Source of the DNA: Clostridia bacterium
GTDB taxonomy: Bacteria > Bacillota > Clostridia > Lutisporales > Lutisporaceae
Assembly (NCBI GenBank): GCA_035628995.1
Contig: DASPIR010000023.1
Location: 434,001 to 498,000, forward strand
Direction of reading: 5' to 3'
DNA: 64,000 bases
The notes beneath the pieces were generated by a model. The model worked only from the letters and a program-made list of their open reading frames with translations, had not been told where the DNA came from and searched no databases. Positions within the stretch are counted from its first letter, which is position 1, and every line of letters begins with the position of its first letter. The translations under genes and the position numbers were made by a program. Shown here one piece after another: positions 1 through 64,000 of the stretch.

Positions 1-15
1 TTTCTTTAGTTTAGA

Positions 16-49
16 AAAGCAAAAAGCAGGTTTCCCTGCTTTTTGCTTT
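16..49. terminator. Bidirectional terminator hairpin
   Basis: A perfect 15-bp inverted repeat (arms 16-30 and 35-49) encloses a 4-base loop, with T-rich sequence on both flanks. It can act for a gene entering from the left and as a second terminator beyond ackA on the minus strand. Confidence 0.75.
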
Positions 50-57
50 ATTTTCCT

Positions 58-164
58 TTATAACGAGTAGGAAAGTATAAATTTCATTAGTGTTCCACTT
101 TCCGTAAACGAGTTTCAAGAAAGGCTTCCTTAACCGTTAAAATGCTTCAATATAAGCCTTTCTT
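58..164. repeat. Two-hairpin intergenic repeat, copy 1
   Basis: The first hairpin has arms GGAAAGT (70-76) and ACTTTCC (97-103). The second is a perfect 11-bp inverted repeat (117-127 / 154-164) whose right arm enters the ackA stop codon. The first ~75 bases are closely similar to 10985-11060, upstream of yloU, including sequence outside the stems. This marks a dispersed element rather than two independent terminators. The second hairpin may also terminate ackA. Confidence 0.7.
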
Positions 165-1359
165 ATTTGTTTATAATCTTTTTTGTATCTCTTGCAATCA
201 TAAGCTCCTCATTTGTCGGTACAAGAAGTACTTTTACCTTTGAACCGGCTTTTGACAAGTCTACTTCCTTGCCTCTTACTTTATTCTTCGCTTCATCAAG
301 TTCTATTCCAAGAAAACTCATATCCTTGCATACTGCACTTCTTATAAAGTCTGAATTTTCACCCAGGCCAGCTGTAAATATGATTGCATCTGCACCATTC
401 ATTATTGCAGCATATGCACCTATATACTTCTTGACCTTATGAACGTATACATCAAGAGCCAGCTTCGCCTTTTCGTTGCCATTATCCGCAGCTTCTTCCA
501 CATCTCTGAAATCGCTGCTTACACCGGATATGCCCAATACACCGGACTTCTTATTTAGCATATCATCAACCTTTGCAACGCTCATGTTTTCTTTTTCTGA
601 CAGATATTTTATTATTGCAGGGTCAATATCTCCTGACCTTGTTCCCATTGCAAGACCTTCAAGAGGTGTAAAACCCATGCTGGTCTCTACAGATTTGCCA
701 TACTTTACTGCTGCAATGCTAGCACCATTGCCCAGATGGCAGGTTATAAGCTTCAGCTGCTCTAGAGGTTTGCCAAGCATTTCTGCTGCTTTTTCCGAAA
801 CATATTTGTGGGATGTTCCGTGGAAGCCATATCTTCTAATTTTATACTTTTCATAGAATTCATAAGGTATAGCATATATGTATGCTTCCTTTGGCATAGT
901 CTGATGGAAGGCTGTATCAAATACTCCCACCATAGGAACATTAGGCATTATATGCCTGCATGCTTCGATACCTATGATATTCGGTGGATTGTGCAATGGA
1001 GCTATTTCTATACACTCTTTCAGTGCACCCATTACATCTTCATCCAACATTACTGAATAAGCGAACTTCTCTCCTGCATGAACTACTCTATGTCCTACTG
1101 CAGCTACCTCTCCCATATCCTTTATAACACCATAGTTCTTATCTGTTAAAGCATCTACAAGTGTCTGCAGAGCCTCTTTGTGTGTTGGCATAGGTCTTTC
1201 TATTGTTATTTTGTCAGAATCCTTAGGTTGGTGCTTTAGAACCGAACCCTCAATTCCTATCCTTTCTGCCAGACCCTTTGCAATAACTTCTTCGTTTTTC
1301 ATATCAATCAATTGATACTTCAACGATGAGCTGCCGCAATTAATAACCAGAATTTTCAT
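163..1359 (-). CDS. ackA: Acetate kinase
   Basis: Cytosolic acetate kinase. It interconverts acetyl phosphate + ADP and acetate + ATP, the ATP-yielding last step of acetate fermentation. The 398-residue protein has the usual family length. Visible family signatures are the N-terminal phosphate-binding stretch [23 protein letters not shown] near residue 145, [12 protein letters not shown] near 177, and the C-terminal GLGENS motif. The ATG follows a clear GGGGAGG ribosome binding site. The usual partner gene pta is not next to it. Instead ackA diverges from tmcAL, whose product consumes acetate and ATP. A two-hairpin repeat begins at the stop codon and may serve as terminator. Confidence 0.97.
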
Positions 1360-1520
1360 TTAATATGTACCTCCCCGAAAAATAATATGTCCAGTAACCT
1401 TTTCTATATAAATAACATTTTTCCTGCTTTTTTTTGCAAAATAATTAACAAAGTATAGTATTCCCTCGAATGAAATCTTAATTATACATATGACTGTGCA
1501 AAATATGGTAAAATAGGATG

Positions 1521-1566
1521 TGAGGTTTCGGGGTTCCGAGGTTTCGGGATTCCGAGGTTGCGAGGT
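1521..1566. repeat. Octamer-type GGTTTCGG/GGTTCCGA tandem repeat
   Basis: About five and a half units alternate GGTTTCGG and GGTTCCGA, degrading towards the right end. The tract directly abuts tmcAL, and its last GAGGTG provides the ribosome binding site of that gene. Related degenerate tracts lie at 6702, 17352, 22052 and 39629. Confidence 0.7.
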
Positions 1567-1573
1567 GTTAATG

Positions 1574-2821
1574 ATGAAAACTGTAGGAATAATCTCTGAA
1601 TACAATCCCTTCCATAATGGTCACAAATACCACCTTCAGGCTGCAAAGGAAGCCTGCGGTGCAGACTATGCCGTCTGCATCATGAGCGGCAGCTTTGTAC
1701 AAAGGGGAGAGCCTGCCATATTTGACAAATGGTCAAGAGCGCGGATGGCTGTTATGAATGGAGCAGACCTTGTTATTGAGCTGCCCGTGGTGTATGCCTG
1801 TCAGCCTGCAGAAATATTTGCTTTAGGCGCAGTAAAGATATTGAACTCCATGGGAGTTATTGATTATATCTGCTTTGGCAGTGAGCTGGGGGATACTGAT
1901 GCACTCCATGAGTTGGCAAAGCTGCTCCACAATGAACCGGACGCTTTTAAAAAGCTTCTCAAAGCTCAGCTGGATCAAGGTCTCTCATATCCTAAAGCAA
2001 TATCAAATGCCCTGTCTTCTTATATGGGAGCCGAAGAACAATCAAATACCGATGATATATTGAGAAATCCCAATAATGTATTGGGGATAGAGTATATCAA
2101 AGCTCTGATGGCTTTGAGAAGCCGAATAGAACCTGTCGCTGTAAAACGCATTGCAAGCGAACATAATGATACAGGCATTACTGGTAATATTGCAAGTGCT
2201 ACAGCAGTCAGAAATGAAATAAAAGAGAAGGGCATCTCAGAAAAGGTCAGACTGTCAGTGCCCCAAAATTCAATAGATATAATTGAAGCCAATATTACGT
2301 CAAACAGACACCCACTGTACCTGAATGACTTTTCCGATCTATTGCTTTACAGACTCAGGATGATTGAAGAAGCAGAGCTAAGGAAATACCTTAATGTCAG
2401 AGAGGGCATTGAATATAGGCTGAAGAAGTATGCACAGACCAGCTCCAACTGTGAAGAATTAATCGAAGCAGTCAGCACAAAGCGTTATACCAGAACATAT
2501 ATACAGCGGCTTCTCTGTCATCTGCTCCTTGATATGCAAAAGAATGACATAGCACTCTTTAAAGATCTGAATTGTCCTTCTTACATAAGAGTGCTTGCTT
2601 TTAATGAAAATGGAACTCGTCTAATAAAAGAGATGAAAGACCTATCCACCTATCCGGTTATTACGAAGGTGGCGGATTTCAAATGCCAAGATGAACGGAT
2701 CACAAGAATGTTCGCTTATGATATATTATCTACTAACATTTACAATCTTGCATATAGAACCCCCGCTTATAAAAAGGGCTCGGAGGATTATCTCACTTCT
2801 CCGTATTATTATAAGGGGTAA
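1574..2821 (+). CDS. tmcAL: tRNA(Met) cytidine acetate ligase TmcAL
   Basis: Forms acetyl-adenylate from acetate and ATP and acetylates cytidine 34 (the wobble base) of elongator tRNA-Met (YlbM family). The protein opens with MKTVGIISEYNPFHNGH, which holds the nucleotidyltransferase HxGH-type motif, followed by CIMSGSFVQRGEPA. Both are diagnostic. The frame is open 54 nt further upstream, but that part is only translated tandem repeat. The ATG at 1574 sits 6 nt after GAGGTG, so I place the start there, giving 415 residues. The adjacent ATG at 1571 is possible. In Bacillus this gene lies near ylbJ, coaD and rsmD, as it does here. Confidence 0.93.
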   Translation: MKTVGIISEYNPFHNGHKYHLQAAKEACGADYAVCIMSGSFVQRGEPAIFDKWSRARMAVMNGADLVIELPVVYACQPAEIFALGAVKILNSMGVIDYICFGSELGDTDALHELAKLLHNEPDAFKKLLKAQLDQGLSYPKAISNALSSYMGAEEQSNTDDILRNPNNVLGIEYIKALMALRSRIEPVAVKRIASEHNDTGITGNIASATAVRNEIKEKGISEKVRLSVPQNSIDIIEANITSNRHPLYLNDFSDLLLYRLRMIEEAELRKYLNVREGIEYRLKKYAQTSSNCEELIEAVSTKRYTRTYIQRLLCHLLLDMQKNDIALFKDLNCPSYIRVLAFNENGTRLIKEMKDLSTYPVITKVADFKCQDERITRMFAYDILSTNIYNLAYRTPAYKKGSEDYLTSPYYYKG

Positions 2822-2900
2822 AGGCCGCCTACCATTCATAATCCCATACTCCACTAAATATAAATATATAGACCATAATATTAATATTTAGAGGTATGTC

Positions 2901-4109
2901 ATGAACAGGAATAATATCTCCACCTTTGTATATTCCATTATTTTCTGCCTTATTGTAGTCTGCATAATCGCATATCCCAGCGAGGCTTTCTCTGCCGCAT
3001 CTGACGGCCTTAAGCTATGGTTCAATGTAGTCTGCCCTGCTCTTCTCCCGTTCTTTATCTGCGTTGAAATACTAATCGGCTTGGGGATAGTGAGCTTTTT
3101 CGGTTCCGCCTTCAAGCCGCTCATGCGACCTGTATTCAAGGTTCCCGGTGAAGGCTCCTTCGGTTTTTTTATGAGCATGTCCTCCGGATATCCTGTTGGT
3201 GCCAAGATTACCGCCAAGCTTCGTCAGGAAATGCTTTGTACACCTATTGAGGGGCAAAGGCTTTTGAGTCTATGCAGCACCTCAGGTCCACTTTTCATAA
3301 TCGGTGCTGTTGCTGCCGGCATTATGAACAACCCCGCCCTTGGCTTCTTTCTTGCAGTTTCGCACTACTTATCAGCAGTAACAATAGGATTTCTAATGAG
3401 ATATTATGGAAAAGACAAGGCAAACAATAGAAATGACCGTATATCTAATCCGATAGCAGATATGCTGAATTACAGACAGAAGGATGGACGTACTATTGGG
3501 GTGCTTATGGGAGACGCAGTAAAAAACGGAGTAAATCTTATACTTATGATTGGCGGGTTTATCATTTTCTTCTCTGTAATAACAAGCATGTTGAAAATAT
3601 CAGGCTTTTTAAGCTTCTTTTCTATTATGCTGTCAAAGGCAATCCCTTTCGATACTGTTACCCCTGATATTATATCCAGCTTCCTTATAGGCTTCATGGA
3701 GGTCACAAATGGGGCCAAGGCATGCTCGGCACTACAAGTACCACTGATATATAAAACTATCATGGTAAGCTTTATGATAGGTTTTGGAGGGCTCTCTGTC
3801 AATGCTCAGGTAATGAGCATAGTTGCTGAAACAGATTTAAAATTCGGTATCTATTTTATTTTTAAAATAGTACAGGGTATTATAGCTGCGCTTTACTCAT
3901 TTATTCTCTTTGCATGGTTTTCTAATCTTCAGGTTTTCAATCTGTATGAGACAGCTAATGCCGGTATGTGGGATACTGTCACAAATTCTAGCTGGATTAA
4001 TGTTTTTATTGAATCTTCCATTAACATGCTGTTTATATTTGCCTTTATGCTGGTGGTTTTCATTATCAAAAACAAAAAAAGGCTTTTACATCAAAGCCTC
4101 TCCAGGTAA
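2901..4109 (+). CDS. ylbJ: Sporulation integral membrane protein YlbJ (SpoVV)
   Basis: A 402-residue polytopic membrane protein of the YlbJ/SpoVV family. It is required in sporulation for dipicolinic acid passage across the outer forespore membrane. Hydrophobic helices fill the sequence. Two nucleoside-recognition (Gate) style halves are suggested by FFMSMSSGYPVGAKI near residue 88 and by SFLIGFMEVTNGAK near 255. The ATG at 2901 follows AGAGGT with 6-nt spacing, 79 nt after tmcAL, so the two could be co-transcribed. The last coding bases also contain the terminator of the convergent minus-strand gene. The family call is firm. The DPA role is inferred from Bacillus. Confidence 0.92.
   Translation: MNRNNISTFVYSIIFCLIVVCIIAYPSEAFSAASDGLKLWFNVVCPALLPFFICVEILIGLGIVSFFGSAFKPLMRPVFKVPGEGSFGFFMSMSSGYPVGAKITAKLRQEMLCTPIEGQRLLSLCSTSGPLFIIGAVAAGIMNNPALGFFLAVSHYLSAVTIGFLMRYYGKDKANNRNDRISNPIADMLNYRQKDGRTIGVLMGDAVKNGVNLILMIGGFIIFFSVITSMLKISGFLSFFSIMLSKAIPFDTVTPDIISSFLIGFMEVTNGAKACSALQVPLIYKTIMVSFMIGFGGLSVNAQVMSIVAETDLKFGIYFIFKIVQGIIAALYSFILFAWFSNLQVFNLYETANAGMWDTVTNSSWINVFIESSINMLFIFAFMLVVFIIKNKKRLLHQSLSR
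4072..4099 (-). terminator. Rho-independent terminator of the 4133-4669 gene
   Basis: Read on the minus strand, AGGCTTT-GATGT-AAAAGCCT is followed by a run of seven T. It lies wholly inside the 3' end of the ylbJ coding sequence on the other strand. Confidence 0.75.
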
Positions 4110-4132
4110 ATCAATTCGTTCGATATTCCAGC

Positions 4133-4669
4133 TTAACTCTTGTGGTTCTTAAGCTCGTCTCTATTGCTTCTTATAGTTTCTATAACGCCTGCTGCATGCT
4201 TTTCAAGCTCTGCCAGCAGCTCATCTGCATAAGCTTTGGAGCCAAGCCTTATTTTTTTAGCATCAATTTGAGCAGCTATTATTAATTCCTTAGCTTGTTC
4301 ACTTGCCTTTTTCATTATATCGCTTTCGTCAATGAGCTCCTGAATCTTCCTGTCTGCTTCTCTCCTAAGGATTTCCGCCTCTTTCTCAGCTTCTGCAAGA
4401 ACCTTTTGGCGTTCGTCCTTAATTTTTAACATCTTTTCTTCGCTTTCCCGTCTTAGGGCTTCTGCCTCTTTCTTTGCTTCAATAAGGATCTTCTGTCTTT
4501 CTTCCTTAATCCACTGTGCCTGCTTTATCTCGTCAGGCAGCTTAATTCTTATATCCCTGATAATTTCAAGCAATTCTTCCCTATTTATCATAGTCTTACT
4601 TGACAAAGGCAGGTTCGGCGCCTTTTCCAAAATATCCTCAAGTGCGTCAAGTAGCAACATAACCTCCAT
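4133..4669 (-). CDS. Coiled-coil (ATP synthase subunit B/H-like) protein
   Basis: A 178-residue soluble, highly charged protein. Residues about 50-160 are almost continuous heptad coiled coil, rich in Glu, Lys and Ala. They include two near-copies of an 'ERQK(I/V)L.EA(K/E)KEAE.LRRE' unit. Such proteins are often labelled V-type ATPase subunit H-like or DivIVA-like and commonly lie next to coaD in Clostridia. No catalytic motif is visible. The ATG at 4669 has GGGAGG 8 nt upstream. An internal ATG nine bases later lies too close to its own GGAGG. A structural or scaffold role is a guess from composition only. Confidence 0.75.
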   Translation of the reverse strand: MEVMLLLDALEDILEKAPNLPLSSKTMINREELLEIIRDIRIKLPDEIKQAQWIKEERQKILIEAKKEAEALRRESEEKMLKIKDERQKVLAEAEKEAEILRREADRKIQELIDESDIMKKASEQAKELIIAAQIDAKKIRLGSKAYADELLAELEKHAAGVIETIRSNRDELKNHKS

Positions 4670-4688
4670 AATACCAACCTCCCATATA

Positions 4689-4705
4689 TTTCGCGAAAAA
4701 CATTT
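4689..4705. promoter_or_regulatory. 17-bp TTTCGCGAAAAACATTT motif
   Basis: The identical 17-mer recurs at 41140-41156, in both cases just upstream of the ribosome binding site of a minus-strand gene. The centre TTCGCGAA is palindromic. The rest of 4706-4800 holds further short inverted repeats, including CGCACT...AAGTGCG near 4759-4791. The function is unknown. Confidence 0.35.
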
Positions 4706-4800
4706 TACATTAATAATTCAAGTTTCGCGTAAATGTTTCCTTGATTTTCATTGAATTCGCACTATACCCGATGTAATTCCCTAAGTGCGTTCAATATAGG

Positions 4801-5274
4801 TTAAATCTTTTTGTATATTTCTTCTTCTATCATTTCTGGTACCAAGCCTCTTATGCAGCCCCCAAGCCGTGCCACTTCCTTTACCAGGCTGGAGCTTAAA
4901 TATGAGTATTTGCTGCTTGTCATCATAAATACTGTTTCTATCTCCGGATTCAGTTTTTTATTCATAAGAGCCATCTGAAGTTCGTATTCAAAATCCGAAA
5001 CAGCTCTTAAGCCCTTTACAATTGCATTGGCATTCTTGCTCTTGGCATATTCTATCAACAGTCCTGAAAAACTGTCAATTTCAAGATTTTCAATGGAGCT
5101 GCAGGTTTTTTTTATTATTTCCACTCTTTCTTCCACCGAAAAAAGTGGTTTTTTATTTGGATTATTCGACACTGCAACTATAACCTTGTCAAAAAGCTTC
5201 GCTGATCTTTGGATTATATCAATATGCCCATTGGTAGCAGGATCAAAGCTTCCAGGGCAAATTGCAATTTTCAA
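4801..5274 (-). CDS. coaD: Phosphopantetheine adenylyltransferase
   Basis: Transfers AMP from ATP to 4'-phosphopantetheine, giving dephospho-CoA in coenzyme A synthesis. The 157-residue length is typical. N-terminal [16 protein letters not shown] holds the HxGH nucleotidyltransferase motif. [20 protein letters not shown] and [16 protein letters not shown] are the family's substrate-binding and C-terminal signatures. The start is TTG at 5274, spaced 6-7 nt after AGGAGGAG. It lies only 2 nt after rsmD, so rsmD-coaD form a translationally linked pair, as in Bacillus (ylbH-ylbI). coaBC of the same pathway lies at 24.6 kb. Confidence 0.97.
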
Positions 5275-5276
5275 GC

Positions 5277-5852
5277 TTACTCCTCCTTCTGCTGCGTTTG
5301 CATATTAATTGCATAGAACGATAGTGTTGTATTCCCATATTTCTTACTGCAGTACATATTTAGCTTGCCCAGGCTTGATGGCATCTCATCCCTTGAATCA
5401 TGCTCTACAATAATCGAACCAGCTTGCGCAAGTATATTATGCTTATCTATCTCCTCTAAAGCATTCTGCGCCAATCCGACGCTATACGGAGGATCAATGA
5501 ATATTATGTCAAACTTCTTATTGTGCATGTAAAGCTTGCTTATTCCTGTGGAATAGTCCGTATTGAAGACTTCCACGTTATCATTTATATTTAAGTGCTC
5601 CAGGTTTCCCTTCAGCACCTTTATGCTTTTTATGTCAGTATCTATAAAGACCACATGCCCTGCTCCGCGGCTCAACGCTTCTATACCTATGCCCCCGGTG
5701 CCTCCGAACAAATCCAGAAAAACACTGTCAATTACAGTATCCCCAAGTATATTAAACAAGGATCCTTTGACTTTATCCGAGGTAGGTCTTATATCCATTC
5801 CCTCTATGCGGTCAAGTCGTCTTCCTCTAAACTCTCCTGCAATAACTCGCAA
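5277..5852 (-). CDS. rsmD: 16S rRNA (guanine966-N2)-methyltransferase RsmD
   Basis: An S-adenosylmethionine-dependent methyltransferase that modifies G966 of 16S rRNA during 30S assembly. The 191-residue protein starts [13 protein letters not shown]. It contains [15 protein letters not shown], the SAM-binding [19 protein letters not shown] (residues ~45-63) and the catalytic DPPY motif near residue 119, all characteristic. Start codon TTG at 5852, preceded by GGAGG with 8-nt spacing. First gene of the rsmD-coaD pair. Confidence 0.96.
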
Positions 5853-6231
5853 AGGACTAACCTCCTTTTTTCCAATTACATTTTAACATAAATACTATTA
5901 TTATACAAAAATATATTTATATTTTATCGAATTTTGGAGTTTTTAGCAATGTCTCCGCTCCAATATCCAATCTAGTATCAAAACAGCTAGGCTGGATATC
6001 TGCCTAATACAATATTAGAATTTTAGTGTGATTTGTGTGAATAAAAAAAATCATATTGAACACCATATATCTTAGGGATGTTAGTTAATTGTGGGTTTGA
6101 GACTTTGTCTCACATTCAACTATATTTCCCCATAGAGCTCTTCCTTCAATTTCTCCTCTCCCGATACTGGTGTCAATCGCTTTAGCATTAGGCTAATATG
6201 TGTATTGTCACCAGTATTTTTTATTAGTTTT
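5853..6231. other. Gene-free region with a long nested hairpin
   Basis: No convincing coding frame. It contains a perfect small hairpin, TGAGAC-TTT-GTCTCA, near 6097-6111. It also holds a long inverted repeat with arms 6164-6177 and 6204-6217 (13 of 14 paired). That repeat encloses a second stem TTAGC/GCTAA (6182-6186 / 6192-6196) and is followed on the plus strand by six T. It looks like a terminator or the 3' end of a small RNA, although no plus-strand gene precedes it. Confidence 0.5.
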
Positions 6232-6264
6232 AAAAAAAGGGCGTTGACCTTGTCGGCCAACGCC
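6232..6264 (-). terminator. Terminator of the spore protein gene
   Basis: Minus-strand hairpin GGCGTTG/CAACGCC (6258-6264 with 6240-6246) followed by seven T. It lies 10 nt after the stop codon of the small acid-soluble protein gene. Confidence 0.85.
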
Positions 6265-6274
6265 TTTTATTGCC

Positions 6275-6493
6275 TTATCTTCTTCCTGACATGCTTCTTT
6301 CTGCTGTTTCAATCATTCTTCTTACCATTTCTCCGCCAACCTTGCCGCACTCCCAGGATGTTTTATCTCCATTATAGCCAGTAAGATCTGTTCCTAATTC
6401 AGTTGCAATCTGATCCCTGAAAGTCCTTAAAGCAGCTTTTGCCTCTGGTACCAGATTCCTGTTTGATGAACCTGATGTAGTATTTCTTTGCAT
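6275..6493 (-). CDS. Alpha/beta-type small acid-soluble spore protein
   Basis: A 72-residue DNA-binding protein made in the forespore. It coats spore DNA and is degraded at germination by the GPR protease. The family pattern is clear: LVPEAKAALRTFRDQIATELG, including the GPR-site region around ATELG, then GDKTSWECGKVGGEMVRRMIE. The ATG at 6493 has AGGAGG with 8-nt spacing. A longer frame upstream is ignored because it lacks family similarity and a ribosome binding site. A TATACTA sequence upstream resembles the -10 of sigma-G promoters, but no good -35 is visible. Monocistronic, with its own terminator. Confidence 0.93.
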   Translation of the reverse strand: MQRNTTSGSSNRNLVPEAKAALRTFRDQIATELGTDLTGYNGDKTSWECGKVGGEMVRRMIETAERSMSGRR

Positions 6494-6701
6494 ATGTAGC
6501 ACCTCCTGTTTGTTTTTGCTTAGTATAAACCACATTGGTCCAATCAATTTAAGTCCTGTATGCATGATGCAATAAAAGGATTTTATGTGATTTATGTACT
6601 ATTAATTTACTCTATTTGTGATTTTTTAAACTCTGTAATTTATGTTAACGAAGGAAAAAATGTAACACAAATCCTAACATATGCAAAGGCTGTTTTCAAA
6701 T

Positions 6702-6725
6702 ACCTCGCACCTTGAACCCCGTACC
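6702..6725. repeat. Degenerate CTCGCACC/CCCCGTACC tract
   Basis: The reverse complement reads GGTACGGGGTTCAAGGTGCG. It shares the vocabulary of the tracts at 22052-22150 and 39629-39682. It lies just 3' of recG. Confidence 0.45.
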
Positions 6726-6732
6726 AATTAAT

Positions 6733-8796
6733 CTAATTCAAGGTTATCTCATCCAATATTTTCTGGAACCTGTTGTCCAGTATGGCTTTCATCCTCTTGT
6801 ATTCATCATCTGAAAGCTTATCCTTTTCATATATGTATTCTACCGCATTTCTAGAAAGCTTAAGAAGTTCAACATCACGGAATATATCAGCCAGCTTAAA
6901 GCCAGGCAGTCCATGCTGTCTTTGCCCTAATATTTCACCGCTTCCCCTAAACTCAAGGTCTTTTTCAGCTACCTCAAACCCATTTTCAGTTTTCGTCATG
7001 TACTTAAGTCGTTCCCGTGCTGCCTCACTTTTGGTATCAGATATTAGTATGCAGTAAGACTGGTGCCCGCCTCTGCCTACCCTGCCCCTCAACTGATGCA
7101 GCTGCGCCATGCCGAATCGGTCGGCATCCTCTATCACCATTATGGTTGCATTGGGGATATTCACTCCTACTTCTATTACTGTAGTAGAAACAAGTATTTG
7201 TGTCTCCTTTTCCCTGAAGCTTCCCATTACCTCATTCTTTTCATCAGCCTTCATTTTTCCATGAAGCAGACCCACTCTATAATTCTTAAAAAACTTTTCT
7301 TTTATCTCCTCGCTGTATTCCACAGCTGAGTTTAGCTCCAGCTTCTCAGATTCCTCTACAAGGGGGCATACGAAATATGCTTGCCTTCCAGAATCAAGCT
7401 CCTTTTTGACAAAATTCATAAGCCTTTCCTTCTTGGCAGAATCTATGAAAAATGTGTCCACCTTTTTTCTTCCCGGAGGCATTTCATCAATAATCGATAC
7501 ATCAAGGTCTCCATATACAATAAGCGATAGTGTCCTTGGTATTGGAGTCGCCGTCATTACCAGCATATCAGGGTTGTCTCCCTTTGTGGAAAGCACCGCC
7601 CTTTGCCTTACTCCGAACCTGTGCTGTTCATCGGTTATGACAAGCCCAAGCTTTTTGAAACTCACACTATTTTGTATGAGCGCATGAGTACCTACCACTA
7701 TGTCTATATCTCCCAACTGCAAAGCAGTCAACACGCTTTCTTTTTCCTTTGCATTCATGCTTCCCTTAAGAAGTCCGATGGTTATGCCAGTATCCTTGAA
7801 AAGCTGGGCAAGAGTCAGCATGTGCTGCTCAGCAAGGATTTCAGTAGGTACCATCATTATACCCTGATATCCGCTCCTTACACATTTGAAGAGCGCAAGA
7901 GCGGCAACTGCTGTCTTTCCTGACCCTACATCACCCTGTACCAGCCTGTTCATGACATTTGAACTTTCCATATCCTTGCTCACTTCTTCAAATACCCTCA
8001 GCTGCGCTGAAGTAAGCTTGAAAGGCAGCTTTGAAATAAACTGCTGTATTTCATCTGTTTTATCAAAGCTTATTCCTGTCTTCCCCTCGTTGCTAATCTT
8101 TTTTATATGTATCAGGCCGGACTGCAGCATAAAGAACTCTTCAAAAATAAGTCTTCTTCGTGCCATCTCCAGCTTATCTAGAGTTTCGGGGAAATGGATG
8201 TTATTAATACAGAAGTTTATTTCAGCCATCCCATACTTTTTCCGGAGCTCCTCGGGAAATACATCTGTAAGCTTTTCATTTATTTGCTGCAATGAAGAAT
8301 ATAATGCTTTCCTGATGTCCTTCTGAGACAGGCCTTCTGTAAGTGAATAGTATGGAGCTATCCTCATCAGATTTACACTGCCCCCGACCGTCACCCTCTC
8401 ATATTCCGGTGTTTCCATGACCAAGTCCTTGCCTATACGTTTGACTTTACCGTGAAGCAGGACTTCGTCGCCCTCTTTAAAGGTATTTTTGACGTACCTG
8501 TTGTTAAACCACACCACATTCAACTTTCCTGTGTCATCAAATACCGAAAGCTTTGTAATTATAATCCCGCTCTTTGCCCTGCCTTCCTGAGCCTTCCCTG
8601 AAGTTTTCACTCTGACTGTATAGCTTTCCTCAGGCTGCAAATCCTTAATATTTGTCGTCTGGCTCTTATCCTTATATCCTCTTGGGTAGTATTCAAGCAA
8701 ATCCTCTATAGTGTTTAGGCCAAGCTTATTGAAAAGCTTGGCCTTTACTGGTCCTATTCCCTTTATATTTTTTATGGAAACGTCCAAATAACTCAT
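6733..8796 (-). CDS. recG: ATP-dependent DNA helicase RecG
   Basis: A branch-migrating superfamily 2 helicase that remodels stalled forks and Holliday junctions. The 687-residue length is typical. The order is: N-terminal wedge/OB domain ([15 protein letters not shown] near residue 15), Walker [13 protein letters not shown] near 290, DEQHRFG box near 390, TATPIPRT near 418, [21 protein letters not shown] and [15 protein letters not shown] in the C-terminal RecA lobe, then the RecG-specific end ([16 protein letters not shown]). The ATG follows GAGG 7-8 nt upstream. The fakA-type gene is 17 nt upstream, so the two are probably co-transcribed. The Bacillus order yloU-yloV-(sda)-recG is kept without the sda genes. 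Confidence 0.97.
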
Positions 8797-8813
8797 TTGT
8801 AAACCTCGAAATT

Positions 8814-10466
8814 TTATTCTACTGAGAGTATATAGTAGTACAGCGGCTGCCCGCCGAAGTGCAGCTCTATTTCGCAGTCCTTATAATACTCACCGATTTC
8901 TTCTGCCAGTTTCTGCGCTTCCTCTTCAGCCACATCATTGCCATAATATATCGATATCAATGATGAATCTTCATCAATCATTTCTTTTAGTATTTTTTTA
9001 CTTACTTCCAGAGTGTCTTTGCCTACGCCTTTTATTTTTCCTTCGACCATGCCAAGTATATTGCCTTCTTCTATGTTTATGCCATCATAGTTGGAATTCC
9101 TTACTGCGTAGGTTACAAGTCCAGACCGAACACTTGATATGGCTTTTTCAATCTTCTTGGTGTTTTCCTCAATACTCTTGTCATAGTCAAGTGCCATAAG
9201 TGCAGATATTCCCTGTGGAATGGTCTTTGTAGGAGCAACCACAACGTTTTTCTCTGCCAGGGACTTGGCTTGGTTGGCAGCAAGTATGATATTGCTATTG
9301 TTAGGGAATATGTATACCGTCTCTGCATTTACTTTATTCACACTGTTCAATATATCCTCAGTACTTGGGTTCATGGTTTGTCCACCCTCTATTATCTCAC
9401 TTGCTCCCAAGTCCTTGAATATGTCTGAAATCCCATCTCCCATTGCAACGGTTACTGCCCCATACTTTTCCTTAGTTTCAGGAGCTTCCTTGATTACTTC
9501 TCTTGAGGCTTTATATTCCTCTTCTTTAAACAGCAGCTCTCTGTGCTGCTCCCTCATATTATCAATCTTTATCTTTGAAAGCTCACCGTAGACTAGTGCC
9601 AGCTCCAACACCTTACCTGGGTTGTTGGTATGTATGTGCACCTTTAAGAGATTTTCATCCCCTGCTACTACCAATGAATCTCCAAGAGGTGCAACCTCGT
9701 CTCTATACGCTTCCAGATTGACATCTTTGCCTTTTATAAAGAACTCAGTGCAATATCCAAAATTTATTTCCTCTGCTTTAAATACCGGCCTTATTGCTTC
9801 GTAATCCTTCTGTTCTATTTCAGCAATCTGCTTCAATTCAAGCAGTTCGCCTGTTTTCAATGCATGATACATGCCTTCAAAAATATATATAAGTCCTTTT
9901 CCTCCTGCATCAACTACCCCTGCATTCTTTAGTACAGGAAGCAACTCAGGAGTTTTGTCCAGTACTTGGTTTGCCTTGCTTATGATTTCAGCCAAAAATA
10001 ATTCTGTATCCTTGAAATTGTCGGAAATCTTCACAGCATGCTCCGCAGTCTCTCGAATAACTGTGAGTATAGTACCCTCAGTGGGTTTCATTATTGCTTT
10101 GTAGGCAGTGTTGGAGCCTTCCATAAGTGCGTTTGCCAGAGCTTTTGAATCTACACTGCTTTGATTTTTTAAAGCCTTTGCAAAGCCTCTCCAAATCTGT
10201 GAAAGTATGACTCCGGAATTTCCCCTCGCGCCCATCAACGATCCGTTGGAAACAGCATCAGCTATCGTGTGGACTTCATTGTCCTTAGCTGTTTTAACTT
10301 CCCTTACAGCAGACTGCATTGTAAGAGACATATTCGTACCTGTATCACCATCAGGTACAGGAAATACATTTAAGGCATTTACAGGTCCTTTATTATTTTC
10401 CAGATTGTTTGCACCGGATATTATCATATTCTTAAGTTGCATACCATCAATATTTTGTGTTGACAA
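8814..10466 (-). CDS. DAK2-domain protein YloV / FakA-type kinase subunit
   Basis: A DAK2 fusion protein of the YloV/FakA family. FakA is the ATP-binding subunit that phosphorylates fatty acids presented by FakB (DegV family) proteins. Residues ~25-190 are the DhaL-like ATP domain, with [14 protein letters not shown] and [18 protein letters not shown]. The middle carries a long domain with [17 protein letters not shown]. The C-terminal third resembles DegV. I choose the TTG at 10466 (550 residues) because GGGAGG lies 8 nt ahead. The TTG at 10487 would lie upstream of that site. No fakB is seen nearby, so the substrate is inferred. Downstream of yloU, as in Bacillus. Confidence 0.88.
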
Positions 10467-10487
10467 GATCTGAACCTCCCTATTCAA

Positions 10488-10611
10488 ATTCGAGCCGACG
10501 AATTTGCGCGCCGATTTTGGTCACGCCTGCGTGACAATTACCTTTACAAAATCGTGTGCATCCGCGGTCGGTTTATCATATTAAGCAGAGTATTCTGCGC
10601 GATATGATAAC
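10488..10611. repeat. Structured spacer with nested hairpins between yloU and yloV
   Basis: Two large imperfectly nested structures occupy the spacer. CGATTTTG (10512-10519) pairs with CAAAATCG (10547-10554) and encloses GTCACG/CGTGAC (10520-10525 / 10530-10535). TTATCATAT (10573-10581) pairs with ATATGATAA (10602-10610) and encloses GCAGA/TCTGC. Neither is followed by a T-run on the minus strand, so this looks like a palindromic repeat or mRNA processing element rather than a terminator. Confidence 0.55.
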
Positions 10612-10962
10612 CTATACTCTGACGCCCTGTACATTGATATTGACTTTCTTTACCTTAAGACCAGTCAGATTTTCCACAGTATATTTTACCTTACTGATTA
10701 TGTTATCTGCAACAGTTGATATTTTCGTACCAAATTCCACAACTATATATAAATCTATGCTTATTTCTTCACCTTCTGCAGCAACTTTCACGCCCTTAGC
10801 AAGGTTGTCTCTTTTCAGAAGCTCAACCAAACCGTCTTTTGCATTCTTACTGGCCATTCCGACCAATCCGTAGCATTCAGTAGTTGCAAGTCCCGAAATG
10901 CTAGCCAAAACATCTTCCGATATATTGATCTCACCATACTGAGTTCTGTATTTGGCAGACAT
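10612..10962 (-). CDS. yloU: Asp23/Gls24 family envelope-stress protein YloU
   Basis: A 116-residue Asp23/Gls24 (DUF322) family protein. Typical features are YGEINISEDVLASISGLATTECYGLVGM at the N-terminus and a C-terminal region of predicted alternating strand and helix (SIDLYIVVEFGTKI, KVKKVNINVQGVRV). Some family members are membrane-associated or linked to cell-envelope stress. Its biochemical role is not established. The ATG has GGGAGGAG about 6 nt upstream. It precedes the DAK2 gene in the order conserved across Firmicutes. A copy of the two-hairpin repeat lies in its 5' region. Confidence 0.92.
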   Translation of the reverse strand: MSAKYRTQYGEINISEDVLASISGLATTECYGLVGMASKNAKDGLVELLKRDNLAKGVKVAAEGEEISIDLYIVVEFGTKISTVADNIISKVKYTVENLTGLKVKKVNINVQGVRV

Positions 10963-10984
10963 GCGATCTCCTCCCGCTTTTTAT

Positions 10985-11083
10985 TTATAACGCACAGGAA
11001 AGTATAGATTTCATTAATTTACCACTTTCCGTAAGTGCATTTTATAAAAGGCTCCCTTAATTTATTATTTGAAGCCTTTTATA
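10985..11083. repeat. Two-hairpin intergenic repeat, copy 2
   Basis: Closely similar to 58-164. First hairpin GGAAAGT (10997-11003) / ACTTTCC (11024-11030), extended by GCAC/GTGC flanks. Second hairpin TATAAAAGGCT (11043-11053) / AGCCTTTTATA (11073-11083). It lies in the leader of yloU on the minus strand. The remainder of the gene-free stretch to 11400 shows no coding frame; the rpmB promoter follows at 11401. Confidence 0.7.
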
Positions 11084-11400
11084 TATTTTATATTATATGT
11101 TTATATAGTTCAACAAATAATATAATAAACATTAGATATCCATACGTTTTGCGAAAAAAAACATGTGCTTTTCATTAAGATTTCACAGTATAATCAATGT
11201 ATATACATTGATGCTTTCAATATAGTAAATAATACTATAAATTAGGTAGTAAAGTAAAGTACTAAAGGACTTGTCCGAATATGATTCATACTTTGAATTT
11301 AAAATATAAAATGGTTTTCACAAAATGTATGGTTGCCATTTATATAACATTATGTTAAAATATTATTGTTTTTATGAAATTAAAAATACTATAAAAATGC

Positions 11401-11430
11401 TTGAAAATAAATGACAGAACGAATTATACT
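11401..11430 (+). promoter_or_regulatory. Sigma-A type promoter of rpmB
   Basis: TTGAAA (11401-11406) and TATACT (11425-11430) are separated by 18 nt. The predicted transcript starts about 45 nt before the rpmB start codon. Confidence 0.7.
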
Positions 11431-11485
11431 AAGGTTAAATTTGTCATGTGTAATTTGAGGCTCATTTCCGAAGGAGGTGTATTTC

Positions 11486-11677
11486 ATGGCAAGGCATTGC
11501 GAAGTTTGCGAAAAAGGTATGATTACTGGAAACAAGGTAAGTCACTCTAACAGACATACTCGTAGAATCTGGCTGCCGAACATCAGGACTGTGAGAGCTA
11601 TTGTAAACGGCACTCCACAGAAATTGCATGTATGCACTAGGTGCTTAAGATCAGGTAAAGTACAGAGAGCGGTGTAA
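11486..11677 (+). CDS. rpmB: 50S ribosomal protein L28
   Basis: Large-subunit ribosomal protein of 63 residues, the usual size. It starts MARHCEVCEKG and keeps two CxxC pairs (CEVC and CTRC), so it is the zinc-ribbon (C+) form. NKVSHSNRHTRRIWLPN is the conserved core. The frame is open three codons further, but AAGGAGGTG lies 6 nt before the ATG at 11486. It is transcribed alone, opposite to its neighbours, as rpmB is in Bacillus between yloS and yloU. Confidence 0.98.
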   Translation: MARHCEVCEKGMITGNKVSHSNRHTRRIWLPNIRTVRAIVNGTPQKLHVCTRCLRSGKVQRAV

Positions 11678-11680
11678 TTA

Positions 11681-11702
11681 AAGGCGCGGAAACGCGCTTT
11701 TT
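11681..11702 (+). terminator. rpmB terminator
   Basis: GCGCG-GAAA-CGCGC hairpin (11684-11697) followed by five T, starting 7 nt after the rpmB stop. Confidence 0.85.
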
Positions 11703-11714
11703 ATCTTTTTTGTA

Positions 11715-11867
11715 TTACCATCTAATGAGAAACGCTCCAATGCATATTAGGCATATTGCCGAAAACATCACCCATCCAATTGTTGGGACCATAACAGCAA
11801 AGAGTATTCCCAAGCCTATGCAGAAAGCTAAAAATCCAATCAGTCTTTTCTTTCTCAAAAAACTCAT
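11715..11867 (-). CDS. Small hydrophobic membrane protein (50 aa)
   Basis: An unannotated-type small gene read directly from the sequence. It begins MSFLRKKRLIGF and ends CIGAFLIRW. After a basic N-terminus come two hydrophobic stretches (residues ~10-28 and ~33-48), fitting a small two-helix membrane protein. Its ATG is preceded by GGGAGG with 7-nt spacing, which supports real translation. It follows a second small membrane-protein gene by 22 nt, so the pair probably forms an operon. Function unknown. In Bacillus the corresponding gap between yloS and rpmB holds spoVM, but this sequence does not resemble SpoVM. Confidence 0.7.
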   Translation of the reverse strand: MSFLRKKRLIGFLAFCIGLGILFAVMVPTIGWVMFSAICLICIGAFLIRW

Positions 11868-11889
11868 AAAGCAACCTCCCCCCTATATG

Positions 11890-12045
11890 CTATATAAAGA
11901 AACAGTTGTACAGCAGGTATCCAATCATTGCGATAGCTGCCACAACTACAAAATACCATAGGAACATAGGTATGAACCTGGAAATCAGGAAAACAGAAAG
12001 AATGATACATAAGCAGCCAGCATATCTCTTATAAGTATATCTCAT
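11890..12045 (-). CDS. Small membrane protein (51 aa)
   Basis: Encodes a 51-residue peptide starting MRYTYKRYAGCLCIILS. One hydrophobic helix spans about residues 10-26 and a second about 28-50. The start is one of two adjacent ATGs (12048 or 12045). I prefer 12045, which lies 7 nt from the AGGGGGA ribosome binding site. It is the upstream member of a two-gene unit with 11715-11867. No known family is recognised. The coding case rests on the ribosome binding site, the uninterrupted hydrophobic frame and the tandem arrangement. Confidence 0.62.
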   Translation of the reverse strand: MRYTYKRYAGCLCIILSVFLISRFIPMFLWYFVVVAAIAMIGYLLYNCFFI

Positions 12046-12174
12046 CATTAATCCCCCTAGCTTTGCTTTCGCAAAACATACATTAATCAGCCCAAAAACG
12101 AATAAAACCCTACACTATATAATACTAATGTAGAGTCATAATTGACACAGAAATATATATATTTTTGCTTATAT

Positions 12175-12278
12175 GTCATCCTGAACAAAGTGAAGGATCT
12201 TCGACCCTTGTGGAATACTTGAGAGCTCTTGATGGGTCATCCTCACAGGTATAAGATTCTTCGTAAACTCAGAATGAC
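12175..12278. repeat. Imperfect inverted repeat (GTCATCCTGA...TCAGAATGAC)
   Basis: Left arm 12175-12201 and right arm 12253-12278 match as an imperfect inverted repeat with the consensus GTCATYCTGA...GAAGRATCTT. The interior is unrelated. From memory, similar GTCATTCTGAGCG...GAAGAATCT elements recur in intergenic regions of many Firmicutes. Not checked here. No transposase is present. The rest of 12046-12337 shows no gene. Confidence 0.6.
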
Positions 12279-12337
12279 TCAGGCGTAGCGCTGACGCTAT
12301 TTTCTTATCATTCACGGAAAGATAACTGGTAACTAAT

Positions 12338-12970
12338 CTAATCTTCAGACTTGATGACTAATAAATACCCCTTCTTTATGCTTACCTCCACTGTATTGTC
12401 TTCGAAGTAGTTGCTCACTCCATATGGATCACCCAGCTCCATTTCCGCATCCTTCAACTCATAATGGGCTCCTCTTGTGCATATACCCTCTACTTTTTCA
12501 GTAAAAGGTATAAGAGAGAAAAAGTCTCCTTTTTTGCCCTCTAAGGAAATCGAATCCCTTATCATGTTTATATGGTTTTTATTATCCATCATGCTGATTG
12601 GGATGTTTCTTTCGATGCCAAGCTTTAAGAGGGAAATATTCGCTATCATATGGTCAATCCTACTCCCGGTCGCTCCCAAAAGAACTATTTCTGTTGAGAA
12701 AGTAAGAGCAAATTCTACACATAAATGGGTATCTGTCTTATCCTTGTCCTGTGGGAACTGTATAACCTCTACTCCCTTTTTTTTATAATATTCAATATAC
12801 TGGGCTGCGGAGGAATCCATATCTCCCATTATTACGTCAGGAGTAAGCTTCATATTTATTGCATGCCTTGTACCGCCATCTGCGCAGATAATACGATCCG
12901 CAGACTGCACAATATCATGACAGAAGTTGTAATCGTATATTTCACCACTGCTTATGATAACAGTCTTCAT
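12338..12970 (-). CDS. thiN: Thiamine pyrophosphokinase
   Basis: Converts thiamine + ATP to thiamine diphosphate + AMP (Bacillus YloS/ThiN family). The 210 residues show IICADGGTRHAINMKLTPDVIMGDMDS near 31-53, FPQDKDKTDTHLCVEFAL near 75-92 and LLGATGSRIDHMIANISLL near 97-115. These are the family's diphosphate/metal and substrate motifs. The ATG at 12970 lies 2 nt after the rpe stop, so it is probably translated by coupling. It is the last gene of the yicC-to-thiN block. No clear terminator follows, only an intergenic repeat. Confidence 0.95.
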   Translation of the reverse strand: MKTVIISSGEIYDYNFCHDIVQSADRIICADGGTRHAINMKLTPDVIMGDMDSSAAQYIEYYKKKGVEVIQFPQDKDKTDTHLCVEFALTFSTEIVLLGATGSRIDHMIANISLLKLGIERNIPISMMDNKNHINMIRDSISLEGKKGDFFSLIPFTEKVEGICTRGAHYELKDAEMELGDPYGVSNYFEDNTVEVSIKKGYLLVIKSED

Positions 12971-12972
12971 GT

Positions 12973-13629
12973 TTATCTACTGCCTGCTTCCTTCATCATT
13001 TTTATCGCTGCAGGTATATCCTTGGAATTGAAAACTGCTGACCCCGCGACTATTACATTCGCTCCGCTCTCCACAACCCTGCCAACATTGTCCTGACCTA
13101 CTCCTCCATCAACCTGCAAATCAACCTTAAGTCCTTTGCTATCTATGAGATTTCTTACTCTTGAAATCTTCTCGTAAGAAGAATTTATGAATTTTTGCCC
13201 TCCAAAGCCGGGATTTACGCTCATAATTAAAACCATATCCAAATCGTCAAGCACGTACTCCAAAGCATTGATAGGTGTGGCTGGATTAAATGCAACTCCT
13301 GCTTTTTTACCCTCACCCTTTATCATTTGTATCAGTCTATGAAGATGATTGGTTGCTTCTGCATGCACCGTTATGATATCAGCACCACTGGCTGCAAAAT
13401 CCTTGATATAAAGCTCAGGGTTCTCTATCATCAAATGTACATCAAATATAAGGCGGCTCTTAGTCCTTAGGCTTTTAACCACAGCCGGGCCAATAGTAAT
13501 ATTCGGAACAAAATGCCCGTCCATAACATCCACATGAAGCCAATCAGCCCCTGCTTCCTCAACTATCCCAACATCTCTCTCCAGGTTCGCAAAGTCTGCT
13601 GCCAGAATGGATGGTGCTAGCTTAATCAT
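12973..13629 (-). CDS. rpe: Ribulose-phosphate 3-epimerase
   Basis: Interconverts ribulose 5-phosphate and xylulose 5-phosphate in the pentose phosphate pathway. It is a 218-residue TIM barrel of typical length. N-terminal [17 protein letters not shown], metal site region [29 protein letters not shown], then [11 protein letters not shown] near residue 140 and the phosphate-binding end VDGGVG...[11 protein letters not shown]. The ATG follows CAGGAGGT and is one base after the rsgA stop. This is the fixed rsgA-rpe-thiN order of Firmicutes. Confidence 0.97.
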
Positions 13630-14502
13630 TTAATACCTCCTGATCTTCTTCAATTCATTTAATAGCGATATATAGAAATCATATCTAATTTTATTTATTC
13701 TGCCTTCCTCTACTGCATCCTTTACCCCGCATCGAGGCTCTTTATCATGTACGCAGTTAAGAAAATAGCAATTCTTGAAATCCTCAAATTCGGGGAAGCA
13801 GCCTTCCAGCTTAGAAAGCTCCAATTCACCTATTTCGAAAGAAGTGAAGCCCGGAGTATCTGCTACCATACCTCCCTTTTCAAGCTTAATAAGCTCCGCA
13901 TGTCTGGTGGTATGTGTGCCCCTGTCAATCTTCTTGCTCAAATCACCGGTCTTAAGCGCCAGCCCTGGTTGTATACTGTTTAAGAGTGATGACTTACCAG
14001 CTCCGGATGGGCCTGCAAAAACCGAAATCTTATCCTTAAGCATTTCTTCCAGCTGCTCTATTCCTGTACCTGTTTTAACACTTGTTGTGATTACCTTATA
14101 TGGAACGCTTTCCAGCATTTTTACTACTTCCAGATAGTTCTTTTCTTCATCCATGTCAATTTTATTAATGCATACCACAAGATTCAGCTTCTTATATTCT
14201 GAGTATACGAGAAACTTCTGCATAAGCGTCATGTTGATATCCGGCTTTTTAGCTGCAAATACAATAATCACCTGATCAATATTGGCAACTGTAGGTCTTA
14301 TTAGCTGATTTTTCCTCTCAGAAATACCAAGTATATAGCCTTGAAGACTGTTAGGGTCACCCTCAATCTCAACATGGTCTCCTATTAGTGGTGTTATTTT
14401 CTCATTTCTGAATCTACCTCTGGCACGGCACTCATATATTCCATCGACTGTATCTACATAGTAGAAGCCTCCGATGCCTTTTATTATAACACCCTTCTGC
14501 AT
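13630..14502 (-). CDS. rsgA: Ribosome small subunit-dependent GTPase RsgA
   Basis: A circularly permuted GTPase that helps late 30S maturation (Bacillus CpgA/YloQ). The 290-residue order fits: N-terminal OB fold to ~65, G4 motif NKID near 116, P-loop GPSGAGKSSLLNSI near 157-170, G3-like DTPG near 205, and a C-terminal zinc-binding region with a Cys/His cluster (CYFLNCVHDKEPRCGVKDA near 245-262). It lies between prkC and rpe. In Bacillus CpgA is a PrkC phosphorylation target, so the neighbourhood suggests linked control here too, by inference. Confidence 0.96.
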   Translation of the reverse strand: MQKGVIIKGIGGFYYVDTVDGIYECRARGRFRNEKITPLIGDHVEIEGDPNSLQGYILGISERKNQLIRPTVANIDQVIIVFAAKKPDINMTLMQKFLVYSEYKKLNLVVCINKIDMDEEKNYLEVVKMLESVPYKVITTSVKTGTGIEQLEEMLKDKISVFAGPSGAGKSSLLNSIQPGLALKTGDLSKKIDRGTHTTRHAELIKLEKGGMVADTPGFTSFEIGELELSKLEGCFPEFEDFKNCYFLNCVHDKEPRCGVKDAVEEGRINKIRYDFYISLLNELKKIRRY

Positions 14503-14528
14503 GTTTTCCCTACTTTCAATCGTATTCT

Positions 14529-16502
14529 TTAGAAGCTGTGAGCCTTACTTTTATACAGGCTGTCATTAATATAAATCTCAAAAGTGACTTCACCCTCTCC
14601 ACTTATCGGAATCTCCAGCTGTTTTTCGGAGGATTTGTGAATACTCTCATATATTCTGCTGCTTATTTCGTTCTGCACCTTATAAACAGTAACCTTCATG
14701 CTTTCAAGATTCTGCGGCAGAGGAAATATAAGCTTTGTATTAGTTCCGCTCGTCTCCTGCTTTAGGCTGTTCACTACAAAATCCACAACACTTTTTCTAG
14801 TAACATCGCTGCCGGGCTTTATACTCTGTTCCAATACCGCGTCTGCAGGATATTCACTGCTGCTTCCAGGAGTAATATTTCCTAAAATAAGATCTTTAAC
14901 AATAAGATCAGTCTTAACCTCTTCAATTCCTAGTCCAACGTAAGTTGGCATTACAAATTTCTCAGGTCCTATGCTTATTGCATATTCTATTGTTGTGCCC
15001 TCTTCCACGCTGATGCCTGCTGCTATACTCTGTCTTATAACAAACCCGTTGGGGTATTCGTCGTATTCCTGTTCAAATTTGCCTTCTGCAAGACCTTCCC
15101 CTTCCAGTATCATTTTAACTTTATCATAGCTTTCGCCTACTAAATTGGGTACGACAACCTTTCTGGGACCTTTACTCACAACGACCCTTACAGGGTTGGT
15201 TATTTTGTTCTTTTCGTTGGGTTTAGGATTCTGACTGATTATTTTGCCTTCAGCGATCTCCTTGTTGAATACCCGCTCAGTTACTTCAAGTATAAGGGTT
15301 GAAGCTCCAAGCTTCTCCTTTGCTTCATTCTCATTTATGCCAATAAGATCAGGCACTTCCACTTCCTTTACGGCAAAGAGACTATTTACAAACAGTACTC
15401 CTCCGCCTACCAGCAAGGCTAGCAGCAGTCCACCGACAATAGCCGCTATTAGAAATCCTATATTTCTCTTTTTCTTTTTGACAGGGTTTTCACTGCCTCC
15501 CTGGATTGTGGGTATTGCATCTACAGAATAATCATCAATAACCAGCTTTCCCTCTTTAACTTCTGCCCTGCTGCTTGCTTCTTCCTGTGTCTCAGATGCA
15601 ACATCCATGTCTATAATCTTTATAGGTTCAAGCACCCTGGTATTCTCATCAGTAAACTTGTTTTTCTTCACAAAATCCCCATTGGGCATAACCAGAGATT
15701 GTCTCAGATCATTAATAATTTCTGAAGCACTATTGTACCTCCTGGAAACTTCTTTTTCCATACACTTTAATATTATAGCCTCTATGGCTCTTGGTATTCT
15801 TGAGTTGATTTTCGAAGGAGGCAAAGGCTCCTCCTGTATATGCTTCAATGCGACAGCAATAGGAGAATCACCTTCAAAGGGCAATCTCCCGGTAAGCATT
15901 TCATACATTACAACTCCAAGGGAATATATATCTGACTTTTCATCGGTATAGCCGCCCCTTGCCTGTTCAGGTGCAAAATAGTGCACAGAGCCGATTACAT
16001 TGCCGGTATTTGTTATTGTACTTGAAGACACAGCTCTGGCAATACCAAAATCCGTCACTTTTACCGAGTTATCTTCTCTTATTAATATATTGTGAGATTT
16101 TATATCCCTATGCACTATATGATTTTTATGAGCATGGTCCAATGCATAGCATATCTGAATTGCAATATTTGTAGCATATTCAACGCCTAGAGTTCCCTTG
16201 CTCTTGATAAGCTCTTTAAGGGTCTGCCCTTTGATGTACTCCATGACTATATAGTAGTTGCTGTTTTCAGTTCCTACATCATATATTCCTACTATGTTCG
16301 GATGAGAAAGACTGGCTGCTGATTGAGCCTCTCTTCTGAATTTCTTAACGAACTCCTCATCCTCTGTAAACTCTGACCTCAGTACTTTTATCGCCACAAA
16401 TCTATTCAACAGCCTGCATTTGGCCTTATATACCAATGCCATTCCGCCGCCACCGATTTTTTCCATTACTTCATATCTATCTCCCAATACTCTACCTACC
16501 AT
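14529..16502 (-). CDS. prkC: Stk1/PrkC family PASTA Ser/Thr protein kinase
   Basis: A membrane receptor kinase that senses peptidoglycan or lipid II fragments through extracellular PASTA domains. The kinase domain (~10-270) has GGGGMALVYKA, the catalytic HRDIKSHNIL and DFGIARA. A basic stretch precedes one transmembrane helix (~340-362). Three PASTA repeats follow, starting VPDLIG, VPNLVG and MPTYVG. A C-terminal extension of about 75 residues, predicted strand-rich, comes after them. I take the ATG at 16502 after AAGGAGGTG (657 residues), not the longer frame. It overlaps the end of the phosphatase gene by 11 nt, the standard stp-prkC coupling. Confidence 0.96.
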   Translation of the reverse strand: MVGRVLGDRYEVMEKIGGGGMALVYKAKCRLLNRFVAIKVLRSEFTEDEEFVKKFRREAQSAASLSHPNIVGIYDVGTENSNYYIVMEYIKGQTLKELIKSKGTLGVEYATNIAIQICYALDHAHKNHIVHRDIKSHNILIREDNSVKVTDFGIARAVSSSTITNTGNVIGSVHYFAPEQARGGYTDEKSDIYSLGVVMYEMLTGRLPFEGDSPIAVALKHIQEEPLPPSKINSRIPRAIEAIILKCMEKEVSRRYNSASEIINDLRQSLVMPNGDFVKKNKFTDENTRVLEPIKIIDMDVASETQEEASSRAEVKEGKLVIDDYSVDAIPTIQGGSENPVKKKKRNIGFLIAAIVGGLLLALLVGGGVLFVNSLFAVKEVEVPDLIGINENEAKEKLGASTLILEVTERVFNKEIAEGKIISQNPKPNEKNKITNPVRVVVSKGPRKVVVPNLVGESYDKVKMILEGEGLAEGKFEQEYDEYPNGFVIRQSIAAGISVEEGTTIEYAISIGPEKFVMPTYVGLGIEEVKTDLIVKDLILGNITPGSSSEYPADAVLEQSIKPGSDVTRKSVVDFVVNSLKQETSGTNTKLIFPLPQNLESMKVTVYKVQNEISSRIYESIHKSSEKQLEIPISGEGEVTFEIYINDSLYKSKAHSF

Positions 16503-17259
16503 AATAGTCACCTCCTTTACACATCTGGATAACCACTGCTGTAATATTGTCAAAACCGCCGCTTTCCTTAGCTTTGCTGACTAGAAGCTCGCAGGCTTCA
16601 TTCAAATCAGAGGCGTTCGCTATTGCATTAACCATTTCCTCTTCATGCACCGCATTTGACAACCCATCAGTACAAATTAAAATAAAATCCCCATCCTGCA
16701 TGTCGCACTGGCTTATATCAGGCTCCAGGGTGTATTCCGTTCCCAGTGCCCTTGTAATGACATTCTTCTGTGGGTGATTGTTCGCTTCCTCAGGCTTTAT
16801 AGTGCCCGCTTTAATAAGCTCCGCAACTAGTGAATGGTCCTCCGTAAGCCTTGATATAACCTTCTCTCTAATAAGATACACCCTGCTGTCTCCTACATGT
16901 CCAATATAGAGTCTGCGGTCTTTCGCAAGCACCATTGACAGTGTAGTACCCATACCCAGGCAGTTGCTTCTAACTATTGAAGTCTTGTAGACCTTATCAT
17001 TGGCATGCAATATTGCATTCCTTATCAAGTCTTGGATTTCTCTATCGCCAAGCTTAAGCGTTTCAATACTATTTTTTATAAAAGCGGCTATTTCCTGCAC
17101 CGCCATGGAACTGGCAACTTCTCCGGCATTATGGCCGCCCATGCCATCAGCAACAATATGCAAATATGAATTTTCGATACCTTGAAGCTTCTCACACAAA
17201 AAGCTGTCCTCATTTATCTTTCTAACCAGACCTATGTCTGTCTTGCCGACTGACCTCAT
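16492..17259 (-). CDS. stp: Stp1/PrpC family PP2C protein phosphatase
   Basis: A metal-dependent PP2C-type phosphatase that reverses PrkC phosphorylation. The 255 residues begin MRSVGKTDIGLVRKINEDS, with the metal-binding Asp of NED. Then come HIVADGMGGHNAGEVAS near 40-55, LYIGHVGDSRVYLI near 115-128, ILICTDGLSNAV near 180-191, and GGFDNITAVVI at the end. All conserved PP2C motifs are present. The ATG at 17259 follows AGAGGTG with 5-nt spacing. The longer upstream frame lacks family similarity. It overlaps prkC by 11 nt. Confidence 0.96.
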   Translation of the reverse strand: MRSVGKTDIGLVRKINEDSFLCEKLQGIENSYLHIVADGMGGHNAGEVASSMAVQEIAAFIKNSIETLKLGDREIQDLIRNAILHANDKVYKTSIVRSNCLGMGTTLSMVLAKDRRLYIGHVGDSRVYLIREKVISRLTEDHSLVAELIKAGTIKPEEANNHPQKNVITRALGTEYTLEPDISQCDMQDGDFILICTDGLSNAVHEEEMVNAIANASDLNEACELLVSKAKESGGFDNITAVVIQMCKGGDYYGR

Positions 17260-17351
17260 CAAATCACCTCTAAATATATACTTCAAAAGCATATCATTCT
17301 GCAAAATATTTCGACATAATATGAAAAAACCCTCTAAGAAATTTTATATTT

Positions 17352-17380
17352 GTTTCGCGTTTCGGGTTTCGCGTTACGCG
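17352..17380. repeat. Heptamer tandem repeat (GTTTCGC/GTTTCGG)
   Basis: Four consecutive 7-base units, GTTTCGC GTTTCGG GTTTCGC GTTACGC, lie in the stp-rlmN spacer. They are related to the octamer tract at 1521 and the GGTTCGG heptamers at 22052. Confidence 0.65.
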
Positions 17381-17404
17381 ATTTAAGAAAATTCTTCGAA
17401 GCAT

Positions 17405-17432
17405 GTACGGGCGAACAGTGTTCGCCCCTACC
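17405..17432. repeat. GTACGGGCGA palindromic repeat, copy A
   Basis: GTACGGGCGAACAGTGTTCG continues to CCCCTACC. The core GGGCGAACA/TGTTCGCCC is a perfect palindrome around a single G. The second copy is at 39597-39625 and has different inner arms that still pair perfectly. Confidence 0.7.
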
Positions 17433-17449
17433 TTATTCATATCTCATAT

Positions 17450-18487
17450 CTAATGCTCCCGCACATACTTCTGTCTGAGCTGACCGCAGGCTGCATCTAT
17501 TTCGCTGCCAAGCTCACGTCTTATGGTCGTCTCAACTCCGAAGCCCTCTAGAGCATTCTTAAAGGCATTTATCTTTTCTTTAGACGCTTTTACAAACTCT
17601 TTTCCTTCCACCTTGTTTACAGGAATAAGATTGACATGGCAAAGCATTCCTTTTAGCAGTGTCCCCAAATCATGAGCATCTTTAGAACTGTCATTGACGT
17701 CTTTTATCAAGGCATATTCGAAAGTCACTCTCTTATTTGTTACTTTGATATAATATCTGCAGGCTTCCATGAGCTTTTCAATGTTATATTTATTGTTCAC
17801 AGGCATTATTTTACTTCTTTTTTCTTCATCGGCTGCATGCAGTGATATTGCAAGAGTGCATTGCAGGTTTTGATCCGCAAAATCGAGTATTTTGGGGACT
17901 ATGCCCGAGGTTGACAGTGTAATGTGCCTCTGTCCTACATTCAGTCCTTTGCTGTGGTTTATCATCTTAATAAACTTCATAACCTGTTCATAGTTGTCAA
18001 AAGGCTCTCCAGTACCCATTAGCACGATATTTCCAATCCTCTCGCCTATATCCCTGGAAACAGCCATTACCTCCTCCAGCATTTCTCCGCTGCTCATTGA
18101 CCTTACCAGGCCTCCTACAGTCGAAGCGCAGAACTCACAGGACATCCTGCAGCCAATCTGTGTGGATATGCATATGGTTTTACCGTAGCTGTACTCCATA
18201 AGCACACACTCCACTGCATTTCCATCCTCCAAGCAAAGCAGGTACTTTCTTGTATTATCTATCTTAGAGTGCTGCATTGCCTCTATCCGTGCCCTTCCTA
18301 TATAAAAATCCCTTTCAAGAAGCTCAATAATACTCTTGGATAGATTGGTCATATCACCAAAGGAGGCAGTATCCTTGTAAACCCACTCAAAAATCTGTCC
18401 TGCCCTGAACTTTGGCAATTTGTTATCTTCAACATAGCTCTCAAGCTCATCATAACTCAAGTCCTTGATATTTCTTTTGTTCTCCAT
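17450..18487 (-). CDS. rlmN: 23S rRNA/tRNA adenine C2-methyltransferase RlmN
   Basis: A radical-SAM dual-specificity methyltransferase that acts on A2503 of 23S rRNA and A37 of some tRNAs. The 345-residue protein has the cluster-binding CxxxCxxC in RMSCEFCAST near 118-127. SAM-binding GTGEPFDNYEQV follows near 158. Catalytic cysteines are expected near residue 119 and the C-terminus, and the C-terminal GSEIDAACGQLR matches. The ATG follows AAGAGGTAG. It sits 8 nt after rsmB, so rRNA modification genes are grouped within the yicC-thiN block. Confidence 0.97.
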   Translation of the reverse strand: MENKRNIKDLSYDELESYVEDNKLPKFRAGQIFEWVYKDTASFGDMTNLSKSIIELLERDFYIGRARIEAMQHSKIDNTRKYLLCLEDGNAVECVLMEYSYGKTICISTQIGCRMSCEFCASTVGGLVRSMSSGEMLEEVMAVSRDIGERIGNIVLMGTGEPFDNYEQVMKFIKMINHSKGLNVGQRHITLSTSGIVPKILDFADQNLQCTLAISLHAADEEKRSKIMPVNNKYNIEKLMEACRYYIKVTNKRVTFEYALIKDVNDSSKDAHDLGTLLKGMLCHVNLIPVNKVEGKEFVKASKEKINAFKNALEGFGVETTIRRELGSEIDAACGQLRQKYVREH

Positions 18488-18494
18488 ATAATCA

Positions 18495-19841
18495 CTACCT
18501 CTTTCTCATTTTGGCAATAAAGAATCCATCAGTGCCGTGGGTATTTGGAAAAAGCTCCAGATAACCCGTATACGCGCTTTCACATACTAAGTTTTCCGGT
18601 ATTTGTCCTATTATACTTTCCAGCTGAAATTGTTGGCTGCGAGACAAGAATTCTTTCACAACCTCTAAGTTTTCAGTCTTATTTATGGTACAAGTGCTGT
18701 AGATGAGTATTCCTTCAGGCTTTACATATTTTGAAGCCATTTCTAGCATTTCCCTCTGCAGCTTAGCTAATTCCCTGAAATCATCCTGCTTCTTTTTCCA
18801 CCTAAGGTCCGGCTTCCTTCTCATTACTCCCAGACCGCTGCAAGGTGCATCCAAAAGCACTCTGTCAAATTTCTCCAAAGATTCCTCATCCAGCAGCATT
18901 GCATTATAAAGCTCCGTCCTCACAATGCCAATACCAAGCCTGCTGCAGCTTTCCTCTATCAGCTTGAGTTTATGAGGATGAACATCTCTTGCCACTATTT
19001 CCCCCTGATTCCCCATAAGCTCAGCAATATGAGTTGTCTTGCCTCCAGGCGCGCTGCACATGTCTAGTATCCTTTCACCGGCTTTAGGATCAATAATATG
19101 AGCTACTAGCATCGAGCTTTCATCCTGAACCTGATAATAGCCTTTCTTGAAGGAATCCTTGCCTTCAATAGAAGAGGTTCCTCTGATGTGTATCGCTTCA
19201 GAATTATAGCTGCCTTCTTGACAGTCAATATTCTCTTCAGAAAGCATCGTCAAAAGCTCTTGTTTGTTTATCTTAAGCCTGTTGCAGCGTATCGTGAAGG
19301 GGGGTATTTCATTATTGGACTTTAAGAGGTCCTCAGTGAAATTCACACCAAAATCCTTCACCCATTTTTTAACCATCCACTCAGGGTGGGAGTAAAACAC
19401 TGACAGGTATTTTATACTTTCCTTTTCCCTATCGGGATACTCCAGCTTCTCCTTATTCCTGCTTATATTCCTCAAAACGCCATTTACAAACTTTACAGTG
19501 CCCTCATTCCCACGTTTTCTGGCAAGCTCAGCACTTTCATTGCACACTGCGGAGTCCGGCACTCTATCAAGGAACAGCAGCTGATATATTCCACATCTAA
19601 TAATATCCTCAATCCATGGCTCAATCTTATTCTTCTTCACAAACTGCGATTTCACCCAGTCTATTCGCGTAAGGTTTCTCAATGTCCCATTTACTATCTC
19701 AGTCACCAGAGCTTTGTCAAGCTTCAGAAGACCACTCTTATCCAATTCCTGCTTTATAGCAATATTTGAATAAGCCCCCTCCCTGAGGACCTTATAAACA
19801 ACTGAAACAGCCGCATCTCTCGCTATGTCAATTTTTTTCAT
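18495..19841 (-). CDS. rsmB: 16S rRNA (cytosine967-C5)-methyltransferase RsmB
   Basis: Methylates C967 of 16S rRNA (Sun/Fmu family). The 448 residues comprise an N-terminal NusB-like RNA-binding domain (~1-140, with AYSNIAIKQ and RNISRNKE) and a C-terminal Rossmann methyltransferase. The latter shows QDESSMLVAHIIDP, the SAM site LDMCSAPGGKTTHIAELMG near 255-275, DAPCSGLGVMRRKPDLRW near 325, and the nucleophile motif IYSTCTI near 385. ATG at 19841 with GGAG ~8 nt ahead. A strong hairpin separates it from the upstream peptidase gene. Confidence 0.97.
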   Translation of the reverse strand: MKKIDIARDAAVSVVYKVLREGAYSNIAIKQELDKSGLLKLDKALVTEIVNGTLRNLTRIDWVKSQFVKKNKIEPWIEDIIRCGIYQLLFLDRVPDSAVCNESAELARKRGNEGTVKFVNGVLRNISRNKEKLEYPDREKESIKYLSVFYSHPEWMVKKWVKDFGVNFTEDLLKSNNEIPPFTIRCNRLKINKQELLTMLSEENIDCQEGSYNSEAIHIRGTSSIEGKDSFKKGYYQVQDESSMLVAHIIDPKAGERILDMCSAPGGKTTHIAELMGNQGEIVARDVHPHKLKLIEESCSRLGIGIVRTELYNAMLLDEESLEKFDRVLLDAPCSGLGVMRRKPDLRWKKKQDDFRELAKLQREMLEMASKYVKPEGILIYSTCTINKTENLEVVKEFLSRSQQFQLESIIGQIPENLVCESAYTGYLELFPNTHGTDGFFIAKMRKR

Positions 19842-19857
19842 ACGTCACGCTCCGATT

Positions 19858-19898
19858 CATAAAAAGCTACAGATAGTAATATACCTACCTGTAGCTTT
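19858..19898 (-). terminator. Intra-cluster terminator between yugP and rsmB
   Basis: On the minus strand, AAAGCTACAG (19889-19898) pairs perfectly with CTGTAGCTTT (19863-19872), ending in TTTTTATG. It could partly terminate transcription from the def-fmt-yugP side, leaving rsmB dependent on readthrough or its own promoter. Confidence 0.7.
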
Positions 19899-19911
19899 AA
19901 ATATTATAGTT

Positions 19912-20589
19912 CTAATCTCTTCTGCCTCTTAAAACAAAAAGCCTTATAAGCTGCATGATAGCTGCGAAGGTTGCTGCAACATAAGTAAGGGCTGCAGCTC
20001 TTAGAACTTCTCTTGCCGGTCCAATTTCATTGGATGGAACCAGTCCATTGCCTTCCAAAAGAGCGATTGCCCTACTGCTGGCATTGAATTCTACTGGAAG
20101 TGTTATAACCTGAAAAGCCACAGCAGCAGAAAAGAGCAGTATTCCAATGTTTATAAGGTCTATCCAGTTGAAAATGAATCCCCCGATTATGAAAAGCCAA
20201 GAAGCCTGAGAACCAATGGAAGCTACTGGTGCTATAGCATTTCTGACAATCAGCGGTGCATATCCCTCCAGATGCTGTATAGCATGGCCGCACTCATGGG
20301 CTGCTACCCCGACAGAAGCAAGGGAATTGCTGTTATACACATCCTGTGACAATCTTAATACCCTTTTCCTGGGATCATAGTGATCAGACAGTCTTCCTCC
20401 CACAAGCTCTACCGGTACATCCTGAAGTCCATTGGCATCCAAAAGCCTTCTGGCTACATCAAATCCGGTATGTCCGTAGCTATTTCTTACCTTAAGGTAT
20501 TTGTTGAAGGTGGATTTTACCTTTGACTGCGCATATGCAGCAAATATCATTGCAGGTATTAATAATATAAAAGTAGAATCGTAAAACAT
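19912..20589 (-). CDS. YugP-type zinc-dependent membrane peptidase
   Basis: A 225-residue integral membrane protein of the neutral zinc metallopeptidase family (Bacillus YugP). It starts with a hydrophobic helix (residues ~3-20), then GHTGFDVARRLLDANGL. The zinc site AAHECGHAIQH lies near residues 111-121 (HExxH), followed by several helices (~140-215). The ATG follows TAGGAGGAA. It is inserted between fmt and rsmB, where Bacillus has none; this insertion seems common in Clostridia (from memory). The physiological substrate is unknown. Confidence 0.88.
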   Translation of the reverse strand: MFYDSTFILLIPAMIFAAYAQSKVKSTFNKYLKVRNSYGHTGFDVARRLLDANGLQDVPVELVGGRLSDHYDPRKRVLRLSQDVYNSNSLASVGVAAHECGHAIQHLEGYAPLIVRNAIAPVASIGSQASWLFIIGGFIFNWIDLINIGILLFSAAVAFQVITLPVEFNASSRAIALLEGNGLVPSNEIGPAREVLRAAALTYVAATFAAIMQLIRLFVLRGRRD

Positions 20590-20611
20590 TTGTATTTCCT
20601 CCTAAATAACT

Positions 20612-21544
20612 TTATTGTAGTATTGTGCCCGTCTCTATATCATGCCCTCGCAGATATGCTTCAACGCTCATACGCTTTTCGTTCTCAAACTGTAATTCTG
20701 TTATTTTAAGGCTTCCTATACCACAATTCACGACTATGCAGCCACTTTCCAAATTAACTATACTGCCCCATTTGTCATGTTTCTCACCGCAATCAAAAGC
20801 TTCTGCGCCAATAATCTTAAATACTTTACCGCCATATTGGGAAAAGGCAGCCGGCCATGGATAAGTCCCCCGTATCAGATTTTTGATAGTTTTCGCATCC
20901 TTGGACCAATCAATCCTTCCAAGAGCTTTAGTCATTATCGGCGCATAAGTAGCTTCCTCGTTATTCTGGGGAATTCTCGAAATCCTTCCTTCTGACAGAA
21001 TTGTCATTGTATCTGACAAAACCGCAGCTCCAAGCTCCATAAGTCTGTCATGCAGCTCGCCTGCAGTCTCATTTTCACCTATAGCAGTCTCTTTCTTTAT
21101 AATCATATCCCCAGTGTCCAGCCCCTTATCCATGTACATGGTAGTAACTCCCGTAACTGTCTCTCCGTTTATAATGCACCAGTTTATAGGTGCTGCCCCC
21201 CTGTACTTTGGCAGCAGTGAGGCATGAACATTGATACAGCCAAGGGGAGGTATATCTAAAATCTCCTGAGATAATATCTGCCCAAAAGCAACTACTATAA
21301 TAATATCAGGCTTTAAATTCCTGAGTATTTCTGTGAATTCCTTGGTCTTTATCTTCTCTGGCTGATACACAGGTATTCCGACTTCCTCAGCCAGCACCTT
21401 CACCGGAGGAGGTGCAAGCTTGTTGCCCCTTCCCTTTGCTCGGTCAGGCTGAGTTACAACAGCCACAATATCATGCTTCTGTGCAAGCAATATGCTAAGG
21501 CACGGAACTGCAAAATCAGGAGTCCCCATAAATACAATTCTCAT
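20612..21544 (-). CDS. fmt: Methionyl-tRNA formyltransferase
   Basis: Formylates initiator Met-tRNA using 10-formyltetrahydrofolate. The 310-residue length is typical. MRIVFMGTPDFAVPCL at the start, VVAFGQILSQEIL near 90, then the catalytic block GCINVHASLLPKYRGAAPINW near 105-125 with its Asn and His. TGVTTMYMDKGLDTGD follows near 135-150. The C-terminal tRNA-binding domain has GTYPWPAAF. The ATG follows GGGAGGAC. It is paired with def 23 nt upstream, the usual def-fmt formylation/deformylation pair. Confidence 0.97.
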   Translation of the reverse strand: MRIVFMGTPDFAVPCLSILLAQKHDIVAVVTQPDRAKGRGNKLAPPPVKVLAEEVGIPVYQPEKIKTKEFTEILRNLKPDIIIVVAFGQILSQEILDIPPLGCINVHASLLPKYRGAAPINWCIINGETVTGVTTMYMDKGLDTGDMIIKKETAIGENETAGELHDRLMELGAAVLSDTMTILSEGRISRIPQNNEEATYAPIMTKALGRIDWSKDAKTIKNLIRGTYPWPAAFSQYGGKVFKIIGAEAFDCGEKHDKWGSIVNLESGCIVVNCGIGSLKITELQFENEKRMSVEAYLRGHDIETGTILQ

Positions 21545-21567
21545 CTGCTGTCCTCCCTTTTTTTCCT

Positions 21568-22029
21568 TTACTCTTCCTTTTGGATAGTCTTAGTAATCGC
21601 TTTATCTGTAAAAAGCATACCATTAAGATGGTCAATTTCGTGACAGAAGGCGATAGCCAAAAGCTCAGTGCCTGTCATCTCAAAGGTTTCACCTTTCCGG
21701 TTCATTGCTCTGACAATTACCTTGGCAGGCCTTTTCACTTCTCCCCTGATTCCAGGAATACTGAGACAGCCTTCTTCTTCAATCTGTTCTCCGCTTTCAT
21801 ATACAATGACCGGATTTATTAGCTCAATAAGCCCTTCCCGAATATCTATTACAACAACCCGCCTCAATACACCGACCTGAGGAGCGGCAAGTCCAACGCC
21901 CTCAGCCTTGTACATTGTGTCTTTCATATCATCAAGAAGTGTCAATATCCTGTCATCAATAACCTCTACCTTTCTTGACACTTTCCTTAAAACTTCATCC
22001 CCATCTTTTCTTATCGTTCTAACAGCCAT
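21568..22029 (-). CDS. def: Peptide deformylase
   Basis: Removes the N-formyl group from nascent proteins. The 153 residues carry the three metalloenzyme motifs in order: [10 protein letters not shown] near 46-55, EGCLSIPG near 88-95 (metal-binding Cys) and HEIDHLNG near 130-137 (two metal His and catalytic Glu). Short form, type 1B-like. The ATG follows AGGAGGAAATT. Its upstream spacer to priA is filled with degenerate repeats. Confidence 0.97.
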
Positions 22030-22051
22030 AATTTCCTCCTGTAAATTATCA

Positions 22052-22150
22052 GGTTCGGGGTTCGAGGTTCGGGGTTCGGGGAGTAGCCTTATGCCATTTC
22101 TTCGAAGCGTTACTCAATTCCTCGCACCTTGTACCACGCACCACGCACCA
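22052..22150. repeat. GGTTCGG heptamer tract and inverted companion
   Basis: The left part (22052-22082) is tandem GGTTCGG/GGTTCGA heptamers. The right part (22120-22150) reads CTCGCACCTTGTACCACGCA and is the same vocabulary on the opposite strand. About 40 nt of other sequence, including TTCTTCGAAGC also seen near 17393, separates them. It lies between priA and def. Confidence 0.6.
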
Positions 22151-22161
22151 GTTTTATTCTA

Positions 22162-24603
22162 CTATAACATATTTTGAGGATTCAAATCCATACTTATGCT
22201 CGCATTGGTCTGTCCTTCACCGCAGTTTTCTGATAAATCCTCAAGTATCGCTCTAATTGTGTCTTCACTCTTGCTCTTAATTACTATTTGCCATCTATAT
22301 CGGTTTTTTATACGTGATATTGTTGCCGCTGTCGGCCCCAGCTTTTCCACATCGTCCTGATGCTTTATCCTCTCATCCAAGAACCGGCTAATTTCATTGG
22401 CATATTTAATTACCTCATTCTCTACCGTTCCGCTTATTAAGATATTGGCTATGGTTGAAAAGGGCGGGTATAGCATCTCCCTCCTCAGCATTATCTCCTG
22501 TTCATAAAAGCCTTTGTAGTCATGGTACCTGGCATATTCTATGCTATAATGCTCAGGACTGTAAGTCTGAACAATTACGCGGCCTTTCTTGCTCGCCCTT
22601 CCTGAGCGTCCTGCCACCTGCGCAATCATCTGGAAGGTGCGCTCGCCAGACCTGAAGTCCGGCAGGTTGAGGCTGGTATCAGCTGTAATAACACCTACCA
22701 GCGTAACGTCAGGAAAATCAAGCCCCTTTGATATCATCTGTGTTCCAAGAAGCACATTAGCTTCCCGTCTCCTGTATTTATCCAGAATCTCTTGATGTGA
22801 GTTCTTTCTTGAGGTAGTATCAGCATCCATTCTCAGTACATCCTTGACAGAGAACTTTTTCTTGAACTCCTTTTCCAGCTTCTGGGTACCCACACCGAAG
22901 TATTTTATCTTATCACTATTGCACTTGGGACATACAGTTGGATTATCCCTCTCATATCCGCAGTAATGACATACTAACTTTTCACTTTTCATATGATATG
23001 TAAGCGAGATGCTGCACCGTGGGCATTTCATCACTATACCGCACTGCCTGCAGGACACAAAAGTGGAGTGACCCCTCCTGTTGAGGAACAAAATAATCTG
23101 ATCTCCACTTTTCAGGTTATCTAGAATCGCCTCAGTCAAACTGCTGCTGAATATTGTCTTGTTGCCAGACTTAAGCTCTTCCCTCATATCTACTACCTCT
23201 ACCTCAGGCATGGGACTTCCATTCACCCTTTCAGGCAGCTCCACCAGGCCAAGCTCTCCCACCTTAGCCCTGTAATAAGTCTCAATAGAGGGAGTCGCAG
23301 AACCCATAAGCACTCGTGCACCTTCCAGCTGGCACCTTTTCTCTGCTACTTCCCGGGTCAGGTACTTGGGCTTTATTTCTGATTTATATGTATTTTCATG
23401 CTCTTCATCAATGATTATAACTCCCAATGCTTTAAAGGGCGCAAATACCGCTGAACGAGCTCCTATAGCCACTTTTACAATACCGGCTTTTATCTTTCTC
23501 CACTCGTCGTATTTTTCACCCTCCGAGAGGCTGCTGTGCATTACAGCTATATTATCTCCAAAGCGATTCTTAAATCTTGAGACCATTTGCGGCGTCAAAG
23601 ATATTTCAGGCACCAGCATTATTGAGTCCTTACCCTGTTCCATGCATTCTTCGATAAGCTCCAAATATATTTCAGTCTTTCCACTGCCTGTTACGCCGTG
23701 AAGCACCACATCCTTACCTTGGGAAAAGAGACTCCTGATGTTGGTCATCACATCCAGTTGAGCCGCTGAAAGCTCATGCCTTTTCTCGCTGTAAACCTTT
23801 GAATTGACCTTCCTGTACTCTTCCCTTTCCTCTATCCTGATACAGCCCTTCTTCTCCATGGCTTTAACTGCTGAATCACAGTCTCCGCAAGTCTCCTTAA
23901 GCTTAGACATGGATATACCCGGATTATTCCCAAGCAGCTCAAATATCTCCTTCTGCTTGCTTGCATTCTTCTTTATATCAAAACTTACACCCTCTGTGAG
24001 ATACAGAAGCTTTTCGGTTTTCTTTCCTATCTTATTTCCTACTTGCTGCAGCTTCCGTACTATCCCTGCCTCTAGAAGCTTTTTCATATAATAGTCTATT
24101 TTAAGGCCGCTGAAATATTCCTTTATATCCTCCAGCTTGGCACTACCATCGTTTAATTCAAGAAACTCAAGTATCTCAATAATACTGTTGGAATTCAGTC
24201 TGGCAATCTTGTCATTTATATCATCGCTGTCTGCAAGCTCTATAGTATAGCTGCTTTTTGTCCTTACAGGCGAAGGCACAATCGCGTGAATAGCGTCAAT
24301 GTAATAGCTCATATACTTATTCTTCATCCATTTCGCCAGTTCTACAAGCTGTGGAGACATCACAGGTTCATCATCCAAAGCCCTGACCAAAGGCTTTATC
24401 CTGGAAATATTAAAGTCTATACTGTCCTTGATGGCCAGTACATACCCCTCCAGCTGCTTATTCCCCATGCCAAAGGGCACAATGACCCTACTGCCGACCA
24501 TAACCTTATCTTCCATCTCTTTCGGAATCAGGTAGCTGTAGGTTCTGTCCGTCTCTTTACATTTATTCGCTACAATGACCTCTGCAAATAATTTTTTATC
24601 CAA
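22162..24603 (-). CDS. priA: Primosomal protein N' (PriA helicase)
   Basis: A 3'-5' helicase that reloads the replisome at collapsed forks. The 813 residues show an N-terminal DNA-binding domain, Walker A GVTGSGKTEIYLEL near 305, DEEHENTYKSE near 395, GSATPSIETY near 425, and a zinc-binding region with paired CxxC motifs (CRQCG, CPRC, CHYCG, CPKC, ~515-570). The C-terminal helicase lobe has GTQMISKGLDFPDVTLVGV and QVAGRSGRA. The start codon is TTG at 24603 after GGGGGA with 6-nt spacing. It lies between coaBC and def, as in Bacillus. Confidence 0.96.
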   Translation of the reverse strand: MDKKLFAEVIVANKCKETDRTYSYLIPKEMEDKVMVGSRVIVPFGMGNKQLEGYVLAIKDSIDFNISRIKPLVRALDDEPVMSPQLVELAKWMKNKYMSYYIDAIHAIVPSPVRTKSSYTIELADSDDINDKIARLNSNSIIEILEFLELNDGSAKLEDIKEYFSGLKIDYYMKKLLEAGIVRKLQQVGNKIGKKTEKLLYLTEGVSFDIKKNASKQKEIFELLGNNPGISMSKLKETCGDCDSAVKAMEKKGCIRIEEREEYRKVNSKVYSEKRHELSAAQLDVMTNIRSLFSQGKDVVLHGVTGSGKTEIYLELIEECMEQGKDSIMLVPEISLTPQMVSRFKNRFGDNIAVMHSSLSEGEKYDEWRKIKAGIVKVAIGARSAVFAPFKALGVIIIDEEHENTYKSEIKPKYLTREVAEKRCQLEGARVLMGSATPSIETYYRAKVGELGLVELPERVNGSPMPEVEVVDMREELKSGNKTIFSSSLTEAILDNLKSGDQIILFLNRRGHSTFVSCRQCGIVMKCPRCSISLTYHMKSEKLVCHYCGYERDNPTVCPKCNSDKIKYFGVGTQKLEKEFKKKFSVKDVLRMDADTTSRKNSHQEILDKYRRREANVLLGTQMISKGLDFPDVTLVGVITADTSLNLPDFRSGERTFQMIAQVAGRSGRASKKGRVIVQTYSPEHYSIEYARYHDYKGFYEQEIMLRREMLYPPFSTIANILISGTVENEVIKYANEISRFLDERIKHQDDVEKLGPTAATISRIKNRYRWQIVIKSKSEDTIRAILEDLSENCGEGQTNASISMDLNPQNML

Positions 24604-24640
24604 TGTTTTTCCCCCAATGGCATAGTATAAAAGCGTACAG

Positions 24641-25837
24641 TTACGTACGCTTTATATCTCTTATTCTATCAAGAATTATATCCGCAACCTCATGTTTTTT
24701 CTTGAGCGGAATACTCTCTATATTTCCGTCCCTGTCAATAAGCGTTACTACATTGGTATCAGCAGCAAATCCTGCCCCTGTTTCATTCAAGTCGTTGGCT
24801 ACAATGAAATCCAGATTTTTCTTTCTGACCTTGGAAGCCGCATTCTCAATAAGCTTCTCTGTCTCCATGGCAAAACCCACAATTATCTTGTCACCTTTGA
24901 TTTTCCCCAATTCATAAAGTATGTCAGGGTTTTTTGTAAGTTTTAATTCAAGCTCATCATCTGACTTCTTAAGCTTCTGACTGTATGCAGCCTCTGGGGC
25001 ATAATCAGCAACAGCAGCAGCCTTGACTGCAATATCGCATTCAGGGAAAAGCTCCATTACCTTGCTGTGCATTTCCTTTGCGGATACTACATCAAATCTT
25101 GTCACACCACAGGGTGTCTCAAGATTGGTCGGTCCTGAGACCAGATAAACCTTGGCGCCTCTCTTTGAAGCCCTCTCGGCAATTGCATAGCCCATTTTTC
25201 CTGTGGAGTGATTTGATATGAACCTTACAGGATCTATAGCCTCGCGTGTTGGACCAGCTGTTACTAATATGCTTTTGCCAGCCAAATCCTGCTTTAAGCT
25301 TAATGCATCTATAATAGCCCTTTCAATTACAGCAGGGTCAGCCATTTTACCTTTTCCAACATCACCGCAGGCCAGGCGTCCTTCTTCAGGTTCAACAAAA
25401 CCATATCCCAGTTCCTTCAGAAGCTTAATATTCCTTTGAACCACGGGATTGTCATACATGTTGGTGTTCATAGCGGGAGCGAGTATTATCTGTGCTTTAG
25501 TTGCAATAGCAGTAATCGACAGCATATCATCTGCAATCCCGCATGCCAGTTTGCCAATGATGTTGGCAGTCGCAGGGGCAATCACAAATACATCAGCCAG
25601 CTTTGCCAGAGATATATGCTCTATCTCCCAATACTTTGGCGCTTCAAACATGTCTATAGACACCTGATTCAATGAAAGTGACTGGAAGGTAAGCGGTGTG
25701 ACAAATTTGGAAGCTGAGTCCGTCATTATAACGTGTACCTCGGCGTCCAGCTTCTTGAGCCTGCTTACTAGCTCGCAAGCCTTATATGAAGCTATGCCTC
25801 CTGATACCCCCAGGACTATCTTCTTTCCTTTAAGCAT
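24641..25837 (-). CDS. coaBC: Bifunctional phosphopantothenoylcysteine decarboxylase/synthetase
   Basis: Makes 4'-phosphopantothenoylcysteine and decarboxylates it to phosphopantetheine; coaD at 4.8 kb acts next. N-terminal flavin (CoaC) domain: GVSGGIASYKACELV, the His region EHISLAKLADV, and APAMNTNMYDNP with the active-site Cys motif ACGDVGKGKM near 160. C-terminal CoaB domain: TAGPTREAIDPVRFISNHSTGKMG, AAVADYAPE and KKNLDFIVANDLNETGAGF. I take the ATG at 25837 (AGGTGA ahead, 398 residues) rather than the GTG three codons upstream. It follows rpoZ. Confidence 0.96.
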   Translation of the reverse strand: MLKGKKIVLGVSGGIASYKACELVSRLKKLDAEVHVIMTDSASKFVTPLTFQSLSLNQVSIDMFEAPKYWEIEHISLAKLADVFVIAPATANIIGKLACGIADDMLSITAIATKAQIILAPAMNTNMYDNPVVQRNIKLLKELGYGFVEPEEGRLACGDVGKGKMADPAVIERAIIDALSLKQDLAGKSILVTAGPTREAIDPVRFISNHSTGKMGYAIAERASKRGAKVYLVSGPTNLETPCGVTRFDVVSAKEMHSKVMELFPECDIAVKAAAVADYAPEAAYSQKLKKSDDELELKLTKNPDILYELGKIKGDKIIVGFAMETEKLIENAASKVRKKNLDFIVANDLNETGAGFAADTNVVTLIDRDGNIESIPLKKKHEVADIILDRIRDIKRT

Positions 25838-25861
25838 TTTACTCACCTATATTCCAGTACA

Positions 25862-26071
25862 CTAATCTTGTCTTTCCGGATTGTTTCTTTCATAGATAAT
25901 CTTACTGTCGTTGATTTCATTTATTGCTATTGTAACCGGCTTATTTGAATCAACTTTTGTAAGCCTTGGCTGTCCATCTACCAGTTGTCTTGCTCGCTTT
26001 GCGACAGCAACCACAAGAGTGTACTTGCTGTCCACCTTTTCTAATAATGATGATAAAGTAGGATATATCAT
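25862..26071 (-). CDS. rpoZ: RNA polymerase omega subunit
   Basis: A 69-residue assembly subunit of RNA polymerase. MIYPTLSSLLEKVDSKYTLV opens the protein and VAKRARQLVDGQPRL is the conserved segment. KPVTIAINEINDSKI follows. The ATG at 26071 comes one base after the gmk stop and uses the GGGAGGGG inside the last gmk codons as ribosome binding site, so gmk-rpoZ are translationally coupled. The longer frame with eight extra residues is unlikely. Confidence 0.95.
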   Translation of the reverse strand: MIYPTLSSLLEKVDSKYTLVVAVAKRARQLVDGQPRLTKVDSNKPVTIAINEINDSKIIYERNNPERQD

Positions 26072-26072
26072 T

Positions 26073-26684
26073 TTACCCCTCCCTGAAATTATCAAAATCA
26101 GTCTTACACCTTTTTATTCTACATTTTTCTGCTGTGAGTATGCAGTCAAGTTTTGCTGCTGCATCCTTTAAGTCATCATTCACTACCACATAATCGTAAT
26201 TATAGGCATATTTTACTTCATCAAATGCATTTTTCATCCTTTTGCAAATGTCCTGTTCAGTTTCTGTGCCACGACCTTCAATCCTCTTTCTCAGTTCTTC
26301 AAAGGAAGGAGGCATAATGAAAACAAATACAGCTTCTTCAAAGACATGCCTTACTTTCATTCCACCCTGAACATCTATCTCAAGTATTACACTTTTTCCT
26401 TCTTCAAGCTTATCCATGACATATTTCTTAGGAGTTCCATAATAGTTGTCATGAACCTTGGCATATTCGATAAACTCCCCATCCTCAGCCATTCTGCTAA
26501 ACTCAGCTTTATCCTTGAAAAAGTAGTTGACCCCTTCAATTTCACCTTCCCGAGGCTTTCTGGTCGTAGCCGAAACAGAAAGCTCCAGTTTTGCATTGCT
26601 GATGCGAAGAAGTTCCCTGCAGATAGTGCCCTTGCCTGCACCTGAAGGTCCTGATATAACAATAAGCAGACCCTTGCTCTTCAT
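26073..26684 (-). CDS. gmk: Guanylate kinase
   Basis: Phosphorylates GMP to GDP. A 203-residue P-loop kinase with GPSGAGKGTICREL near 11-24, SVSATTRKPREGEIEGVNYFF near 37-57 (GMP site), VILEIDVQGGMKVR near 95-108 and the RxxGRGTETE lid near 135. Lies 17 nt after remA, in the conserved remA-gmk-rpoZ order. Confidence 0.97.
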   Translation of the reverse strand: MKSKGLLIVISGPSGAGKGTICRELLRISNAKLELSVSATTRKPREGEIEGVNYFFKDKAEFSRMAEDGEFIEYAKVHDNYYGTPKKYVMDKLEEGKSVILEIDVQGGMKVRHVFEEAVFVFIMPPSFEELRKRIEGRGTETEQDICKRMKNAFDEVKYAYNYDYVVVNDDLKDAAAKLDCILTAEKCRIKRCKTDFDNFREG

Positions 26685-26701
26685 ATTCCCCTCCGCCTTG
26701 A

Positions 26702-26980
26702 TTATTCCTCTGTAACGACCTCATCTGTTTCTTCTGCTTCACGGTCTATCAGCCTATGTGCCACCGTTTCAGGCTGTACAGCAGAAAGAATTATATGATC
26801 ACTGTCTGTTATTATTACAGCTCTCGTCCTTCTGCCATATGTAGCATCAATAAGCATGCCCCTGTCTCTTGCTTCCTGTATTATTCTCTTTATTGGAGCT
26901 GACTCAGGGCTGACTATTGCAACCAGTCTATTGGCTGATACGATATTACCAAATCCGATGTTTATTAGTTTTATTCCCAT
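26702..26980 (-). CDS. remA: RemA family extracellular matrix regulator (DUF370)
   Basis: A 92-residue DNA-binding regulator. In Bacillus RemA forms rings that wrap DNA and activates biofilm matrix and osmoprotection operons. The signature is unmistakable: [57 protein letters not shown]. An acidic tail follows residue 80. ATG after GGAGG with ~7 nt. What it regulates in this organism cannot be read from the window. No matrix operon is present. Confidence 0.95.
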
Positions 26981-26993
26981 GTTAAACCTCCAG

Positions 26994-27869
26994 TTATTCT
27001 ATATTTTGCACTTGTTCCCTTATCTTTTCGATTTCTGTTTTGATGTTTATTACGTTATTTAATATTCCTAAATCCGTAATTTTCGAGCCTATTGTATTTA
27101 CTTCCCTGTTCATTTCCTGAATGATAAAGTCCAGCTTCTTTCCAACAGATCCTTTGAAATTCAATGCTTTTCGCAGTTCTTCCATATGGCTCTCAAGCCT
27201 TACTATTTCTTCGTCAATGCCTGATTTATCAGCAAAAACTGCCACTTCTGTCAGAAGCCTGTTTTCATCAATTGGTATATCCTTTGTAAGTTCTTTTATT
27301 CTATCATATAGCTTGTTCTTGTATTCATCAACTATACTGTATGATTTTTCCTTGATGTTGGCTACAAAGCCTTTTACATACACAAGCTTTTCAAGAAGAT
27401 CGTTCTTAAGTCTTTCTCCTTCGCGCTGCCTCATTTCTACCAGTGCATTGAAGGCCATTTCCAAAGCTGGCTTTAGTATAAGCCACAGCTCATCCATATC
27501 CATCTCAACAGTCTCAAGAGCCATAATGTCAGGAAATCTTGTAAGCAGGGACAAACTTATGTCATCCCTGATCCCGAACATCTCCTTGAGAGTGTTAAGA
27601 GAATCAACATATGCCTTTGCCAGGTCCGTGTCCAGCTTCACCTGTGAATTCTGTCCGAAGGTGTTATAGTTTATGTATACATCAACCTTACCCCTGCTTA
27701 TCTTTTCGGTAACATACTCCCTTACCTTCTCTTCAAGTACTGACATAGCCCTTGGCATTCTGACAGATACGTCACTGTACCTATGATTGACAGACCTCAC
27801 ATCTACGGAAAATGTACTCGCACCCTGGCTAAATTCTCCTCTTCCAAAGCCCGTCATGCTCTTTATCAA
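26994..27869 (-). CDS. yicC: YicC/YloC family endoribonuclease
   Basis: A YicC-like RNase family protein. Members form hexameric clamps, and E. coli YicC promotes decay of the small RNA RyhB. The start is reassigned to TTG at 27869 because it gives [13 protein letters not shown], the family consensus start, with AAGG about 9 nt ahead. The frame also allows ATG at 27878. The DUF1732 C-terminus is visible: [19 protein letters not shown] and [21 protein letters not shown]. First gene of the yicC-thiN block; dapF lies 32 nt upstream on the same strand. Confidence 0.93.
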
Positions 27870-27901
27870 ATCTATCATCCTTCCGTCTTCTGTTAATTTT
27901 T

Positions 27902-28735
27902 TTACAGTTTATATACTCCCTCAAAAACCTCCACAGCCGGCCCCTCCATAAAAACGTCACCCTTATCCGGCCAGCTGATATTCAAGTCTCCGCCGCGCAG
28001 ATGCACAAGCACACTGTTATGCAGCAGTCCGTTTATTACTCCGGCTACTACGCTTGCACATGCCCCGGTTCCGCAGGCGTAAGTGTAGCCTGCCCCTCTT
28101 TCCCAGGTTCTAAGAGTAATCTCCCTATCGTTTATTATCCTGACAAAGTTCACATTTGTTTTTTTAGGAAAAAATTCACTGCTTTCTATTGCTTTTCCAT
28201 TCATTATAACAGCTTCATCCTCTAATTCATCAGTAAATACCACGGTATGCGGCACTCCCATAAGAAGGCTTGTTATTTTATATTCCCTTCTCCCTATGTT
28301 CACCTCATGTCCCACTATAGGGTCCTTTTCTATTGTACAGGGTATTCTCCCATTCTCAAAAATAGGCCTTCCCATATTTACCTTAATAGCATCAACGGTT
28401 CGGTCCTTTGTTATTATACCTGCTGTAAGTATTCCCGAGTCTGTTTCCACAATCATCTGATCCTTTTTTATACCTAGCTTTTCGTATGCAAATTTGGCGA
28501 AGCATCTTAAGCCATTTCCGCACATTCCTGCCCTACTGCCATCAGAGTTGTAAATAATCATTCTTATGTCAGCACAGCTGCTGTTTTCTGCCAATATCAA
28601 GCCATCAGCACCTATTCCGAAGAATCTCTGACACATTTTCTCGGCTAATTCAGCAGTTGCTTTTATGGAATTACTTCTGTTATCTACTAATACAAAGTCA
28701 TTACCAAGACCATGATATTTATAAAAGTTTACCAT
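27902..28735 (-). CDS. dapF: Diaminopimelate epimerase
   Basis: A cofactor-independent racemase that converts LL- to meso-diaminopimelate for lysine and peptidoglycan. The 277-residue protein starts MVNFYKYHGLGNDFVLVD. The two catalytic cysteines sit in GMCGNGLRCFAKF (residues ~71-83) and YACGTGACASVVAG (~216-229). SDGSRAG precedes the first. ATG after GCAGGAGGT. It is divergent from rqcH across a ~240-nt spacer. Confidence 0.97.
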   Translation of the reverse strand: MVNFYKYHGLGNDFVLVDNRSNSIKATAELAEKMCQRFFGIGADGLILAENSSCADIRMIIYNSDGSRAGMCGNGLRCFAKFAYEKLGIKKDQMIVETDSGILTAGIITKDRTVDAIKVNMGRPIFENGRIPCTIEKDPIVGHEVNIGRREYKITSLLMGVPHTVVFTDELEDEAVIMNGKAIESSEFFPKKTNVNFVRIINDREITLRTWERGAGYTYACGTGACASVVAGVINGLLHNSVLVHLRGGDLNISWPDKGDVFMEGPAVEVFEGVYKL

Positions 28736-28976
28736 AATACCTCCTGCATCATTATGCCTTCCCTGATTTATACTGTATTATATCATATAATTTCATAATT
28801 AAACATATATTACTCGCATTTTTTTAATTTACTTGATATATCTCTCATTTGCTATACTATGCATGGATTATCGGCTCCTTCTATTTACTGCAGTCATGAT
28901 ATTTGTGTGAATATAGTAAAAAAGCTTATTGAGTGCTATAATATATAAAGGTTTTCACACAAAGGAGGTGCATGAA

Positions 28977-30734
28977 ATGCCTTTTGACGGTTCAGTAGTT
29001 AACTCTATTGTCCATGAATTAAATGACAGGCTGGTAAATGGGAAGATTGATAAAGTGTATCAGCCGGAAAAAGATGAGCTGTTGATATCTGTACGGAGCT
29101 ATAAAGACACTCAGAAGCTGTTATTAAGCGCCAGCTCTACCTATCCCAAGGTGCACCTTACAGAGGAGAACAAATCCAATCCAACCGTAGCCCCTTCCTT
29201 CTGTATGCTTCTTAGAAAGCATCTCATAGGGGGTCGGATAATCGCTGTCAGGCAGCCGGAGTTTGAAAGAATAATAGAAATAGATATAGATTCTTTTGAT
29301 GAGTTGGGTTACAGCACACACAAAACACTTATCGCAGAAATAATGGGCAGGCACAGCAATATCATTTTCATCGACAAGCCCACAAAAAGGATTATAGACA
29401 GCATTAAAAGAGTCAGCTTTGAGATAAGCAGTGTAAGAGAGGTTCTTCCGGGCAGGGAATACGAGTATCCCCCTTCAGGTGAAAAAATGAGCCCTCTAGA
29501 TGTCCAAAAATCAGGCTTTCTGGAGGGAATTAAAAAAGTTCCGGTCAGCATAAAAGCAGAAAAATACCTAATAAACGCATATAATGGTATAAGCCCTGCA
29601 ATAGCAAGGGATATATGCTTGATAGCAGGGATTGACTCTGATATTGACTTGAAACAGTGCGATAATGATCTTTTAAATAGACTCTACGCAGCTTTTGCGG
29701 AATTTCAGCAAGCTGTTCTTAACGCTTCCTTCAGACCCAATATAGTATACAAGGAAGGCAAGGCTGCTGATTTTTCATGCTTTGAGCTCTATATACACAA
29801 GGGCTATGACAGGCAGGGGTTCGCAAGCATTAGTGAGACAGTTGAAAGATTCTATCACGAAAAAGATCTAAAGGACAGAATGAAGCAGAAGTCCGGCGAT
29901 ATTCATAAAATCATAACCAACAGGCTGGATCGCTGCCATAAGAAGCTAGAGATACTGAGTGGGGAGCTTCAGGAGGCTGCTGATTCAGAAAAGTATAAAA
30001 TATATGGTGACCTTATAATGTCCAATATATATGATCTGCAAAAGGGCCAGGAAAAAGCACGGCTCCAGAACTACTACTCTCCTGAGAGTGAATATATAGA
30101 GATCCCAATGGATGTCCAGCTTACACCTTCAGCTAACGCTCAGAGATACTACAAACACTATAACAAATCAAAAAATGCAATTAATAATATAAATGTTCAG
30201 ATAGAAGAAAACAAACAGGAGATAATGTACTTGGAGACCCAGCTTGATAACCTGGACAAATGCACTGAGGAGCTGGAAATCGAAGAAATCAGAAATGAGC
30301 TGGCTGAGCAAGGCTATGTAAAAGCAAAGAAAGCGGGAAAGAACAAAAAGGTCAAAGCCTCCAGTCCTATGCGCTTCATATCCTCAACAGGCTTCGAGAT
30401 ATATGTGGGAAAGAACAATGTCCAAAACGACTACCTCACCCTTAAATTCGCAGTTAACCAGGATGTATGGCTTCATACAAAGGATATACCAGGCTCACAT
30501 GTAATAATAAAAACCGAGGGTAAAGATGTGGATGATGCTACCCTTGAGGAAGCTGCCAACCTTGCCGCTTTTTACAGCAAGGGCAAGATGTCCTCTAAAG
30601 TGCCGGTAGACTACACACGAAGAAAGAATGTAAAAAAGCCGAGTGGTGCAAAACCCGGCATGGTGATTTATGAAAATAACTTCACTATATATATTACTCC
30701 TGATGAAGATAAGATTAACAATATGAAAAAGTAA
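28977..30734 (+). CDS. rqcH: Ribosome quality-control NFACT protein RqcH
   Basis: Recruits tRNA-Ala to stalled 50S subunits and adds C-terminal alanine tails. It was earlier called fibronectin-binding protein FbpA/YloA. The 585 residues begin MPFDGSVVNSIVHELND. NFACT-N runs to ~190 and contains EIMGRHSNIIFID. A helix-hairpin-helix region follows (~200-260), then a long coiled coil (~300-440). The NFACT-R/DUF814 C-terminus has WLHTKDIPGSHVII near 505, with the conserved DxPG motif. The ATG at 28977 is 6 nt from AGGAGGTG; the longer frame is discarded. A partner-type gene, ylmH, lies at 42.6 kb. Confidence 0.95.
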   Translation: MPFDGSVVNSIVHELNDRLVNGKIDKVYQPEKDELLISVRSYKDTQKLLLSASSTYPKVHLTEENKSNPTVAPSFCMLLRKHLIGGRIIAVRQPEFERIIEIDIDSFDELGYSTHKTLIAEIMGRHSNIIFIDKPTKRIIDSIKRVSFEISSVREVLPGREYEYPPSGEKMSPLDVQKSGFLEGIKKVPVSIKAEKYLINAYNGISPAIARDICLIAGIDSDIDLKQCDNDLLNRLYAAFAEFQQAVLNASFRPNIVYKEGKAADFSCFELYIHKGYDRQGFASISETVERFYHEKDLKDRMKQKSGDIHKIITNRLDRCHKKLEILSGELQEAADSEKYKIYGDLIMSNIYDLQKGQEKARLQNYYSPESEYIEIPMDVQLTPSANAQRYYKHYNKSKNAINNINVQIEENKQEIMYLETQLDNLDKCTEELEIEEIRNELAEQGYVKAKKAGKNKKVKASSPMRFISSTGFEIYVGKNNVQNDYLTLKFAVNQDVWLHTKDIPGSHVIIKTEGKDVDDATLEEAANLAAFYSKGKMSSKVPVDYTRRKNVKKPSGAKPGMVIYENNFTIYITPDEDKINNMKK

Positions 30735-30758
30735 AGCTGTTGGCTTAGGCCAACAGCT
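30735..30758. terminator. Convergent terminator hairpin
   Basis: AGCTGTTGG (30735-30743) pairs with CCAACAGCT (30750-30758) between two convergent genes. The T-runs on either side are weak. Confidence 0.6.
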
Positions 30759-30762
30759 TCTT

Positions 30763-31440
30763 CTATATGAACATTTTTCTATACTTAATAGCACTGCGGA
30801 GTAAAACTATGGAGCTTGCAAGCATTACTACGCTTAGTCCAATACAAGCTATTGCCAAGTTCTGGGTAAACTCTATAGAGAAACCATAAGATTGCGCAAG
30901 CTGAGCTACAAAGGTGTCGAAGGTGCCTGTAGTCAGAGTTAAAACTGCATTCCTTATCCACACAACTGCAACCAGTATAGCCATAGGAACTACTGCCATT
31001 CCCATGTAAAGACCGTTCAATACTCTTTTCTTCATACCCTTCAATCCCATGTAAATTGGAATAGCAAATAAAATGGGCATTACGAAGGAAAAATACTGAG
31101 GTGCCAATACAAAAAATAACATACAGGTCAGCAGGAATGACTTCAATATAGTATTCAGTGGTTGTAAGTTGCCCTTAAAATCATAAGTAGCTGCTCCGCA
31201 ATATCTCAGGTAGTACTCTACCTTTTTTTCTTGCTTAATATTGGATTCCTTCATAAGCTCTCTGCCTTTGTTCTTAAGGCTTTCATAAATCTCATCCATA
31301 GCTTCGGGAATCTCAAGTGTATTATATTCATTTATAATTGCTGTAATACTTTTTTCAAACTTTTCTTTCTTTCTACCGGAATATGTTTTATTTGTTTTTT
31401 TGCTTAATTCCTCTAGAACTGCAATCAAGTCCTTTTCCAT
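30763..31440 (-). CDS. Uncharacterised membrane protein with helical N-terminus
   Basis: I do not recognise this 225-residue protein. Residues 1-85 are charged and helical, predicted cytoplasmic. The rest has hydrophobic helices at about 100-118, 120-138, 145-168 and 195-218. A short loop after the third contains TLTTGTFDTFVAQLAQSYG. The ATG is preceded by GGAGG, 6 nt away. That ribosome binding site directly follows the T-run of a terminator behind the NSS/MetS genes, so any expression from the transporter operon depends on readthrough. No enzyme or transporter motif is seen. Confidence 0.8.
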   Translation of the reverse strand: MEKDLIAVLEELSKKTNKTYSGRKKEKFEKSITAIINEYNTLEIPEAMDEIYESLKNKGRELMKESNIKQEKKVEYYLRYCGAATYDFKGNLQPLNTILKSFLLTCMLFFVLAPQYFSFVMPILFAIPIYMGLKGMKKRVLNGLYMGMAVVPMAILVAVVWIRNAVLTLTTGTFDTFVAQLAQSYGFSIEFTQNLAIACIGLSVVMLASSIVLLRSAIKYRKMFI

Positions 31441-31451
31441 GTGTTACCTCC

Positions 31452-31480
31452 AAAAAAACCCCCACCTTTGGAGTGGGGGT
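31452..31480 (-). terminator. Terminator after the NSS transporter genes
   Basis: CCCCCAC (31459-31465) pairs with GTGGGGG (31473-31479), followed on the minus strand by seven T. It lies 5 nt after the stop of the small subunit gene. Confidence 0.85.
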
Positions 31481-31485
31481 TATTT

Positions 31486-31587
31486 TTAATTCTTGCTATG
31501 TTTTAGTAATGCGCTGAGGGAAACTGCAATTGTTGCAATTATAATGCCCCAAGCCAAAACCATAAAAACCAATGCTCCACCTGACAT
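31486..31587 (-). CDS. MetS-like small subunit of NSS transporter
   Basis: A 33-residue single-helix peptide read directly from the sequence: MSGGALVFMVLAWGIIIATI followed by a short basic tail. Sequence and position match the MetS family of tiny subunits that accompany some bacterial neurotransmitter:sodium symporters, as in the methionine/alanine transporter MetPS of Corynebacterium. The ATG has AAGGAGGG with ~6-nt spacing and begins 13 nt after the transporter gene. The same operon ends at a strong terminator. Confidence is high that it is translated. The role in transport is inferred from the family. Confidence 0.88.
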   Translation of the reverse strand: MSGGALVFMVLAWGIIIATIAVSLSALLKHSKN

Positions 31588-31600
31588 ATAAATTCCCTCC

Positions 31601-33181
31601 TTACTTTCTTATAGATACTTGACCGCTTTCTAATTCTACTGCGTATTTGTCCTTAATAGTCTTGTATGCCTGAACAAATCCGAATATCAATACCACAACC
31701 ATTACAAGTCTTGCTCCCTGAACCCAAGGAATAAGAACTGGAGTTGCGGCAACGAAGTCTGGTACTAATTTAAAGTAACCAGCTTGGAAATTCTTTACTG
31801 TTGACCCAAAAAGAAGTATTATGATTGATACTGGTGTCAAGAACTGTATGAAACCTTTGTAGAACCAATCAGGAAGCTTCCAATAGCTGCCATTATTGAT
31901 TTCTCCCAATGCATTCTTGCCATTCAACCATCCAACAACTATAGCCTCAAGTCCTCCAAGTACAACAAGTAGGTAAGTACCTACCCAGTTATCTAATTCT
32001 GAGAAGTATGCGAGGTCTGCAGTCTTTGTAAGGATTGGTTCCAAGGCTACTGGAAGACCAACTACTATATAGAGGAAGAATACAAGTAAAGAAGCTTTCT
32101 TCTTTGCCATTCCAAAGCTTTCTTCCAACAATGATACTATGTAGTTATACATAGCAACTGCAGAAGTTATACCGGCAAATGCAAGAAGTAAGAACCAGAA
32201 AGCGCCCATCAACTGTCCGCCTCCCATTGCTCTGAAGATGTTCGGCAGTGATATGAAGGATAAACCTATACTTGCCTGTAACCCTGCTTCTCCAAGGTAT
32301 GTATAAGCTATCGGGATAGCTATTGTGCCGCCCATGATAACTTCGGCAGCTTCATTAAGACCTATTGTAGCAATACTTGATACTACTATATCATCGTCCG
32401 GCTTCAAGTATGAAGCGTAGTTACAAATGATGCCCATACCAAGTGACAGTGTGAAGAATATCTGTCCTGCTGCTGCAAGTGCTGAGTTCCAGTTCAAGTC
32501 AGCCCATCTTGGAGACCAGATAAAGTCAAGTCCTTTGATAGGAGACCAGTCTGGATTAACTGGTGTACCAAGTGTCAAGGTTCTTACTATAAGTATAGCA
32601 CCAAATACATAAATTAGCGGCATCATGAACTTTGCAATAACCTCGATACCCTTTTGGATACCACCTGCTACTCCAAAATACAATATTCCAAGAGCCACTA
32701 TCCAGAATGTGAATACCAATACTGGCGACTGAATATAGTTAACAAAGAATTCACCTGTGCTAACTGCTGGATCCATGTAGCCACCTGACAGTGACATAAA
32801 TGCATAACCAAGTGTCCACCCAATTATATGGTTGTAATAACTGTTAACCAGCACTGTAACACCAAGTGCTATAGCACCCGCAAAGCCACCTAGTATTGCA
32901 GCTGTTTTTGGCTTTATGCCTTCTCTAGCCTGTAGGTATACCATCGGACCTAAGCTTCCATGACCATACTTGCCGCCGTACCTTCCAAGACTCCACTCAA
33001 CAAACATCAAAGGAATACCCATAAGAATAAGTGCACCGAAATATGGAATCATGAATGAACCGCCACCGTTTTTAGCCGCTGTGTATGGATACCTCCAGAA
33101 GTTTCCAAGACCAACAGCATTACCGGCCATAGCTAAGATAAGACCAAGTTTACTTCCCCAGTTCTCTCTTTTTTCTGACAT
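31601..33181 (-). CDS. Neurotransmitter:sodium symporter (NSS) family transporter
   Basis: A 526-residue Na+-coupled amino-acid symporter of the NSS (LeuT) superfamily. The hallmark WGSKLGLILAMAGNAVGLGNFWRYPYTAAKNGGG in TM1 (residues ~8-41) contains the unwound Na+/substrate site. IPYFGALILMGIPLMFVEWSLGR follows. About twelve hydrophobic helices are visible, ending with a basic tail. The substrate cannot be read. With a MetS-type small subunit next door, methionine/alanine or other hydrophobic amino acids are plausible. The ATG follows AAGGAGG. The spacer to pyrE is AT-rich, with no feature seen. Confidence 0.93.
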   Translation of the reverse strand: MSEKRENWGSKLGLILAMAGNAVGLGNFWRYPYTAAKNGGGSFMIPYFGALILMGIPLMFVEWSLGRYGGKYGHGSLGPMVYLQAREGIKPKTAAILGGFAGAIALGVTVLVNSYYNHIIGWTLGYAFMSLSGGYMDPAVSTGEFFVNYIQSPVLVFTFWIVALGILYFGVAGGIQKGIEVIAKFMMPLIYVFGAILIVRTLTLGTPVNPDWSPIKGLDFIWSPRWADLNWNSALAAAGQIFFTLSLGMGIICNYASYLKPDDDIVVSSIATIGLNEAAEVIMGGTIAIPIAYTYLGEAGLQASIGLSFISLPNIFRAMGGGQLMGAFWFLLLAFAGITSAVAMYNYIVSLLEESFGMAKKKASLLVFFLYIVVGLPVALEPILTKTADLAYFSELDNWVGTYLLVVLGGLEAIVVGWLNGKNALGEINNGSYWKLPDWFYKGFIQFLTPVSIIILLFGSTVKNFQAGYFKLVPDFVAATPVLIPWVQGARLVMVVVLIFGFVQAYKTIKDKYAVELESGQVSIRK

Positions 33182-33416
33182 TAATTATACCTCCTTTTTG
33201 TTGTATTTATTATATAATACATAGATTTTTCATATAATTCAATAATCATTGTAAAATATTTAATTAAATATTAGCAAAATTTCGAACTTTTCATACTGGT
33301 TAATCCTCATATCCATTGATATTTCAGGGTGTGTAGGGTTTTATTGTTAAAATTATATTTTAAAATTTTTTTAAAATTTTATGAACAATAATTCACAAAT
33401 TGATAAATTTTACGTT

Positions 33417-33995
33417 TTATTTTAAATTTCTGCTTCCAGGTTTTACCGCAACTGATCCGGATTTACACATCGGACATTCTTCTGGGTCGAAGGTATCTAT
33501 ATCTATTTTCACTGCACTCTTAAAGGGCACATCAAAAAGAGCTTTACCTCCACTTCTGTCGACTACACTTGCTACACCTACCACTTCTCCTCCTACTGCA
33601 CGAACTACATTAATTACTTCCTTCACCGAACCTCCGGTTGTGATTACATCCTCTACCACCAGCACTCTTGCACCAGGATTTATTTCAAAACCTCTTCTCA
33701 AGGTCATAGCTCCATTTTCCCTCTCAGCAAAAAGTGCCCTTACTTCAAGCTGCCTTGCCACTTCATATGCCAGTATTATGCCCCCCACTGCAGGACCGAT
33801 TACTATATCAATATCATACTCTTCATATTTTTCTGCCAAATCCTTGGATATTTCTGCACTCATGTCAGGATGCTGGAATATCTTTGCACACTGCATGTAT
33901 TTATTGCTGTGCTTTCCGGAAGTGAGCAGGAAATGTCCTGACTGCAGTACACCTGATTTTTCAAGTATTTCATTCATCTTTTTTTTGTTAAGCAT
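33417..33995 (-). CDS. pyrE: Orotate phosphoribosyltransferase
   Basis: Adds orotate to PRPP, giving OMP, the fifth step of UMP synthesis. The 192 residues show [15 protein letters not shown] near 25-39, [15 protein letters not shown] near 65-80, and the PRPP-binding [18 protein letters not shown] near 114-131. A CPMC motif near the C-terminus marks the Clostridia/Thermus-like PyrE type. It is the last gene of the pyrR-C-F-K-D-E operon, 20 nt after pyrD. No clear terminator is seen, only AT-rich sequence. Confidence 0.96.
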
Positions 33996-34015
33996 TTATT
34001 ATCTCCTCCATTAAC

Positions 34016-34918
34016 TTAAATTATATTCCCTTTTAACTCATGTATGCTGTTAAATTTATTTTTAACAAGATATTGTTCAAGCCCATCGCATATTTCAAGC
34101 GGTGCATAGGGGTTCACAAAGTTTGCAGTCCCTATGGATATGGCATCAGCGCCTGCTAGAATGAATTCTACGGCATCCTGCCAGCTGCTTATACCTCCCA
34201 TTCCAATTATAGGTATTTTGACAGCTTGGGATACCTGCCATACCATTCTGACAGCCACCGGCTTCACCGCAGGTCCGGAAAGTCCGCCTACAACATTTGC
34301 CAGCACAGGCTTTCTGGTATTTATATCTATTGCCATGCCCAGCAATGTATTAATTAGTGATACCGCGTCAGCTCCGCCCTCCTGGGCAGCCGCTGCGATT
34401 TCCTTTATGTCGGTGACATTGGGGGACAGCTTTACTATTAGCGGAACCTTGCTGCATTCCTTTACCTTTCTGGTAATATTATACACAGAATCGCACTTGG
34501 TTCCAAAGGCAGCCCCACCTTCCTTCACATTGGGACAGGAGATATTCAGCTCTATTCCATCTACACGGTTTCCCAGGCGTTCGGTCATTCTGCAGTATTC
34601 TGCCACAGTGTTTCCAGCTATATTTGCAATAACTGCCACATCATACTGACGCAGGAAGGGAAGCTCCTTGTCAAGGAAGTATTCCACCCCGGGATTCTGT
34701 AGGCCTACGCTATTAAGCATGCCTGCTGGAGTTTCTGCTATCCTTGGGGGTTTATTCCCCTCTCGAGGTTCTAGGGTAAGCCCCTTTACAACAATTCCTC
34801 CAAGCTTGCTGAGATCATAAAACTTTGCATACTCCCTGCCAAAGCCAAAGGTTCCTGATGCTGTGATCACTGGATTCTTTAATTTGATGCCTGCAATATC
34901 CACTCGCATATCAGTCAT
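34016..34918 (-). CDS. pyrD: Dihydroorotate dehydrogenase B, catalytic subunit
   Basis: Class 1B FMN enzyme that oxidises dihydroorotate. It works with PyrK to pass electrons to NAD+. The 300 residues show [14 protein letters not shown] near 20, [10 protein letters not shown] near 65, and [13 protein letters not shown] near 125-137 with the class 1 catalytic Cys. [20 protein letters not shown] lies near 240. I start at ATG 34918, 7 nt after GGAGGTG, overlapping the end of pyrK by 8 nt, so the two subunits are translationally coupled. Confidence 0.96.
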
Positions 34919-35687
34919 TAAAATCCACCTCCGATGCATCAAATACAGGCCCGTCAGTACATACCTTCTTATAGTGCCATGAATCCCCTTCTTTTATTTT
35001 ACATGCACAGACGAGGCACGCTCCAATTCCACAGCCCATCCTTTCCTCTATGGATACAAAGCACTGTACAGATTTACTCTCACAGAGCTCCTTCACCTTT
35101 TTCATCATTGCCTTTGGTCCACAGGTATAAACTACTTCGTATTTATCTATAGCCTTAAGAATATCTGTTACGTAACCCTTGCTTCCCATACTTCCATCCT
35201 CAGTTGCGATATGAAGCTCCTTGCATGCTGATTTGTATTCGGCTAGCTTAAATGTACTGCATTTGAACCCTAAATAAGCATCACAATCATCAAGGCTGTA
35301 AGCCAGTTCCAATAAAGGAGCCACCCCCATTCCACCTCCAACAACGGCGCACTTTTTACCAGTGAAAACAGGGAAGCCATTACCGAAAGGCCCCATTATA
35401 TCAATTTCTGCGCTTGGTTTAAAGGCTGCCATTTCTTTTGTACCTCTTCCAAGGATTTGATATACCAAGGATATATAGCCCTTGTCTTTGATTACCCTGC
35501 TTATACTTACAGGCCTTCTTAAAAGTGGGTCCATACCCCTATTTGTCTTTATATGCAGGAATTGCCCCGGCTTAGCCTCCTGCGCTATTTCCGGGCACTC
35601 AACCACTATTTCAAATATATTCTGACACAGCTCTACGTTCTCTACTACTTTGCATATGTGCTGCACAGTCTTTTCAACTCCTACCAT
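34911..35687 (-). CDS. pyrK: Dihydroorotate dehydrogenase B, electron transfer subunit
   Basis: An FAD/[2Fe-2S] ferredoxin-reductase-like subunit that lets PyrD use NAD+. The 258 residues show the FAD-binding [13 protein letters not shown] near 52-64, GPFGNGFPV and [15 protein letters not shown] near 108-125, and [16 protein letters not shown] near 198. The cluster-binding cysteines lie in [16 protein letters not shown] near 221-236. It begins within the last 7 nt of pyrF and overlaps pyrD. The ribosome binding site is weak (GGGAAA), consistent with coupling. Confidence 0.95.
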
Positions 35688-36619
35688 GCTATTTTCCCGG
35701 CTTTCACAAGCTCTTTATTTATATCATTCCTCATGGCAATTGCAGCCTCTCTGGCCGCCAATCCGAATTCTCTTTCACTGAATCTTCCCTTATACGCTTC
35801 GTTCTTATAGGCTGCTATAATCCCTCTTGAGGAATTTACGATGGCTCCAAGTCCATCCTCATTAAAACAAACCGCCACGTCCTCTGCAGTACCCCCCTGT
35901 GCTCCATAGCCGGGCACCAGAAAGTATACCTTCTTCATTATTTCCCTAAGCCTCATGCCATCACTTTTGAAGGTCGCTCCAACGACAGCCCCAATTGAGC
36001 TGTAGCCGTATTTTCCTATAAGGCTTTCCCCAAGCCTTACTACCAGATCTGCCACATGCTCATAAATCTTCTTACCTTCTGCTTCTAGGTCCTGTATATC
36101 TGCAGAAGACTTATTGGAGGTTTTAACAAGTACATAGATACCCTTTCCGTTTTTCTCACAATCCTTTACAAAGGGCATAATTGAGTCTGTACCCAAGTAA
36201 GGGTTTATAGTTATGCAATCGGTTTCCACCGACCACTCATTATTGCCCAGATAAAAATCCGAATAGGCTTCAGCGGTGGAGCCTATATCGCCTCTTTTTA
36301 CATCTCCCACCACCAGCAAACCTTTTGTTTTTGCATATTCACAGGTTTTCATATAACATTCGAATCCAGCCGTGCCATACTGCTCATAAAACGCTATTTG
36401 CGGTTTTACTGCGGGTACTATGTCGTAGACACTATCTATTATCTCTTTGTTGAACCTGAAAAATGCTTCAGCAGCCACCAAGTCGCTTCTACCAGCTGAC
36501 ACCCCGGCATTAACCTCGTTTAAAATATGCTTTGGAACATAGTCAAGCCTTGGGTCCAGACCCACAACTGTGTGATTTTGACATTTTATGACCTTTTCAA
36601 TCAGTTTATCTGTGAACAA
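35681..36619 (-). CDS. pyrF: Orotidine 5'-phosphate decarboxylase
   Basis: Decarboxylates OMP to UMP. At 312 residues it is the longer PyrF subfamily found in Clostridia and Actinobacteria. VGLDPRLDYVPKHIL lies near 19-33. The catalytic GLLVVGDVKRGDIGSTA near 95-111 holds the Lys-Asp pair. FLVPGYGAQGGTAEDVA lies near 240. The start codon is TTG at 36619, with GGAGGG and 7-nt spacing. It overlaps pyrK by 7 nt and follows pyrC by 11 nt. Confidence 0.96.
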   Translation of the reverse strand: MFTDKLIEKVIKCQNHTVVGLDPRLDYVPKHILNEVNAGVSAGRSDLVAAEAFFRFNKEIIDSVYDIVPAVKPQIAFYEQYGTAGFECYMKTCEYAKTKGLLVVGDVKRGDIGSTAEAYSDFYLGNNEWSVETDCITINPYLGTDSIMPFVKDCEKNGKGIYVLVKTSNKSSADIQDLEAEGKKIYEHVADLVVRLGESLIGKYGYSSIGAVVGATFKSDGMRLREIMKKVYFLVPGYGAQGGTAEDVAVCFNEDGLGAIVNSSRGIIAAYKNEAYKGRFSEREFGLAAREAAIAMRNDINKELVKAGKIAW

Positions 36620-36630
36620 GCAAATCCCTC

Positions 36631-37911
36631 CTATAATACATTTTCGTAAGCAATATTGCCTCCGACTATTGTGTACATAACATCTCCTGAATATTTCCTT
36701 CCGTGGAAGGGCGTGTTTTTCCCCTTGGATAAAAAGCTCTCCCTATCAATTGTGATTCTCCTTGCTATATCAACTATTACCAAGTCTGCAGCCATACCGT
36801 CTCTTATTTTTCCAGTCTCCAGCCTTAAGATATTTGCAGGGTTGCTGCTCATCTTGCCAGCCAGCTCCTTTAATGATAAAATTCCTGCTTCTACAAGCTC
36901 GGTATAACAAACCGAAAAAGCAGTCTCTATCCCTGATATCCCAAACGCCGAGCTGTAAAAGTCCTCTCCCTTTTCATCCTTATGATGTGGAGCATGATCA
37001 GTTGCAATTGCATCGATAGTGCCATCCTTCAAAGCCTCTTTCAGCGCCTTAATATCCCTTGACCTCCTAAGTGGCGGATTCACCTTGGAATCAGTGAAAC
37101 CCGGCATTATGATATCTTCATCAAGTCCTATATGATGCGGTGTCACCTCGCAGGTAACCTTGACACCCCTATCCTTTGCTTCCCTTATTATTTTCACTGA
37201 CCCTTCAGTACTTATATGGGCTATATGTATCCGGGAACCGGTCTCGCCCGCAAGCATTATGTCCCTCATAACATTCAGCTCCTCGGACAAAGGGTGTATG
37301 CCCTTGATACCCAGCTGCTCAGACTTCCTGCCGAAGTTTACAGCTCCACCCTCTGCAAGACTCAGCTCCTCGCAGTGGTCAATTAAAAGCCAGCCATTTG
37401 CATTAGCGGCAATAAGTGCTTCCCTCATAAATGCTGCCGTCATCACCGGCTTGCCATCATCAGAAAATGCAGCTGCTCCCATTTCTTTCAGCCTTTTCAT
37501 ATCTGTATGCTCTGTACTTTTCTGTCCCTTTGATATTGCTGCAATCGGATGCACATTCACAACCGCATCCTTTTTTATAATATCCAGCAGTCTGGAAAGG
37601 GAAGCTTCATCATCTATTACAGGTTTGGTATTAGGCATGCAGCAGACTGTAGTGTACCCTCCTCTTGCAGCGGCCCTTGTGCCTGAGTATACTGTCTCCT
37701 TATACTCAAAGCCCGGTTCTCTCAAATGAGTATGCATGTCTACGAAACCCGGCAGCACAGAATATCCACTTGCATCTATTACCTTATCTGCTTCCAGGTC
37801 TATAAGCGCCTCTATCCTTTTGATGATTCCATCTTCAATATAAATATCGTTGCTCCCTTGATAGTCATAGGCAGGATCTACTATACTGCAGTTCTTTATA
37901 AGCAATCTCAT
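36631..37911 (-). CDS. pyrC: Dihydroorotase
   Basis: Zinc amidohydrolase that cyclises carbamoyl aspartate, type I (PyrC/allantoinase-like), 426 residues. The N-terminal metal motif DMHTHLREPGFEYKETV lies near 57-73. NTKPVIDD follows near 93, HIAHIST near 230, and DAIATDHAPHHKDEK near 300-314. All expected metal-binding His/Asp are present. The ATG follows AGGAGATGATT. No pyrB (aspartate carbamoyltransferase) or carAB appears in the operon here, so the first steps must be encoded elsewhere. Confidence 0.96.
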   Translation of the reverse strand: MRLLIKNCSIVDPAYDYQGSNDIYIEDGIIKRIEALIDLEADKVIDASGYSVLPGFVDMHTHLREPGFEYKETVYSGTRAAARGGYTTVCCMPNTKPVIDDEASLSRLLDIIKKDAVVNVHPIAAISKGQKSTEHTDMKRLKEMGAAAFSDDGKPVMTAAFMREALIAANANGWLLIDHCEELSLAEGGAVNFGRKSEQLGIKGIHPLSEELNVMRDIMLAGETGSRIHIAHISTEGSVKIIREAKDRGVKVTCEVTPHHIGLDEDIIMPGFTDSKVNPPLRRSRDIKALKEALKDGTIDAIATDHAPHHKDEKGEDFYSSAFGISGIETAFSVCYTELVEAGILSLKELAGKMSSNPANILRLETGKIRDGMAADLVIVDIARRITIDRESFLSKGKNTPFHGRKYSGDVMYTIVGGNIAYENVL

Positions 37912-37956
37912 ATAATCATCTCCTCTTCTGCAAGAAAAAAGAGTAGCAATAGAAAA

Positions 37957-38604
<648 letters not shown>

Positions 38605-38617
38605 TTCGTTTTAATAG

Positions 38618-38646
38618 ATTTTATCATAGCACTAATAATTTGTCTA
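38618..38646 (-). promoter_or_regulatory. Likely promoter of the pyr operon
   Basis: TAGACA (38641-38646) and TAAAAT (38618-38623) are 17 nt apart on the minus strand, just ahead of the attenuator. The -35 element overlaps the stop codon of rluD. Confidence 0.55.
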
Positions 38647-39582
38647 TAGGCTTTTACTCCTTAAAGTCCTCAGGATTTTCTCAAAGTAGTCAGGAAGAGG
38701 AGCTTCAAATTCAACATACTCATTTCTTGCAGGATGTATAAATCCAAGCAGCTTTGCATGCAGCAGCTGACCTTTTGTGTCAAACCTCTGCTTCTTGAAA
38801 CCATATACAGTGTCTCCTACAACGGGATGCCCCAAATATGCCATATGTACTCTTATCTGATGTGTTCTGCCTGTCTCCAGGCTCGCTTCTATCAAGGTAT
38901 GGTTTTCAAACCTCTCCAGCACCTTAAAGTGTGTAATAGCTTTTTTACCGTTTATGCTGACCACTGCCATCTGCTTTCTATCCTTTGTGTTCCTGCCAAT
39001 AAGTGTTTCCACTCTTCCACTATCATTTTTCAATCTTCCTTCAAGGAGGGCAATGTACTTTCTGGTGATGCTATGCTCCTTTAGCTGATCTGATAATGAA
39101 AGATGCGCCACATTGGTCTTTGCTATCACAATTATACCTGAAGTATCCTTATCAATTCTATGTACGATACCAGGCCGCATTACCCCGTTTATTCCGGTAA
39201 GACTGTTACAGTCTGACAAACTTCCGCAGTGTTTTAGAAGTGCATTTACCACTGTGCCTGAGTAATTCCCATGGGCGGGATGCACCACCATGCCCTGAGG
39301 TTTGTTTATAATTATTATGTCATTATCTTCATGCACTATGTCCAGCGCAATATTCTCAGGCTCTACCTCCAAGTTCACAGGGTCTGGAATGACAGCCTCC
39401 ACTTGGTCTCCATTACGAAGTTTAAAGTTGGATTTTGCACTCTTTCCGTTGACCTTGCAGTGCCCTTCATCTATGAGCTTCTGCATGTATGTCCGGGAAT
39501 AGCCTTCTATTTTTTCTGAAAGGAAGGAATCCAGCCTTTTCCCTGCTTCCTCCAACTCAATATTAAATTTACTAACCTCCAC
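38644..39582 (-). CDS. rluD: RluD-family 23S rRNA pseudouridine synthase
   Basis: RluA/RluD family pseudouridine synthase. The 312 residues contain an N-terminal S4 domain (RLDSFLSEKIEGYSRTYMQKLI) and the catalytic region GIVHRIDKDTSGIIVIAKT near 139-157 with the active Asp of HRIDKDT. LETGRTHQIRVHMAYLGHPVVGD follows near 228-250. I start at GTG 39582, 6 nt after AGAGGTG. The frame runs on upstream, but only through translated intergenic repeat. It precedes pyrR and follows lspA, the common lspA-rluD-pyrR order. Confidence 0.94.
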   Translation of the reverse strand: MEVSKFNIELEEAGKRLDSFLSEKIEGYSRTYMQKLIDEGHCKVNGKSAKSNFKLRNGDQVEAVIPDPVNLEVEPENIALDIVHEDNDIIIINKPQGMVVHPAHGNYSGTVVNALLKHCGSLSDCNSLTGINGVMRPGIVHRIDKDTSGIIVIAKTNVAHLSLSDQLKEHSITRKYIALLEGRLKNDSGRVETLIGRNTKDRKQMAVVSINGKKAITHFKVLERFENHTLIEASLETGRTHQIRVHMAYLGHPVVGDTVYGFKKQRFDTKGQLLHAKLLGFIHPARNEYVEFEAPLPDYFEKILRTLRSKSL

Positions 39583-39596
39583 AAATATCACCTCTT

Positions 39597-39625
39597 GTAC
39601 GGGCGATTCATGAATCGCCCCTACC
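39597..39625. repeat. GTACGGGCGA palindromic repeat, copy B
   Basis: The core GGGCGATTCATGAATCGCCC is a perfect palindrome with the same GTAC...CTACC flanks as 17405-17432 but different inner arms. It lies between lspA and rluD. Confidence 0.7.
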
Positions 39626-39628
39626 TTT

Positions 39629-39682
39629 CTCGTGCCACGTCCCCAGGCCAAAAATCCCCGCACCTCGAACCTCGTACCCCGT
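39629..39682. repeat. Degenerate CTCGNACC/CCCCGTACC tract
   Basis: The reverse complement contains GGGGTACGAGGTTCGAGGTG, the same word set as the heptamer tracts at 22052-22150 and 6702-6725. It lies right next to the GGGCGA palindrome, as at 17352-17432. Confidence 0.55.
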
Positions 39683-39684
39683 AT

Positions 39685-40134
39685 CTATATATTTATACTC
39701 TTGTCAAAAACAAGAATCAGACTGAGAAGTATAGCCCCTACCACTATTGCCGAATCCGCAAGGTTAAAAACCGGAGGGAATATGGTAAATGAAAAATAGT
39801 CTACAACATAACCAAGTCTTATTCTATCAATAAGATTACCTATTGCGCCTCCAAGAATTAAGGACATGCATATTGTCATAGGGACACTTTTATTATGAAA
39901 CTTGTAAATAACAAATGCGATCACTACTGATATAATGCATTGGGTAATTATGAAAAACACGGTTTTATTTTTGAACATCCCAAAGGCTATCCCATAGTTT
40001 TCTACATAAATAAAGTGAAAGAAGCCATTTATTACCGTAATCGGTCCATTTGCCAACGCTTTCACCAGCACATTCTTTATAATCTGGTCCAGAGCAATAA
40101 CAGCAGCTGCAATGAAAATAGGATACAATGCCAT
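39685..40134 (-). CDS. lspA: Lipoprotein signal peptidase (signal peptidase II)
   Basis: Membrane aspartyl protease that cleaves signal peptides of lipoproteins. The 149 residues form four hydrophobic helices. The family motifs are DQIIKNVLV near 16-24, NYGIAFGMF near 46, GGAIGNLIDRIRLGYVVDYF near 98-117 (first catalytic Asp) and FNLADSAIVVG near 124-134 (second Asp). ATG at 40134 is very close to AGGGGG. TTG at 40128 has better spacing and may be the true start. Confidence 0.95.
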   Translation of the reverse strand: MALYPIFIAAAVIALDQIIKNVLVKALANGPITVINGFFHFIYVENYGIAFGMFKNKTVFFIITQCIISVVIAFVIYKFHNKSVPMTICMSLILGGAIGNLIDRIRLGYVVDYFSFTIFPPVFNLADSAIVVGAILLSLILVFDKSINI

Positions 40135-40189
40135 TCCCCCTTAAATACAATTAAATTCTGCATTTAAGATTATATCATAAATATGAATA

Positions 40190-40801
40190 CTATTCCAATT
40201 GCTTCTTATACTGCGTATTGCTTATTTGCTCCACCTCTTCAACATATCCCTCGGCCTCATCCTCCTCACCATATTCATTATCCGACATTCTCACGTTGTA
40301 TTCGTTTACTTCCTCCCAAGCATCTTCACCATCATATTCTACTTTATCCTCAACGGAGTTGTCTGTGAAAGACCTTCCAAAGGGTGGGAAAAGTACTTGT
40401 TCCTCTATAGGTCTGCCCTTCTCCTCATCGTCTATCTTCTGTTCCATATCATTTTCACAATGAATGCACAAACGAGTGTATGGCCTTACCTCCAGCCTAT
40501 CCTTGTTGATTTCGCTATGGCATACCTCGCATATACCGAAAGTGCCATCTTCTATCTTGTTTAGAGCTACTTGAACCTCGCTTAAAAGGAATTTTTCCCT
40601 CGTCCTGAAGGATAAGTTTTTCTCAGCTTCATAGGTTTCAGTTCCCAAGTCTCCGGGGTGGTTATCATAAGATGAAAGCTCACTGGTCAAATCCCTTATA
40701 GAAATTCCATAGCCCATCCCATCATCCTTTATAAAATCCTCCCTTTCTTCCTTCTCTATCTTAAGAAGCTCTTCATAATGCTTTAAGTCCTTCTCATCCA
40801 T
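40190..40801 (-). CDS. TraR/DksA-type zinc finger protein (YteA family)
   Basis: A 203-residue protein of the YteA branch of the TraR/DksA superfamily. A helical N-terminus (~1-75) is followed by the four-cysteine zinc finger CEVC...CIHC (near 92-116, in GTFGICEVCHSEINKDRLEV). A very acidic tail of about 70 residues completes it. DksA-type proteins act at the RNA polymerase secondary channel, but YteA members are poorly characterised and some are linked to sporulation. The ATG follows GAGGAGG. It sits between lspA and a DUF5665-type gene, a common clostridial arrangement. Confidence 0.88.
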   Translation of the reverse strand: MDEKDLKHYEELLKIEKEEREDFIKDDGMGYGISIRDLTSELSSYDNHPGDLGTETYEAEKNLSFRTREKFLLSEVQVALNKIEDGTFGICEVCHSEINKDRLEVRPYTRLCIHCENDMEQKIDDEEKGRPIEEQVLFPPFGRSFTDNSVEDKVEYDGEDAWEEVNEYNVRMSDNEYGEEDEAEGYVEEVEQISNTQYKKQLE

Positions 40802-40826
40802 ATCTATGGCCTCCTCTATATTCTCT

Positions 40827-41117
40827 TCATAAATGATCCTGTACTATCTTTACTACCTCTGCTATAAATCCCCCAATGAAAGGGAGATTTAAGAGCACTG
40901 CCTGCCTCATGAGGTAGAGCACAACTGCTCCAAGAACTGTAAAACCAATTGCTGTTCCAAACCCCCTAGCCAAGCCTCCGATGAAATTATTCAGGAGAAG
41001 AGTTTTGGGCTTAGTCATGATATTGACATAATCTCCTATTTTGGCCTTTTCCAGTAGAAGTGCGATTTTCTCTACCCTACTTTCCAGTTCCTTAACTTCA
41101 GTATTATCAATACCCAT
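40827..41117 (-). CDS. DUF5665-like small membrane protein
   Basis: A 96-residue protein. Residues 1-30 are a charged helix (TEVKELESRVEKIALLLEKA). A hydrophobic region (~48-90) follows, with NNFIGGLARGFGTAIGFTVLGA and a second segment LPFIGGFIAEVV. This fits the DUF5665 family found next to lspA/dksA-like genes in Clostridia. The function is unknown. The ATG at 41117 is 5 nt after GGAGG. The extra 14 upstream codons are not supported. A 17-bp motif shared with the 4133-4669 gene lies about 25 nt upstream. Confidence 0.82.
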   Translation of the reverse strand: MGIDNTEVKELESRVEKIALLLEKAKIGDYVNIMTKPKTLLLNNFIGGLARGFGTAIGFTVLGAVVLYLMRQAVLLNLPFIGGFIAEVVKIVQDHL

Positions 41118-41139
41118 ATATCCCTCCTGAAGTAATATG

Positions 41140-41156
41140 TTTCGCGAAAAACATTT
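41140..41156. promoter_or_regulatory. 17-bp TTTCGCGAAAAACATTT motif, second copy
   Basis: Identical to 4689-4705. Here the flanks extend the palindrome (ATGTTTCGCGAAAAACAT). It lies between the DUF5665-type gene and the terminator of aroF. Confidence 0.35.
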
Positions 41157-41206
41157 CAAAAAAACAAGTCATGAAATATTCCATAATTGAAATACTTCAT
41201 GACTTT
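41157..41206 (-). terminator. Terminator of the DAHP synthase gene
   Basis: On the minus strand AAGTCATGAA...TTCATGACTT forms a long hairpin (41166-41205) followed by TGTTTTTTT. Confidence 0.8.
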
Positions 41207-41233
41207 ATATTATCTATATTTGTTTATAAATAT

Positions 41234-42052
41234 TCATTTCTTACGAATGTCTAAGAAGCACTCCTTGGTCTCTCTAAGTTTCCCAGATATTTCCTTGAAC
41301 TCTGAAAGCCCTAAAGATTGTTCCCCATCTGAAAGTGCATTTTCCGGACACGGATGCACTTCGATCATAACTCCATCAGCTCCGGCAGCCATAGATGCCA
41401 AGGACATGGGGAGTATCAAATCCCTTCTCCCAGTAGCATGACTTGGATCAACTATAACCGGAAGCTTGCATAAGCTCTTCAAAATAGGCACCGCAGCAAT
41501 ATCAAGAGTATTTCTTGTATAATCCTCAAAGGTCCTTATACCCCTTTCACAAAGCACGATATTGTCATTTCCTTCCGAGGCTATGTATTCCGCCGCCATA
41601 AGGAAATCTTCTATAGTCGCTGCCATTCCTCTTTTCAGAAGCACAGGCTTGTCGGATTTGCCCACTTCCTTTAAAAGTGCGAAGTTCTGCATATTTCTTG
41701 AGCCTATTTGAAACATATCTATATAGCTATATAAAAGTTCTATATCCCTTGGATCCATAAGTTCTGATACAACAGGCAGACCTGTTCTAGCAGAAGCCTG
41801 CTTTAGGTACCCAAGGCCTTCCTCCTTTAGCCCCTGAAAGGCATAGGGCGAGGTCCTCGGTTTGAAAGCTCCGCCTCTCAGAATCACCGCACCGTTTTCC
41901 TTAATCCAGCTGGAGGTCTCTATAAGCATTTCCAAGTTTTCAACAGAGCAAGGGCCTGCAATAATAGCAAAATCCCCATCTCCAATGGAAACATCCTTCA
42001 CTTTTACCACTTTTCTATCGTTATTCTCTCTGGCAATATACCTGAGCTCCAT
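41234..42052 (-). CDS. aroF: DAHP synthase, catalytic-domain-only form
   Basis: 3-deoxy-D-arabino-heptulosonate 7-phosphate synthase, the first shikimate-pathway enzyme, condensing PEP and erythrose 4-phosphate. The 272 residues match the class I-beta barrel: IAGPCSVEN near 31, VILRGGAFKPRTSPYAFQG near 56-74, PVLLKRGMAATIEDFLMAAEYI, LCERGIRTFE and VDPSHATGRRDL near 200. From memory of Thermotoga and Bacillus enzymes, an N-terminal ferredoxin-like or chorismate-mutase regulatory domain is usual, and it is absent here. The ATG at 42052 has AGGAGG, and only 64 nt separate it from divIVA, so no lost domain is hidden upstream. KDO8P synthase is a less likely alternative. Confidence 0.9.
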   Translation of the reverse strand: MELRYIARENNDRKVVKVKDVSIGDGDFAIIAGPCSVENLEMLIETSSWIKENGAVILRGGAFKPRTSPYAFQGLKEEGLGYLKQASARTGLPVVSELMDPRDIELLYSYIDMFQIGSRNMQNFALLKEVGKSDKPVLLKRGMAATIEDFLMAAEYIASEGNDNIVLCERGIRTFEDYTRNTLDIAAVPILKSLCKLPVIVDPSHATGRRDLILPMSLASMAAGADGVMIEVHPCPENALSDGEQSLGLSEFKEISGKLRETKECFLDIRKK

Positions 42053-42116
42053 CTTGTTGTCCTCCTACCCATGACAAAACTCTTTCACAGCTTTGCGAAA
42101 GAGCCCTCAAATACCT

Positions 42117-42566
42117 TTATATATCCTTCAAGGTTGCATTAAGCGCTTCAAGCTCAGACTGCAAAAGTGTCTTGAACCTTGTCTTAAAAACCTGAACTTC
42201 CTTCTTCAATTCTTCATAGTCCCTATTAATCTTTATAACACTGCTGTTAGCGTCTTCTACAATCCTTCGGGCCTGCTCTTCTGCTTCTTTAATAATCATA
42301 TCTGACTTTTTTCTTGAATTTGCTACTATATCCTCAGCAGTTGTCTGTGCAATCAAAAGAGTGTTCTGCAAGGATTTTTCCATACTATTATAGCTTTCAA
42401 TACGTTCATTATCAATGGATATCCTGTCCTTAAGCTCACCGTTTTCTCTGTATATCCTCTCATAATCCGCTATAACCTTATCCAGAAATTCATCAACTTC
42501 GTCTTCCTTATATCCTTTGAAGCCTTTTTTGAATTCCTTGTTGCGTATATCCATTGGGGTTATCAT
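42117..42566 (-). CDS. divIVA: DivIVA domain-containing cell division protein
   Basis: A 149-residue coiled-coil protein that marks negatively curved membrane at poles and division sites. MITPMDIRNKEFKKGFKGYKEDEVDEFLD at the N-terminus is the DivIVA lipid-binding/dimer segment. Two coiled coils follow (~35-75 and 80-145). ATG with GGAGG ~9 nt upstream. It is the last gene of the hlyD-like/yggS/sepF/yggT/ylmH/divIVA division cluster. Confidence 0.95.
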   Translation of the reverse strand: MITPMDIRNKEFKKGFKGYKEDEVDEFLDKVIADYERIYRENGELKDRISIDNERIESYNSMEKSLQNTLLIAQTTAEDIVANSRKKSDMIIKEAEEQARRIVEDANSSVIKINRDYEELKKEVQVFKTRFKTLLQSELEALNATLKDI

Positions 42567-42582
42567 ATTCTCTCGACCTCCA

Positions 42583-43365
42583 TCACAGGTATTTCTTAAT
42601 CACGACTCTGATTCTATCCTTCTTAGTGGTGCCAGATACTTCTTCAAGCACAATCCGGCCTTTTCCCCTTAGCGATATTACATCCCCCTGCTTCATTTCC
42701 TTAGAAGAACTTGATGCATCCTCCCAGTTAACCTTTACCTTGCCGCTTTTCACTATTTCCACAGCTTTTGCCCTGGAAACGCCGTAGCCGGTGGTTATCA
42801 GGCTATCCAGCCTAAGAGATGCAACAGTAGATGTTATAAGCTTTACCTCTTCTTCTTTTTTCTGTGCCTCGTTTGTTTCCGTCACACTTACAGCTGTATT
42901 GCCTACTTTGTTTAGGTTATACAGCAGGTATCTGGAAATATCAGCCATACAAGCTACATATGCCCTGTCTTCATCTAAAATAATATCTCCAACCTTTTCC
43001 CTTTTTATTCCGCATCCTAAAATGCTTCCCAAAAAGTCCCTGTGAGCTAACCTTTTGCTGCTTTTACTCCAGGTTATGGATAGTATCACAACTGGAATGT
43101 CCTCTTCTTCTATCTGGTAATTCTCATCATAAATTACACAGACAGCCCTTTCACTGTCTTCAATACCGCCAAAAAAGCCGAAGCTTATGCCCTTCTGCAT
43201 TCCCAGTATGTCTTCAGCTATTTTCTGTTGTCTGGGGTCCAGAAAATCCGTATGCCTGGAGCTATACCCTGCTGTGCAAGTCTTTGCATATTCCAGAAGC
43301 TCGTTTACCAGTACCCGGTCCTCATATTCCTTATACCTGTCCAATATCAGCCTATTATCCCTCAC
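42583..43365 (-). CDS. ylmH: YlmH S4-domain RNA-binding protein
   Basis: A 260-residue protein with a YlmH-type N-terminal domain (residues ~1-170) and a C-terminal S4 RNA-binding domain (RLDSLITTGYGVSRAKAVEIV near 182-202). The final stretch contains GDVISLRGKGRIVLEE. Bacillus YlmH has been linked to ribosome quality control (proposed as RqcP2, acting with RqcH), and it belongs to the division gene cluster by position. The start codon is GTG at 43365, with AGAGGT ahead. rqcH is present at 29 kb. Confidence 0.92.
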   Translation of the reverse strand: MRDNRLILDRYKEYEDRVLVNELLEYAKTCTAGYSSRHTDFLDPRQQKIAEDILGMQKGISFGFFGGIEDSERAVCVIYDENYQIEEEDIPVVILSITWSKSSKRLAHRDFLGSILGCGIKREKVGDIILDEDRAYVACMADISRYLLYNLNKVGNTAVSVTETNEAQKKEEEVKLITSTVASLRLDSLITTGYGVSRAKAVEIVKSGKVKVNWEDASSSSKEMKQGDVISLRGKGRIVLEEVSGTTKKDRIRVVIKKYL

Positions 43366-43376
43366 AAAGCTACCTC

Positions 43377-43658
43377 TTACAAGAATGTGTATATGAGTGT
43401 AAGGAGCAGAGGCTTCACTATATAGTAAAGAAATAATAACGATATAATCGGTGAAAAGTCAATATTGCCTGAACTTAATCCCAGCTTGCTGGTAAGTTTT
43501 CTGAATGGTTCAAGCACAGGATCAGTCAATTGGTATACCAATACTATAAGCTTATTGTTAGGATTATAATTGAACCATGATAAAAATACTCTTATTAGTA
43601 TCATCAAATTAAGAAATTCAAAAAAGTATGATACTGTTGTCGCCAAAACAATTTTCAT
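43377..43658 (-). CDS. YggT family membrane protein
   Basis: A 93-residue membrane protein. The helices are at about 5-28 and 65-92. The family signature is ILIRVFLSWFNYNPNNKLI followed by LTDPVLEPFRKL and FSPIISLLFLY. It is 11 nt from ylmH. YggT proteins are widespread in division clusters, with no firmly established biochemical role. Confidence 0.92.
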   Translation of the reverse strand: MKIVLATTVSYFFEFLNLMILIRVFLSWFNYNPNNKLIVLVYQLTDPVLEPFRKLTSKLGLSSGNIDFSPIISLLFLYYIVKPLLLTLIYTFL

Positions 43659-43681
43659 CTAACCACTCTCATTCTTTAAAA

Positions 43682-44143
43682 TTACTTAAGCCAGCTAAAA
43701 ATACCTTCCAGGTCAAAATCCTCATCACCCATTGAATTCTTTATATTCCCCAGCACATCTACATTAGATGGGGCAGCCAGCACTATGCCGTTTGAAACCT
43801 TTTGTATAGTACCATCCAGCGCATATACAGCACCGCTTATAAAGTCTACCATTCTTTTGGCAACTTCCTTATCCATGTCCTCGAAATTGATAATTATCGG
43901 CTTTTTGCTCTTAAGGTCATCACAGATGGATTGAACCTCGTCATAGGAGGTGGGTTCCACCAGCACTACCTTCATTGGTGAAGTCGCGGAATGTATGTTC
44001 ACTACATTACTCTTCTTATGTATACTTGTAGTAACTGCTTCTATCTGAGGCTTAGTAATTGATTCTACCTCTTCATGCTCATCTTCAGCGGCTTCTCCTA
44101 TTCCCATGAAATAAAGTACTTTGTTTAAAATATTGGACGCCAT
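43682..44143 (-). CDS. sepF: Cell division protein SepF
   Basis: A ring-forming FtsZ membrane anchor. The 153 residues begin MASNILNKVLYFMGIGE, an amphipathic membrane-binding helix. A variable linker (~20-60) follows, then the SepF core: VVLVEPTSYDEVQSICDDLKSKKPIIINFEDM (~70-100) and RMVDFISGAVYALDGTIQKV. ATG at 44143 with AAGGGGG ~7 nt upstream. The preceding TTG is not needed. 12 nt after yggS. Confidence 0.95.
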   Translation of the reverse strand: MASNILNKVLYFMGIGEAAEDEHEEVESITKPQIEAVTTSIHKKSNVVNIHSATSPMKVVLVEPTSYDEVQSICDDLKSKKPIIINFEDMDKEVAKRMVDFISGAVYALDGTIQKVSNGIVLAAPSNVDVLGNIKNSMGDEDFDLEGIFSWLK

Positions 44144-44155
44144 CAATATACCCCC

Positions 44156-44857
44156 TTACTTATTATTATAATTCCTTGCTCCGAAAATTCCTGTCCCAAT
44201 CCTTACCATATTGGAGCCCTCTTCAATTGCCAGCTTATAGTCGTTAGTCATTCCCATGGATAAATATTTCATCTCCACATTGGGAGTATCGACTTTTGCC
44301 AACATATCAAACTTTTCTTTAAGCTGTCTGAATACCGGCCTGACAAACTCTGTATCTTCATAGTGAGGGGCAATGGTCATAAGCCCCTTTACTCTGATGC
44401 CTCCAAGCTGCGACAGCTGCTTTATAAAGCTGTCAATTTCACCATACTCAATACCGAACTTTGTTTCTTCTTCTGCCACATTAACCTGTACAAGTACATC
44501 TTTTACAAGTCCGGCCTTTTCTGCTCTCCTGCTAATTCCTTCTGCAAGGCTGATGCTGTCAAGAGAATGAATAAGTGCTACCTTGTCTATTATATATTTT
44601 ACCTTATTGGTTTGTAAATGCCCTATAAGGTGCCAATTTACATTTTTATCAATATTATCAAACTTAGCTATTACCTCTTGCACTTTATTCTCGCCAATAT
44701 TTTGTATTCCACACCCTATGGCATAATTGATCCTATCTGTGTCTATAGTCTTGGTCACGGCTACTATTGTTACACTGTCAGGGTCTTTGCCTGTTCTTAT
44801 GCAAATATCCCTAATATCCCGGGATATGCTGCTTATATTGTCTCTAATTTCCTGCAA
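44156..44857 (-). CDS. yggS: YggS family PLP-binding protein
   Basis: A pyridoxal phosphate homeostasis protein (PLPBP family), an alanine-racemase-like single barrel without racemase activity. The 233 residues show VAVTKTIDTDRINYAI near 31-46 with the PLP lysine, GENKVQEV near 55, WHLIGHLQTNKVKYI near 75-89, and LSMGMTNDYKLAIEEGSNMVRIG near 203-225. The start is TTG at 44857, 7 nt after GGAGGGG. It lies upstream of sepF. Confidence 0.95.
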   Translation of the reverse strand: MQEIRDNISSISRDIRDICIRTGKDPDSVTIVAVTKTIDTDRINYAIGCGIQNIGENKVQEVIAKFDNIDKNVNWHLIGHLQTNKVKYIIDKVALIHSLDSISLAEGISRRAEKAGLVKDVLVQVNVAEEETKFGIEYGEIDSFIKQLSQLGGIRVKGLMTIAPHYEDTEFVRPVFRQLKEKFDMLAKVDTPNVEMKYLSMGMTNDYKLAIEEGSNMVRIGTGIFGARNYNNK

Positions 44858-44870
44858 AGTAAAACCCCTC

Positions 44871-46139
44871 CTATATTTTATCGGTTAAAACCTGATTCTC
44901 CTTAACCCTTTTGGTAGTAGTAATTACTTCATCAAATATCCTCAAAGGCTCATAGCTCGCTTTATAGCTCGATTCTTCCTTACTGAGATTTTTCACAAGG
45001 CACCGGTCTTCACCTTCAGTCATAACTGCAACAGGCACAAATTTGACCATCCCGCTTCTCAGTACATATACTCCCTTGATATTTTCCTTTACCACTATAG
45101 CCTTGGAAGGGACCGTGAAGCCTTCATTATAATCCTTTATAATATCCATGTCAGCGATTCTTTTCTTGTAAAAATCATTGACATGCTCACTTATCTTTAT
45201 TATCAACAAGCAGGTGTCACCCTCCGGCGGTGATATTTCATACACCTCGCCACTTACCTCAACATTTACGAATTCAGCGAACCTGAGTTTGATTCTTTTG
45301 CCTGCCTTCAAGTCCTTTGCTATATCTGTGCCTATCATGCTGCAGGTGTACCATTCAAAATTGTCTACTACCTTGACTCCTACAACAGTACCTTTACCTG
45401 TATTACTTTTTTTGCTGTTTAGCGAATTTACTATTTCCCTGATATTGCTTAGTTTGAAGTCCTTGATATTTGCCGGACTCAATATCTGCTCATAGCCATC
45501 CAGACTGTAGCTTACAACGCCGGCTGCCTGGGCATAGATAACATCGGTATTGTTCTTGTATATACCTTCTAAAGTGGCCTTTTCCTTTTGAAGCTGCTCA
45601 ACGTTCTTTCCAAAGAAGCTTCCATTCCCATAAATCAAGGATTTTTTATACAGGTTTGCAGTCAAATCATTTTTCACAGTATCAAGCTTTTCAAAATCAC
45701 CAGATTTGGCTAAATTCTTAAGTTCAGCAACTTTTTCATTTATCTGGCTCTCAATTTTCTCCTTGTCTTCGGAGAAAAAGTTGTTGTTGATATCCGATTG
45801 CTTTATTTCATTTAACCTGTCATCCAATTGTTTTATCTTAATTGCAATATTCTCATCTGCCTGATTATTTTTAATTATCTCCAATATCTTCTTACCTAAG
45901 GAAACTTTTTCGCCTTCATTGACCTTATAGCTTATGTCTACACCAGCAGGAAGCGTTGTAGTAGTCTCATTCCTGACGAATAATGCCTTAGTATGTATTG
46001 AATTCTCTATAGAGTCATATTTTACTATATCAGTCTCAATATTGAAAAACATAAATCTAATTAAATATGATAAGCAAATAATAAAAAACAATACAGGAAA
46101 TATATAAACTGATGACATTTTACTTTTTTTTGCTCTCAT
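44871..46139 (-). CDS. HlyD-like membrane fusion/adaptor protein
   Basis: A 422-residue protein with one N-terminal transmembrane helix (~10-30) and an extracellular part. A biotinyl-lipoyl-like stretch is near residue 65 (LPAGVDISYKVNEGEKVSLGKKIL). A coiled-coil hairpin (~85-190) follows, then a beta-rich region including YAQAAGVVSYSLDGYEQIL. This resembles HlyD-family periplasmic adaptors. No transporter partner gene is adjacent. The gene heads the yggS-sepF-yggT-ylmH-divIVA cluster, 13 nt from yggS, a placement I recall from other Clostridia. That suggests an envelope or division role, not shown here. ATG at 46139 follows AAGGAG with long spacing. Confidence 0.8.
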   Translation of the reverse strand: MRAKKSKMSSVYIFPVLFFIICLSYLIRFMFFNIETDIVKYDSIENSIHTKALFVRNETTTTLPAGVDISYKVNEGEKVSLGKKILEIIKNNQADENIAIKIKQLDDRLNEIKQSDINNNFFSEDKEKIESQINEKVAELKNLAKSGDFEKLDTVKNDLTANLYKKSLIYGNGSFFGKNVEQLQKEKATLEGIYKNNTDVIYAQAAGVVSYSLDGYEQILSPANIKDFKLSNIREIVNSLNSKKSNTGKGTVVGVKVVDNFEWYTCSMIGTDIAKDLKAGKRIKLRFAEFVNVEVSGEVYEISPPEGDTCLLIIKISEHVNDFYKKRIADMDIIKDYNEGFTVPSKAIVVKENIKGVYVLRSGMVKFVPVAVMTEGEDRCLVKNLSKEESSYKASYEPLRIFDEVITTTKRVKENQVLTDKI

Positions 46140-46347
46140 TATATTCGAGACTCCTTGTCTGGTAAACAAAACCGATTAAAGCTATTTATATTAACATAAT
46201 TAGTTATATATTTCTCCACTAGTTCATATAATCCTGCAAAAAATAAACAATTTATTAAAATAGTGCTAGCTACCTATTGAAATAGTTCTTAAGGATGTAT
46301 ATATATTGAAAATTCTGGGATACTCATATATGCAACAAAATATGGTA

Positions 46348-46376
46348 TTGAAATCCGAGTGCTTTTATGATATATT
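46348..46376 (+). promoter_or_regulatory. Promoter of tRNA-Pro
   Basis: TTGAAA (46348-46353) and TATATT (46371-46376) with a 17-nt spacer end 29 nt before the tRNA. Confidence 0.7.
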
Positions 46377-46405
46377 TTATAGGTATCAGAAATGATATCA
46401 TATGT

Positions 46406-46482
46406 CTGGGTGTGGCGCAGCTTGGTAGCGCGCTTGAATGGGGTTCAAGAGGGCGCAGGTTCAATTCCTGTCACCCAGACCA
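46406..46482 (+). tRNA. tRNA-Pro (anticodon GGG)
   Basis: A 77-nt cloverleaf. Acceptor arms CTGGGTG (46406-46412) and CACCCAG (46472-46478) pair fully. D stem GCGC/GCGC. Anticodon stem CTTGA/TCAAG with loop ATGGGGT, so the anticodon is GGG. T arm loop TTCAATT. Discriminator A and encoded CCA. It reads CCC/CCU codons. Confidence 0.95.
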
Positions 46483-46496
46483 TCTAAGTAATATAT

Positions 46497-46535
46497 AGCT
46501 CAACAACCTTAACGGTTTGTTGGGCTTTTGTTTTA
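46497..46535 (+). terminator. tRNA-Pro terminator
   Basis: GCTCAACAACC pairs with GGTTTGTTGGGC (with G-T pairs), followed by TTTTGTTTT. Confidence 0.65.
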
Positions 46536-46570
46536 TCCTATGAAACTCATTTTTTGTCTTTGAAAACATA

Positions 46571-46607
46571 AAAAACCGTGTATAATCAACAGATATACAC
46601 GGTTTTT
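46571..46607 (-). terminator. hppA terminator
   Basis: Perfect 14-bp inverted repeat AAAAACCGTGTATA (46571-46584) / TATACACGGTTTTT (46594-46607), T-rich on both strands. It sits 59 nt past the hppA stop. Confidence 0.8.
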
Positions 46608-46665
46608 GTTTGGTTATCCCCTTTGTCTGCAAAATGAATCATATGTGGGAACCGGAAAGTTCTTC

Positions 46666-48774
46666 TTAAAATCTAAATATATTATTATGCAGTATGAATG
46701 CAGCAAATACTATGGATACCATCGAAAGGAGCTTTATGAGTATATTTATGGACGGTCCCGAAGTATCCTTGAAAGGGTCTCCTACAGTGTCTCCGACAAC
46801 TGCGGCTTTATGACAGTCGGAGCCCTTTCCGCCGTAATTGCCCGCTTCAATATGCTTTTTGGCGTTATCCCAGGCGCCACCTGAATTTGCCATCATGACT
46901 GCAAGTATGAAGCCTGTGACCGTTGCACCTGCCAGCATGCCGGCAACCCCGTTTACGCCTAGCAATAATCCTACAGTTATGGGTGCTATGATTGCTATCA
47001 GTGCAGGGGCTATCATTTCCCGTTGTGCTGCTCTTGTACAAATATCCACACAAGCTGCATAGTCGGCTTGAGCAGTTCCCTCCATCAATCCCGTGATTTC
47101 CTTAAACTGCCTTCTTACCTCTATAACAATCTTCTGTGCTGTTCTACCCACAGCATCCATTGTCAGAGATGCGAAGAGGAAGGGCAGCATGCCGCCTACA
47201 AACAGACCAACCAACACAGGCGGATTGATGATTGATAAGTTAAACACAAAATCAATGTTTTCTTTCTTAGCAATCAGTTCAATCTCATCTTTATATGCCG
47301 CAATCAGAGCCAAAGCCGTCAATGCAGCAGATCCTATGGCAAAGCCTTTTCCTGTTGCTGCAGTCGTATTTCCAAGTGCATCCAAAGCATCGGTACGATT
47401 TCTTACTTCCGGGTCCTGGTGGGACATTTCGGCTATCCCTCCGGCATTGTCTGCTACAGGTCCATAAGCGTCAGTAGCCAACGTTATACCCAGTGTACTC
47501 AGCATACCCACCGCAGATATCCCTACACCATAAAGCCCAAGATTGAAGCTTTGAGCTCCTCCGGCCAGGAAATAGCTTACCATAACGGAAATTCCTACAA
47601 TGACTACAGGAACTATAGTAGAAAACATTCCCAGAGAAATACCGCCTATAATAACGGTGGCTGGCCCTGTCAAAGAAGTTGAAGCTAGCCTCTGTGTCGG
47701 TTTATACGTGTCTGAAGTGAAGTATTCGGTAAAGAATCCTATCAGGATCCCAGCAACCAAACCGCTGATAATTGCCCAGTAAATGCCGACATATTCTATA
47801 CCCAATACTGCCTTTACAAGGAAATAAGCGGCTATGGCTATGATAGCACTACTTACATAAACACCTCTTCTTAATGCTCCCAAAAGTACTTTCTGCTCTG
47901 CTTTCTCCCCCGAACGTACAAAGTATGTGCCGATTATCGAGGCAATAACTCCAATGGCTGCCATAATCATGGGTATCGTCACGCCTTTAACACCCAATCC
48001 TGCTGCTACTGCAAGGGCACTGGTAGACACGATCGATCCAACATAGGATTCGTAGAGGTCTGCACCCATACCTGCAACGTCTCCGACATTGTCGCCTACG
48101 TTATCTGCAATAACAGCCGGATTCCTCGGATCATCTTCCGGGATCCCCGCTTCCACTTTGCCCACAAGGTCTGCACCTACGTCAGCAGCCTTCGTGAATA
48201 TCCCGCCGCCTACACGTGCAAATAGAGCCATCGAACTGGCACCCATTCCGAAGGTGAGCATGGCGCTGGTTATATTTTGTATTTTCAAAGCCATATCCCC
48301 TAAATCCCTATAGAACCAGTTAAGAAAATAAAACCAGAAGCTTAAATCTAAAAGACCAAGTCCAACTACCACTAAGCCCATAACAGAACCGCTTGAAAAG
48401 GCAACCCTTAACCCGCTGTTCAGACTTGTCTTTGCAGCATTAGCCGTTCTGGCATTCGCATTTGTAGCAATTTTCATACCGATGAAACCGGATAACCCTG
48501 AAAAGAAACCTCCTGTCAGAAATGCGAAGGGAACAAATATCGTAAGGTAACCAAAAGCTACTAAAACTGCCAGAATGACAAACATAATACCAAAGAAGAT
48601 TGCAACACCCGCATACTGTCTTTTCAGGTAGGCATTGGCTCCGATACGGATTGCAGACGCAATACTCTTCATCTGCTCGCTGCCCTCACTGTACTTCATA
48701 ACAGTGAAAGCCAGGTACCCCGCAAAGCTCAATGCGATAATCGACCCGATAGGCGCTAATAGTAACAAATCCAT
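46666..48774 (-). CDS. hppA: Membrane-bound ion-pumping pyrophosphatase
   Basis: Couples pyrophosphate hydrolysis to ion transport. A 702-residue polytopic protein (about 16 helices). The substrate motif near residue 190 reads GGGIFTKAADVGADLVGKVE, then DNVGDNVGDVAGMGADLYES. GNTTAATGKGFA near 470 has Ala at the position that marks K+-dependent enzymes. In DLYES the Glu lies three residues after Asp, as in the Na+-translocating Thermotoga enzyme, rather than in the later position of plant H+ pumps. This points to a K+-dependent Na+ (or Na+/H+) pump, by inference. ATG after AAGGAGGGG. Confidence 0.95.
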   Translation of the reverse strand: MDLLLLAPIGSIIALSFAGYLAFTVMKYSEGSEQMKSIASAIRIGANAYLKRQYAGVAIFFGIMFVILAVLVAFGYLTIFVPFAFLTGGFFSGLSGFIGMKIATNANARTANAAKTSLNSGLRVAFSSGSVMGLVVVGLGLLDLSFWFYFLNWFYRDLGDMALKIQNITSAMLTFGMGASSMALFARVGGGIFTKAADVGADLVGKVEAGIPEDDPRNPAVIADNVGDNVGDVAGMGADLYESYVGSIVSTSALAVAAGLGVKGVTIPMIMAAIGVIASIIGTYFVRSGEKAEQKVLLGALRRGVYVSSAIIAIAAYFLVKAVLGIEYVGIYWAIISGLVAGILIGFFTEYFTSDTYKPTQRLASTSLTGPATVIIGGISLGMFSTIVPVVIVGISVMVSYFLAGGAQSFNLGLYGVGISAVGMLSTLGITLATDAYGPVADNAGGIAEMSHQDPEVRNRTDALDALGNTTAATGKGFAIGSAALTALALIAAYKDEIELIAKKENIDFVFNLSIINPPVLVGLFVGGMLPFLFASLTMDAVGRTAQKIVIEVRRQFKEITGLMEGTAQADYAACVDICTRAAQREMIAPALIAIIAPITVGLLLGVNGVAGMLAGATVTGFILAVMMANSGGAWDNAKKHIEAGNYGGKGSDCHKAAVVGDTVGDPFKDTSGPSINILIKLLSMVSIVFAAFILHNNIFRF

Positions 48775-48927
48775 AGAGACCCCTCCTTGCTTTATATTTT
48801 GAGTCTGGAGCTTTCTCCCTTAAATTGGATAATTATCAAAAATCTTACTCCAGTTTATATTATATACTTCCCAAATGCAATATGCAATCTGGAATTGTGT
48901 CTTAATATCAGGTGTAATTTATTGTAA

Positions 48928-48956
48928 AAGCCTGTAATCACAGTGATTACAGGCTT
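48928..48956 (-). terminator. Terminator of the chemoreceptor gene
   Basis: A perfect 14-bp inverted repeat, AAGCCTGTAATCAC / GTGATTACAGGCTT, with a one-base centre, is followed on the minus strand by TTTTACAAT. It lies ~37 nt past the stop. Confidence 0.7.
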
Positions 48957-48992
48957 ACTTGTTTTTGTTTATGCAATTTGGTCTACAATATA

Positions 48993-50537
48993 TTAATTCA
49001 ATAATTTAATTAAAGAATCATAAGACAATCCGACTTGATAGATAATTTGTTTATCAAAATCGGGAATTTCGAGATATTTAAATAATTTTTCAGATTGTTC
49101 GCTTTTTATCAGCGGACTAACTGAATATGGGTTTTTATCATCGAATATATGTTTTTTAAGGTCAAAATTGTTTTGTCTCATCATAACATCATATAAATTC
49201 AGTCCTATTGCAGATTGAATGTTTGAATTACATATAACCCCCTTGGTATCTGAATAGTCAACTTCATCTACACCAAATTCCTCTGCTAATTTTTGCATAT
49301 CAGAAATTGAACCGGCGAAACCTTTGCTTTTTCCTATTCTCTCTTTAAGCTCAAGTGCTTTATTATACATAATCTTATTCATTACTACTGCTGCAATATA
49401 TTGTTTTATTTCCTCAGCTACCTGAGTTATTACTTCAATACTACTATTGATTTCTTCGATAGAAGCATTCTGTTCTTCTGCCGCTGCTGCTATTGATTGA
49501 GTGGTATTTGCAGTTTCGCTTGCCATTGTCTGGTTCTTTTGTGTATTGTTCAATACTGTCTGGCTGTTTAGAACTGTATGCTCCAAAAGCGCCTGTATCT
49601 CTTGAGTCTGTCTGGCGGTTTGCTCAAAGGTTTCTATTATTTTCTCGATCAGCTCCCCCGCGGATTTAGAAACATTAACCCCTTCAGTTACATAATTTGT
49701 AACCTGATAAAAGGATTTTGATGAGGAATCTATGTCACTTTGAATTTCTCGAATTATTTCACCAACTTTTGAAGCTGCACTATTGGACTGTTCTGCCAAT
49801 TTACGGACTTCATCCGCCACTACCGCAAAGCCTTTGCCGTGTTCACCAGCCCGGGCCGCTTCAATAGCCGCATTTAAGGCAAGCAGGTTTGTCTGGCTGG
49901 CAATATTTGTGATAGCAGAGACTATTTCATCTATCTGCTGTGATTTTTCAGAAAGTGTATTAATCTTTAAGGTCGTCTGTTCTGTAGTCATTTGAATTTG
50001 CTCCATGGTCTCAACTACTTTTTTAACTTCACTTCCTGCATTAATAGAAATTTTGGTTGCGTTCTGTGCTTCCTGGTTGGCACTATTGGCAAATCCAGAC
50101 GCGCTGGAAATCATTTCTGCAATACTGTTCGAATTCTCAGTTACCTGGTTTACAATGTCTAGTTGTTTATTATTTTGCTCGACTATGTCTTGTGTGTTAG
50201 TGGCAATGTCTTCTGCCGCCTTTCCACTTTCTATAGACCCATTTCTGATATTCTCTAATGCATAATTCAAATTCAAAGCATTCTCTAGAATCCGCTTTAA
50301 AGAATTCTTCAGTTCATGATCTTCCAAAATAATATTTGCATTTTTTTGCTGAACTTTATTTTTTAGTCTGTTTTGCTTAAGTAAATTATCTTTTGAGAAA
50401 ATGAAAAAACCCAGCCACAAAAGTATGGCACTAACTATTGCAAATAATAAGAGCGCTTTATTATCCTTTAGACCGGAAAGAACAGCAGCTATGTAAGATA
50501 ATGTCAAAGAAGTTACGATGATTAAATTCTTTTTCAT
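48993..50537 (-). CDS. Methyl-accepting chemotaxis protein with C-terminal sensor-like domain
   Basis: A 514-residue signalling protein. Two hydrophobic helices with almost no loop between them (residues ~3-22 and 28-48) anchor the N-terminus, so no extracellular ligand domain exists. Coiled coil follows from ~55. The conserved receptor tip is [21 protein letters not shown] then [18 protein letters not shown] near 215-260. After the signalling domain (~400) comes a ~115-residue globular part with [17 protein letters not shown] and [11 protein letters not shown], which resembles small sensor folds. The sensor would therefore be cytoplasmic and C-terminal. ATG at 50537 has GGGGG upstream. Monocistronic. 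Confidence 0.88.
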
Positions 50538-50612
50538 TTGTAAATCCCCCATATCTCTTTTTCTAATTTTAATTTTTATAATTTAGACCTTATGTTAAGA
50601 AGTCCAAAACTA

Positions 50613-51389
50613 TCATCCTTTACCTATGCTCACATTGGGATTTGTGTACCTGCCCTTCTTTTCTGTACCCTTTCCATATTGAATGGCTTTAACCGGGCAA
50701 TAGTGAATGCATGCCAGGCATTGTGTGCACCGTTCTCCCCATTGCGGCTTTCCTTGAACCTTGATATTCTTGCAGTTGCATACTCTTTCACAGATACCAC
50801 AGCCTGTGCATCTTTCATCCGCATAGAACTTCTTTTCTATTGCATTCTTATTGAACAGTGGGTTTACAACTGAAGTCAGCAAACCTGGCATGAAGCCCTT
50901 TTTAACATCAAAGACTCCCCGTTTTCTTTCATTTACCACCTTGTTTATATTTTTCAAGGTTTCTTCTGCTGCTGCAAGCTTTTTCCCTTCCACTTCTTTT
51001 GAATCCACATCTCCCATAATAATATAATTATTAGGCATTACTATTGAAAATCCGCTGTCTAAATTCATATTGTTCTTCTTCAATGCTGCATCAAGAACTT
51101 CCATGGTTTTTCCTATATTATCCCCGCAGGTTGCTACAGAGAAAGTATAGTTATTGCGATAATTATCAAACTTAAGCCTCTCAATAAGCTGAAATACTAT
51201 TTTAGGAGGTGCCCATGCATACACAGGATATACAAAGCCAATCCTTTCATCTTCCTTCAAGGTATATTCATAACACTCATCTTTGCTGTTCAAAACAGCA
51301 GCAATAGATACCAGCTCTTCGCCATTGTATTCTGCAATGCTTTTAGCAGCCTGTAATGAGTTTCCTGTTCCAGTAAAGTAGAATATCAT
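50613..51389 (-). CDS. EFR1-type flavodoxin-ferredoxin fusion protein
   Basis: A 258-residue electron-transfer protein. The N-terminal ~160 residues are flavodoxin-like, with the FMN phosphate loop FTGTGNSLQAAKSIA at residues 5-19. The C-terminus carries two [4Fe-4S] ferredoxin motifs, CTGCGICERVC and CTQCLACIHYCP (near 193-236). This is the EFR1 family layout. Partner enzymes are unknown and none is adjacent. ATG with GAGAGGGG ahead. It diverges from the GHL10 gene. Confidence 0.92.
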   Translation of the reverse strand: MIFYFTGTGNSLQAAKSIAEYNGEELVSIAAVLNSKDECYEYTLKEDERIGFVYPVYAWAPPKIVFQLIERLKFDNYRNNYTFSVATCGDNIGKTMEVLDAALKKNNMNLDSGFSIVMPNNYIIMGDVDSKEVEGKKLAAAEETLKNINKVVNERKRGVFDVKKGFMPGLLTSVVNPLFNKNAIEKKFYADERCTGCGICERVCNCKNIKVQGKPQWGERCTQCLACIHYCPVKAIQYGKGTEKKGRYTNPNVSIGKG

Positions 51390-51501
51390 AATGAATCCCC
51401 TCTCACTCGCATTTAAAACCCGTTCAATATCAAGGATACTTCCTTATAAATATAATTATATCAGAATTATGGTATTTAGGAAGATTAAAACACCTAAACC
51501 T

Positions 51502-51530
51502 TTTACCCGGTATATATTCTCTGATATAAT
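51502..51530 (+). promoter_or_regulatory. Promoter of the GHL10 gene
   Basis: TTTACC (51502-51507), 17-nt spacer, perfect TATAAT (51525-51530), placing transcription start about 40 nt before the ATG. Confidence 0.6.
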
Positions 51531-51575
51531 CGATTTGACATGTACAAAGTTGAAAATTGTAAAGGAGTTTATAAA

Positions 51576-54500
51576 ATGAGATATTTTAAAAGTACTTTAT
51601 TATGCATCTGTTTTGCTGCAATTACTCTTATACGCATTAATGTTTACGCCGCTGATGAAAGTAAAATAAGCACTCCGGCAATTGTCTTTGAAAATGGCTC
51701 CACATATTCAATCAACTTGATTGATAAAATCCGAGAAAATGAAAGCATTATAGTTTATACCAGAAATTATGGAGAGTTCACTGAACCGTTTGCAGAAAGC
51801 ACTCATGAGTATATTGTTGTAAACAATATAGTTGCTGAGGAAAATACCAATGGTGCCAAGGGTACATATATTCCTTCGAATGGCTATGTTGTATCGTATA
51901 CCGGAACTAATGGAGAATTCCTTAAAAACCTTGATATTGGCAAGGGGTTCACACTTTTAAACATAGAAATCCCGACTTTACCTGAGATGTATTTTGAGTT
52001 GGATGGCGTTATCGTTCCTATAGATAAAATTAATTCCGGTCGAGATTCCAATAAGATAACATTATATAATCCTTCTTTTGGGGCTTCAACAAAAACGAAT
52101 GCCTGGGGGATGGAATTGACTGTTGTAAGCAATACAATAGGTAAGATTATTGATATAAGGAATGAGAAAGGTATAACACTTGATAATAACTCTCCGATAC
52201 CGTCAGATGGAGTAGTTATATCCATACATTCAGGAAGTCCATATTATAAACAATTGCATGAGAAAGCAAAAGTAACTGATAAAGTAGTTGTAACTACGGA
52301 CAATATGCTATATAACGCAAGTAAGAACAAATATGCTGCCTGCAATCCACAAACAATAGCGGATAACCCCGCAGCTTGGAATATAGCAGAGGGTAAGCCC
52401 TATGATGGTTTTAGAGGTCCCAATCAGCTGATAATCTATGACAGCAGTTACGGCAGTCATACTGGCACGAATCCTTACGGTTATGAGGTTGTGGTAAGCA
52501 ACGAAGGGCAGATAATAAGTACGGGCGGCAATGATTCAGAAATCCCAAAGGGCGGGTATGTACTTTCGGGACATGGAGATAAGCTGAATTGGCTTCAGAA
52601 ATATGCACTTCTGGGTGCAACAGTCGTATTCAATAATGACAAAAAGGAAGTAACGATGATTTTCACTCCTGATTCGTATATGAATATGGCTCTATATAAT
52701 ATAAATTCAGCACAGGCCAGCCTGGAGCTTGCTAAGAAGCAATACTTGGATATTTCATATGATAACGTGCAGAGCATGATAAATCTGACTGAATCTAAAC
52801 TGAAGAAAATTCAAGCACAGCTTGCCCAAGGACAATATGACGGCTTGATAAAGGCGGTCAGGGATATGCAGAAAGACGCAGATACTGCATATTATATGAC
52901 CTTTGAATCTGTAAAGGTAGAAAACAGGGCAGTATGGCTAAGACCCAGAGATACCAGTATTGTTCAAATACAAAAGCGCCTTGATATGTTGAAGGCTCTA
53001 AATATAAACACCATATACCTTGAAACCTACTGGAACGGATATGCTATATATCCGACAAACAATGAGATTATGCAGCATAACCCTATGTTTAATGGGTTAG
53101 ATGTGCTTGGCGTATACTTAAAAGAGGCACATGCAAGAGGTATTGAATTGCATGCATGGGTTGAGAACTTCTTGGTGGATCAGTCTATAGCTGCGAAAAA
53201 ACCTGAATGGATGGCAATGAGCAGAAAAGGTGATAATTATTACCTTGAAAACGGTGTAACCAAATACTACTTTATGAATCCGGCTCTGCCTGAAGTCCGT
53301 GACTTTTTATCCGGCTTATATAAGGGGCTTATCAGTAATTATAACCTTGATGGCATTCAGTTTGATTACATGCGATATTCCCATTCGGGTGATTACTCAA
53401 ACGATTTTGGCTATGATACCTATACCAGACAACTTTTTACTGATTATACCGGTACCGATCCTATAGTTTTAAAGCCCAGTGATGCACTATGGCAGAATTG
53501 GTGCGGTTTCAGAGCATATATAGTCAGTTCCTATGCATATAGATTATTTTCAGAAGTAAAATCGATAAAACCTAACCTCACTATATCTTCAGATGTATGG
53601 CCCGACTACGATAAGACGATAGTTGACATTTACCAAGATCCTAGAGCGTGGATACAGAAAGATTACATCAATAATTTAATACCAATGTCCTACTACCTTT
53701 ATGAAGCCCCTGTGGTTGATGATATTAACAATTCACGGGCTTTTGCAAGAGGTCATTCACAGCTTACGTCCGGAATTGCTGCATTCAATAAAGTTGATAC
53801 CAAGGTGTTTTTAAGGCAGATTGCTGCAATAAGAGCTGCAAATACAAGCGGGATTGCAATTTTTGAGTTTGAGTCATTATTCAGCGGAGGTTATGAAGGT
53901 CCATTAAAGCTAGGAGCCTTCAGCAGTCCCTCAATAGTCACAAACGGAGACCCTGAGCAATCAATAAAAATGGTGCTTAATGAGTTAGTGCGAAAAATTG
54001 ATGATATATATATCAAATATGGTGGTATGGACACTCCCGCGGCTGAAAAATACAAAAAACTTCTAAGTGCTATCAAGGTCAGCTTTAAAGATGATACTGA
54101 TACAACAAAAGCAGCATATTATCTCAAACATAGCATCGAAGATTTACTAGTAGCTATTGATTCTGATCCAAGTCTAAATAACGAAGTCGTAAAACGTATC
54201 GGTTCCGACTTAAATATTGCTATAAATATAATTGATGCATATATCTCAGACACCAGATTTATGACTAGCCATGAAGTCAGAGAATTCCAGGTTGAGATAC
54301 CGGTTAAAGTCCTCAAAAACAATGAAATGGCACCACTGAAGTTGAAAGCTGTATTTAATGATAATGCGAGCATGTACCTTGACAAAGCACAATACTCAAT
54401 AAAGACTGACAATCCAGCTTCTGTTGAGATAACTGGTGATATACTCAAGCTGAAGGATGTTAAGGAAAGAACAACAATTACAATTGACATTCTGGATAAC

Positions 54501-54860
54501 TTCAAATTCAATACCACCAAGGATATAAATAAAAAAATGGAGCTTGTAATAAACCAAGATGGCAAGACTATAGCGGATTTTGCCTATGGTATTTTAAAAG
54601 CATCTGAAGTAGGCTATACAACTGCCAGGCTTGACTGGGGAAGTGCAGTAATTGATTCGGATATAGCCGGATATGCTGTCTATCGCAACGATATGGAAAT
54701 TGCAAGAACCTCTTCTGACATGTTCAATGACAGAGACTTGCAATCAGGTGAGAATTATGTCTACTATGTACATGGATTTGATGCAGCAGGCAATATAGTA
54801 TATAAGAGCGACCAAGTGACAATCAATACAAAAGTACCCAGCTTACTTGCCTCACATTAG
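51576..54860 (+). CDS. Large secreted GHL10 (glycosyl hydrolase-like 10) family protein
   Basis: A 1094-residue exported protein. Residues 1-27 are a signal peptide ending VNVYA-like (INVYAADES). Three related ~75-120-residue repeats follow. They open IIVYTRNYGEF (~58), ITLYNPSFGAS (~161) and LIIYDSSYGSH (~285), each continuing with a 'VVSN..G.II' or 'IP..GYVLS' pattern. A helical linker (~375-445) leads to the GHL10 domain (YngK-like): RAVWLRPRDTSIVQIQKRL near 450, LKEAHARGIELHAWVENFL near 515, DGIQFDYMRYS near 592. A further helical and beta region and a fibronectin type III-like end (~1005-1090) complete it. The glycan target is unknown. ATG at 51576, 8 nt after AAAGGAG. Confidence 0.88.
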   Translation: MRYFKSTLLCICFAAITLIRINVYAADESKISTPAIVFENGSTYSINLIDKIRENESIIVYTRNYGEFTEPFAESTHEYIVVNNIVAEENTNGAKGTYIPSNGYVVSYTGTNGEFLKNLDIGKGFTLLNIEIPTLPEMYFELDGVIVPIDKINSGRDSNKITLYNPSFGASTKTNAWGMELTVVSNTIGKIIDIRNEKGITLDNNSPIPSDGVVISIHSGSPYYKQLHEKAKVTDKVVVTTDNMLYNASKNKYAACNPQTIADNPAAWNIAEGKPYDGFRGPNQLIIYDSSYGSHTGTNPYGYEVVVSNEGQIISTGGNDSEIPKGGYVLSGHGDKLNWLQKYALLGATVVFNNDKKEVTMIFTPDSYMNMALYNINSAQASLELAKKQYLDISYDNVQSMINLTESKLKKIQAQLAQGQYDGLIKAVRDMQKDADTAYYMTFESVKVENRAVWLRPRDTSIVQIQKRLDMLKALNINTIYLETYWNGYAIYPTNNEIMQHNPMFNGLDVLGVYLKEAHARGIELHAWVENFLVDQSIAAKKPEWMAMSRKGDNYYLENGVTKYYFMNPALPEVRDFLSGLYKGLISNYNLDGIQFDYMRYSHSGDYSNDFGYDTYTRQLFTDYTGTDPIVLKPSDALWQNWCGFRAYIVSSYAYRLFSEVKSIKPNLTISSDVWPDYDKTIVDIYQDPRAWIQKDYINNLIPMSYYLYEAPVVDDINNSRAFARGHSQLTSGIAAFNKVDTKVFLRQIAAIRAANTSGIAIFEFESLFSGGYEGPLKLGAFSSPSIVTNGDPEQSIKMVLNELVRKIDDIYIKYGGMDTPAAEKYKKLLSAIKVSFKDDTDTTKAAYYLKHSIEDLLVAIDSDPSLNNEVVKRIGSDLNIAINIIDAYISDTRFMTSHEVREFQVEIPVKVLKNNEMAPLKLKAVFNDNASMYLDKAQYSIKTDNPASVEITGDILKLKDVKERTTITIDILDNFKFNTTKDINKKMELVINQDGKTIADFAYGILKASEVGYTTARLDWGSAVIDSDIAGYAVYRNDMEIARTSSDMFNDRDLQSGENYVYYVHGFDAAGNIVYKSDQVTINTKVPSLLASH

Positions 54861-54871
54861 GCAGATGTTAA

Positions 54872-54907
54872 AAGCCAGTAATCCAAACGGATTACTGGCT
54901 TATTTTT
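54872..54907 (+). terminator. Terminator of the GHL10 gene
   Basis: AAGCCAGTAATCC (54872-54884) pairs perfectly with GGATTACTGGCTT (54889-54901), then TATTTTTATTT. Confidence 0.85.
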
Positions 54908-55167
54908 ATTTACTTTCAACTACTCAAATAAATTAATCATCTTAAGCTTTGATTCTATATTTTTAACCTGAAGATTATTTGTGCTATATTGCTTGCAGCA
55001 TTATTCCATAGTCCCTCTGAACGTCATTTTTCATAAAGCCAAATAATTAATTTATTAAGCTTCTACAAAACTTTGATAACATAATATGTCCACTCTACAT
55101 ATATAGTAACTGAGAAATAAAACGTTTCAATTTATGTATAGCAATACTGAAAAAAGGGGGTGAGATT
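54908..55167. other. Gene-free AT-rich spacer
   Basis: No coding frame with a ribosome binding site and no notable repeat is seen until AAAAAAGGGGGTGAG just before the next gene. Confidence 0.5.
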
Positions 55168-55491
55168 TTGGAACATGTATATGATTCTCGTAGAAGGCTC
55201 CGTGGTTATGTTGATAATAACACTATTTACGACACAAACTATAATATCATGGGTTATACAGATGGGTATATGCTTTATGACGGATACGGATCACCTTTAG
55301 CTTATGTAGGCGACGGATACGTCCGTACAATGGACGGTACACCCTTAGGGTATTACAGGGGCAGCAGATTATACGACATGACTGGCAACTACTTGGGATA
55401 TGGAAATTTCGGATTTTTTGGATTGCTCGGTGCTTCCTTCCTATTCTTACTATTAGGAGGCTTGTTCTTAAGCCCATTTTGGTGGTGGTAA
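55168..55491 (+). CDS. Tyr/Gly-rich repeat protein with hydrophobic C-terminus (4-fold beta-flower-like)
   Basis: A 107-residue protein. Residues ~1-75 contain four imperfect ~16-18-residue repeats of the type 'G-Y-x-D-(G/N)-x-x-(I/L)-Y-D-x-x-(Y/G)-x-x-x-G-Y'. Examples are RGYVDNNTIYDTNYNIMGY and GSRLYDMTGNYLGY. Residues ~80-107 are very hydrophobic and end SPFWWW. This resembles the 4-fold beta-flower type of small repeat proteins, with an added membrane segment. The start is TTG at 55168 after GGGGGTGAG. Function unknown. It is flanked by terminators and probably transcribed alone. Confidence 0.75.
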   Translation: MEHVYDSRRRLRGYVDNNTIYDTNYNIMGYTDGYMLYDGYGSPLAYVGDGYVRTMDGTPLGYYRGSRLYDMTGNYLGYGNFGFFGLLGASFLFLLLGGLFLSPFWWW

Positions 55492-55517
55492 TCCAGTGTG
55501 GTTCCATCAGTAAAAAA

Positions 55518-55546
55518 ATGAACCTGACGAAACTCGCCAGGTTCAT
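55518..55546. terminator. Bidirectional terminator
   Basis: ATGAACCTG...CAGGTTCAT hairpin (55518-55546, with an inner GACG/CGCC partial match) between two convergent genes, A-rich on the left and T-rich on the right. Confidence 0.8.
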
Positions 55547-55548
55547 TT

Positions 55549-55725
55549 TCATTCCTTATAAGTAATCATCATCACCCTGCATTTCCCTGCAACTATTGAT
55601 TCTTCCAATTTATCCGAAAAGGAAACCAACTTCTCCAATGCCTCTGCACCATCGCTGTTTCTGTGCAACACTTCTATTTCACGCTTTGGAGCTATCGTTT
55701 CCATGATAACAAGATACATTCTCAC
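55549..55725 (-). CDS. Small hypothetical protein
   Basis: A 58-residue protein of unknown function, ending EESIVAGKCRVMMITYKE. It is mixed alpha/beta by inspection, with no membrane helix and no cysteine pair. I start at GTG 55725 because GGAGG lies 7 nt upstream. ATG 55719 is an alternative. It follows the TPR membrane protein gene by 13 nt, so the two form an operon that ends at the bidirectional terminator. Confidence 0.6.
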   Translation of the reverse strand: MRMYLVIMETIAPKREIEVLHRNSDGAEALEKLVSFSDKLEESIVAGKCRVMMITYKE

Positions 55726-55738
55726 CTTGACTCCTCCT

Positions 55739-56419
55739 TTAGATACCCAGCAGCTCTTCAACTCTTGCATCGCGTTTAAACCCTCTTATCATCAGCAGCC
55801 TGTCATATATCAATACTGCCTTTTCCTTCTGTCCTGCCTTTATATAAGCGTTTATAACCTGCATTAATATTGTTTTATCAATGTGGGCTTTTGACAATGC
55901 AAATATTATATCAAAACTTCTGTCAAAATGCTCCACTGCTTTTTGATACTCACCTGATTCGGAGTATATAATACCCATGGAACCCAATATCTCTACCTTC
56001 AGGTCATTATCCCTATCCTGACCTTCAAGTGCCTGATTAAGGCAGCGGATTGCTCCTTCATCATCTCCTTTTTTATGTTTAGCAACTCCAAGGATTCTCA
56101 AAACATGCCGTCTATCAATATCTGATAGTGTTTTTGAATCAAGGTAATCTTCCAAATATAGAACCGCCTTATCATTGTCCTTATCTATGAGCTTTAGCCC
56201 CTTGTTGAACTTTCTCTCTGAGATTGACGATGGCATGAACCAGGAGAGTATCACTGCTGCAGACAAGTCTAATGCAAGTACCAATGTTTCTAAATAGTCA
56301 GGGAGAGACTCAAATACATCCATTTGCTTCAATATAAATATTGCAATCACTAGAATCCATAATATAATTTTTACAAAAAGCTCAATAAGTCTATATCTAT
56401 TCACAATTTCACCCTTCAT
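55739..56419 (-). CDS. Membrane-anchored TPR protein
   Basis: A 226-residue protein. Two hydrophobic helices at the N-terminus (~13-30 and ~43-62) are followed by a soluble region with at least two tetratricopeptide-like repeats (HVLRILGVAKHKKGDDEGAIRCLNQAL near 105-131, and EILGSMGIIYSESGEYQKAVEHFDRSF near 142-168) plus a third weaker one. It is probably a scaffold facing the cytosol. ATG at 56419 has AAGGAG 8 nt upstream. No named family is recognised. Confidence 0.78.
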   Translation of the reverse strand: MKGEIVNRYRLIELFVKIILWILVIAIFILKQMDVFESLPDYLETLVLALDLSAAVILSWFMPSSISERKFNKGLKLIDKDNDKAVLYLEDYLDSKTLSDIDRRHVLRILGVAKHKKGDDEGAIRCLNQALEGQDRDNDLKVEILGSMGIIYSESGEYQKAVEHFDRSFDIIFALSKAHIDKTILMQVINAYIKAGQKEKAVLIYDRLLMIRGFKRDARVEELLGI

Positions 56420-56529
56420 AAAAAGTACTCCTTAATTTATATTTCTTATTTATCGTTGCTCATTACTTCATGTATTATTATGTACAAAAATAAATAAATA
56501 TGTTATAATTTGGCAAAGGAGGTATGCAT

Positions 56530-56724
56530 ATGAATGTATCCATGGATATGTCAGGCCTTCAAAGTGTAAGACAAGCTCTGGGTATAGCAAACATGCGAAC
56601 AGCGCTGAAACAGGATGCAGAGAGTGTGGCTTACATTATGAAAAGCTTGCAGGAAACAAGTGCAAAAACTTTAGAGATGTCTGTCACTCCACATATAGGC
56701 GGAAATATAGATCTTAAAGGATAA
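56530..56724 (+). CDS. YjfB family putative motility protein
   Basis: A 64-residue protein beginning MNVSMDMSGLQSVRQALGIA and ending with SVTPHIGGNIDLKG. It matches the YjfB-like family, annotated as putative motility proteins because of sigma-D control in Bacillus. Function unproven. The ATG at 56530 is 7 nt from GGAGGT. The ATG at 56524 is too close. A TATAAT at 56504-56509 is a plausible -10, though the -35 is poor. Confidence 0.82.
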   Translation: MNVSMDMSGLQSVRQALGIANMRTALKQDAESVAYIMKSLQETSAKTLEMSVTPHIGGNIDLKG

Positions 56725-56735
56725 CTTTTGAAAGT

Positions 56736-56765
56736 AAAAAACTACCGGATAGTCGGTAGTTTTTT
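56736..56765 (+). terminator. Terminator of the YjfB gene
   Basis: AAAAAACTACCG (56736-56747) pairs with CGGTAGTTTTTT (56754-56765). It is symmetric, so it may work in both directions. Confidence 0.85.
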
Positions 56766-56835
56766 ATTATTAACTCTATTTTGCAAAAAAAATAAAAAAC
56801 TGTAGAAAGTAATCTCTACAGCATAGATATCAATA

Positions 56836-56909
56836 TGGCACCCGATTAAGGATTTGAACCTCAACAAACTGATCCAGAATCAGTTGTGCTACCATTACAC
56901 AAATCGGGT
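56836..56909 (-). tRNA. tRNA-Gln (anticodon CTG)
   Basis: A 74-nt cloverleaf on the minus strand. Acceptor ACCCGAT/ATCGGGT pairs fully. The D arm has GTGT/GCAC. Anticodon stem ACTGA/TCAGT with loop TTCTGGA gives CUG. T loop TTCAAAT with a partly wobble-paired stem. Discriminator G and encoded CCA. It reads CAG codons. The stem with several A-U/G-U pairs is somewhat weak for a tRNA-Gln. Confidence 0.9.
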
Positions 56910-56994
56910 GTATATGTTCGGCTCATCACCGACAGAATATATATTATCATGTATCACTAGTTTTAGCAATCCACTTTTCTTTTATTATTGTTAT

Positions 56995-57037
56995 TTACAT
57001 GAGAGAAACTGATATTTGCTCAATTTCTCTCATGTAA
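56995..57037. repeat. Perfect 14-bp inverted repeat 3' of rubredoxin
   Basis: TTACATGAGAGAAA (56995-57008) and TTTCTCTCATGTAA (57024-57037) pair perfectly around a 15-nt loop. There is no long T-run. It may terminate or stabilise the rubredoxin transcript. Confidence 0.6.
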
Positions 57038-57112
57038 GCTACGAATATGTATAGACTTTAAATCATCTCCAGGTACTTTCCGGCAGAATAACCTGCCGCT
57101 TCCAGAACTTCA

Positions 57113-57271
57113 TTATGCCTTCTCGAACATATCCTTTCCAACTCCGCATAAAGGACATACCCAATCCTCTGGTATCTCTTCAAAAGGAGTGCCGGGAGCA
57201 ACTCCGCTGTCTGGATCTCCTGCCTCTGGGTCATAAACATAACCGCATGCTGTACAAATCCATTTTTCCAT
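57113..57271 (-). CDS. Rubredoxin
   Basis: A 52-residue iron-sulfur (Fe-Cys4) electron carrier, commonly used by anaerobes for oxygen and peroxide reduction and other redox chains. The two Cys pairs are in [12 protein letters not shown] (residues 4-15) and [14 protein letters not shown] (37-50). It also has the family's [23 protein letters not shown] at 57271 with GGAGG 7-8 nt ahead. A longer frame in another phase hides this gene from simple ORF calling. No oxidoreductase partner is adjacent. Confidence 0.97.
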
Positions 57272-57429
57272 AATTTTGCCTCCTTATCAGGTTAATTTGG
57301 AAGTAGTTGCATTTTCCAAAAAACCTATTTGTTTTTTTTGAGATTAAGCATATTATACTATTATGCTTAGCTTTTTACCATATACTACATATATTTTTAC
57401 CAAATTAGTTACATATTAAACTCAAAATA

Positions 57430-57456
57430 AAAATCTCCGATTTCTCGGAGATTTTT
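57430..57456 (-). terminator. Aminotransferase terminator
   Basis: AAATCTCCGA/TCGGAGATTT hairpin with a 3-4-nt loop, T-rich on both strands, immediately after the stop of the 57461-58639 gene. Confidence 0.8.
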
Positions 57457-57460
57457 TGAT

Positions 57461-58639
57461 CTAAAACGCTTTCAATACTTTAGCAAGTCTTTTCATTCCT
57501 TCTACTATCTTATCATCTGGCATATTCGAATAGTTCAATCTACAGTGATTTGCATTACCGCCATTTGGATAGAAGGGTTCACCAGGTACAAATGCTACTT
57601 TCTGCTCCAAAGCTTTCTTGAGCAGCTCTGCAGCATCAATTTCCTTCGGGAATGTAGCCCATGCAAAAAGTCCTCCGCTCGGGGTAGTGTATGTTGTACC
57701 CTTTGGGAATTCTGCCCTCATGACCTCAAGCATTAAGTCTCTTCTAGTTTTGTATACTTTTTTAATTTTTTCTATATGCGCTTCGATATCATACATTTCA
57801 AGAAACTTGTCAACTTCCCTCTGAGCAATGGTGCTACACTGCAAGTCGGCACCCTGCTTGACCAGGTTATATTTATGAAGTATTTCCGGCTCAGCTATGA
57901 CCCATCCAAGTCTCAAGCCCGGCGCGAAAATCTTTGAGAAAGTTCCCAGATGAATTACAAGATTCTTTGGATCGAAGCACTTTAGCGATGGCATTATCTC
58001 GCCTTCAAATCTGAGCTCACCGTATGGATTATCTTCTATAACAGGTATCTCATACTTGGTAGCAAGCTCCATTAGACGTTTTCTTCTTTCAAGGCTTAAA
58101 GTCCTGCCTGTAGGGTTCTGGAAATCAGGAATAGTGTATATGAATTTTACATTGTTGTTCGCTGCCAAAGCTTTCTCCAAATCTTCTATTATCATCCCGT
58201 CTTCGTCCATTGGTATTTCAACGAATTTAGGCTGATAAGCTTTGAAAGCACTCAATGCGCCCAAATAGCTCGGGCTTTCACATATTACCACGTCACCCTC
58301 ATTAATGAATATTTTGCCAGAGAACTCAAGACCCTGCTGTGAACCGCTTGTCATAAGTATATCTTCAGCTTCTACATTTATTCCAAGCTTTACTGCCCTT
58401 TTAGCTATCTTTGCCCTGAGCGGCAGATAACCATCTGTTGAGCTATATTGCATTGCAGCCTTTCCGTCTTCCCGCAATACTCTGCAGCATACCTGTTCCA
58501 TTTCCTCGATAGGAAAAAGCTCAGGCGCCGGAAGTCCTCCTGCAAATGATATTATGTCTGGCTCTTCAGTAAGCTTTAGTAGTTCACGAATAGCGGATCC
58601 CTTGATGTTGTCCATTCTACTAGCAAATTTAATTCCCAT
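57461..58639 (-). CDS. PLP-dependent aminotransferase (class I/II, 2-aminoadipate-type)
   Basis: A 392-residue fold-type I aminotransferase. ISFAGGLPAPELFP near 30-43, LMTSGSQQGLEFSGKIFINEGD near 96-117, YTIPDFQNPTGRTLS near 173-187 and GTFSKIFAPGLRLGWV near 230-245 carry the PLP-binding Asn, Tyr and Lys. It resembles the LysN/2-aminoadipate and aromatic or branched-chain aminotransferases related to MocR domains, without the DNA-binding part. The exact substrate cannot be read. ATG follows GGGGGTG. It is a single gene between terminators. Confidence 0.9.
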   Translation of the reverse strand: MGIKFASRMDNIKGSAIRELLKLTEEPDIISFAGGLPAPELFPIEEMEQVCCRVLREDGKAAMQYSSTDGYLPLRAKIAKRAVKLGINVEAEDILMTSGSQQGLEFSGKIFINEGDVVICESPSYLGALSAFKAYQPKFVEIPMDEDGMIIEDLEKALAANNNVKFIYTIPDFQNPTGRTLSLERRKRLMELATKYEIPVIEDNPYGELRFEGEIMPSLKCFDPKNLVIHLGTFSKIFAPGLRLGWVIAEPEILHKYNLVKQGADLQCSTIAQREVDKFLEMYDIEAHIEKIKKVYKTRRDLMLEVMRAEFPKGTTYTTPSGGLFAWATFPKEIDAAELLKKALEQKVAFVPGEPFYPNGGNANHCRLNYSNMPDDKIVEGMKRLAKVLKAF

Positions 58640-58774
58640 TTAGATTAAACACCCCCATAAATTTTAAGCCCGCCATCTTTTGTTTTCCATCCTCCAATTT
58701 TATTTTACATTAAATAAAATTTATTTTCTATAAATTCTACAAAATTTTTTTAATACTGCAAAAAATATCACTAA

Positions 58775-58819
58775 TAAAAAATCCAGAAAAGATATGAAAA
58801 ATATCATACTTTCCTGGAT
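58775..58819 (-). terminator. Terminator of the dehydrogenase gene
   Basis: ATCCAG...CTGGAT ends a long imperfect hairpin (58781-58819) followed on the minus strand by six T. It sits 7 nt after the stop codon. Confidence 0.85.
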
Positions 58820-58826
58820 CCTTGCA

Positions 58827-59843
58827 CTAATCTATTACTACCAGCTTATTCTCCCTGAAGGATTCAGTGGCCTTATATGCTATTTCTGTGGATTTTGTCC
58901 CGTCATATACTGTAACCTCAGGTCTCCGATTCTCTAAAATGCAATTTATGAATTCCTGCTTTTCCAACAGATAGGCCTGTTCAAATCTTTCCGGAAAACC
59001 TGAGACGCATTCCTGAACTGCTCCATGCTCGTTGAATATGGTAACCAGATTCTTTTGAGGGGTAGCACCTACTCTAAGGGTACCTTTCGTACCAACGATT
59101 TCCGTTTCCACATGGTAGCCGTGAGGAGCAGTCCTCCCGGAGTAGAACATAGCCATGGTATCGTTCTTGAATTGCATTAGGGCACAGGCATTATCGCTAT
59201 CTCCGAACTGACCGAATTCCTTGTGGACATAACAACCGCCAACAGCATATACGCTCCTTGCTTCTGAGTCTAAAAACCACCTTGCAAGATCAATGTCATG
59301 TATCATCATATCGAGGAACATTCCTCCGCTTGTTGCTGCGAATTTAATAGCTCCGACTACTGCTTTCTCCGGATCCGCGCTTGTGGCTCTGAGCAAAAAT
59401 GGTTTTCCAATTGCACCCTCGTTTAACTTCTGCTTTGCGTAAGCATAGGATGGATCATACCTTCTCATAAAGCCCAGCATGAATACCTTGTCAGGATGCT
59501 TCTCCACCGCCCGCTCTGCAAGCTTGCATTCTTCAACTGTAACACCAAGGGGTTTTTCGCTAAACACATGCAATCCTGCTTCAAGAGCTGCTTCAATCTG
59601 TGCACAGTGCACCGGAGACGGCGATACTATAGCAACTGCATCCAGTTCAGCATTCCTAATCATTTCATAATAATCAGTGTAGCCATATTTTATATTCCAG
59701 CTGCTTTGTACATAATCAATTTCTTCCTTCTTAATGCTGCAGACTGCAATGAGTTCTGCGTTTGGTATCTTGAAAGCCAGATCCTCGGCATGCTTCAATC
59801 CCAATCGTCCCAAGCCTACGATGCCCATTCTTATCTTTTTCAT
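58827..59843 (-). CDS. Gfo/Idh/MocA family oxidoreductase (inositol 2-dehydrogenase-like)
   Basis: A 338-residue NAD(P)-dependent sugar or cyclitol dehydrogenase. N-terminal Rossmann GIVGLGRLGLKHA near 8-20, VSPSPVHCAQIEAAL near 75, the catalytic EKPLGV near 96-101 (Lys), and the MLDMMIHDID-like motif GGMFLDMMIHDIDLARW near 172-188 with its His/Asp. Similar to IolG and scyllo-inositol dehydrogenases. No other inositol genes are present, so the substrate is open. ATG after AAGGAGGC, 33 nt after the LacI regulator, which probably controls it. Confidence 0.87.
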   Translation of the reverse strand: MKKIRMGIVGLGRLGLKHAEDLAFKIPNAELIAVCSIKKEEIDYVQSSWNIKYGYTDYYEMIRNAELDAVAIVSPSPVHCAQIEAALEAGLHVFSEKPLGVTVEECKLAERAVEKHPDKVFMLGFMRRYDPSYAYAKQKLNEGAIGKPFLLRATSADPEKAVVGAIKFAATSGGMFLDMMIHDIDLARWFLDSEARSVYAVGGCYVHKEFGQFGDSDNACALMQFKNDTMAMFYSGRTAPHGYHVETEIVGTKGTLRVGATPQKNLVTIFNEHGAVQECVSGFPERFEQAYLLEKQEFINCILENRRPEVTVYDGTKSTEIAYKATESFRENKLVVID

Positions 59844-59876
59844 CTGATCAGCCTCCTTAATGAAAGGATTGGACCT

Positions 59877-60884
59877 CTACCATTTATGCTCTTCTCTTGT
59901 TGTGCTTCTTACTATTAACTCAGGTTCTAATATGATTATTTTCGATTCCTTGTTTTCACTGTCATTGATCTCCTTTAACAGCAATTCTACAGCGCACTTG
60001 CCTATCTGACACTTTGGCTGAGCAATTGTTGTCAGCTGTATCTGCGGAAGCTTAGCATAATCTATATCATCGTATCCTACTATTCCAAGATCGCCGGGCA
60101 CAATCAGCCCGTTTTCTTCAGCACTTTGCATTACTCCGAGCGCTATCACGTCATTGCCCGAAAAAACTGCATCCGGAATATTACCGGACTTAATGAGCTT
60201 ATTCATGATCTCATAACCGCTTTTGGTCTTAAAGCTTCCATTTACAATAAGTGTTTCATCTATTTCATACTTATATCTGCTGAGTGCTTGCTTATAGCCT
60301 TCTATTCTTTTAGAATTCGTGTATGAATCAGGTTTCCCTCCTATGAAGGCAATCCTTTTGTAGCCTGATTCTATGAGATGCTTGGTTGCCAGAAATCCTC
60401 CCCGTTCATCATCTACCTCAATGCAGCTGAAGCTGTCATTCTGTGAGGTTCTATCGAGAAGTACCAAGGGGACGGTGATGTTCCCAAAATTATTCTCCGC
60501 AGAGTCAGATGCAGGTTTTAGTATTATGCCGTCTACTCTCTTCTCCTGCAGTAATTTCAAGTAAGACTGCTCCTTTTCCACATCCCAGTTTGTATTGCAT
60601 AAAAAAGTATTGTATCCATGCTCACTGGCTACATCCTCTACACTTCTTACAATTTCCGGAAAGAAAGGATTAGTTATATCAGGAATGACAAGTGCAATGG
60701 TATGTGTATACTTCATAACCAAACCCCTTGCTATTGCATTGGGCTGATAGCCCATCTTTCTTGCCTCTTCCAGCACTATTTCTCTTGTCTCAGCATTCAC
60801 CCCAGCTCTATCATTCAACGCTCTTGAAACTGTAGCATATGAAATACCAATTTTTTTTGCTATATCCTTAATTGTTACTTGCAT
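59877..60884 (-). CDS. LacI family transcriptional regulator
   Basis: A 335-residue repressor-type protein. The HTH is at residues 3-25 (TIKDIAKKIGISYATVSRAL), with hinge region GYQPNAIARGLV. The periplasmic-binding-protein-like sensor domain runs from ~60 (IALVIPDITNPFFPEIVRSV) to the end. FIGGKPDSYTNSKRIEGY and VIALGVMQSA are typical. It sits between pgk and the Gfo/Idh/MocA gene, same strand. I found no operator palindrome that I trust. Confidence 0.93.
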   Translation of the reverse strand: MQVTIKDIAKKIGISYATVSRALNDRAGVNAETREIVLEEARKMGYQPNAIARGLVMKYTHTIALVIPDITNPFFPEIVRSVEDVASEHGYNTFLCNTNWDVEKEQSYLKLLQEKRVDGIILKPASDSAENNFGNITVPLVLLDRTSQNDSFSCIEVDDERGGFLATKHLIESGYKRIAFIGGKPDSYTNSKRIEGYKQALSRYKYEIDETLIVNGSFKTKSGYEIMNKLIKSGNIPDAVFSGNDVIALGVMQSAEENGLIVPGDLGIVGYDDIDYAKLPQIQLTTIAQPKCQIGKCAVELLLKEINDSENKESKIIILEPELIVRSTTREEHKW

Positions 60885-60940
60885 AGTTTTTCTCCGTTCT
60901 AAGACTTTTTCTACTAAATTATAGCAAATATATACTTAAT

Positions 60941-62206
60941 TTACAAACTTTTAGCCCTGTCATATGCCTTCTCCATCGCCTCAATCAAAGGAAGCTTTTT
61001 CCCAGATAGGAATCTTACCATTGCTCCACCGGCAGTACAGACATAGCTTATTTTTTCAAGATTTATAAACCTCGACGCTGCGCTGACTGTGTCCCCTCCG
61101 CCTATTACTGAGTAACCCTTTGAATCAGCTATGGCATTCCAGATTTCTCTTGTGCCGTTTTCAAACAATTTGTTCTCATACACTCCGGCAGGGCCATTTA
61201 CAAAAATTGTGCCAGCCTCAGCAATTACTCTTTTATACCTCTCTATTGTCCCTGAACCAATATCCATATACAGCTCTTCCTGTGGCAGTTCAAACACAGA
61301 TAGCTCATGCCTTTCACCGTCCAATTCATAAGCCAGGTCTACAGGGACTTCTATCTTGCCGGGGTAATCCCTCAAATACTCCCTTGCAGGCTCAACATAT
61401 AGAAGCAATTCCCTATCCTTTAGAAATCCCATCTTCCTGCTGCCCAGCGCTTTTCCCATTGCCAGAAGCATAATTTCTCCGGTTATGCCGCAGGATAGTA
61501 TCTTATCTGTAGTGCCGTTTTCCAAAACCTGCTTCATCATACCGAAAGCATCAGATATTTTAGCCCCTCCAAGTACAAATATTGATGGCTTCGCCGGCGT
61601 TTTCATCACCCTGGTTAGTGCACTGTATTCCTCAATCAGCTGCCTGCCCCCTGCTGTGGGAAGAAGCTCCTGAAAAGCTACCATTGATGGAGCATTCCTG
61701 TGGGCTGCAGCAAAGGCATCATTTACGTAATAGTCCGCGAGGGGTGCTAGATTGCGCACGAGATAAGTTTCCAGCATTTCCTCAGGCTTAAGCTTTACAA
61801 CATTTTCAAAGGTAGAAATCTCCTCGGAAAGATACCTGAGGTTTCCGAGAAGGATAGCCTCCCCCTCTTTAAGATTCTTAACAGCCTCCTGAGCTGCCGG
61901 ACCCGCGACATCATCTATGTATTTCACTTGTACGCCCAAATATGCTGAAAGCTTTTCTGCATGTTCGTTCATAGGTACAAGATTCTGATAATCCAAGGTA
62001 TCTCCTTGGTGGGCAATTATAGCCAGCTTTGCACCTTTTTGCAGTATATCCCTTATAGTAGGTATACTTGCTTTTATTCTATTCTCGTTGACTATCCTTT
62101 TTGTTGAAGGATCAATGGGTGAATTGACATCCACCCTCAGAAGCACTGTCCTTCCCTTATAGTCAAATTCATCAATGGTTCTTATTTTCCCATATTTTAT
62201 TTCCAT
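60941..62206 (-). CDS. pgk: Phosphoglycerate kinase, archaeal-type
   Basis: A 421-residue PGK. RVDVNSPIDPSTKRIVNENRI near 25-45 is the substrate region. The next motif reads IIAHQGDTLDYQNLVPMNEH, with the HQG form found in archaeal enzymes rather than the SHLGRP of ordinary bacterial PGK. VNDAFAAAHRNAPSM lies near 152, FVNGPAGVYE near 329 and SVIGGGDTVSAASRF near 367. The gene overlaps gap by 10 nt, so the two are coupled. Catalysis: 1,3-bisphosphoglycerate + ADP to 3-phosphoglycerate + ATP. A standard bacterial pgk elsewhere in the genome is expected but not visible here. Confidence 0.9.
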   Translation of the reverse strand: MEIKYGKIRTIDEFDYKGRTVLLRVDVNSPIDPSTKRIVNENRIKASIPTIRDILQKGAKLAIIAHQGDTLDYQNLVPMNEHAEKLSAYLGVQVKYIDDVAGPAAQEAVKNLKEGEAILLGNLRYLSEEISTFENVVKLKPEEMLETYLVRNLAPLADYYVNDAFAAAHRNAPSMVAFQELLPTAGGRQLIEEYSALTRVMKTPAKPSIFVLGGAKISDAFGMMKQVLENGTTDKILSCGITGEIMLLAMGKALGSRKMGFLKDRELLLYVEPAREYLRDYPGKIEVPVDLAYELDGERHELSVFELPQEELYMDIGSGTIERYKRVIAEAGTIFVNGPAGVYENKLFENGTREIWNAIADSKGYSVIGGGDTVSAASRFINLEKISYVCTAGGAMVRFLSGKKLPLIEAMEKAYDRAKSL

Positions 62207-63219
62207 TTTCCTAACCCCAAATATTTATTGGTTTCTGCTACAGCTTCCAGTCTTTCTGTCTGCATTTCAAGCGCAGCCCTTATACCGTCTATTGTCTCAG
62301 GGATTGTTACGGCTTCCTGCGGGATATTGATTGCATACATGATATCATTCCCGGATTCTACTATGGACTCTTCCCACATTGCTATTTCATACATGTCCCC
62401 CCTTGGATTTCCAAGGTCTCTTGCATATCTGAACAACGAAGCGTTCCCGAGGAATCCGTCAGCAATCCTCACTACTCTTATCCTGTCATGGGTCTTAAAG
62501 GCTTCAAGAGCCATTTCCTTGGTGATTTTCTTCTTGCCGGTTGCCAATACTGTTATAATGTGTCCATGGGTTACAGGTGTGTGTACAAGTATTCCGGTTG
62601 CATCCACATGGGGCATTATTGTCATAAGATCCAATGCTTGATGGCTTGGAGCCTTATCAATCTGAAGAGCGTTAGTGAGCCCCCTATGGTAGTCACCCGG
62701 ATCTGCTACACGCCTGATTATTGTAATTGCTACTTTATCTATACCATATAGTCTGTCAAGACAATCCACCGACCTAATCAGCCCTGTGGTATTGCAGGAT
62801 GTAAGCTTTAAAAACTGTGCGCCGAGTCCTTTCTCATAATTGGCATATCCATGGAAGAATACGTCAGCTACACTGTTCTTTTCACCGCCTTGGAAGATTG
62901 CCTTCTTGTTGTACCTGGCATAAAGCTCCTTATTCATTGCACCGACTCCGGCGCTGGTGGCATCAAGCATTATATCCACTTCCTGCACCAGTTCCTCCAA
63001 AGTTCCCGAAACCGGTATGTTAAGCTCATCAAATTGACTCTTGTTATCCTGTACCGCCAGGTACAAGTTGTAGGGCATTCCTTTTTCCTTTAATGCACGG
63101 ACAGCAAGTGTAGGTGCGACATCAGCGACACCTACAAGCTTCATATCTCCTTGACTTGCCACCCCGTCGGCAAGCCTCTGCCCGATTACGCCGTATCCGG
63201 CTACTCCAACCTTTATCAT
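62197..63219 (-). CDS. gap: Type II (archaeal) glyceraldehyde-3-phosphate dehydrogenase
   Basis: A 340-residue phosphorylating GAPDH of the archaeal class. VGVAGYGVIGQRLADGV at the N-terminus is the Rossmann loop. TSCNTTGLIR near 140 holds the catalytic Cys142 in the archaeal context (ordinary bacterial GAPDH has ASCTTN). RRVADPGDYHRGL follows near 170, and HVDATGILVHTPVTHGHIIT near 208-227. I start at ATG 63219 with GGAGGT 7 nt ahead. The ATG two codons upstream touches that site. Archaeal enzymes often accept NADP+; cofactor use here is not readable with certainty. Confidence 0.9.
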   Translation of the reverse strand: MIKVGVAGYGVIGQRLADGVASQGDMKLVGVADVAPTLAVRALKEKGMPYNLYLAVQDNKSQFDELNIPVSGTLEELVQEVDIMLDATSAGVGAMNKELYARYNKKAIFQGGEKNSVADVFFHGYANYEKGLGAQFLKLTSCNTTGLIRSVDCLDRLYGIDKVAITIIRRVADPGDYHRGLTNALQIDKAPSHQALDLMTIMPHVDATGILVHTPVTHGHIITVLATGKKKITKEMALEAFKTHDRIRVVRIADGFLGNASLFRYARDLGNPRGDMYEIAMWEESIVESGNDIMYAINIPQEAVTIPETIDGIRAALEMQTERLEAVAETNKYLGLGKWK

Positions 63220-63269
63220 ATTCATACCTCCATAAAATACTTTTTTCTTCTCCCAGCTGTCAGAGCTTT

Positions 63270-63362
63270 TTAGACAATTGCAGGAAGTGTTGAGCCTCCA
63301 TATGGCATTACTATGACTTTTGCCTTGCTTCCAAGGGCTGAGAAAGCCTCAGATAAAAAAGC
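63270..63362 (-). pseudogene. C-terminal gene remnant (30 codons)
   Basis: Read on the minus strand, a frame bounded by TAG encodes AFLSEAFSALGSKAKVIVMP then YGGSTLPAIV and a stop. It has no start codon in a sensible place. The protein-like composition and the glycine-rich end look like the C-terminus of a lost gene, faintly reminiscent of LarA/DUF2088-type enzymes. I cannot name the family. It lies between malic enzyme and gap. Confidence 0.4.
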
Positions 63363-63390
63363 CTAATGAAATTCTCACTTGTAAGCCCCC

Positions 63391-64000
63391 TTAGATTCTT
63401 GCCATCCCGATTTCCCTGGCAGCTTTCGCAACCGCCTCTGCTACTGCCTTGCCAACTCTTGGATCAAAAGGCAGCGGGAGTATATAATCCTGTGTCAGTT
63501 CTTCATTACTTACAAGAGATGCCAGTGCCTTGGCTGCAGCAATCTTCATATGGTCATTTATATCCTTGGCTCTTACATCAAGTGCACCCCTGAAAATTCC
63601 CGGGAAAGCAAGCACATTATTAATCTGGTTTGGAAAATCTGAACGTCCGGTACCTATAACCTTGGCCCCTGCTTGCTTCGCCAAATCCGGCATAATCTCA
63701 GGTAAAGGATTTGCCATGGCAAATATGATAGGGTCCTTAGCCATGGACGCAACCATGTCCTGGGTTAATACTCCGGCGGCCGATACTCCTATAAATACAT
63801 CAGCACCGGTCAAGACATCCCTTAGTGTTCCCTTTTTCTTCTCAAGGTTGGATATCCTCGCCATAAGCTCCTTCTCAGCGTTAAGATTTTCTCTGCCTTC
63901 ATATATTGCTCCCTTTGTGTCACACAGTGTTACCTTTTTAAGACCCATGCTCATAAGAAGCTTGGTAACAGCTATGCCTGCGGCACCCGAGCCATTTACC
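63391..64000 (-). CDS. Malic enzyme, C-terminal part (5' end outside window)
   Basis: Oxidative decarboxylation of malate to pyruvate with NAD(P)+. Only the last ~202 codons are in the window. The frame is open through the right edge, so the start is missing, and an internal ATG at 63954 is not the real start. NGSGAAGIAVTKLL, at the edge, is the nucleotide-binding glycine motif. ANPLPEIMPD, GTGRSDFPNQINNVLAFPGI and RGALDVRAKDINDHMKIAAA are typical of bacterial malic enzymes. Downstream lie a gene remnant and the gap-pgk pair. Confidence 0.93.
   Translation of the reverse strand, partial: VNGSGAAGIAVTKLLMSMGLKKVTLCDTKGAIYEGRENLNAEKELMARISNLEKKKGTLRDVLTGADVFIGVSAAGVLTQDMVASMAKDPIIFAMANPLPEIMPDLAKQAGAKVIGTGRSDFPNQINNVLAFPGIFRGALDVRAKDINDHMKIAAAKALASLVSNEELTQDYILPLPFDPRVGKAVAEAVAKAAREIGMARI

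Follow-up and report, generated by a model that had tools for sequence, protein, structure and literature searches.

Inositol is a sugar alcohol of plants. Canonical myo-inositol breakdown of the Bacillus subtilis type proceeds through IolG, IolE, IolD, IolB, IolC, IolJ and IolA, and the product of IolB is 2-deoxy-5-keto-D-gluconate. Numbered from its ketose end, this acid is D-threo at C3-C4, like fructose and xylulose, which is the configuration that transketolases use. In sulfo-TK sulfoglycolysis, the ketose that transketolase cleaves has six carbons, an acidic tail and no phosphate. This is a transketolase route of sulfoquinovose breakdown (PMC10755693). For inositol we found no transketolase-type route in the open-licence literature, subscription journals and preprints lying outside the search. 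A large survey held that the lack of a core gene such as iolC possibly comes from incomplete sequence, assembly errors or frameshifts (PMC9430895). Functional evidence for bacterial type II GAPDHs was described as non-existent in a 2019 paper, which reported that a type II enzyme of Pseudoclostridium thermosuccinogenes, possibly outside the clade described here, was inactive on glyceraldehyde 3-phosphate (G3P) with NAD+ or NADP+ (PMC6543838). In human PGK, Arg65, Arg122 and Arg170 bind the 3-phosphate of 3-phosphoglycerate and His62 contacts the bridging oxygen (PMC7729029). The LarAH6 family has demonstrated malate racemase activity (KM 0.38 mM), and its role in vivo was posed as an open question (PMC7583248).

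The window analysed here, a stretch of 64,000 nucleotides from a Clostridia bacterium, carries a gap-pgk pair (Table 1) that we consider quite likely to be part of an IolC- and IolJ-independent, transketolase-type pathway of myo-inositol breakdown. The first-pass annotation had described an overlapping archaeal-class pair, with SCNTTGL in the GAPDH and HQG in the PGK, beside a malic enzyme and a LacI regulator. This description holds: both minus-strand ORFs are in place and share 10 nt (62197-62206), both motifs were found, the profiles agree, and the malic enzyme and the regulator flank the pair. The gap ORF starts at 63225, and the earlier annotation began at the second ATG (63219); it also lacked both the iolG of the window and the iol operon past the window edge. 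In profile searches the GAPDH homologue scored 406.6 bits against NF003251, 'type II GAPDH' (cut-off 185), and 299.9 bits against TIGR01546 (cut-off 232.9), and the PGK homologue scored 357.6 bits against PF00162 (cut-off 27). The closest solved relative of the latter is the archaeal PGK of P. horikoshii (2CUN, 292 bits; the next scored 203).

Table 1 Positions of the gap-pgk pair, one codon of interest and the neighbouring genes in the window.
Feature	Position	Strand	Details
Type II (archaeal-class) GAPDH homologue	62197..63225	(-)	342 aa; NF003251, TIGR01546
Archaeal-like PGK homologue	60941..62206	(-)	421 aa; PF00162
Asp69 codon of the PGK homologue, aligned with Arg65 of human PGK	62000..62002	(-)	Alignment
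Malic enzyme, fragment at the window edge	63391..64000	(-)	PF03949; whole gene 390 aa at L012:12392-13564; recurrent neighbour of the pair
LacI-family regulator, 3' of pgk, co-directional	59877..60884	(-)	PF00356/PF13377
Inositol 2-dehydrogenase homologue (IolG)	58827..59843	(-)	TIGR04380, 361.5 bits (cut-off 355)

The pair belongs to a minus-strand operon (locus L012) with the order ABC permease, iolG, xylose-isomerase-like TIM barrel, iolB, iolD, iolE, malic enzyme, gap, pgk, lacI and iolG. Its IolE (427.8 bits, cut-off 290), IolD (982.5, cut-off 715) and IolG (497.4, cut-off 355) all pass the NCBIfam cut-offs. The IolB is a divergent form that scored 110.4 bits against TIGR04378, under the cut-off of 205; the same form, 56% identical, occurs in a clostridial genome with IolC (L145). 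A perfect 16-bp LacI-type palindrome, ATGTAAACGTTTACAT, lies just upstream of the operon iolG (L012:19197). No IolC over the cut-off was detected in the whole genome (best 188.9 bits against 300), and the iol cluster of the operon has no IolJ; the genome has one class II aldolase. The operon itself contains neither a transketolase nor a malate racemase, which counts against the proposed pathway. Also in the window, an aminotransferase at 57461-58639 most resembles MocR/PdxR regulators in their aminotransferase domain and lacks the DNA-binding part.

Elsewhere in the genome, an ordinary bacterial-type gap-pgk pair, the possibility of which had been raised by the first-pass annotation, was found on contig C29 (PGK 564 bits; GAPDH 240.9 bits in PF02800). 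A second, paralogous type II pair lies on contig C28. The copies in the window (contig C23) and on C28 are identical at 285 of 342 aligned positions for GAPDH and 289 of 422 for PGK, and as they are not sisters in the tree, they are either old paralogues or separate arrivals. The C28 operon (L010, G000:C28:1-16000) encodes the tagaturonate epimerase UxaE, a zinc alcohol dehydrogenase, gap, pgk, a split transketolase, malic enzyme and LarA, along with a liv-type ABC importer. Both the N and C chains of the transketolase match NF004559, each being half a protein and scoring under the full-length cut-off, and for the N chain the closest solved structure is the split-chain transketolase 6YAK. The LarA is a LarAH6 malate racemase (NF052593, 600.7 bits, cut-off 500); a second one, at 600.5 bits, is encoded apart from the type II GAPDH loci (L134, G000:C33:261648-262877). 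Since UxaE takes the place of iolBDE beside the C28 copy, the gap-pgk module may also serve substrates besides inositol. The same genome encodes one more type I GAPDH-like protein, divergent and 417 aa long (L013, G000:C23:594000-603000).

The C28 operon and the adjacent iolG had led us to propose, before other neighbourhoods were inspected, that the pair acts on malate semialdehyde which a transketolase makes from 2-deoxy-5-keto-gluconate, and that iol genes might be found near it elsewhere. We then clustered the ORFs of 86 related loci (type II GAPDH is hereafter called GAP2). The companions were PGK (80 loci), IolE (39), LarA (39), IolD (38), the C chain of transketolase (34), IolB (30), the N chain (29), IolG (27) and malic enzyme (23), and the pair occurs in both gene orders, PGK-GAP2 and GAP2-PGK. 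At three loci (L057, L071 and L080), GAP2, PGK and malate racemase are accompanied by pyruvate/acetoin dehydrogenase-like components that replace the transketolase, with E1 and E2 assigned by profile in L080 and by sequence in L057 and L071. Two further loci, L142 (G185) and L118 (Opitutaceae), have GAP2-PGK-LarA by aldolase-like/PfkB-like genes and a zinc dehydrogenase, or by an altronate/galactarate dehydratase; iol genes do not adjoin the trio at either.

At the genome level, IolE was present in 28 of the 393 genomes of the class. GAP2 was found in 11 of these 28 and IolC in 13, and none had both (Fisher p=7e-5, uncorrected for kinship). A malate racemase over the cut-off occurred in all 11 GAP2 genomes and in none of the 13 with IolC, and over all 28 genomes the association of GAP2 with the racemase had a Fisher p of 6e-7, likewise uncorrected for kinship. 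Kinship alone does not explain the pattern, since two families (f1 and f41) hold both the GAP2 and the IolC types. In three of the four remaining genomes with IolE, the iol cluster includes genes for a transaldolase and for an acylating aldehyde dehydrogenase; that of the fourth has neither iolD nor iolB. The transaldolase-family gene (PF00923) and the aldehyde dehydrogenase lie inside iolC-less clusters (L136 in G057, L139 in G084 and L137 in G142); the dehydrogenase of L136 is of the CoA-acylating type (TIGR01722, 584.9 bits, cut-off 448.5) and that of L137 is SauS-like. These three clusters probably encode a transaldolase route giving malonate semialdehyde.

A total of 40 genomes, four of which duplicate genomes of the class, were reached via GAP2 loci; 36 of them had IolE over the cut-off and none had IolC, against a base rate for IolE of 28/393 in the class. 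Some observations count against the proposed pathway: 4 of 41 GAP2 genomes lack IolE, and several spirochaete LarA proteins score under the LarAH6 cut-off. The pair is separated from iol genes in 14 genomes, where it stands among unrelated housekeeping genes, and five of these genomes have no full-length malate racemase over the cut-off, which also counts against the pathway. As a possible refutation, we considered whether the pair might constitute the only glycolytic enzymes of these 14 genomes and rejected this, as a canonical PGK is present in 13 and IolE in all 14; among all GAP2 genomes, 40 of 43 additionally have a PGK of at least 464 bits. In general, the comparative genomics strongly supports a link of the pair to IolC-free inositol breakdown.

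Alignment of the GAPDH homologue to 2CZC, 1CF2 and 1B7G showed that the catalytic Cys (in SCNTTGL) and the equivalent of M. fervidus His219 are conserved. Residue 35 is Lys in the archaeal enzymes and Asp in 99% of the bacterial type II GAPDHs, and by Rossmann-fold rules this replacement predicts that the homologue uses NAD+. The suggestion of the first-pass annotation that the pair might supply NADPH is not borne out by this residue, and we dropped such a role. For the PGK homologue, the position of human Arg65 holds a non-basic residue (mostly Asp or Ser, otherwise Gly or Asn) in all 76 aligned bacterial relatives, which retain the equivalents of Arg122, Arg170, His62, Asn25 and Lys219; the solved PGKs in the alignment have Lys or Arg at this position. 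Of the three basic residues for 3-phosphate binding, the homologue thus has Arg122 and Arg170, with Arg65 replaced. Such a pocket is as would be expected for a singly charged carboxylate. We propose that the GAPDH homologue is an NAD-dependent phosphorylating dehydrogenase of (R)-3-hydroxy-4-oxobutanoate (D-malate semialdehyde), and that the PGK homologue may be a D-malate kinase whose reaction, at the C1 carboxylate, would be malyl phosphate + ADP to D-malate + ATP.

In the proposed pathway, IolG, IolE, IolD and IolB, whose families are all encoded here, would convert myo-inositol to 2-deoxy-5-keto-D-gluconate by the textbook route. The split-chain transketolase would then move C5-6 of this acid to a sugar-phosphate acceptor, and the cut would leave OHC-CHOH-CH2-COO- in the D configuration, that is, free (R)-3-hydroxy-4-oxobutanoate. 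This aldehyde would be an isostere of G3P in which CH2-COO- replaces CH2-O-PO3. The type II GAPDH homologue would oxidise it with NAD+ to malyl 1-phosphate, and the PGK homologue would make ATP from ADP with this phosphate group and release D-(R)-malate, the acid expected from oxidation of the (R)-aldehyde. With D-malate as the product and an L-specific malic enzyme, a racemase would be needed, and a racemase gene travels with the pair. A nickel-dependent enzyme of the malate racemase family would thus convert D-malate to L-malate, and a member of the malic enzyme family would yield pyruvate and CO2. The route would spend no ATP on IolC and form no malonate semialdehyde. The window operon would cover the steps of the four Iol proteins, the GAPDH and PGK homologues and malic enzyme, with the split transketolase and one racemase supplied from C28 and the other racemase from C33.

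The first-pass annotation had read the pair as an alternative triose-phosphate module. It would then be a genuine second GAPDH and PGK, working on triose phosphates during inositol growth or gluconeogenesis. The homology and the conserved catalytic residues fit such a role, and xylulose 5-phosphate made by the transketolase would feed triose phosphates. However, the inositol operon around the pair has no iolC, the same genomes hold canonical gap and pgk, the exclusion with IolC is perfect, and one of the three arginines for the 3-phosphate is lost in 76/76 PGKs. The inactivity of the P. thermosuccinogenes enzyme on G3P points the same way, though its clade may differ, and there would be no explanation for the malate racemase and malic enzyme that constantly accompany the pair. 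We therefore regard this role as decidedly unlikely and rejected it as the main reading.

The pair could also act in an IolC-free inositol route on another C3-C4 aldehyde, such as glyceraldehyde without a phosphate or hexuronate-derived tartrate semialdehyde, with malate arising otherwise. The UxaE and zinc alcohol dehydrogenase of the C28 operon are in keeping with this, as is the weak epimerisation of tartrate by malate racemases of the LarA superfamily (PMC11770544). Malate, however, is what both the racemase and malic enzyme act on, and because the IolB product is a 2-deoxy acid, the transketolase cut would yield malate semialdehyde rather than tartrate semialdehyde, so that we think this alternative rather unlikely. 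Chance clustering of a mobile archaeal-like pair that hitch-hikes with inositol genes and shares no function with them would suit the patchy distribution, but the association spans several phyla with differing gene orders, and the IolC exclusion and the racemase co-occurrence hold at the genome level even if the genes are unlinked; this explanation appears very improbable.

Type II GAPDH was over the cut-off in only 4 of 99 relatives. In the GAPDH tree, 76 bacterial type II GAPDHs from Clostridia, Chloroflexi, Spirochaetes, Synergistaceae and Opitutaceae form one clade far from the archaeal sequences, the outgroup being three structure sequences with very long branches. The window GAPDH groups with two clostridial MAGs (support 83). 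Culturable carriers of the pair include Clostridium magnum, Flexilinea flocculi, Caloramator quimbayensis and Lucifera butyrica. A single bacterial clade at such a distance suggests that transfer was probably between bacteria. The patchy occurrence is in keeping with the first-pass annotation, and there is no indication that the pair was recently acquired from archaea.

Taken together, a kinase-free transketolase pathway for inositol probably operates in bacteria of several phyla (Clostridia, Chloroflexi, Spirochaetes). Two new enzyme activities, a phosphorylating dehydrogenase of D-malate semialdehyde and a kinase of D-malate, would in that case have evolved from archaeal-class GAPDH and PGK. 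If so, to our knowledge this PGK homologue would be the first enzyme of its family with a substrate besides 3-phosphoglycerate, and the bacterial type II GAPDH would gain a function. LarAH6 would gain a physiological role in serving inositol-derived D-malate, and iol clusters without iolC, now taken as incomplete or mis-assembled (PMC9430895), would be explained. With the transaldolase variant, there would be three cleavage styles of inositol breakdown, paralleling sulfoglycolysis.

Compared with the archaeal type II GAPDH (TIGR01546/NF003251) and PGK (2CUN), the window pair shares the families and keeps the catalytic residues, whereas it has Asp for Lys at residue 35, a non-basic residue at the Arg65 position and an inositol operon around it; its substrate is predicted to differ from theirs. 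The C28 LarA falls in the same equivalog family as the LarAH6/Mar2 malate racemase. The upper steps to 2-deoxy-5-keto-D-gluconate are the same as in the canonical iol pathway, whereas in the present genome, without an IolC over the cut-off or an IolJ in the cluster, the lower half would be substituted by transketolase, the GAPDH and PGK homologues, malate racemase and malic enzyme. As in sulfo-TK sulfoglycolysis, a transketolase would cleave an unphosphorylated C6 ketose with an acidic tail; in contrast to that pathway, the substrate would be a 2-deoxy-ketohexonate, and the resulting C4 aldehyde would be oxidised with substrate-level phosphorylation by the GAPDH and PGK homologues.
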